From a virus, in the IMG/VR virus record IMGVR_UViG_3300020205_000137, positions 1 to 24,353 of that record: a stretch of 24,353 bases of DNA, one strand, 5' to 3'. Under the pieces are notes generated by a model. That model was given only the letters and a program-made list of their open reading frames with translations. It was not told the DNA's origin and ran no database searches. The position numbers and the translations under genes were made by a program. This document shows positions 1 through 24,353 of the stretch, piece after piece. How positions within the stretch are numbered: the first letter of the stretch is position 1; each line of letters starts with the position of its first letter.

Positions 1-180
1 TCGAACTGCGAGTACTACGACAACAGCACCATGACACAGGCCAAGATGGAGCGCATTCCACGAAATGACTGGGACACAGATGCTGGTTTCCGTGGTTACT
101 GCACCAAATTCGAGTTCATCTGCCACGACCTGCGCGTTTGCCAAGCATGGGATGAGCGTGAATTTGAAATGGAAGATTGA
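1..180 (+). CDS. 3' end of unknown Cys-containing protein (partial)
   Basis: Frame 1 is open from the first base to a TGA at 178-180, giving the last 59 residues of a protein that starts outside the window. It is polar, with four cysteines (near residues 3, 36, 43 and 48 of the fragment) and many acidic and aromatic residues, and it ends in an acidic tail. The spaced cysteines could bind metal, but I recognise no family. The next clear gene begins about 80 bases downstream. The reading frame is supported by its continuity to the edge and by protein-like composition; function is unknown. Confidence 0.6.
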   Translation, partial: SNCEYYDNSTMTQAKMERIPRNDWDTDAGFRGYCTKFEFICHDLRVCQAWDEREFEMED

Positions 181-258
181 CCAAATGTCAAAATGTGGGA
201 AAATAGAGCCGCTGAGTCTATCGGGCCACCAGCAGCTCACCCTTAACAGGAGTTGCAC

Positions 259-708
259 ATGATTGGTATCGAATGGCTCAAGGAGAACCTGCAAAGGGTT
301 TTCATGTTGCCTGCGCCAGTCGTGGAATGGCTTGTCATGGTCTACGATGCCATTCAGGTGTTTGACGATGTTGCTGATGGCGACACGGTTGAGCGCAAAG
401 ACCTGAATGCGACCATCTGGAACACAATGGTGGGCATGCATCAAAACCAATTTTTTATCACAAACAGCCACCACCTCGTGCCATTGCTAGCAACAGCAAT
501 CATGAAGTGGCAAGCCTCCGATCAAGCAGAGCGTGCAGGTGAAGCCGATGCCAGATCATTCGTCTGGCGTGCAGGCTACTACGATCTGATCCTGATGGCC
601 GTATCGCTCACGCATGGCCCAGGCTTTGCCACAAAAAATGCACATCTGGTCATGGATTTATATGGCGAGAAATTTGAAGACTACATGAAGGAGTTCGGCA
701 ATGCCTGA
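259..708 (+). CDS. conserved phage virion-region protein in the position of P22 gene 14
   Basis: The product is 149 aa, with ATG at 259 chosen because AGGAG at 248-252 sits six bases upstream; a TTG two codons earlier is less likely. It is mostly helical and acidic. Residues near 98-118 are aromatic and hydrophobic (motif SFVWRAGYYDLI) and look like a conserved core. It overlaps the next gene by 8 bases. I do not recognise the fold. Its size and place directly before a gp7-like gene correspond to P22 gene 14, a small head-assembly protein, so a minor head or internal role is a reasonable inference from gene order only. Confidence 0.8.
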   Translation: MIGIEWLKENLQRVFMLPAPVVEWLVMVYDAIQVFDDVADGDTVERKDLNATIWNTMVGMHQNQFFITNSHHLVPLLATAIMKWQASDQAERAGEADARSFVWRAGYYDLILMAVSLTHGPGFATKNAHLVMDLYGEKFEDYMKEFGNA

Positions 709-1351
709 TCCAGTAACAGCCCTAGTCGTGGGCGGAACCCAACTAGTTGGCAGCACAATGCAAGCCAATGCAGCAGAAGATGCAGCAAACGTTCAAGCTG
801 GCGCAGCAGGCCAAGGCATTGCAGAACAGCGCAGACAATTCGATGCCATGCGTGAATTGCTCAAGCCTTATACCGAGGCAGGCCAGCCAGCACTAGAAGC
901 ACAGCAAGCATTCCTTGGCCTTAGAGGGCCAGAGGAAGAACGTGCGGCCATTGAGCGCATCAAAGGTGGAGAAACATTCCAAGCACTTGCCAGTCAAGGC
1001 GAGGAAGCATTGCTTCAGCGTGCATCGGCCACTGGTGGCCTGCGTGGTGGCAACATCCAAGGCGCACTGGCTCAGTTTAGACCAGCATTGCTTTCCAGCC
1101 TCATTGAACAGCAATATGGTCGATTGGGTGGCATGACACAGTTGGGACAGCGATCTGCTGCTGGTGTTGGCGCTGCTGGCATGGAGTCAGGCACCAACGT
1201 GGCCAACTTGCTGTCTCAGCAAGGAGCAGCACTAGCCGGTGGAGAGCTTGGACAAGCCAAGGCTTATGGCCAGCTATTCAACATGCCAGCTCAGTTCCTT
1301 GGTATGCAAATGGGCGCAGGTGGAAAAGCTGGCATGGGCTTTGGTTTCTAA
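701..1351 (+). CDS. DNA transfer / ejection protein, P22 gp7-like
   Basis: A 216-aa protein of the phage DNA-transfer (gp7-like injection) type. It has a short hydrophobic N-terminus with Gly and Ala, a helical part with the sequence EQRRQFDAMRELLKPYTEAG near residues 42-61, and a conserved block around residues 104-150 with SATGGLRGGN, QGALAQFRPALL and QQYGRLGG, followed by a Gly/Ala-rich tail. In P22 such proteins are packaged in the head and ejected with the DNA to help it cross the envelope. ATG at 701 has AAGGAG at 688-693 and overlaps the previous gene. Two likely ejection proteins follow. Family assignment is by recognisable motifs, so the class is fairly sure; the exact role is inferred. 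Confidence 0.82.
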   Translation: MPDPVTALVVGGTQLVGSTMQANAAEDAANVQAGAAGQGIAEQRRQFDAMRELLKPYTEAGQPALEAQQAFLGLRGPEEERAAIERIKGGETFQALASQGEEALLQRASATGGLRGGNIQGALAQFRPALLSSLIEQQYGRLGGMTQLGQRSAAGVGAAGMESGTNVANLLSQQGAALAGGELGQAKAYGQLFNMPAQFLGMQMGAGGKAGMGFGF

Positions 1352-1362
1352 AGGATAACAAC

Positions 1363-2796
1363 ATGGCAACCATCAACCCATTACAACAGCCTATCAACTA
1401 TGCAGTCGATGTGCAAAGCCCATTTGAGGCTGCACTCGGTGGTTTCAAAATTGGCGCAGCCGGTGCAGAAGCACAAGCACAAGCACAAGCACGAGAGCAG
1501 GCAATGAAAGCACAGACAGAGCTGAAAACTCTGTTTGGAAATCCAAATGCAACAGCCACAGACTTTGCTCGCGTCTCTGCCATGCTCCCAAAAGATCAAG
1601 CAGAAGGCGTGCGCAAAGCATTTGACTTGATGTCATCGTCTCAGCAACAAAATCGACTAGCCCAATCTGGCCAAGTCTATGCAGCCATGAAATCTGGCCA
1701 AGTTGACATTGCAAAAAATCTGCTCAAAGAGCAGGCAGACGCATTCCGAAATTCAGGCCGTGAGCAAGATGCCAAGGCGACAGAGACCTACTTGCAACTG
1801 ATCGATGTCAATCCTACTGGTGCACAGACTACCATTGGATTGATGATGGCCACATTACCTGGTGGAAAAGAACTGCTTGAGAATGTCGACAAAACACTTT
1901 CGACAGGCAGAGAAGAAGCCAAAGCACCAGCTGCACTGCTTGAATCCAGAGCAAAGGCTGACAAAGCCGTAGCAGATGCAGTAACAGCTCAGGCTACCGC
2001 CACCAATGCAGCAGAGAAGGCAGCAGCTGATGCAGCCAAAGCAACGGCAGACGCACAAAAAGCGCAGGTCGATGCCAAATTTGCAGAGCAGATCACAATG
2101 GCAGACCTTAAAAAGAAAGCCGCTGACCTTGGTTTGACATCTGCACAGACCGGTTCGGCATTGGCCCAGACCAAGAAGCTAGGTGTGGAAACTGCAAAAG
2201 CCGCACTTGAACTGGAAGCACTCAAATCCACTGGTGGACTTGATCCAACCAAGACATTTGAGCAGGAAGAAAAACTGCGCAAAGAATTCCAAGGCCGCAC
2301 TAAGGTTTATGGCGAACTTGGAACCACATTCAACAACATTAAGTCTTCGGCAGAGGCCAAGAACGGCCCAGGCGACATTGCACTGATCACTGGATTCATG
2401 AAAATGCTTGATCCAGGCTCAGTGGTGCGTGAGACAGAATTTGCAACAGCTCGCGATACCGCAGGCCTGTATGAAAGACTGCTCAACACATCGCAAAAAC
2501 TGCAAAGCGGTCAGCTCTTTGCGCTTGATTCAAAACAGCGTCAAGAGTATGTCAATCTGGCCAAGCAATATCTTGACTCAGCCCAGAAAAAAGCAGGCGA
2601 AGACAAAACAGCACTTGGTGTGGTGGTCAAGAACTACCGCCTCAATCCTGAAAACGTGTTCGGGCCTGAGACAGCGGCAGCGCCAGCTGCACCAGCAGCA
2701 AACAGCGTCACAGTCGGTGGCCAGACTTATACTCGTCCTGCCAACTTCACTGATGCTCAGTGGAGCGCATACAAGCAATCCGTGGGGGCAAGATGA
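1363..2796 (+). CDS. Ala-rich coiled-coil internal virion (ejection) protein, gp20 position
   Basis: The product is 477 aa, very rich in Ala, Gln, Lys and Glu, with long heptad-like helical stretches (roughly residues 30-75 and 180-290) and no enzyme motif. AAGGA lies just before ATG 1363. The N-terminus carries an AQ repeat encoded by tandem GCACAA units. The C-terminal tail is Pro/Ala-rich, then ends in a short segment with TDAQW and YKQSVGAR. It lies between a gp7-like protein and a very large Ala-rich protein, the position of gp20 in P22, so an internal head protein ejected with DNA is the best inference. Its stop codon overlaps the start of the next gene (ATGA). Confidence 0.75.
   Translation: MATINPLQQPINYAVDVQSPFEAALGGFKIGAAGAEAQAQAQAREQAMKAQTELKTLFGNPNATATDFARVSAMLPKDQAEGVRKAFDLMSSSQQQNRLAQSGQVYAAMKSGQVDIAKNLLKEQADAFRNSGREQDAKATETYLQLIDVNPTGAQTTIGLMMATLPGGKELLENVDKTLSTGREEAKAPAALLESRAKADKAVADAVTAQATATNAAEKAAADAAKATADAQKAQVDAKFAEQITMADLKKKAADLGLTSAQTGSALAQTKKLGVETAKAALELEALKSTGGLDPTKTFEQEEKLRKEFQGRTKVYGELGTTFNNIKSSAEAKNGPGDIALITGFMKMLDPGSVVRETEFATARDTAGLYERLLNTSQKLQSGQLFALDSKQRQEYVNLAKQYLDSAQKKAGEDKTALGVVVKNYRLNPENVFGPETAAAPAAPAANSVTVGGQTYTRPANFTDAQWSAYKQSVGAR
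1471..1492 (+). repeat. short tandem hexamer repeat inside coding region
   Basis: The hexamer GCACAA occurs three times in tandem plus a partial fourth copy. It encodes alternating Ala-Gln in the coiled-coil N-terminal part of the internal virion protein. It is in frame, so unit gain or loss would change length by two residues without a frameshift. Confidence 0.8.
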
Positions 2797-5189
2797 GTCC
2801 AGAAGAATGGTTGGCATCCCAGACTAGTCAGGCTGCACCAGCAGCTCCTGCACCAGCATCTGCTACACCTACGGCCACAGCACCTGCTGCGGCCCCAATG
2901 TCACCTGAACAATGGGCGGCATCACAGCCAAAAATGGGCTTTTTTGAAGGTCTGGTCGAACAAGTTACTGGTCGCGCACGCGCAACGCCTGAGACCCAAG
3001 CATTGCCCGAGTGGACAAGCATGCCAGAGCTGAATCAAATGAGCGTGGCATCGTTCAAGACAGCGCTTGGCACACTGATGAGCAACCCCAAGGAAACGGT
3101 GCAGATTCTGCAAGCCAACTTCCCTGGTGTTCAAGTTCGCCAAGATGCCAAGGGTAACTACTTAATGCGATCGTCGGTCGATCAAAAGGAATACGCAATC
3201 CCACCAGGCTTCACGATGGGTGATATCCCACGCGCAGCTGGTGGCATTGCAGCCTTCACGCCAGCAGGCCGAGCCGCAACCATTCCTGGTGCAATCATTG
3301 GTGCTGGCGCAACTCAAGCGGCCATTGAAGCGACTCAAGCCGGAACTGGTGGAAGGTTCGACACTGGCGAGGTGGTCACAGCAGCGGCCACAGGCCCAGC
3401 AGGGCAGATTTTGCAGCGCGTGGCACCTCCAGTCGTCCAAGCTGTCAAAAAGGGCGTACAGCGCGTCACAGGAAAAGCTCCTGCACCTACACCAGCAGCA
3501 GGCGCACCAGGCGCTCCTATGGGCACAGCAATGGCCCCAGAAGCACCTCCAGCAGCACCAGTGGCCGCAGCAATGCCAGAGGTGGCACCAGTCGCACCAG
3601 AGATTCCAGTCGCACCAGCTGCACCAGCAGTGGCACCAGTGGTTGCAGAAGTGGCCGAGGAAGAAGTTGGAAAGCTGGTCAAACAGGCAGCAGGTACAGG
3701 ATTCGGTTCGGCTGGCGCACGCGACCGGCTGGCCGATCTTGCACAAGTCAACGTGGCAGCCAAAGAAGCAGCCGATCGACTTGGCATCCAGTTGCCTGCT
3801 GATGTGTTCAGCGACAACCCACAAGTCAGAGCAGCCGCAGGCCTTACCAGATCAGCCGCAGGCAGTGAGGCCGAGGCTTTGTGGCGCAACACCGTCACGC
3901 AGGCCGTGGACAAAGCCGACGATGTGATCAAGCAATTTGATGCCACATTTGTCGAAGGCGCAGTCGCACCAGGCGTGGTGTCTCAAAAGATTAAAGACTC
4001 GCTGACCGCAACTCGTTCAGACCTCAATGCGCAGGCAAGCAAAGTCTACAACGCAGTCGATGAAGTTGTTCCAAAAACATCAGTGGTCGATCTGCCAAAG
4101 CTCAAACAAACCCTTGACACTGTCAAAGCTGAGGTGGGCGAGAAAGGCATGTCGGCAGCCGAGCGCAATCTGGCCAAGATGATCGAGGAAGGCAACATCA
4201 CGTATGGCCGACTCAAGCGCGAGAAAACCCTGATCGGAAACGCCATCAACAAGATGGAGTCGCCATACGGCAGCATGGCCGAGGCAGACCTCAAGCGCCT
4301 GTATGCGGCACTCGCTGACGACCAACTGACAAACGTTGGCAACATCGGTGGCGAGGAACTGCGCCAGCAACTGCGTGCTGCCAATTTACTGTATGCCAAA
4401 GAGCGTGCCTTGGGCAAGCGCATTGTGAATGCATTTGGCCAAGACATCGAGGGCAGCGTGGCAAACAAGATGCGCACCGCCATCACTGGTGCGGCCAAGG
4501 GTGATGCTGGCGAGTTCAATCGCCTGCTTAAGACCGTACCAGAAGACCTGCGCAAAGAGACACTAGCCACAGCACTGGCATCCGTCACACGTTCGGCCAG
4601 AGGTGCTGAGAAGGGTGGATTCGGATTCTCCGAGTTTGCCGACATCTACCCCAAACTGCGTGCCAACCCACCAGTCTACAAAACCATCGTGGACACACTT
4701 GGCAAAGACTCAGCAGACGTACTGCGCGACCTGTTTGAGGTCTCAAAGCGCGTCACAGAGGCCAGAGCCAATGTTCTGACCACCGGCAAAGCAAACCAAG
4801 CACTGTTGCAAGGCATGCAGGCCGAAAGCCTGATCGGTAAGGTTATGGAAAGCACGCTGGCCAAAGGTGCATTGACTGGTGCAGCAGCTGTTGGTGGCCC
4901 TATCGCAGCCGCAGCCACATCGGTGCTGACTGGGGCTATGACCCAAGGCAACAAGGATTCACTCAAAGCAGCAGGAAAACTGTTTGCTGATGAGGGATTC
5001 CAGAAACTTGCCATCGAAGCCGCGACCAAGGGAACGCCAAGCGCAGCTAGCATTCGTCGCACAGCCATGTCACAATCCTTCCAGAAATTTGCAGACGCAG
5101 CCAAACTGCCAAAAGCATTGGACGCAAGGATTCAATGGTTGCAGACAGCAACCCAAGCCGAGCGCCAATTCGACCAGGAGAACCAATAA
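2793..5189 (+). CDS. large internal virion / ejection protein, gp16 position
   Basis: The product is 798 aa from ATG 2793, which overlaps the upstream TGA (ATGA) and follows a G-rich SD at 2783-2787; an in-frame GTG at 2760 is less likely. A short motif occurs twice near the N-terminus (MSPEEWLASQ at 1 and MSPEQWAASQ at 36), separated by an Ala/Pro linker. A small domain (about 70-140) is followed by a Gly/Ala hydrophobic stretch (about 150-195) that could insert in membranes, a long Pro/Ala linker (about 230-295), and then a large helical region to the end. No lysozyme or transglycosylase motif was found. Position and length suggest the counterpart of P22 gp16, an ejected protein that helps DNA cross the inner membrane. 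The role is inferred. Confidence 0.75.
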   Translation: MSPEEWLASQTSQAAPAAPAPASATPTATAPAAAPMSPEQWAASQPKMGFFEGLVEQVTGRARATPETQALPEWTSMPELNQMSVASFKTALGTLMSNPKETVQILQANFPGVQVRQDAKGNYLMRSSVDQKEYAIPPGFTMGDIPRAAGGIAAFTPAGRAATIPGAIIGAGATQAAIEATQAGTGGRFDTGEVVTAAATGPAGQILQRVAPPVVQAVKKGVQRVTGKAPAPTPAAGAPGAPMGTAMAPEAPPAAPVAAAMPEVAPVAPEIPVAPAAPAVAPVVAEVAEEEVGKLVKQAAGTGFGSAGARDRLADLAQVNVAAKEAADRLGIQLPADVFSDNPQVRAAAGLTRSAAGSEAEALWRNTVTQAVDKADDVIKQFDATFVEGAVAPGVVSQKIKDSLTATRSDLNAQASKVYNAVDEVVPKTSVVDLPKLKQTLDTVKAEVGEKGMSAAERNLAKMIEEGNITYGRLKREKTLIGNAINKMESPYGSMAEADLKRLYAALADDQLTNVGNIGGEELRQQLRAANLLYAKERALGKRIVNAFGQDIEGSVANKMRTAITGAAKGDAGEFNRLLKTVPEDLRKETLATALASVTRSARGAEKGGFGFSEFADIYPKLRANPPVYKTIVDTLGKDSADVLRDLFEVSKRVTEARANVLTTGKANQALLQGMQAESLIGKVMESTLAKGALTGAAAVGGPIAAAATSVLTGAMTQGNKDSLKAAGKLFADEGFQKLAIEAATKGTPSAASIRRTAMSQSFQKFADAAKLPKALDARIQWLQTATQAERQFDQENQ

Positions 5190-5672
5190 ATGTCAGCACT
5201 CTCGATTCAACCACCGTATCCAGCATTTGCTGGCGCTGACGGACAGCCGTTGGAGAATGGGTACATCTGGATTGGCACAGTCAATCTGTCTCCCCAGACA
5301 AACCAAATTGCGGTCTATTGGGACTCAGCTCTGACCATTCCAGCGCCACAGCCAATCCGAACGCTCAATGGCTACCCATCACGCAATGGAACGCCTACGC
5401 GTTTTTATGCAGCTAGCGACTACAGCATTCAAGTGCTCGATTCCAAAGGCAGCGTGGTATACACCTCTCTGAATGGGAATTTTGCTTCTGGATCAGTTGC
5501 AACCAATGCAACTGGCAATGGTGTACAGACAATTTTTCCTGTGACATCGACACCATTTGCAATTTACATAAATGGCGTGTACCAGAACCAAAATACCTAC
5601 ACAGTGTCTGGCGGTAATGTGACATTCAGCCAAGCACCACCATTCACTTCGGTGATCGAATTCTTGATTTAA
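5190..5672 (+). CDS. tailspike anchor with P22-type head-binding domain
   Basis: The product is 160 aa, starting directly after the previous TAA with CAGGAG upstream. Residues 1-95 resemble the P22 gp9 head-binding domain (Pfam Head_binding): GYIWIG near 24, NQIAVYWD near 38, QPIRTLNGYPSRNG near 54, then a YSIQVLD strand. Residues 108-160 form a second small beta domain starting ATGNGVQTIF and containing IYINGVYQ and a VTFSQAPP turn, a module seen at junctions in phage fibre proteins. There is no spike body, so this looks like a separate adaptor that fixes the following fibre and spike proteins to the tail. The head-binding call is strong; the docking role of the second domain is inferred. 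Confidence 0.82.
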   Translation: MSALSIQPPYPAFAGADGQPLENGYIWIGTVNLSPQTNQIAVYWDSALTIPAPQPIRTLNGYPSRNGTPTRFYAASDYSIQVLDSKGSVVYTSLNGNFASGSVATNATGNGVQTIFPVTSTPFAIYINGVYQNQNTYTVSGGNVTFSQAPPFTSVIEFLI

Positions 5673-5682
5673 GGAGAACAGA

Positions 5683-6234
5683 ATGTTAAAGACAGTTGGA
5701 TTCCCATCAACACGTACTGGCGATCAGACAATCGTCAATGGCAACCTCGTCATTGGCACAGCAGGAAAAGGCATCGACTTTTCCATTAACCCAGCTGCTG
5801 CTGGGATGACCAGTGAGTTGCTGGATGACTATGAGACAGGTACTTGGACACCTACTTACACGCCAGCAAGTGGTGCATTTGGTGCAATCACATACAACTC
5901 AAACACATTTGGCAGATACACCAAAGTTGGAAACGCTGTTTTTATAGTCGGTCTGATCATTACTGACTCATTTGCTGTTGGAACTGGCGTTGGACAGGGC
6001 CGTATCTCTGGTTTGCCATTTACAGCATCACCATCTGCAAGCGCATCAATAAATTATTCTACAAACTTTAACTTGGACACCCCAGTTGGAAGTTTTGTAT
6101 CAGGCACAAATATTTTCTTGACTTCACGGCTGACTTCAAATGGTTCAAGTACAACTTTTAATTCAGCTAACTTTACAACTGGTGCATCGGCATTTGCTAA
6201 CTACGTTTATTTTCAAATGAACTACGTTGTCTAA
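5683..6234 (+). CDS. tail fibre / appendage protein
   Basis: The product is 183 aa, with AAGGAG ten bases before ATG. The N-terminal part has the sequence NGNLVIGTAGKGIDFS (about 19-34), then AAGMTSELLDDYETGTWTPT (39-58), a pattern common in phage and cyanophage fibre C-terminal regions. The rest is Ser/Thr/Asn/Gly-rich beta sequence with aromatic strands at the end. No enzyme motif is visible. It sits between the head-binding anchor and a beta-helix spike and shares their AT-richer composition, so it is probably part of the receptor-binding apparatus. Confidence 0.75.
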   Translation: MLKTVGFPSTRTGDQTIVNGNLVIGTAGKGIDFSINPAAAGMTSELLDDYETGTWTPTYTPASGAFGAITYNSNTFGRYTKVGNAVFIVGLIITDSFAVGTGVGQGRISGLPFTASPSASASINYSTNFNLDTPVGSFVSGTNIFLTSRLTSNGSSTTFNSANFTTGASAFANYVYFQMNYVV

Positions 6235-6243
6235 AGGTTAAAA

Positions 6244-7692
6244 ATGTCACTCACAAAAGTTTCTTTTTCCATGATTGAAGGTGCGCCCTTCAACGTCTTA
6301 GACTATGGTGCAGACCCAACCGGAAGCGCAGACAGCACAGCGGCCATCATTGCGGCTGTTGCTGATGGCGGTAGCAACTGCGCCATTTATTTTCCAACTG
6401 GCACATACAAAGTCACCAGTCAGATTTCGATCAGCAATGATCGGGTGCATATCTATGGCGATGGTCAATATGCCACCACCATCATGTTTGCACCAACAGC
6501 AAACAGCACTCTTTTCAAGTTTGAGAAATCTGGCACGACTATCAATCAAGGTAGCGTCCGTGACTTGGCGATCCGATCCAACGACAATGTATATGTAAAG
6601 TATGCCTTGCACTTCATTGACATTTCCAACTACTCAGTCAGCAATGTCGCAATTGGTGGCGGTGTAGCAATTGGCAATGCAGGGTTTTGGACTGATCCCA
6701 CTTACTCAAGCTACGGCATCTATATTCAAGGCCGTGACTCAACTGGTTTTAATGAAATTATTTGCTTTGCTGACAAACCAATCGTTGTCGGGCCAAATCC
6801 TAATGGCGGTGGAATTCAGATCAGCATAGATCACTTCAATTTCAATAATTTGTTTCTTGGCGCAACTTATAACCCATGTATTATTTTTACAGCTGGTGTT
6901 GTAGCTACTCAAGTTTCTTTTACTGGTTATCAGGCTTGGGTGCTTGGTGAAGGCGGGTTCTATTGGGTTGATGCAACTTCACCAGGCGCATCAAATGGTC
7001 TGTCTTTTGAAAATGTGCGTTATGAAAACAATCGTGACCAATCAACGTATTTCATACACATAGAAAGCGCGTCTGGTGTTCAGAATGTGCAAGTCAGTGG
7101 TGGGCAGTTTGGATTTACCAACGGATTCTATTTGCGTGGTGTGCCGCAAATATCTTTAAACTCTGTTTACTACAGTGTTGGTGGAACTGGCGGTGTAGCC
7201 ATGAACGCCAATGCAACAGTTTTTGAAATTAACTTAAATGATTGCTATTGGGTTAGTGGTTCAACAGCAAGTTTGACTGGCTTGCAAGTTCAGCACCAAG
7301 AAGCATCTTGGACTTCTGGCCCGTTGCCTAGTACGGGATATATCCTTGCCCCTTTAGCTAATTCTGGAACATACAACGAAATTTTTGAAACCACATTGGG
7401 AAGTAAAGCTAATGTGCTGGCAATTGATGCAGTACTTGGTATTGGCACATCAACAACGACAGGACTATTTGTTGTTACTTCGCGTAACAATACAACTGCG
7501 CTATATAGTTTAAATGGCACAAACAACACCACAACAGAAATTTCAGATGCTTCTGGTTTTTATTCACCCACTGTTGGCAATGCTGGCACCTTGAACATCT
7601 ACTGGTCTGCTGGAAATAGCCGATACGAAATTCAAAACAAGATTGGGTCTGAGCAAACAATTCAATTCTTACGCGCTGGTCGTGGTCAATAA
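6244..7692 (+). CDS. tailspike with pectate-lyase-type beta-helix (possible depolymerase)
   Basis: The product is 482 aa. The N-terminus has the signature of the Pectate_lyase_3 superfamily used by tailspikes: FNVLDYGADPTG at 16-27, then STAAI, IYFPTGTY at 48-55 and IYGDG near 70. The body (about 85-370) is rich in N, V and S with regularly spaced short strands, as expected of a right-handed beta-helix. About 110 C-terminal residues look like a separate beta domain. Such spikes bind and often cleave O-antigen or capsule. Catalytic residues cannot be assigned by eye. It lacks its own head-binding domain, which is supplied by the gene at 5190. AAAGG precedes the ATG by six bases. Confidence 0.83.
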   Translation: MSLTKVSFSMIEGAPFNVLDYGADPTGSADSTAAIIAAVADGGSNCAIYFPTGTYKVTSQISISNDRVHIYGDGQYATTIMFAPTANSTLFKFEKSGTTINQGSVRDLAIRSNDNVYVKYALHFIDISNYSVSNVAIGGGVAIGNAGFWTDPTYSSYGIYIQGRDSTGFNEIICFADKPIVVGPNPNGGGIQISIDHFNFNNLFLGATYNPCIIFTAGVVATQVSFTGYQAWVLGEGGFYWVDATSPGASNGLSFENVRYENNRDQSTYFIHIESASGVQNVQVSGGQFGFTNGFYLRGVPQISLNSVYYSVGGTGGVAMNANATVFEINLNDCYWVSGSTASLTGLQVQHQEASWTSGPLPSTGYILAPLANSGTYNEIFETTLGSKANVLAIDAVLGIGTSTTTGLFVVTSRNNTTALYSLNGTNNTTTEISDASGFYSPTVGNAGTLNIYWSAGNSRYEIQNKIGSEQTIQFLRAGRGQ

Positions 7693-7711
7693 TTTATCAG
7701 GAGAATTTAAA

Positions 7712-7972
7712 ATGGCGATTCAAAAAACACATAAATTTGACACAGAATTTGGCGCTGTGACAGTTGCTGAGTGCTACATCAAAGTGTCGATGGTTGAAGT
7801 CAACAAAAGCGAAGGCATGGCTAACGTGTCGTTTTTTGACAAACCAAATGGCAAACTTTTACAAACAAAGATTTATCCTGTGCCACATGATCTGAACGGA
7901 TCAAACGCATTGGTTCAGGCATACACTCATCTCAAAACCCTGCCAGAATTCGCTGGCGCAACCGATTGTTAA
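7712..7972 (+). CDS. small phage protein of unknown function
   Basis: The product is 86 aa. ATG 7712 is chosen over upstream in-frame starts because CAGGAG lies at 7699-7704. It is a soluble mixed alpha/beta sequence with two cysteines (21 and 86), no signal peptide and no membrane segment. It starts with AIQKTHKFDTEFG and has a YIKVSMVEVNK strand. It directly follows the spike gene and has similar base use, so it may be a spike-associated or chaperone-like protein, but I recognise no family. Confidence 0.72.
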   Translation: MAIQKTHKFDTEFGAVTVAECYIKVSMVEVNKSEGMANVSFFDKPNGKLLQTKIYPVPHDLNGSNALVQAYTHLKTLPEFAGATDC

Positions 7973-7978
7973 ACCAAA

Positions 7979-7998
7979 GCCCAAGTGGATTCTTGGGT
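7979..7998 (+). other. intergenic hairpin
   Basis: CCCAAG at 7980-7985 pairs with CTTGGG at 7992-7997 across a six-base loop, with a G-T pair at the base. It sits between a stop codon and the SD of the next gene. No T-run follows, so it is not a standard intrinsic terminator; it may be an mRNA processing or stability element. Confidence 0.45.
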
Positions 7999-8015
7999 CA
8001 TACTAGGAGAGCATC

Positions 8016-8261
8016 ATGCTTGAGAAAATTGAAATTGTTGATCGCATCGAAGTAATTGAAAACGGCTCTGTGCAAGTACGCACCAAGACCGCAATCATGG
8101 AGGATGGAAAACAGATCAGTGGGTCATTCCATCGCCATGTCGTTGCCCCTGGCGATGACTATAGCGGAGAAGATGTCCGTGTGAAGGCGATCTGTGCAGC
8201 CACACACACTGCTGATGTGATTGCAACATACAAAGCAGCCACTGCTGCACAAGGAGTCTGA
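8016..8261 (+). CDS. small conserved phage protein
   Basis: The product is 81 aa, with ATG seven bases after AGGAG at 8005-8009. The N-terminal half forms beta strands (IEIVDRIEVIENGSVQVRT), followed by SFHRHVVAPGDDYSGEDVRV near 46-65 and a helical C-terminus. Proteins with this SFHRHV and PGDD pattern recur as short genes between tail and lysis genes in phages of many hosts; I know of no defined function. It is one base away from the next gene, consistent with one transcript. Confidence 0.75.
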   Translation: MLEKIEIVDRIEVIENGSVQVRTKTAIMEDGKQISGSFHRHVVAPGDDYSGEDVRVKAICAATHTADVIATYKAATAAQGV

Positions 8262-8262
8262 A

Positions 8263-8616
8263 ATGGCTGGTAATTCACAAATCGCATTTGCACCACTTGG
8301 CAAGACCATCGTGGTGGCCGCAGCTGCATCCGCACCTGCTGGCATCCAAGCGCCTGTCTACGCCAAGTTTGATCCACAGAATGCAGGCCAGTATCGATTC
8401 ATCAATGCAGGCACCACAACCGTGTTCTTGGGCACTGGCCCAAACGCAACAGACGCAACAGCCAACGCTGTGGCTCCTGTAGCCGGTACGCCTTCAGCAG
8501 CAATTGTTCTGATTCCTGGTGCAGTTGAAATCTTGCGTTTCAACCAAGACACCTTTTTCAGCGGATTGTCCAGCGCAGCTGCAACCGTGTACATCACGCC
8601 AGGCCAAGGCCTTTAA
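8263..8616 (+). CDS. small beta-rich phage structural-type protein
   Basis: The product is 117 aa. ATG 8263 follows AAGGAG at 8251-8256; earlier in-frame starts lie inside the previous gene. It is Ala-, Gly- and Thr-rich with short strands (YRFINAGTTTVFLGTG near 44-59, AVEILRFNQDTFFSG near 86-100) and ends VYITPGQGL. The composition fits a small virion decoration or tail-associated protein, but there is no decisive motif. The TAA overlaps an ATG at 8616 (TAATG) in the next frame. Confidence 0.7.
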   Translation: MAGNSQIAFAPLGKTIVVAAAASAPAGIQAPVYAKFDPQNAGQYRFINAGTTTVFLGTGPNATDATANAVAPVAGTPSAAIVLIPGAVEILRFNQDTFFSGLSSAAATVYITPGQGL

Positions 8617-8633
8617 TGTTGGAGACTGACGTT

Positions 8634-8846
8634 ATGGCAGAAAGCAACGAGATCGACCTCGTCAAGTATGGCGTGCTCTGGCAAAAAGTTCAGGACATGG
8701 ACAAAAAGATGGACAAGGTCGAGCGCCAGCTCGAAGAACTGGTGGCACTGGCCAACAAAGGTCGTGGAGGCCTTTGGTTTGGCATGACCATTGTCTCAGG
8801 CGTGTATGCTGTGGTCGGTTACCTGCTTAATTATTGGAAACATTGA
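8634..8846 (+). CDS. XhlA/holin-like coiled-coil membrane protein
   Basis: The product is 70 aa from ATG 8634 (GGAG at 8621-8624); an in-frame ATG at 8616, overlapping the preceding stop, would add six residues and cannot be excluded. A charged helical coiled coil (about 15-45, with DMDKKMDKVERQLEEL) is followed by one hydrophobic segment (about 48-66). This matches the layout of haemolysin XhlA and small phage membrane proteins found in lysis regions. It opens a chain of overlapping genes that ends in holin and endolysin, so an accessory lysis role is likely but unproven. Confidence 0.68.
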   Translation: MAESNEIDLVKYGVLWQKVQDMDKKMDKVERQLEELVALANKGRGGLWFGMTIVSGVYAVVGYLLNYWKH

Positions 8847-8983
8847 AATATGTACTTGCGATGGTTTTAACACTGTCGCAAGTTTCATCAACTGAATATC
8901 GGTGCGTTCGTTGGGCATGGACGGGTGATGTTTTTAATCGCAAAGTAGTATGCCTTGAGTGGAAAAAGGTAGAGCGAAAATGA
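8843..8983 (+). CDS. 46-aa secreted microprotein, TTG start
   Basis: This very short gene is open from TTG 8843 (overlapping the upstream TGA as TTGA, with GGAAA just before) to TGA 8981-8983, which overlaps the next ATG. The product begins with a K and a hydrophobic stretch (KYVLAMVLTLSQVSS) that looks like a signal peptide, followed by a small domain CVRWAWTGDVFNRKVVCLEW with two cysteines able to form a disulphide. I recall the W-TGDV-NRK-CLEW pattern as recurring in short phage proteins of unknown function. The alternative ATG 8861 would cut into the signal peptide and has no SD. There is no lipobox, so it is not a typical Rz1 lipoprotein. A periplasmic role in lysis is inferred from position. 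Confidence 0.7.
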   Translation: MKYVLAMVLTLSQVSSTEYRCVRWAWTGDVFNRKVVCLEWKKVERK

Positions 8984-9474
8984 TCGATCCAATTACAGCC
9001 CTAGCAGGTCTACAAACTGCAATAAGCGTAGTCAAAAAAGCCAGCAAGGTCGCAAATGATCTGGCTGGTTTAGCACCATCTATTGCCAAGATGTTTGATG
9101 CCAAAAGCGTGGCCACCAAAGCTATGGTGGAGGCCAAACGCTCTGGCAACAAGTCAAACTTAGGCACAGCCCTTCAAATCGAAATGGCGCTCGATGAGGC
9201 CAAGCGCTTCGAGGCCGAATTGATGATGTTGTTTCAAGTTACTGGCCGCGCTGATGTATGGCAAAAGATCAAAGAGCGCCAGCAGCAAATGGATATTGAA
9301 GATGCTCATTTAGCCAGGCAAGCCAAGGCAGATGAAAAAAAGCGTAAAGAAGCCGAGGCCGAGCAGCTAGAGTGGGCAATTGCGATTGTCGTGATTGTGA
9401 TGCTCATTGGCGCTATTGGCTGGGGAATCAATGAGGTTGCCGAACTGTGCGCCAGATCAAGGTGTGGTCGGTGA
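8980..9474 (+). CDS. tail-anchored phage protein, lysis region
   Basis: The product is 164 aa from ATG 8980, which overlaps the previous TGA (ATGA). The N-terminal half is helical (MIDPITALAGLQTAIS at the start), the middle is a strongly charged coiled coil (about 95-130), and a single hydrophobic segment at about 132-150 is followed by a short polar tail with two cysteines. Proteins of this layout, starting MIDPI and ending in one membrane helix, occur in many phages and have no settled function. A membrane-anchored coiled coil in a lysis cassette could be spanin-like or tail-associated; the sequence does not decide. Confidence 0.72.
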   Translation: MIDPITALAGLQTAISVVKKASKVANDLAGLAPSIAKMFDAKSVATKAMVEAKRSGNKSNLGTALQIEMALDEAKRFEAELMMLFQVTGRADVWQKIKERQQQMDIEDAHLARQAKADEKKRKEAEAEQLEWAIAIVVIVMLIGAIGWGINEVAELCARSRCGR

Positions 9475-9620
9475 ATGAGTACCAAAAGCAATTTGATCAA
9501 TTCCTCAAAATCTTCGTGCGCCTGTGCGTGGTTTGGTGGGTGCTTGGCCTGCTGCGCTTCTTGCCTGACGATCTGGCTGACAAAATTGTGAACAAATTTT
9601 TAGGGATGCTTGGACTATGA
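9471..9620 (+). CDS. 49-aa small membrane protein, GTG start
   Basis: GTG 9471 overlaps the upstream stop (GTGA) and has AAGG at 9459-9462 eight bases before it. The stop TGA 9618-9620 overlaps the next ATG. The product starts NEYQKQFDQFLKI, then has a membrane segment near residues 13-30 (IFVRLCVVWWVLGLL) and an amphipathic C-terminal helix. The two exact 4-base overlaps with its neighbours are strong evidence that it is translated; the alternative ATG 9475 frame gives an implausible Cys/Ser-rich peptide. It is small enough to be an antiholin or holin partner, but function is unknown. Confidence 0.68.
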   Translation: MNEYQKQFDQFLKIFVRLCVVWWVLGLLRFLPDDLADKIVNKFLGMLGL

Positions 9621-10228
9621 GTGAAGAAAAGCCATCAGATATATTGAGCAAAGTGCTGTCCTATGTCGACAGCCCATTCAAACTGTTTGCGCTGATACTC
9701 ATGGCGGTGTTTGCGTTTGCTGGATACTTTGTCTGGCAGAACCAAGCGCTGCTAATGGGCGCGTATAAAGAGTCCAAGAAGATGCCAAGCATTGTTGAGG
9801 ACAGAGTGGAAGATGCTGCGGCTCACTTATTCAAAACCACCAACGCCACCATTGTGGCCGTGTTCAAAGTCAATCCCATGTTTGGCACCCGAGTGCTGCA
9901 CCGAGCCTACACCAAAGAAGGCCGAGACAAAACCAACGATGGGCTTGATGTTGGGCTTTTCACGCATAACATGGCCAACAATGCGGATGTGGTCAAACTG
10001 ATGGCCAGCGAGATTCCTTGTGGCGAGTACAAGTCAGCTCAGTCTGAGATGGGCCTTTGGTATATCGCCAAGGGTGTCACATACACTTGCAGAATCAGCA
10101 TCCCACCAGACCCAAGCCGGTTTGTTGGCCAAATTACTGTGGGCTGGGATAATGAGCCAGCCGACATTCAGGTGGCAAGAACCATGATGGAAATTGCAGC
10201 AACCATGCTTTCAAGGAGCAAACAATGA
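9617..10228 (+). CDS. membrane-anchored protein with large soluble domain
   Basis: The product is 203 aa. One hydrophobic segment at about 20-41 (SPFKLFALILMAVFAFAG) follows a short polar N-terminus, so residues 45-203 are probably periplasmic. The soluble domain has NATIVAVFKVNPMFG and later SEMGLWYIAKGVTYTCRISIPPD and a GQITVGWD strand, with two cysteines that could form a disulphide. The strand pattern is faintly like a GAF/PAS-type sensor fold, but I cannot name a family. It overlaps both neighbours by four bases in the lysis chain, so it may sense or regulate lysis or superinfection; this is inference. Confidence 0.72.
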   Translation: MSEEKPSDILSKVLSYVDSPFKLFALILMAVFAFAGYFVWQNQALLMGAYKESKKMPSIVEDRVEDAAAHLFKTTNATIVAVFKVNPMFGTRVLHRAYTKEGRDKTNDGLDVGLFTHNMANNADVVKLMASEIPCGEYKSAQSEMGLWYIAKGVTYTCRISIPPDPSRFVGQITVGWDNEPADIQVARTMMEIAATMLSRSKQ

Positions 10229-10635
10229 TTGGAATCGACGCACTTCTGAATGTGGGCGGCAAGCTCATTGACAAGCTAATCCCAGACCCAGAAGCCAAAG
10301 CCAAAGCGCAACTGGAGCTGGCGAAACTGGCGCAGGAGGGTGAGCTGGCAAAGATGGCCAACGACACCAAGCTGTTCGAGGTGGAGCAACAAAACACCAC
10401 AGACCGCTGGACAGCAGACATGGGGTCAGACTCTTGGCTGTCTAAAAATATTCGCCCTATGGCCCTGATAGCCATCTTCTTGGCCTATTTCATCTTTACA
10501 GCCATGTCAGCCTTTGGCTACAACGCTCAGGAATCCTACGTTCAGCTGCTTGGCCAATGGGGACAGATTATTTTCTTGGCCTACTTTGGTGGCCGCACCG
10601 TTGAGAAACTTGCAGACATGAGGAGCAAGAAGTGA
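10225..10635 (+). CDS. holin, 3TM / GTA-holin type
   Basis: The product is 136 aa. An N-terminal amphipathic helix (IDALLNVGGKLIDKLIPDPE) and a charged Lys/Glu helix (about 20-55) precede two clear membrane helices (about 76-97 and 105-123) and a basic tail ending MRSKK. The motif NTTDRWTADMGSDSWLSKNIRP at about 57-78 is typical of the Holin of 3TMs family (PF11351). It would form the pore that triggers release of the endolysin encoded just downstream. ATG overlaps the upstream TGA, and its own TGA overlaps the endolysin GTG. Confidence 0.85.
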   Translation: MIGIDALLNVGGKLIDKLIPDPEAKAKAQLELAKLAQEGELAKMANDTKLFEVEQQNTTDRWTADMGSDSWLSKNIRPMALIAIFLAYFIFTAMSAFGYNAQESYVQLLGQWGQIIFLAYFGGRTVEKLADMRSKK

Positions 10636-11069
10636 ATCTCACACCACATTTCACACTGGAAGAATTGACAGCCAGCGAGACCGCAGAACGCAATGGCTGG
10701 GACAACAGCCCCAATGACACCGAGCTGGCCAACCTGACGCGCCTGGCAGACTTTCTGGAACAGGTGAAGGTAGTGCTTGGCGGAAAGCCCATCATGATCA
10801 GTTCAGGCCTGCGCACAAAGCTGGTCAATGATGCGGTGGGAAGCAAAGACACCAGCCAACACCGCACCGGCTGCGCTGCCGACTTCAAGGTGCCAGGCAT
10901 GACACCAGACGAGGTGGTGCGCAAGATCGTGGCCAGTGGTATTGGCTACGACCAAATCATCCGAGAGTTTGATCGATGGACGCACATCAGCGTGCCAAAC
11001 AGTGAGGACACCAGCCCACGCAAGCAGGCGCTAATCATCGACAAAGCTGGCACTCGTCAGTTTGCGTAA
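10632..11069 (+). CDS. endolysin, M15A-type zinc peptidase
   Basis: The product is 145 aa, with GTG start at 10632 (GTGA overlap) and AGGAG at 10621-10625. It matches the peptidase M15A family (PF08291): an N-terminal FTLEELTASETA segment, SSGLR near 57-61, the zinc motif SxHxxGxAxD at 75-84 (H77, D84), and the third ligand H118 in WTHIS with acidic D114/E112 nearby as candidate catalytic acid. Such enzymes cut the peptide cross-links of peptidoglycan. There is no signal peptide, so it needs the adjacent holin. Length is normal for a single-domain enzyme. Its last 13 bases overlap tail-to-tail with a leftward gene. Confidence 0.92.
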   Translation: MNLTPHFTLEELTASETAERNGWDNSPNDTELANLTRLADFLEQVKVVLGGKPIMISSGLRTKLVNDAVGSKDTSQHRTGCAADFKVPGMTPDEVVRKIVASGIGYDQIIREFDRWTHISVPNSEDTSPRKQALIIDKAGTRQFA

Positions 11070-11245
11070 GCGTATGCGCAGGCCACCAAAAGCGCCAGCC
11101 ACAGCACGCCAAGGATGGCAATAAAAAGCCCATAAAAAAAGCGCCTGAGAAGGCGCTTCAAGATTGATGTTGGAAAAGCATGAGTAATGCGAACAGGGCA
11201 GTCACGGCCCTGATTGCAATTGCCATATTTGGCGCAGCAGTTCAT
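11057..11245 (-). CDS. 62-aa Cys-rich small membrane protein
   Basis: The start ATG at 11245 has AAGGAG about six bases upstream and overlaps the preceding TGA (ATGA). The N-terminus is Cys-rich (MNCCAKYGNCNQGRDCPVR, with CNQGRDCPVR reminiscent of small phage proteins I have seen), followed by a basic segment (LKRLLRR) and one membrane helix (about 37-60, FYGLFIAILGVLWLALLVAC). The basic residues before the helix suggest the Cys-rich part stays in the cytoplasm. The TGA at 11057-11059 lies inside the 3' end of the convergent endolysin gene. Function is unknown; membrane location and position suggest a host-interaction or exclusion gene. Confidence 0.68.
   Translation of the reverse strand: MNCCAKYGNCNQGRDCPVRITHAFPTSILKRLLRRFFYGLFIAILGVLWLALLVACAYAYAN
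11134..11158 (-). terminator. intrinsic terminator-like hairpin for leftward transcription
   Basis: AAGCGCCT at 11139-11146 pairs perfectly with AGGCGCTT at 11151-11158 around a four-base loop. Read on the minus strand, the stem is followed by seven or more T (complement of 11134-11140). It lies inside the coding sequence of the small leftward membrane protein, about 75 bases before its stop, and faces the oncoming endolysin transcript. On the plus strand no T-run follows, so it should act mainly leftward. Confidence 0.65.
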
Positions 11246-11502
11246 GTGTTCTCCTTTGTGTAGAGTGGCTTTACTTCAGCATGGGTTCCCTTTAGCTGTG
11301 CCATTTCAACTGCTTCTGTCTCAGTAAAAAACATATCGTGCAGCTTGCCTTCAAAGACTCCCCATGCCACAGGCTCCTGCTCTGGCTGTGCCAAGGCTTC
11401 TTTGATGGCGGATTGAGCTAACTTAGCCACTGGGAATGGCATTGCCTCATCAATTGTTTTTAATGCTTGCAAGGCAATCTTCAATGCTTCATCTTTAGTC
11501 AT
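11242..11502 (-). CDS. 86-aa phage protein with EALAQPEQEPVAW motif
   Basis: ATG at 11502 overlaps the upstream TGA (ATGA); in-frame starts further upstream would run through the 54-aa gene in another frame and are rejected. It begins MTKDEALKIALQALKTI, has AIKEALAQPEQEPVAWGVF at about 32-50 and ends PLYTKENT. Short proteins with an N-terminal ALK/ALEAL helix, then EALAQPEQEPVAW and a YT-containing end are frequent in phages and prophages of proteobacteria and have no known function. It is soluble. It is third in a four-gene leftward module. Confidence 0.72.
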   Translation of the reverse strand: MTKDEALKIALQALKTIDEAMPFPVAKLAQSAIKEALAQPEQEPVAWGVFEGKLHDMFFTETEAVEMAQLKGTHAEVKPLYTKENT

Positions 11503-11663
11503 GAAGACCACCATGCCACCAAAAGAACCGCCATTCCAACGCCAATGGCAAAGGCCAGCACATAGCCTGCCACGCGCTCCCAAAGCGGCTCTGGGCGGCC
11601 ATAGCCCTGCACCCATGTGCAGTCTGCAAAATTACGAGGTGTTTCAAAGTTTGAATGTTTCAT
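11499..11663 (-). CDS. 54-aa small membrane protein
   Basis: ATG 11663 has AAGGAG six bases upstream, and the TGA at 11499-11501 overlaps the next start. The product has a polar N-terminus (HSNFETPRNFADCTWVQGYG), an RPEPLWERV segment, and a C-terminal membrane helix at about 34-52 (VLAFAIGVGMAVLLVAWW). The TPR...ADCTW pattern followed by one helix resembles very short membrane proteins scattered through phage early or moron regions; function is unknown. The strong SD and the exact overlap argue that it is a real gene. Confidence 0.68.
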   Translation of the reverse strand: MKHSNFETPRNFADCTWVQGYGRPEPLWERVAGYVLAFAIGVGMAVLLVAWWSS

Positions 11664-11679
11664 GGTGTTCTCCTTAGAT

Positions 11680-11693
11680 GGGGCCGAAGCCCC
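11680..11693 (-). other. UUCG-tetraloop hairpin between leftward genes
   Basis: On the minus strand GGGGC TTCG GCCCC forms a five-base-pair GC stem closed by a UUCG tetraloop, an unusually stable RNA fold. It lies between the stop of the 71-aa gene and the SD of the 54-aa gene. No U-run follows, so an mRNA stability or partial attenuation role is more likely than full termination. Confidence 0.6.
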
Positions 11694-11699
11694 TTTGGT

Positions 11700-11915
11700 T
11701 TAACGCTTTAATGCCATGCGCTTGCATTCTGCGCAATCACATGATTCAACTGAACTCTTGATGTCGTCAAGCAACTCTCTCATGGTGTCGTATGCATAGG
11801 TGTGGCACAAGTCCATTGGGTCATGATTAAACTTCCAGCCAGATGGAAGATTTAAGATAAATACATCTGGTTCGTCAGTATCGACATCACGAGATATGTT
11901 GAGTTTGTATTTCAC
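11700..11915 (-). CDS. 71-aa soluble protein with C-terminal CxC/C motif, GTG start
   Basis: GTG at 11915 has AAGGAG eight bases upstream. The product starts KYKLNISRDVDTDEPDVFIL, is acidic in the first half, contains GWKFNHDPMDLCHTYAYDTMRELLDDI, and ends with clustered cysteines (SCDCAECKRMALKR) that could bind zinc. No family is recognised. It is the first gene of the small leftward module, about 30 bases downstream of a good extended -10 promoter, so it is probably expressed independently of the large recombination operon. Confidence 0.68.
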   Translation of the reverse strand: MKYKLNISRDVDTDEPDVFILNLPSGWKFNHDPMDLCHTYAYDTMRELLDDIKSSVESCDCAECKRMALKR

Positions 11916-11945
11916 GGTCAGCTCCTTGCTGGTTGGTAGGCCTCC

Positions 11946-11954
11946 AGTATAACA
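11946..11954 (-). promoter_or_regulatory. extended -10 promoter for the small leftward module
   Basis: On the minus strand TGTTATACT gives an extended -10 (TGn then TATACT, five of six matches to TATAAT). The position 17 bases upstream holds no good -35, as is usual for extended -10 promoters. A start near 11939 would give a short leader with AAGGAG before the GTG at 11915. It lies in the gap between the two leftward gene groups. Confidence 0.5.
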
Positions 11955-11998
11955 CCACTTCCCACAATCTCACACAATTATTTTATAGGGACAAACCC

Positions 11999-12487
11999 TT
12001 ATATCGATGTGATCTCCACATCATGCGGTCTGCGCTTGCCATCGAGCAGGTCATGCAGTCGTTTTTCGGTCAATCGGTGGCATCGAATCATCACCCGAGC
12101 AGGCAACACATCCAGAAGGTCGGCGTAGTCGCTCAAAAGGGCACGTACAGCCTGAATTCCAGACCCATCCATACGAATGGTGCCACCAGCCCTGTTTCGC
12201 TTGCCAGCGACCGCCAAAGCGGTGATGGCATCCATCAGCAGGCCACCAGAATCCTCGCAGACCTTCATGTCGAGCACCAGCGTCTCCATGAGGTTGACTG
12301 CATCGGAAACCACACGCCAGTCGTCCGTGGTTGGTGTTGGCGCTGTCTCCATTGCATTCAAGCCACCATACATCATGGTGAGCTGGTGCGTGCGGTGCGC
12401 AACAGGCAATGGCTCAGTTGGACTGGCCATCATCTCGTCCATGATGGTGTAGTACTTCCTCCGCTGCTGGCGCTTCTTTTTTTGCAT
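11999..12487 (-). CDS. conserved phage protein of unknown function, last gene of recombination operon
   Basis: The product is 162 aa from ATG 12487, chosen for the GGAGG about six bases upstream and the TGATG overlap with the gene before; a start at 12523 would add 12 residues. The N-terminus is very basic (MQKKKRQQRRKYY), followed by MDEMMASPTEPLP, a helical section with PTTDDWRVVSDAVNLMETLV, and a C-terminal region with MIRCHRLTEKRLHDLL and KRRPHDVE. The basic head suggests nucleic-acid binding. I believe similar proteins occur in phages of Burkholderiales, without function. The TAA is followed by about 80 bases without a gene. Confidence 0.75.
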   Translation of the reverse strand: MQKKKRQQRRKYYTIMDEMMASPTEPLPVAHRTHQLTMMYGGLNAMETAPTPTTDDWRVVSDAVNLMETLVLDMKVCEDSGGLLMDAITALAVAGKRNRAGGTIRMDGSGIQAVRALLSDYADLLDVLPARVMIRCHRLTEKRLHDLLDGKRRPHDVEITSI

Positions 12488-12618
12488 CAATAGCCCCTCC
12501 ACATGCGCACATCCACCAACCACAGCGACAAAAAGAACTCGTCATTGGCAAAGCCAATGCCAAACACTGGCCACTTGTGCATCAGCGTCTCAATGCTGAT
12601 GTGAATCTGCTTTTTCAT
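12487..12618 (-). CDS. 43-aa microprotein
   Basis: ATG 12618 overlaps the TGA of the ribbon-helix-helix gene (ATGA), and its own TGA overlaps the next ATG (TGATG). The product is rich in aromatic and hydrophobic residues (KKQIHISIETLMHKWPVFG, then FFLSLWLVDVRMW). It may be a small amphipathic or weakly membrane-associated peptide. GGAG lies upstream. Existence is supported by the tight double overlap in an otherwise unbroken operon; function is unknown. Confidence 0.6.
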   Translation of the reverse strand: MKKQIHISIETLMHKWPVFGIGFANDEFFLSLWLVDVRMWRGY

Positions 12619-12785
12619 GCCTTGGTCTCCTGTGCTTGCTGGCGCTCCATCTCCATCTTGACGCAGTGCAAAATCTGCGCGGCCAGAGTGCGCGTGTTGC
12701 GCTCGGCCATCTTGCGCAGCTCACGCTCGATGTCGGCAGGCAGCCGAATGGTCATGTATCGGTCTTTGATTTTTGAGGTGGCCAT
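12615..12785 (-). CDS. ribbon-helix-helix DNA-binding protein, Arc/CopG type
   Basis: The product is 56 aa. The start ATG 12785 has GGAGGG about ten bases upstream and shares its last base with the previous stop (TGATG). The N-terminal strand DRYMTIRLP (8-16) is the DNA-contacting ribbon, followed by helix DIERELRKMAERN (18-30), a short turn and helix RTLAAQILHCVKMEME, the classic Arc/MetJ/CopG layout. It would bind DNA as a dimer. Position inside the leftward operon suggests feedback control of that operon or of late genes, as Arc and Mnt act in P22; no operator was confirmed. Confidence 0.8.
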   Translation of the reverse strand: MATSKIKDRYMTIRLPADIERELRKMAERNTRTLAAQILHCVKMEMERQQAQETKA

Positions 12786-13024
12786 CAGTCAGTCCCTCCA
12801 GCATTGGTGATTGCATCCTCGAACATGTCAGCAATGGCAGGAATACCGGCCAGCTCGATCGGCACGCCATTGGTCAGCAGACTGACCAAGTCCTCTTGAC
12901 CAGCGACCTCAATGTCGAATCGGGTCTGGGCAGCATGCCGAATGGCTTGTGCCTGGTTGCCAGCGCGAATCAGACGATGGCGATTGGTCTCCACATCGGT
13001 GACCACATAAATGCGTGTGCTCAT
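12785..13024 (-). CDS. 79-aa protein of unknown function
   Basis: ATG 13024 overlaps the VRR-NUC stop (ATGA). It begins with a strand-helix unit (STRIYVVTDVETNRHRLIRAGNQAQAIRHAA), then DIEVAGQEDLVSLL, and ends with an acidic helix. The pattern of RIYVV-D then RA-N-AQA-RH resembles short phage proteins found near DNA-metabolism genes. No enzyme or metal motif is visible. Its place between a nuclease and a ribbon-helix-helix regulator suggests an accessory role in the early operon. Confidence 0.7.
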   Translation of the reverse strand: MSTRIYVVTDVETNRHRLIRAGNQAQAIRHAAQTRFDIEVAGQEDLVSLLTNGVPIELAGIPAIADMFEDAITNAGGTD

Positions 13025-13386
13025 AAATTGTCCTTGTGTTGGTTGAAAAAGGCCTGAAGTTTGCCCTTGGCATCATCAGCACCTTTTCCCACTATACAAC
13101 AGAATCTCACACTTTCAAGATATGCAATCCAGTCTTTCTGCTCGGCACTCAGGCTTCCATCCTTGCTGCGCTTCATCTCCACCCAAAGACCCCAGGCAGG
13201 AATGAATAGATCAGGAACGCCACTGCTCACGCCTTCAGCCTTCAAGCGGCCAGCGGTGGCAGGACTGCGAGCGCCACCATTGGGAATGGCAAAGATGCGC
13301 ACGCCTGGCCAAGTCTGGCGAAACCAGCGCACCAGCTCGCGCTGCTCCTCATGCTCGGTGGGGATACGGTCGGTCAGAATGGGCAT
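13021..13386 (-). CDS. VRR-NUC domain nuclease
   Basis: The product is 121 aa from ATG 13386, with GGAG about six bases upstream; a start at 13398 would add four residues. It matches the VRR-NUC family (PF08774) of the PD-(D/E)XK superfamily: an E-rich first helix (EHEEQRELVRWF), then IPNGGAR, GVSSGVPDLFIP with D59, WVEMKR with E70 and K72, and LSAEQKDW. Stand-alone phage members are structure-specific nucleases, with Holliday-junction or nicked-DNA cleavage reported for some relatives. Next to an SF2 helicase and a recombination ATPase it probably trims or resolves recombination intermediates. It overlaps the gene before by 13 bases. Confidence 0.9.
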   Translation of the reverse strand: MPILTDRIPTEHEEQRELVRWFRQTWPGVRIFAIPNGGARSPATAGRLKAEGVSSGVPDLFIPAWGLWVEMKRSKDGSLSAEQKDWIAYLESVRFCCIVGKGADDAKGKLQAFFNQHKDNL

Positions 13387-13568
13387 TCTGGCTCCCACTT
13401 AGGACAGGCATCCACCTCGGCAGCGAACTCGGCTGGCGGTGTCATAAAGAACTCGGTGCACAGGCCATCGTTGCCGTACATCTCGCAGGTGTGGCAGCAC
13501 TTCGGTGGGCCAGCCTTGATCCACTCACGGTAATCAACCAAGAATTGTGGCTCTGGTGGTCGGATCAT
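13374..13568 (-). CDS. 64-aa Cys-rich (probable zinc-binding) protein
   Basis: ATG 13568 overlaps the previous stop (ATGA) and has AAGGGG upstream; an earlier start would lie in the 50-aa gene. Residues 24-37 hold CCHTC and GLC, and C55 and C62 come near the end (DACPKWEPECPF), giving six cysteines and one or two possible metal sites. No family is recognised. It lies between another Cys-rich microprotein and the VRR-NUC gene and overlaps the latter, so it is likely to be made with the nuclease and could be a cofactor. Confidence 0.66.
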   Translation of the reverse strand: MIRPPEPQFLVDYREWIKAGPPKCCHTCEMYGNDGLCTEFFMTPPAEFAAEVDACPKWEPECPF

Positions 13569-13717
13569 TTCAGACCCCTTTGCATCAGCTTCACCCAGCA
13601 CCGAGCGCAATGCCACTTGGTGCGCACCTTCACACCACCAAGCGGATCAGCCTCTCGACTGCACACATCACAAACCTTGAGTTTGTGCATTCGATTCATT
13701 TGTTCTTCAACTGTCAT
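13565..13717 (-). CDS. 50-aa zinc-finger-like microprotein
   Basis: ATG 13717 overlaps the helicase stop (ATGA), with AAGGAG about eight bases before it, and the TGA overlaps the next ATG. It contains KVCDVCS near 14-20 and HCARCW near 36-41, two CxxC pairs about 17 residues apart with a basic stretch between, a treble-clef or rubredoxin-knuckle type zinc ribbon. The C-terminus is basic. It could bind DNA or partner with the upstream helicase, which carries a similar four-Cys site. Confidence 0.68.
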   Translation of the reverse strand: MTVEEQMNRMHKLKVCDVCSREADPLGGVKVRTKWHCARCWVKLMQRGLK

Positions 13718-15303
13718 TCCCAGCTCCTTTTCATTACCCTAAAAAATTTCCCATCCTTGCGATACTCAATCCACTCTGGTGGCGTGGCATTGTTCATGTT
13801 CTGCACCATGTCCTCCATCGTTTTCACATTCAGACCACCAGGCACAATGCTGGCGCTGTTGGCAATACTGAGCAGCTGGCTCATCGCACGCTGACCGGCA
13901 TATCCTTCATGCATGATTGGCAAGTACTCGGTGATCGGTGTATCGCTCAGGCCACCGTAGTAGGTCACGGCCAGCATCTCGATGCCAGAGGCCTTGCTGA
14001 TGTGCTTGCGCCATGTCCAGCTCGTCACCTCCAGCTCTTGGCCATCCAGACCCATGATGTCGTCGTTTCTCAGCACCATCGACTTCTTGACTGGCTCAGG
14101 AAACTGCTCACCGCAGGAAGGGCAGACCATCACAGAGATGTGCACCAGCTCACCGCAGTGATCGCACACCTTGACTGGTGCCTCTCCATTGCCATCGCCA
14201 CCCTTCTTGGGCGGCTGCACATTGGTGATCGGGCCATGCGACTCGACCACACCAGCAAAGTCGAGCACCAAGCAATGATCGGTGTGCGACTTCACGCGCA
14301 TGCCACGGCCTGCCATTTGCACATAAAGGCTGGCGCTCATGGTCGGGCGCAACATCACCACCAGATCGATGTCTGGATAGTCAAACCCAGTCGTCAGAAC
14401 ATTGGCATTAGTGAGCGCACGCACACGGCCTGCCTTGAAGTCGGCCAGCATGCGCTCGCGCTCTTTCTTTGGTGTCTCGCCAGTCACGCATTCAGCGGTC
14501 ATACCCTGCTGGCGCAGGACTTCGGCCACGTGCTCGGCATGCTTCACGCCAGCACAGAAAAACAGCCACGCCTTGCGCTCACCGGCCAAAGCCATGACCT
14601 CATGCACCACGGCCTGATTCTTGTCGTCGGTATCCACAGCGGCCTGCAACTCGGACTCGATGAACTCACCGCCACGCTTCTTCACGCCAGTCACATCCAG
14701 CTTGGCCTTGGTGACCTTGGAGCGCAGCGTGGCCAAATAACCCTTGAACACCAGCTCCTCGATGCTGACCGGCTCCAGCAGATCGTCAAAGAGCGCAGGC
14801 TTGTCGGTTATCAGGCCATGCCCCAAGCGGTAAGGCGTGGCGGTCAGGCCGATCACGCGCAGATGTGGATTGATGGCCTTCAACTCGCCAAGCAACTTGC
14901 GATAGCCACCCTCGTCCTTGTGGTTGACCAAGTGGCACTCGTCGATGATCACCAGATCGATGTGGCCAAGTGCACCGGCCTTGGTGCGCACCGACTGGAT
15001 GCCGGCAAAGGTGATTGGCTCTCCCAAGTCCTTGCGGCCAATGCTGGCGCTGTAGATGCCAAGAGGTGCACCAGGCCAATGCTGGCGCATCTTCTCGGCA
15101 TTCTGCTCGATCAGCTCCTTGACATGCGTAAGCATCAGCACCCGAGTCTCTGGCCAGTTCTGCAAAGCATCCTTGCACAGCGCGGCCACAATGTGCGACT
15201 TGCCTGAGCCGGTCGGCAGCACCAAGCAGGGATTGCCATGGCTACCAGCCTCAAACCAAGCGTACAGCTGGTCAATGGTGCGCTGTTGGTAGTCACGCAG
15301 CAT
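13714..15303 (-). CDS. SF2 DNA helicase (ResIII/DEAD type) with C-terminal zinc site
   Basis: The product is 529 aa. Superfamily 2 motifs are complete: LRDYQQ at the N-terminus (Q-like), LPTGSGKS at 29-36 (I), IIDECH at 119-124 (II), TATPYR at 154-159 (III), LTTGFDYPD near 303-311 (V) and QMAGRGMR at 329-336 (VI). After the helicase core, residues 380-397 carry CDHC and CPSC, a four-Cys zinc site, and then an unassigned domain to 529. It is typical of phage ATP-dependent helicases related to the RadD/ResIII group, acting in replication, recombination or branched-DNA processing. AAAGG precedes ATG 15303, and the start overlaps the 45-aa gene by 11 bases. Confidence 0.93.
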   Translation of the reverse strand: MLRDYQQRTIDQLYAWFEAGSHGNPCLVLPTGSGKSHIVAALCKDALQNWPETRVLMLTHVKELIEQNAEKMRQHWPGAPLGIYSASIGRKDLGEPITFAGIQSVRTKAGALGHIDLVIIDECHLVNHKDEGGYRKLLGELKAINPHLRVIGLTATPYRLGHGLITDKPALFDDLLEPVSIEELVFKGYLATLRSKVTKAKLDVTGVKKRGGEFIESELQAAVDTDDKNQAVVHEVMALAGERKAWLFFCAGVKHAEHVAEVLRQQGMTAECVTGETPKKERERMLADFKAGRVRALTNANVLTTGFDYPDIDLVVMLRPTMSASLYVQMAGRGMRVKSHTDHCLVLDFAGVVESHGPITNVQPPKKGGDGNGEAPVKVCDHCGELVHISVMVCPSCGEQFPEPVKKSMVLRNDDIMGLDGQELEVTSWTWRKHISKASGIEMLAVTYYGGLSDTPITEYLPIMHEGYAGQRAMSQLLSIANSASIVPGGLNVKTMEDMVQNMNNATPPEWIEYRKDGKFFRVMKRSWE

Positions 15304-15430
15304 CTTTAACCTTTAATCGGCAAACTCCGACAGGACAACTCGGTGCAGTCTTGGACTGACAAATGGCCAACTTATCGCAAATTTGCTTTGGTGGAATAGG
15401 TCGAACCCAAACAGACTTGAAATTGCTCAT
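15293..15430 (-). CDS. 45-aa Cys-containing microprotein
   Basis: ATG 15430 overlaps the stop of the exonuclease gene (ATGA), and the TGA at 15293-15295 lies 11 bases into the helicase gene. The product starts SNFKSVWVRPIPPKQICDKL, has C18, C24, C32 and C37 in the pattern C-x5-C-x7-C-x4-C, and a basic tail (RLKVKD). Four spaced cysteines suggest a metal site. It fills exactly what would otherwise be a 123-base gap in an overlapping operon. Function unknown; a small adaptor between exonuclease and helicase is a guess. Confidence 0.66.
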   Translation of the reverse strand: MSNFKSVWVRPIPPKQICDKLAICQSKTAPSCPVGVCRLKVKDAA

Positions 15431-16452
15431 CCCACAATCCTTCCACCAAAGTCCTTGCGCATCTCAGCAATGAACGCATCACCACTGGCGCAGGCATTGG
15501 CATTGACCAGCAATTCCTTGGAACTGTAGACACCTTCCTGATCAGGATCGCCATTGGCCAGATTCACGCCATTGATCTCGTACACAGCCGTGAACTCGTC
15601 CGGCCCATCCTTGCGCTGCCAAGGCACCAGATCAGGGTGCAGGACATGCGACTCGCAACCAGTGCGCTGAGAGTCCAAAGGAATCTCAGCATCCCACTTG
15701 GCGCAGTGCCAAGTCGAGTCAGGCATGGCTGTGGCCAAAGCACAGGTGCGGCAGTTCACATGCTTGGTGGTCTTGCTCTGGTGGCAGAACTCATGCGCAT
15801 CACAAAACTTGCACTGATACCAGCTTGCATCCGAGCTGATCGGCTCAGGCATGCGGTCGGTCAAAGCAATGCGCTTGCCACGAACAATGGCCTTGTTCGC
15901 CACATCCTTATCGAACTTCACGCGCTCGGTGTGGATGCGGTCATCATCCTTGCAGACGGTCAAGTACAGCGCACGATCGATGCCAGTGCCAGCCATGTAG
16001 ACCTGCATCTGCACAAAGTGCTCAGGCTTGGACTTCTCCACGCCATTCTTTTCCAGATCGTCAAATGCCTTTTTTGATGCGGTCTTGAACTCGGCAATGT
16101 GCTTGGTCTTGGGCGCTTCAGGAACACCCTTGTCGATGATGGCATCCAGTGAGCCAGACACATGGCAGCCAAAGTCAACACGGTGCTGGCTCGAAACCTT
16201 GCGCACATCGATGCCAATGGCACGCAAGTCGCTGATGATGTTGGCCTCCTCTTGGTGGCCACGCCTAAACAGGCGCAGGATTCGACCAGGAAAGCTCGGC
16301 TGCACAGCCCAGCGAAACGACAGCCACAGCCACCGATCACACACATGGCCAAGCGTACTGGCTCCAAGGTGTGGGCGAGGCACCTCAGCAATGGTCTCAT
16401 GGTGCTTGTCAATCAGCGCTTGAATGTTATGCTCTGACTCGGGAATCTTCAT
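15427..16452 (-). CDS. Cas4/AddB-like Fe-S PD-(D/E)XK exonuclease
   Basis: The product is 341 aa from ATG 16452 with AAGGAG upstream. The nuclease core has H66 (RRGHQEE), GSLDAII with D103, AEFKTA with E121 and K123, and QMQVY at 148-152 (QxxxY), the RecB/Cas4 arrangement. C38 (VCDRW) together with C214-x2-C217-x5-C223 fits the Fe-S cluster pattern of Cas4, AddB and Dna2; C234 and C237 form an extra pair. These enzymes resect DNA ends. Between a probable SSB and a helicase, and downstream of a Sak4-like ATPase, it probably provides the 5'-end resection step of phage recombination. No CRISPR genes are present. The C-terminal 90 residues are unassigned. Confidence 0.85.
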   Translation of the reverse strand: MKIPESEHNIQALIDKHHETIAEVPRPHLGASTLGHVCDRWLWLSFRWAVQPSFPGRILRLFRRGHQEEANIISDLRAIGIDVRKVSSQHRVDFGCHVSGSLDAIIDKGVPEAPKTKHIAEFKTASKKAFDDLEKNGVEKSKPEHFVQMQVYMAGTGIDRALYLTVCKDDDRIHTERVKFDKDVANKAIVRGKRIALTDRMPEPISSDASWYQCKFCDAHEFCHQSKTTKHVNCRTCALATAMPDSTWHCAKWDAEIPLDSQRTGCESHVLHPDLVPWQRKDGPDEFTAVYEINGVNLANGDPDQEGVYSSKELLVNANACASGDAFIAEMRKDFGGRIVG

Positions 16453-16477
16453 GGGGTTCTCCTTTGTAGTTGCCTAT

Positions 16478-16513
16478 TGCCCAGCTCCTGACCATCAGGG
16501 CTGGGCATTTTTT
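16478..16513 (+). terminator. intrinsic terminator oriented against the leftward operon
   Basis: TGCCCAGC at 16478-16485 pairs with GCTGGGCA at 16500-16507, and an inner CCTGA/TCAGG stem continues after one bulged T (16486), leaving a three-base loop. Six T follow on the plus strand (16508-16513). It lies between the DUF669 gene and the exonuclease gene. On the minus strand an A-run precedes the stem and no T-run follows, so it should stop plus-strand (antisense) transcription rather than the operon itself. Confidence 0.72.
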
Positions 16514-16517
16514 CTTC

Positions 16518-17015
16518 TTACTTCTTAGCCCAAGGCGGTGCAGCCTTGGCAGATGCTGCTGGAGCTGGTGCAGCAGTCTTGACAGGTATTGATGCAGCAG
16601 CTGGTGCAACGCTACCAGACACAGACTTAAAGCCCTTGACCTCATTGCTTGCACCGTACTGTTCGTCCTGCTTGACCTCCAGCTTGATGGCAATTTGGCC
16701 ACCAATTAACTGGTCGGTGTCGGTAACCTTGGCCAAGCCAATGGCACGCATGATGTCCCCCAGCTGCTGACGACCGATCTCCTCGGCCTTGGGGTTTGGA
16801 TTCTTGATGTTCAAGTTGCCAAACACCACACGACCTTGGTGGCTCGGGCCGGTGATGTCATAGCGCAGTTTGATGTACTGGCCGTTCCCTGCCTTGGTTG
16901 CCTTCAGCTCAGACTGAGAGATAGTGGCGGTGTACCAGCCAGCAGGCAAAGGCTCAAAGTTGCCATTGCCTTGTGGCAGTTCGTTGACGTTGAATTCTTC
17001 GTTTAAAAAAGCCAT
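16518..17015 (-). CDS. DUF669 family protein, probable phage ssDNA-binding protein
   Basis: The product is 165 aa, with AAGGAG before ATG 17015. It begins AFLNEEFNVNELPQ, followed by FEPLPAGWYTATISQSE, a YIKLRYDITG strand, GRVVFGNLNIKNPNPKAEEIG, and a RAIGL helix, which is the DUF669 (PF05037) pattern. A Pro/Ala-rich linker leads to the short tail PPWAKK, reminiscent of the flexible C-terminus of SSB proteins, although it is basic here. DUF669 genes sit next to recombination ATPases in many phages and are thought to bind single-stranded DNA. The neighbouring Sak4-like gene and exonuclease fit this role. Confidence 0.85.
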   Translation of the reverse strand: MAFLNEEFNVNELPQGNGNFEPLPAGWYTATISQSELKATKAGNGQYIKLRYDITGPSHQGRVVFGNLNIKNPNPKAEEIGRQQLGDIMRAIGLAKVTDTDQLIGGQIAIKLEVKQDEQYGASNEVKGFKSVSGSVAPAAASIPVKTAAPAPAASAKAAPPWAKK

Positions 17016-17018
17016 GAT

Positions 17019-17423
17019 TTACTCCTTAGGGATAATTTTGAAAGATGGGCGGCCAGGCTTGGCCGTGATTGCAGCCGCAAGCGGCTTGGTGATGGACTCG
17101 TCTGCTGCCTTCCAGATCGCCATGTTTATCTCAGGCTTCCAGCGAAACAACTTGGCCAAGTGATCGGTCAGACCAAACTCAGCGGCGAGCTCTTGCACTT
17201 TGTCTCCGTCGACTTTTCGGTCGATGCGGCCAACGATCTTGATCTCGTATCGACCAGGCTCGACGGTCTCTGTGCCTTCAAGGTTTTCGGCAATGGTTGC
17301 CAACTTCTTGATGTGGTCTTCAATATCGCGTCGATCCGCTGTCGCATCTTCTTCCTGTGCTTTTGCTTCCAGCCACATGCTGGCCAACTCATTCATGTCA
17401 TTGGGCAATACCTTGGCGGTCAT
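17019..17423 (-). CDS. conserved phage protein next to recombination ATPase
   Basis: The product is 134 aa, with ATG 17423 overlapping the ATPase stop (ATGA). The N-terminal half is a charged helix (MWLEAKAQEEDATADRRDIE) leading into IKKLATIAENLEGTETVEPG, then strands RYEIKIVGRIDRKVD, a helical part, and WKPEINMAIWKAADES near the end with a KPGRPSFKII tail. Proteins with this AKAQEE-A-R-IE start and RIDRKVD strand regularly lie between the AAA ATPase and DUF669 genes in phages, but no activity is known to me. A helper of annealing or an inhibitor of host nuclease is possible. Confidence 0.75.
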   Translation of the reverse strand: MTAKVLPNDMNELASMWLEAKAQEEDATADRRDIEDHIKKLATIAENLEGTETVEPGRYEIKIVGRIDRKVDGDKVQELAAEFGLTDHLAKLFRWKPEINMAIWKAADESITKPLAAAITAKPGRPSFKIIPKE

Positions 17424-18097
17424 GCTTTGCCCCCGATCTTGGCAATGATTGCACCCAGATCAGGCGCTTCCCAAGCCTCCAACTTGCCAGAGCGATCCTT
17501 GGCCAACCACAGGCCATCAGAGTCGCACATCAAAGCACGCTGGGTCACGCCTTCGGCATCACGCTCGACACGCAGCGCCAGCACTTCATCAAAGAAGTAA
17601 GGCAGGCCTTGTGTCAGGCTCTTGCCTGGCATGCCTGGGTTGTAGAGCATCTTGCCCATCTCATCGGTTGACTTCTCCAGCTTGGCCGACATGAAGACAT
17701 GCTTGCCAGGCAGATCGCGGAAGGCGCGAATCAGCTCCTGCATGGTGCTGTTCATCTCGCCATAAGCAGCGCGGCCATCCTTGGACTTCTTCATCTCATG
17801 CGACAGCACCACCTCAGCCACCTCGCTGATCGAGTCCAGCGCGACCGATTGAAACCCAGCTGCCTCCTTGCTGTCGCGGCACCATGTAAATGCCTCGCGC
17901 AAGTCGTCCATGCTGGCGATTTCAATGTAGGGCAGATCAGCGTCCTGAATGGACAACAAACCACCCTCAGCTGACAGCACGATCACATTCGGCAAGGTCT
18001 TGACCAAGGTTGTCTTACCTGCACCGGCTTGGCCGTACACCAGCAACTTCACTCCATTGGCAGACAAGCTGCCTGTTGACTTTAAATTGATAGCCAT
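17420..18097 (-). CDS. Sak4-like RecA-fold ATPase (AAA_24), recombination
   Basis: The product is 225 aa and the first gene of the leftward operon, with AAGGAG before ATG 18097. Walker A is GQAGAGKTT at 22-30 and Walker B is SVALDS at 84-89, followed by EVVLSHEMKKSKDGRAAYGE and a strand HVFMSAKLEK. This is the phage AAA_24 (PF13479) family that includes Sak4, a minimal RecA/Rad51-like core that promotes annealing of single strands, working with a phage SSB. The size is that of Sak4 without the DNA-binding additions of RecA. Downstream DUF669, Cas4-like exonuclease and helicase complete a recombination set. Confidence 0.87.
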   Translation of the reverse strand: MAINLKSTGSLSANGVKLLVYGQAGAGKTTLVKTLPNVIVLSAEGGLLSIQDADLPYIEIASMDDLREAFTWCRDSKEAAGFQSVALDSISEVAEVVLSHEMKKSKDGRAAYGEMNSTMQELIRAFRDLPGKHVFMSAKLEKSTDEMGKMLYNPGMPGKSLTQGLPYFFDEVLALRVERDAEGVTQRALMCDSDGLWLAKDRSGKLEAWEAPDLGAIIAKIGGKA

Positions 18098-18116
18098 GTG
18101 GCTCTCCTTTTTTTTG

Positions 18117-18145
18117 CACCTCCGTCTGGGAATCAGTTCGAGGTG
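18117..18145. promoter_or_regulatory. inverted repeat in leader of leftward operon
   Basis: CACCTC at 18117-18122 and GAGGTG at 18140-18145 are perfect inverted repeats spaced by 17 bases, between the leftward promoter and the first leftward gene. It could be an operator for the HTH or ribbon-helix-helix protein, or a weak leader hairpin. Arms are only six bases, so chance is possible. Confidence 0.35.
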
Positions 18146-18149
18146 TGGC

Positions 18150-18177
18150 TAGACTTTAACTCAAAATATGGTAAAGT
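18150..18177 (+). promoter_or_regulatory. rightward promoter candidate (PR-like)
   Basis: The -35 candidate TAGACT (18150-18155, four of six matches) and the -10 TAAAGT (18172-18177, four of six) are 16 bases apart. Transcription would start near 18184 and read the HTH gene whose SD is at 18207-18211. Its -10 shares a base with the leftward -35, so the two promoters cannot be used at once. Confidence 0.5.
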
Positions 18178-18182
18178 GTCAA
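18153..18182 (-). promoter_or_regulatory. leftward early promoter candidate (PL-like)
   Basis: On the minus strand a perfect -35 TTGACA (complement of 18177-18182) is followed 18 bases later by TAAAGT (complement of 18153-18158), or 17 bases later by TTAAAG. Transcription would start near 18146 and read the Sak4-like ATPase and the whole leftward operon. The -10 boxes of the two opposing promoters form the inverted repeat ACTTTA / TAAAGT. Confidence 0.6.
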
Positions 18183-18218
18183 CACCAAACGCAAATAAAT
18201 TTTAAAAGGAGTAAAAAA

Positions 18219-18401
18219 ATGCCTGAACTTGAAAAACTCAGAGCCATGCTCGCAGACCGAAATCTGCAAGTTGTTGCTCGTGAAGCTGGTGTCCATCCCA
18301 ATGCGCTGTACCGCCTAAAAGAAGGCAAGACAGAGCCGAAGTACGAAACTGTGCGCAGGCTACTTGCTTACTTTGACAGGCAGGCGGTGACACATGGCTG
18401 A
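18219..18401 (+). CDS. Cro-sized helix-turn-helix regulator
   Basis: The product is 60 aa from ATG 18219, with AGGAG at 18207-18211; an ATG at 18168 lies within the promoter and lacks an SD. Residues 16-36 (LQVVAREAGVHPNALYRLK) form a helix-turn-helix of the Cro/CI (XRE) class, then EGKTEP and a helix KYETVRRLLAYF. It is the first rightward gene beside a divergent promoter pair, the usual place for an early repressor of the opposite transcript. No partner CI-type repressor is in the window. It overlaps the primase-helicase gene by eight bases. Confidence 0.82.
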   Translation: MPELEKLRAMLADRNLQVVAREAGVHPNALYRLKEGKTEPKYETVRRLLAYFDRQAVTHG

Positions 18402-20445
18402 CCTCTCAAAAGTACTTGGTGGCCCTTGGGCACCACCACCAGAAAAGCTCGTCGCACCACCAGAGACGCAACTCATTGACGCAATGCGTGCGGCAGGGCT
18501 TGAGCCACCAGAGGAAATCTACTTCGATGGCAAGATTCACAGATTCCGATCAGGCACAAAAGGATCGCCTGGCCACGGTGACAAGCCAGGCTGGTATCTG
18601 GTGTTTGGTGATGGCATCCCAGCAGGTCGGTTTGGCTGCTGGCGAGCAGGCATGGAAATCACATGGCGAGCTGATGTAGGGCGAAAGCTGACTGAATTTG
18701 AGGAAATGGCACACGCCAGACGAATCAATGAGTCAAAAGTCCTGCGCGAAGCAGCTCAAGAGCGCCAGCATCAAGTCGCAAGCGAGACAGTCGAGAAAAT
18801 ATGGCTCAGTGGTGTGGCGGCTCACCCTGATCACCCTTACCTCAAACGCAAAGGCATCCAAACCCACGGTGTGCGCACCACAGGCGATGGCCGATTGATG
18901 GTGCCACTCTACGATGCAGACGGAACACTCAGCACACTGCAATACATCGATGAGGATGGCGGCAAGCTCTATCACCCAGGCGGTCAGACTGGTGGAAAAT
19001 TCTGGATGGTAGGCTCACTTGATGAGCCTGGCACACTGTACGTTGCCGAGGGCTTCGCAACAGCATCCACCATCCATGAAACCACCAACAGGCCAGTCGT
19101 GGTGGCCTATAGCGCCAGCAATCTAGTGCCGGTCACTGGCACACTCAGGCAAATGTATGGAGCAACTCAAGACATCGTGATCGTCGCAGACCATGACCAA
19201 AGCGGTGTCGGCCAACGATACGCAGAGCAAGCCAGCGCCAAATTCGGTGCACGCATGGTTATGCCTCCGATACTCGGTGATGCCAACGATTATGCACAGG
19301 CTGGCCACGACCTCGCAGGCCTGCTAGTCCAGCAGACTGGCACAGCGGTGATCGACAAGCTCAAAGTCGTATTCGGTGACCAACTCGGCAGCGACTACGA
19401 AGCACCAGACGAGCTGGTCGAAGGCCTCATGACCATCGGCAGCTCAGTGGTGGTCTACGGTGACAGCAACTCAGGCAAAACATTTTGGGCGCTCTCAGTG
19501 GCCACGGCCATTGCAACTGGCACCGACTGCTACGGCAGGAAGACTGATGCAGGCTTGGTGATCTATCTGGCCAGCGAAGCCCCTGCCAGCATTCGATCAC
19601 GCATGCAGGCCATCAAAAAGTACCACGGCTGCGACCTTGAGAACTTGGCAATGGTGCCAGTCCCGATGAACTTCTACAACGGTGACCAAGATGCCCACGA
19701 TGTGATTGAGCTGGTCAGGGCCATTGAGCAAATCAAAGGAAGACCAGTGCGCCTGATCATCGGTGACACGCTGGCCAGAATGAGCGCAGGAGCCAACGAA
19801 AACAGCGGTGAGGACATGGGGCCAGTCATGGCCAGATTCGATCAGGTGGCCACCGCCACAGGCGCAGCCCTGATGATCATCCACCACAATGGCAAAGACG
19901 CAGCCAAAGGCGCACGTGGCTGGTCAGGCATCCGAGCACACATCGACACCGAAATCGAAGTAATCGAAAAAGAAGGCATCCGCATGGTCAACGTGACCAA
20001 ACAACGCGAACTTCCAAGCAAGGGCGAGGCGATCTACTTCAAACTGGAAGTGGTTGAGATGGGAATCTCAAAGTTCGGTGGCCCTGCAACAACCTGCGTG
20101 GCCATCCCAGACGATGAAGCGAATATCACAAAACCCCACAAAAAACCTACAAAGCATGACGAGAATGTCAGGACAGTCGAGCGTGCATGGTGGTCATCTG
20201 GTGCAGAAGAACGTGATGGTTTACCCTACCTAAGCAGGTCAGCACTGCGTGATCTGCTGGTCAAAGATGGCATGGCCGAGCGCACCGCAAAGAACAAAAC
20301 AGAAGCATCCAGACCAGAAGGAATCATCGCGCAACTGCTCAATGCAGGCACGCTGGAAACCTTCGAGCATGGCTGGATTTTCATTAACGAGGTTCAAGTC
20401 AGCGCAATGATGATGCAGAAAAGTGAGGCAAAGAATCGCCCCTAA
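18394..20445 (+). CDS. TOPRIM primase / RecA-type helicase, bifunctional
   Basis: The product is 683 aa. Residues about 40-150 are an N-terminal domain without a zinc finger. A TOPRIM domain follows, with YVAEGFATA (E219) and VIVADHDQSG (D266, D268). A RepA/DnaB-like ATPase domain starts near 340: GDSNSGKTF at 356-364 (Walker A), YLASEAPASIRSRM near 391-404, LIIGDTLARM at 454-463 (Walker B) and IIHHNGKDA near 495-503. The C-terminus (about 600-683) resembles a winged helix. Such proteins prime and unwind at the phage origin. The stop codon is part of the first iteron of the downstream origin-like region, which suggests they work together. Confidence 0.92.
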   Translation: MADLSKVLGGPWAPPPEKLVAPPETQLIDAMRAAGLEPPEEIYFDGKIHRFRSGTKGSPGHGDKPGWYLVFGDGIPAGRFGCWRAGMEITWRADVGRKLTEFEEMAHARRINESKVLREAAQERQHQVASETVEKIWLSGVAAHPDHPYLKRKGIQTHGVRTTGDGRLMVPLYDADGTLSTLQYIDEDGGKLYHPGGQTGGKFWMVGSLDEPGTLYVAEGFATASTIHETTNRPVVVAYSASNLVPVTGTLRQMYGATQDIVIVADHDQSGVGQRYAEQASAKFGARMVMPPILGDANDYAQAGHDLAGLLVQQTGTAVIDKLKVVFGDQLGSDYEAPDELVEGLMTIGSSVVVYGDSNSGKTFWALSVATAIATGTDCYGRKTDAGLVIYLASEAPASIRSRMQAIKKYHGCDLENLAMVPVPMNFYNGDQDAHDVIELVRAIEQIKGRPVRLIIGDTLARMSAGANENSGEDMGPVMARFDQVATATGAALMIIHHNGKDAAKGARGWSGIRAHIDTEIEVIEKEGIRMVNVTKQRELPSKGEAIYFKLEVVEMGISKFGGPATTCVAIPDDEANITKPHKKPTKHDENVRTVERAWWSSGAEERDGLPYLSRSALRDLLVKDGMAERTAKNKTEASRPEGIIAQLLNAGTLETFEHGWIFINEVQVSAMMMQKSEAKNRP

Positions 20446-20584
20446 ATGCCCCTGACTGCCCCTAGGGGTTTTCAGGGATTAGGGGCAAAAGCCAGTTAAA
20501 TCGCCCCGCCCCGCCCCTAAAGCGTATACGCTAGGGGCAGGTAGGGGCAACTGGATGCGGAAAATTCGGGAAAAGTTATCCACA
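20438..20584. other. putative replication origin with phased iterons, palindrome and DnaA box
   Basis: The heptamer GCCCCTA or its complement TAGGGGC occurs six times exactly (starts 20438, 20458, 20480, 20513, 20532, 20542) and twice with one mismatch (20448, 20463). Starts 20438/20448/20458 and 20532/20542 are exactly 10 bases apart, one helical turn. AGCGTATACGCT at 20521-20532 is a perfect 12-base palindrome flanked by inverted heptamers. An A/T-rich stretch and a DnaA box follow to the right. It lies directly after the primase-helicase gene, a usual site for a phage origin. Alternative: operator array for a regulator. Confidence 0.7.
20576..20584 (+). promoter_or_regulatory. consensus DnaA box
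   Basis: TTATCCACA matches the strong DnaA box consensus at all nine positions. It is embedded in an A-rich segment (about 20556-20605) next to the GC-rich heptamer cluster and 22 bases before the next start codon, suggesting that host DnaA helps open this origin. Confidence 0.75.
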
Positions 20585-20605
20585 AAAATGTGAGCAATTA
20601 CTAAC

Positions 20606-20788
20606 ATGACAAAACAAAGAGAAACCCCAAACTTTGCAACATGGCAACATGACACGCTAGCCAGATTCGCAACCGAGTGCTACATCCGACTCCAAGATGA
20701 GCAGGCCGCGAACGAGCAACTCAGGCTCGATTTAAAAGATGCCATGAAGCTAGCAAGAATTGAAAACATGAAGGACAATCAGGCATGA
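20606..20788 (+). CDS. 60-aa small phage protein
   Basis: It starts at ATG 20606, with only a weak SD (TGTGAG), and its TGA overlaps the methyltransferase ATG (ATGA). It is a helical, charged protein: TPNFATWQHDTLARFATECY near 7-26, then a coiled-coil-like section with DEQAANEQLRLDLKDAMKLA. Proteins with the LPNF-TW start and a following coiled coil are frequent as short genes in phage early regions; function is unknown. Being placed just after the origin it could be an accessory replication factor. Confidence 0.7.
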   Translation: MTKQRETPNFATWQHDTLARFATECYIRLQDEQAANEQLRLDLKDAMKLARIENMKDNQA

Positions 20789-21966
20789 CCACAAAATCAC
20801 ACAATCCCGCAGACAAAGTCGAGCGATGGAAAATTGAGAAGCTGGTGCCTTATGCGCGCAACGCCAGAACGCACAGTGATGAGCAGGTCGGTCAGATCGC
20901 TGCCAGCATCAAAGAGTGGGGTTGGACAACACCGATCTTGGTGGATGAGGATGGCAGCATCATTGCCGGTCATGGCCGAACACTGGCCGCACAGCGCCTG
21001 CAAATGACCGAAGTTCCTGTCATGGTGGCCAAAGGCTGGTCAGATGCCAAGAAACGAGCCTACGTGCTGGCCGACAACAAACTGGCCATGAACGCAGGCT
21101 GGGACAATGAAATGCTGGCGCTTGAGCTTGGCGAGATCGGTGATCTTGGCTTTGACCTCGACCTGACTGGCTTCACAGCCGATGAGATCGCAGCTCTGAC
21201 ACCTGAGCAGATCGAGCCTGGCCTGACCGATGAGGACGAAGTTCCTGAGCTGCCTGAGCAGCCGGTCACTGTGCTTGGCGATGTTTGGGTGCTGGGAAAG
21301 CATCGCTTGATGTGTGGAAGCAGCACTGTCTTGCATGACATTGAAAAACTGATGAATGGCGTTTCTCCAGACTGCATTCATACAGACCCGCCTTATGGAA
21401 TGAATGCAGTCAGCAAGTCGTCAGTTTTAAAAAAGAATTACAAGATTGATATTCTTGGCGATGACACGCCAGATGTTGCCAAGGATGCTTTCCGCTTGAT
21501 TTACGGAATGTGGCCAGATGCAAAGCAGATCTGGTGGGGCGCGAATTACTACTGCTCCGTCTTGCCCGACAGCGAATGTTGGCTGGTGTGGGATAAGAAC
21601 AATGGACAATCAGATCAAACCGACTGCGAACTGGCTTGGGCAAATTTTCGCAGCGTTGTTCGGCAGTTCACGCTTGCGTCAGAAAAAACGAATCGCGTTC
21701 ATCCAACCCAGAAGCCTGTGGCGCTGATGGAATGGATTTTGAAGCGGTTTAATTTGTCGGTGAAAACCGTTGCTGACTTTTTTGGTGGATCTGGTTCGAC
21801 ATTGATTGCAGCAGAAAAACATGGCGCTCAAGCCTTCATCATGGAGTTCGATCCGAGGTTTGTTGATGTCATCATCAAGCGCTGGCAGGACTTCACAGGC
21901 AAAATCGCAGTTCACGCAGAAACCGGAAAACCTTTCGCGGAGGTAAAAAATGGCAACCAAAACTGA
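20785..21966 (+). CDS. ParB-like domain fused to DNA methyltransferase
   Basis: The product is 393 aa. Residues 15-85 are a ParB/Srx-type domain (KLVPYARNARTHSDEQV, then IKEWGWTTPILVDEDG and IIAGHGRTLAAQRL). Residues about 165-375 are an N6_N4 methyltransferase (PF01555): DPPYG at 201-205 (catalytic motif IV), HPTQKP at 306-311, and DFFGGSGST at 331-339 (SAM motif I). Motif IV before motif I indicates the beta class, which usually methylates adenine N6 or cytosine N4. The fusion is common in phages and likely protects phage DNA from restriction. The stretch between about 285 and 305 looks shorter than usual for such proteins, from memory. It overlaps the small terminase by 17 bases. Confidence 0.92.
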   Translation: MTTKSHNPADKVERWKIEKLVPYARNARTHSDEQVGQIAASIKEWGWTTPILVDEDGSIIAGHGRTLAAQRLQMTEVPVMVAKGWSDAKKRAYVLADNKLAMNAGWDNEMLALELGEIGDLGFDLDLTGFTADEIAALTPEQIEPGLTDEDEVPELPEQPVTVLGDVWVLGKHRLMCGSSTVLHDIEKLMNGVSPDCIHTDPPYGMNAVSKSSVLKKNYKIDILGDDTPDVAKDAFRLIYGMWPDAKQIWWGANYYCSVLPDSECWLVWDKNNGQSDQTDCELAWANFRSVVRQFTLASEKTNRVHPTQKPVALMEWILKRFNLSVKTVADFFGGSGSTLIAAEKHGAQAFIMEFDPRFVDVIIKRWQDFTGKIAVHAETGKPFAEVKNGNQN

Positions 21967-22366
21967 AAAACCAACGCTAAAAAAGCGCGGCACCAATGGT
22001 GGTGTTCGACCAGGTGCTGGCCGACCAGCCTTCGAGCCGACCGATGCCGAGCGCAAACAAGTGGAAGCCTTGTCAGGCTACGGTCTGCCGATCGAGCAGA
22101 TCGCGGTGCTGGTGCGCGATGGAATCCACATTGACACGCTACGCGCTCACTTCGCAACCGAGCTGGTGTCCGGCAAAGCCAAGGCCAACGGACAGGTAGG
22201 GAAAACCCTATTCCAGAAGGTCATGGCAGGCGACACGACCGCAGCCATCTGGTGGAGCAAGACGCAAATGCGCTGGGCTGAAACCCAGAAGCATGAGCTG
22301 ACTGGCGCAGACGGTGCACCGCTGGAATTCACAAAGATCGAGCGAGTGATCGTCAAGAATGGGTAA
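21950..22366 (+). CDS. terminase small subunit-type DNA-binding protein
   Basis: The product is 138 aa, with GGAGGT at 21941-21946 just before ATG 21950. A basic, flexible N-terminus (KKRGTNGGVRPGAGRPAF) leads to PTDAERKQVEALSGYGLPIEQIAVLV and IDTLRAHFATEL, a helix-turn-helix similar to resolvase/terminase small subunits, followed by a helix with TTAAIWWSKTQMRW and a C-terminal strand. It would recognise the packaging site and recruit the large subunit, whose gene overlaps it by eight bases. Assignment rests on the motifs and this position. Confidence 0.82.
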   Translation: MATKTEKPTLKKRGTNGGVRPGAGRPAFEPTDAERKQVEALSGYGLPIEQIAVLVRDGIHIDTLRAHFATELVSGKAKANGQVGKTLFQKVMAGDTTAAIWWSKTQMRWAETQKHELTGADGAPLEFTKIERVIVKNG

Positions 22367-23585
22367 GGTTCTCCAACTCCAAACCCCCGAGTGGGCGCTT
22401 CCCCTACTGGAAGGCAGCCGATACAAAGGCGCATGGGGTGGCCGAGGCTCTGGCAAGTCCCACATGTTTGCCGAGCTGATGATCGAGGCTCACATCATTG
22501 ACCAGAAGCGCAGAAGCGTTTGCGTGCGTGAAATCCAGAAGTCGCTCAACCAATCGGTCAAGCGCCTGCTCGAAACAAAGATCGAGCAAATGAACGCTGG
22601 CGCTTACTTCGAGGTGCAGGAAGCCGTGATCAAGTCCAAGAAGGGCGATGGAATGATCATCTTTCAAGGCATGCAAAACCACACAGCCGACTCCATAAAA
22701 TCGCTCGAAGGTTACGACTGCGCTTGGGTGGAGGAAGCCCAAAGCCTGAGCCAGACCAGCCTCGACCTGCTGCGGCCAACCATCCGCAAGCCAGACTCCG
22801 AGTTGTGGTTCACGTGGAACCCGCGCCAGCAAAACGACCCTGTCGACTTCCTGCTGCGTGGCCCGACACCGCCAAAAGACGCGACCGTCCTGAAGGTCAA
22901 CTTCACCGACAACCCTTGGTTTCCATCTGTCCTGCGCGATGAGATGGAGTACGACAAGAGGCGCGACCCAGACAAATACCAGCATGTCTGGATGGGAAGC
23001 TACCTCACAAACAGCAACACCCGAGTGTTCAAGAACTGGCGCGTCGAAGACTTCGAGGCACCACCAGACGCAATCCACAGGCTCGGTGCAGACTGGGGCT
23101 TTGCTGTCGACCCGACCACGCTGGTGCGCTGCCACATCATTGGCCGCACGCTGTATATCGATTACGAAGCCTACATGGTCGGATGCGAGATCGTCAACAC
23201 TCCAGAGTTGTTCATGCAAGTGCCAGAGGCTGAGAAGTGGCCAATCGTGGCCGACTCAGCCAGGCCAGAGACGATCAGCCACATGAAAAAAAATGGCTTT
23301 CCCAAGATCATGACAGCGGTCAAAGGGCCAAAGTCGGTCGAGGAAGGCATCGAGTTTTTGAAGAACTACGACATCGTCGTGCACCCTCGGTGCATCCACA
23401 CAATTGACGAGCTGACGCTGTACAGTTACAAGCAAGACCCGCTGACCGGCAAAATCTTGCCGGTGCTCGAAGACAAGAAAAACCACGTGATCGATGCCCT
23501 GCGTTACGCTTGCGAAGGCGTGAGACGATCGGCCATCACAAAACCTGCAACATTCACTCCATTGCCAAATGTAAAGAAATGGTGA
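22359..23585 (+). CDS. terminase large subunit (Terminase_3 type)
   Basis: The product is 408 aa. The ATPase domain has GGRGSGKS at 27-34 (Walker A), CAWVEEAQ at 121-128 (Walker B with catalytic Glu) and a coupling-like FTWNPR near 151. The RNase-H-like nuclease domain has D245 in GADWG, D299 in VADSARP and D379 in HVIDALRYA. This is the PBSX/Sf6-like Terminase_3 family (PF04466 and its C-terminal partner) used by headful-packaging phages. It powers DNA into the prohead and cuts the concatemer. Length is normal and all key residues are present. The portal gene follows after 27 bases. Confidence 0.95.
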   Translation: MGKVLQLQTPEWALPLLEGSRYKGAWGGRGSGKSHMFAELMIEAHIIDQKRRSVCVREIQKSLNQSVKRLLETKIEQMNAGAYFEVQEAVIKSKKGDGMIIFQGMQNHTADSIKSLEGYDCAWVEEAQSLSQTSLDLLRPTIRKPDSELWFTWNPRQQNDPVDFLLRGPTPPKDATVLKVNFTDNPWFPSVLRDEMEYDKRRDPDKYQHVWMGSYLTNSNTRVFKNWRVEDFEAPPDAIHRLGADWGFAVDPTTLVRCHIIGRTLYIDYEAYMVGCEIVNTPELFMQVPEAEKWPIVADSARPETISHMKKNGFPKIMTAVKGPKSVEEGIEFLKNYDIVVHPRCIHTIDELTLYSYKQDPLTGKILPVLEDKKNHVIDALRYACEGVRRSAITKPATFTPLPNVKKW

Positions 23586-23612
23586 GAAAATCACACAAAA
23601 TGAGGATATAAC

Positions 23613-24353
23613 ATGGCCCGACTCACAAACGACCAACGCCTTGCAAATCTGCACGACGAAGCCCTAGCGCAATTCGATGATGTGCAAAGCGCACTGCGCG
23701 ATGAACGCCTGCAATGCCTCCAAGACAGGCGCTTCTACTCTCTGGCAGGCAGCCAGTGGGAAGGCCCACTCTGGGATCAGTACGAGAACAAACCCAAGTT
23801 CGAGGTCAACAAGATCATGCTGGCCGTGATCAGAGTGGTCAACGAATATCGCAACAACCGCATCACGGTCGACTTTGTGTCCAAAGATGGCATGGAGAAC
23901 GACAAGCTGGCCGAGGTCTGCGATGGCCTGTACCGAGCCGATGAGCAGGCATCCGTGGCCGATGAAGCCTACGACAACGCCTTCGAGGAAGCTGTCGGTG
24001 GTGGCATCGGTGCTTGGCGCTTGCGCACAGTCTACGAAAACGAGGAAGACCCAGAGGACGACCGCCAACGCATCCGCATCGAGCCAATATTTGATGCTGA
24101 CAGCTCGGTGTTCTTTGATCTTGGTGCCAAGCGCCAAGACAAGAGCGATGCCAAGTTCTGCTTTGTCGTCACATCGATGACGCAGCAGGCCTACAAAGAC
24201 ACATGGGGTGATGACCCAGCAAGCTGGCCAAAGATCATCCACCAGTACGAATTTGACTGGTGCACTCCCGATGTGGTCTATGTGGCCGAGTACTTCAAGG
24301 TCGAGGAAAAGACCGAGACCATCCGCATCTTCCAGACCATCACAGGCGAGGAA
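23613..24353 (+). CDS. portal protein, P22-like (partial, 5' part)
   Basis: The first 247 residues are present; the frame runs off the right edge. GAGG at 23602-23605 precedes ATG 23613. Conserved portal features include RRFYSLAGSQWEG near 39-51, KPKFEVNKIM near 60-69, NEYRNNRITVDF near 77-88 and an acidic loop (YENEEDPEDD near 142-151), followed by IEPIFDADSSVFFD. These match the P22-type portal family (PF16510). As a dodecameric ring it would form the DNA channel and the docking site for terminase and ejection proteins. Downstream genes (scaffold, capsid) must lie outside the window. Confidence 0.9.
   Translation, partial: MARLTNDQRLANLHDEALAQFDDVQSALRDERLQCLQDRRFYSLAGSQWEGPLWDQYENKPKFEVNKIMLAVIRVVNEYRNNRITVDFVSKDGMENDKLAEVCDGLYRADEQASVADEAYDNAFEEAVGGGIGAWRLRTVYENEEDPEDDRQRIRIEPIFDADSSVFFDLGAKRQDKSDAKFCFVVTSMTQQAYKDTWGDDPASWPKIIHQYEFDWCTPDVVYVAEYFKVEEKTETIRIFQTITGEE

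Follow-up and report, generated by a model that had tools for sequence, protein, structure and literature searches.

Overlapping divergent promoters predicted at a conserved, probable early control site of a group of water-dwelling phages, with a Cro-like regulator gene and a leader-RNA hairpin

In phage lambda, Cro turns down both PL and PR, and P2 and 186 have face-to-face (convergent) promoters. In pLS20, the overlapping divergent promoters Pc and Pr, together with the regulator RcoLS20, make a real switch (PMC4207663). Five tested bidirectional promoters of E. coli showed no competition at basal strength, and competed only when one direction was strongly activated (PMC12825309). Here, we compare with these systems a short intergenic region from a virus record in which two predicted promoters interpenetrate. 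A literature search, with subscription papers outside its coverage, returned no account of this region in these phages.

The window, i.e. the whole stretch of DNA that was analysed, is the virus record IMGVR_UViG_3300020205_000137 (24,353 bases). A 121-base gap (18098-18218) lies between a Sak4-like gene on its left and an HTH gene on its right, with the following features around it:

17420-18097, minus strand: Sak4-like ssDNA annealing protein, encoded first in the leftward operon (phrog_124, E 5e-57)
18104-18109, minus strand: Shine-Dalgarno sequence AAGGAG of the Sak4 gene, with an A-rich linker before it (from the sequence; GGAG conserved in the leader alignment)
18205-18211, plus strand: Shine-Dalgarno sequence AAAGGAG of the HTH gene (from the sequence)
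18219-18401, plus strand: 60-aa Cro-like HTH protein (type A), first gene of the rightward operon (HTH_3, E 5e-7, over the cut-off; phrog_18104 transcriptional regulator, E 2e-17)
18394-20445, plus strand: primase/helicase, second gene of the rightward operon (phrog_2249, E 1e-51; AAA_25; Toprim_3)
11131-11158, minus strand: intrinsic-type terminator sequence GCGCC-TTCTCA-GGCGC plus seven T, at the likely end of the leftward operon (from the sequence; fold -17.3 kcal/mol, z -2.2)

Beyond Sak4, the leftward block encodes DUF7173 and DUF669 proteins together with a Cas4-type exonuclease and a helicase; the hairpin with its seven T likely is the terminator of this operon. Past the HTH and primase genes, the rightward block continues with a ParB-like/methyltransferase protein and then the terminase subunits. 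This gene content agrees with a first-pass annotation of the window, which had assigned recombination to the left and replication/packaging to the right. In the circular relative MW202867 (34,522 bp, with P22-like portal and coat), the annotated genes likewise form two blocks that diverge from the gap.

A few observations on the surrounding genes and records may be added. Positions 20785-21966 encode a single protein that fuses a ParB-like N-terminal domain with an N6/N4 DNA methyltransferase. One leftward-block gene of the circular relative (MW202867.1 7321-7743, locus L239) carries the annotation 'sigma-70'; as the window protein at the equivalent place (13021-13398, beside the helicase) matches phrog_824 and a Holliday-junction resolvase family, this label looks doubtful. 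Two records with the same locus, L001 (60,673 bp) and L097 (80,527 bp), are about twice as long as the usual 35 kb and represent either larger relatives or chimeric assemblies. A prophage setting was considered for the locus L232 from a Methylomonas MAG and rejected, its contig being without an integrase.

Within the gap, the elements relevant to transcription are these:

18177-18182, minus strand: leftward -35 TTGACA (from the sequence; belongs to the best-scoring promoter of the window)
18153-18158, minus strand: leftward -10 TAAAGT, spacer 18, predicted start at about 18146
18150-18155, plus strand: rightward -35 TAGACT, weak in the window (from the sequence)
18172-18177, plus strand: rightward -10 TAAAGT, spacer 16, predicted start at about 18184
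18176-18185, no strand: palindrome GTGT-CA-ACAC, candidate HTH operator over the leftward -35 and the end of the rightward -10 (single copy in the window)
18117-18145, minus strand: hairpin CACCUC-GAA-CUG-AUUCC-CAG-ACG-GAGGUG, predicted to open the leftward mRNA at its 5' end (covariation; fold z -2.8)

Both promoters together span 33 bases (18150-18182), exactly where the first-pass annotation had positioned two overlapping promoters with these hexamers. Each -35 indeed overlaps the other's -10, as had been claimed, though by just three bases (rightward -35 with leftward -10) and one base (leftward -35 with rightward -10), and the two -10 boxes form the proposed inverted repeat, ACTTTA-N13-TAAAGT. 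The description of the pair as 'face-to-face' has to be revised, since transcription from the predicted starts (18146 on the minus and 18184 on the plus strand) heads outward: the core elements of two outward promoters lie on common DNA, and the transcripts do not run towards each other. The promoters are thus overlapping and divergent, a geometry that would admit one RNA polymerase at a time. When promoters were scored across the window, the leftward one ranked as the top sigma70-like site in all 24 kb and exceeded shuffles of its own region (p 0-0.02). The rightward promoter, judged from the window alone, did not rise above its own shuffles (score 6.0, p ~0.3). A plain consensus scan of 15-22 kb found promoter-like sites without excess (2 versus 3.5 expected) and was therefore left out as evidence. 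The window by itself backs the predicted leftward promoter only, and it is the relatives that argue for both.

Relative loci were gathered by scans with Sak4 and primase, giving 101 distinct regions upstream of the Sak4 start, 97 of them with a recognisable HTH gene; at a promoter-core identity of 80%, these 97 formed 34 clusters, which are related to each other and only partly independent. In 29 of the 34 clusters, the leftward -10 (TAnnnT on the minus strand) is found at offset 16 from the inner hairpin stem, and four more have it at offset 15-18. The rightward -10 (TAnnnT on the plus strand) sits at +35 to +37 from the hairpin anchor in 28 clusters and at +25 in 4; counted from the leftward -10, the distance is 19-21 bp in 29 clusters, with 4 others at 9 bp, so that the two -10 boxes are neither shared nor nested. 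Information per position amounts to 1.81, 2.0, 0.14, 1.03, 0.61 and 2.0 bits for the leftward and to 2.0, 2.0, 0.11, 0.44, 1.32 and 2.0 bits for the rightward -10. In both hexamers, T, A and the last T reach 1.8-2.0 bits and the third base only about 0.1. Near-fixed bases 1, 2 and 6 with a free third base are the known signature of a -10 element, and such a contrast within one hexamer would be hard to get from shared ancestry alone.

The -35 elements are kept in most cassette types as well (types refer to the HTH gene, see below). The leftward -35 of types A, B, D and E reads TTGACA or TTGCAC/T at a constant offset, and the rightward -35 is TTGACT in the type A relative L100 and in phages 1N2-2, PB15 and XX1924. 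Across these four types and five named phage genomes, the leftward -35 lies at +4 to +6 from the rightward -10, and the rightward -35 at -3 to -6 from the leftward -10. When the best promoter of each strand was picked independently of the other strand, types A, B, D and E nearly always returned the same offset, the type D locus L055 being the exception. In type B, a perfect 9-bp inverted repeat places identical promoters on both strands. Type C departs from the common layout and has an indistinct leftward -35; in its subtype C1 (L020, L026, L033, L115, L116, L117 and relatives), only 3 bp separate the -10 boxes, which make up a near-perfect palindrome (e.g. ATTCTA-ACG-TAGAAT, or ATTATA-GCG-TATGAT in L033), so that a rightward -35 would sit in hairpin DNA. 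The five named phage genomes that share the geometry include four cultured phages (Idiomarinaceae, Salicola, Alteromonas) and a metagenomic one; their leftward -35 is TTGACA, TTGACT or TTTACA, and several have two strong promoters, as in 1N2-2 (right TTGACT-17-TATGAT, left TTGACA-17-TAGATT). The leftward promoter outscores the rightward one in type A, most of type D and four of the five named genomes, and the two are about equal in type B and 1N2-2, bearing in mind that promoter scores are a poor guide to strength outside well-characterised hosts. Compared over this interval in relatives, as the first-pass annotation had suggested, both promoters are thus kept by position and -10 signature. 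Poor hexamer conservation beside conserved genes, which it had named as grounds for abandoning its reading, was not seen: the -10 pattern is retained, and inner bases and neighbouring sequence vary.

We think it rather probable that a two-operon phage has its master early promoter, a divergent one, at this site, that polymerase competition sets the balance between left and right, and that a Cro-like protein feeds back on it. Two interpenetrating sigma70-type promoters would drive outward transcription from this master control site, the left one into the Sak4/exonuclease/helicase recombination operon, the right one into HTH, primase, methyltransferase, terminase and onward. RNA polymerase would bind in one orientation at a time, and each round of initiation would serve one operon. 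As a product of the right promoter, the HTH protein would build up and bind across the overlap, probably near the leftward -35 and the rightward -10, where the palindrome at 18176-18185 may be its site, and one or both promoters would be turned down. The leftward mRNA would begin at the hairpin base, and the hairpin probably shields this 5' end and leaves the ribosome site accessible. Acting in this way, the site would set timing and balance in lytic growth, with no choice between life cycles: a timer in which the left promoter fires first and is then lowered by the HTH protein. The higher leftward scores fit this order. By analogy, overlapping promoters in nature may lack the strength for competition as long as neither is activated (PMC12825309). 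If the proposed working is true, one 33-bp site runs the whole phage genome, a simpler design than that of lambda, and polymerase orientation plus a single small repressor balance recombination against replication.

The first-pass annotation had gone further and called the region a 'decision switch', at which polymerase exclusion alone would render recombination and replication/packaging mutually exclusive programmes. That the promoter cores interpenetrate is in keeping with a bistable device, as are the identical promoters of the type B repeat and the precedent of pLS20, where overlapping divergent promoters act as a switch given unequal strengths and a regulator that affects the two differently (PMC4207663). 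The part of the claim that stands is the geometry, which fits a single polymerase; mutual exclusion, however, is not automatic, the tested E. coli bidirectional promoters having shown no competition at basal strength (PMC12825309). Both operons serve, and are required in, lytic growth, and only one regulator gene was found, with no second repressor. Besides, 10-13 related records of up to 60 kb, some of them possibly incomplete, contained no tyrosine or serine integrase, no S24-type repressor and no serine recombinase (no match to PF00589, PF00717 or PF00239). With none of these genes found, nothing points to a second life cycle that could be chosen. A lysis/lysogeny-like decision is therefore unsupported, 'decision switch' exceeds the evidence, and we judge bistability through exclusion alone to be unlikely.

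A further possibility, which we find slightly harder to uphold, is that of the two promoters just the leftward one exists, with the inverted repeat as an operator for the HTH protein and the rightward start lying elsewhere. The weak rightward match of the window would be explained in this manner, and the palindromes are indeed located on the inverted repeat. This account is at odds, however, with the retention of TAnnnT in 33 cluster representatives, in which the inner bases are free, and with the strong rightward promoters of the isolates 1N2-2, PB15 and XX1924 (TTGACT-17-TATGAT, TAGTAT or TATTGT).

At least four sequence types of the HTH gene are found, A (that of the window), B, C and D, together with one single E. 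The type D protein is a P22_Cro (PF14549; E 5e-20, 71.5 bits against a cut-off of 30.2) and matches the solved P22 and N15 Cro, whereas type A of the window stays below the Pfam cut-off for P22_Cro and matches HTH_3 instead. Gapped pairwise identities of the core were uninformative and were dropped because gaps masked differences; nearest-neighbour tests on anchored segments were used in their place. In these tests, HTH type was predicted to 95-99% by the 20 bp that follow the rightward -10, to 72-95% by the bases between the -10 boxes and to 15-43% by the hairpin, with the largest class making up 34%. In 114 locus pairs, the hairpin is the same and Sak4 more than 90% identical, yet the HTH type differs. 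Since HTH type tracks the right promoter part and not the hairpin, the right part of the promoter and the HTH gene appear to behave as a cassette exchanged between phages, with the hairpin staying with the left arm; the exchange joint would thus lie inside or next to the promoter. Coevolution of repressor and operator within the cassette is likely, although plain physical linkage without binding could also account for the association, given that the right segment adjoins the HTH gene. L140 is a counter-example: its HTH is of type C, but its right segment resembles that of types A and D, so that the candidate operator differs in sequence and the HTH type stays the same. The palindrome at the leftward -35 was also considered as a type-specific operator and rejected: types A and D share TGTCAACA despite differing HTH proteins, and L140 breaks the pattern.

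A Cro-like gene and cassette exchange recall lambdoid immunity regions, and one may ask whether the phage is temperate, with an unrecognised prophage repressor, the HTH protein as its Cro and the site as a reduced immunity region. CGphi29, for instance, forms turbid plaques, and its authors left a temperate lifestyle open (PMC6518143). We nevertheless regard this as very unlikely: the lambda-type combination of a prophage repressor gene and an integrase was not found in the 10-13 related records, where the searches for integrases and S24 repressors described above came back empty and HTH_3 matched at most once per record.

Staying with the master early promoter, we offer as a doubtful speculation that phages without prophage repressor or integrase carry exchangeable specificity cassettes, each an overlap promoter with its matching Cro-like repressor, and so form immunity groups without lysogeny. 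If true, co-infecting relatives with the same cassette would silence one another's early promoters, whereas relatives with unlike cassettes would not. The natural cassette series, in which a common left arm is joined to at least four types of HTH gene, provides ready swaps for tests of promoter/repressor coevolution.

To the left of the promoters, the repeat CACCTC/GAGGTG (18117-18122 and 18140-18145), correctly noted in the first-pass annotation, forms the outer stem of the hairpin. Across relatives, stem letters are swapped pairwise (CACCUC/GAGGUG, CACCCA/UGGGUG, CACCAC/GUGGUG, CUGCGC/GCGCAG), and a 3x3 purine-rich internal loop is retained, the first position of which shows non-canonical covariation (G.G in 19 sequences, A.A in 6). 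Because MAFFT misaligned hairpins with a six-base loop, pairs were counted in a hand-partitioned alignment of 28 sequences, with the distant L232 and L233, which misfit the partition, scored as failures: 234 of 252 cells were paired, versus 166 +/- 5 (maximum 183) in shuffles permuting the 3' letters among sequences. Judged by this pattern, the repeat is a leader-RNA hairpin, neither an operator nor a protein site. That it might be a double-stranded DNA site for a dimeric regulator, as an inverted repeat adjoining promoters could suggest, is hardly credible, for a DNA site would preserve the stem letters, which here are replaced pairwise with the internal loop kept. In most relatives, the stem base is 7 nt from the leftward -10, so the leftward mRNA should start with the hairpin. 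In L114, the hairpin and its ribosome site are followed by an extra ORF of ~50 aa before Sak4 begins; the hairpin thus belongs to the transcript 5' end and not to Sak4. Of 199 regex matches to the hairpin in the genomes, 197 fall at this leader, and Rfam has no covariance-model match at 18117-18145, even at E 5. Its likeliest role would be 5'-end protection of the leftward mRNA together with an open ribosome site, and we regard it as an undescribed, well-supported RNA element.

Compared with pLS20, the locus likewise has two divergent promoters at one place, apparently open to one polymerase at a time, and a regulator gene transcribed from one of the two. In pLS20, the activator/repressor is a tetramer, the DNA is looped and a peptide serves as signal (PMC4207663), whereas the phage site has a single small HTH protein and nothing that suggests a second operator, the candidate palindrome occurring once in the window. 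With the bidirectional promoters of Warman and Grainger, it has in common a pseudo-symmetrical core, divergent transcription and, presumably, steric exclusion; those promoters, however, have shared or nested -10 elements and starts 10, 18 or 23 bp apart (PMC12825309), in contrast to the separate -10s and the predicted starts ~38 bp apart (~28 in type C1) of the phage site. The small Cro proteins of the telomere phages PY54 and N15 similarly act on few operators, and the type D HTH matches N15 gp39, but those phages possess a prophage repressor and a divergent cI/cro pair (PMC4488713). The likeness to lambda PL/PR lies in a Cro-like first gene of the right operon and in recombination on the left and replication on the right and, as in lambdoid immunity-region mosaics, the regulator seems to be exchanged together with its control DNA. 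Unlike lambda, the phage has one site rather than separate OL and OR, its promoters overlap, and no CI was found. To judge from the compared genomes, this is a real, conserved site, whose arrangement is of a known type and whose variant is new.
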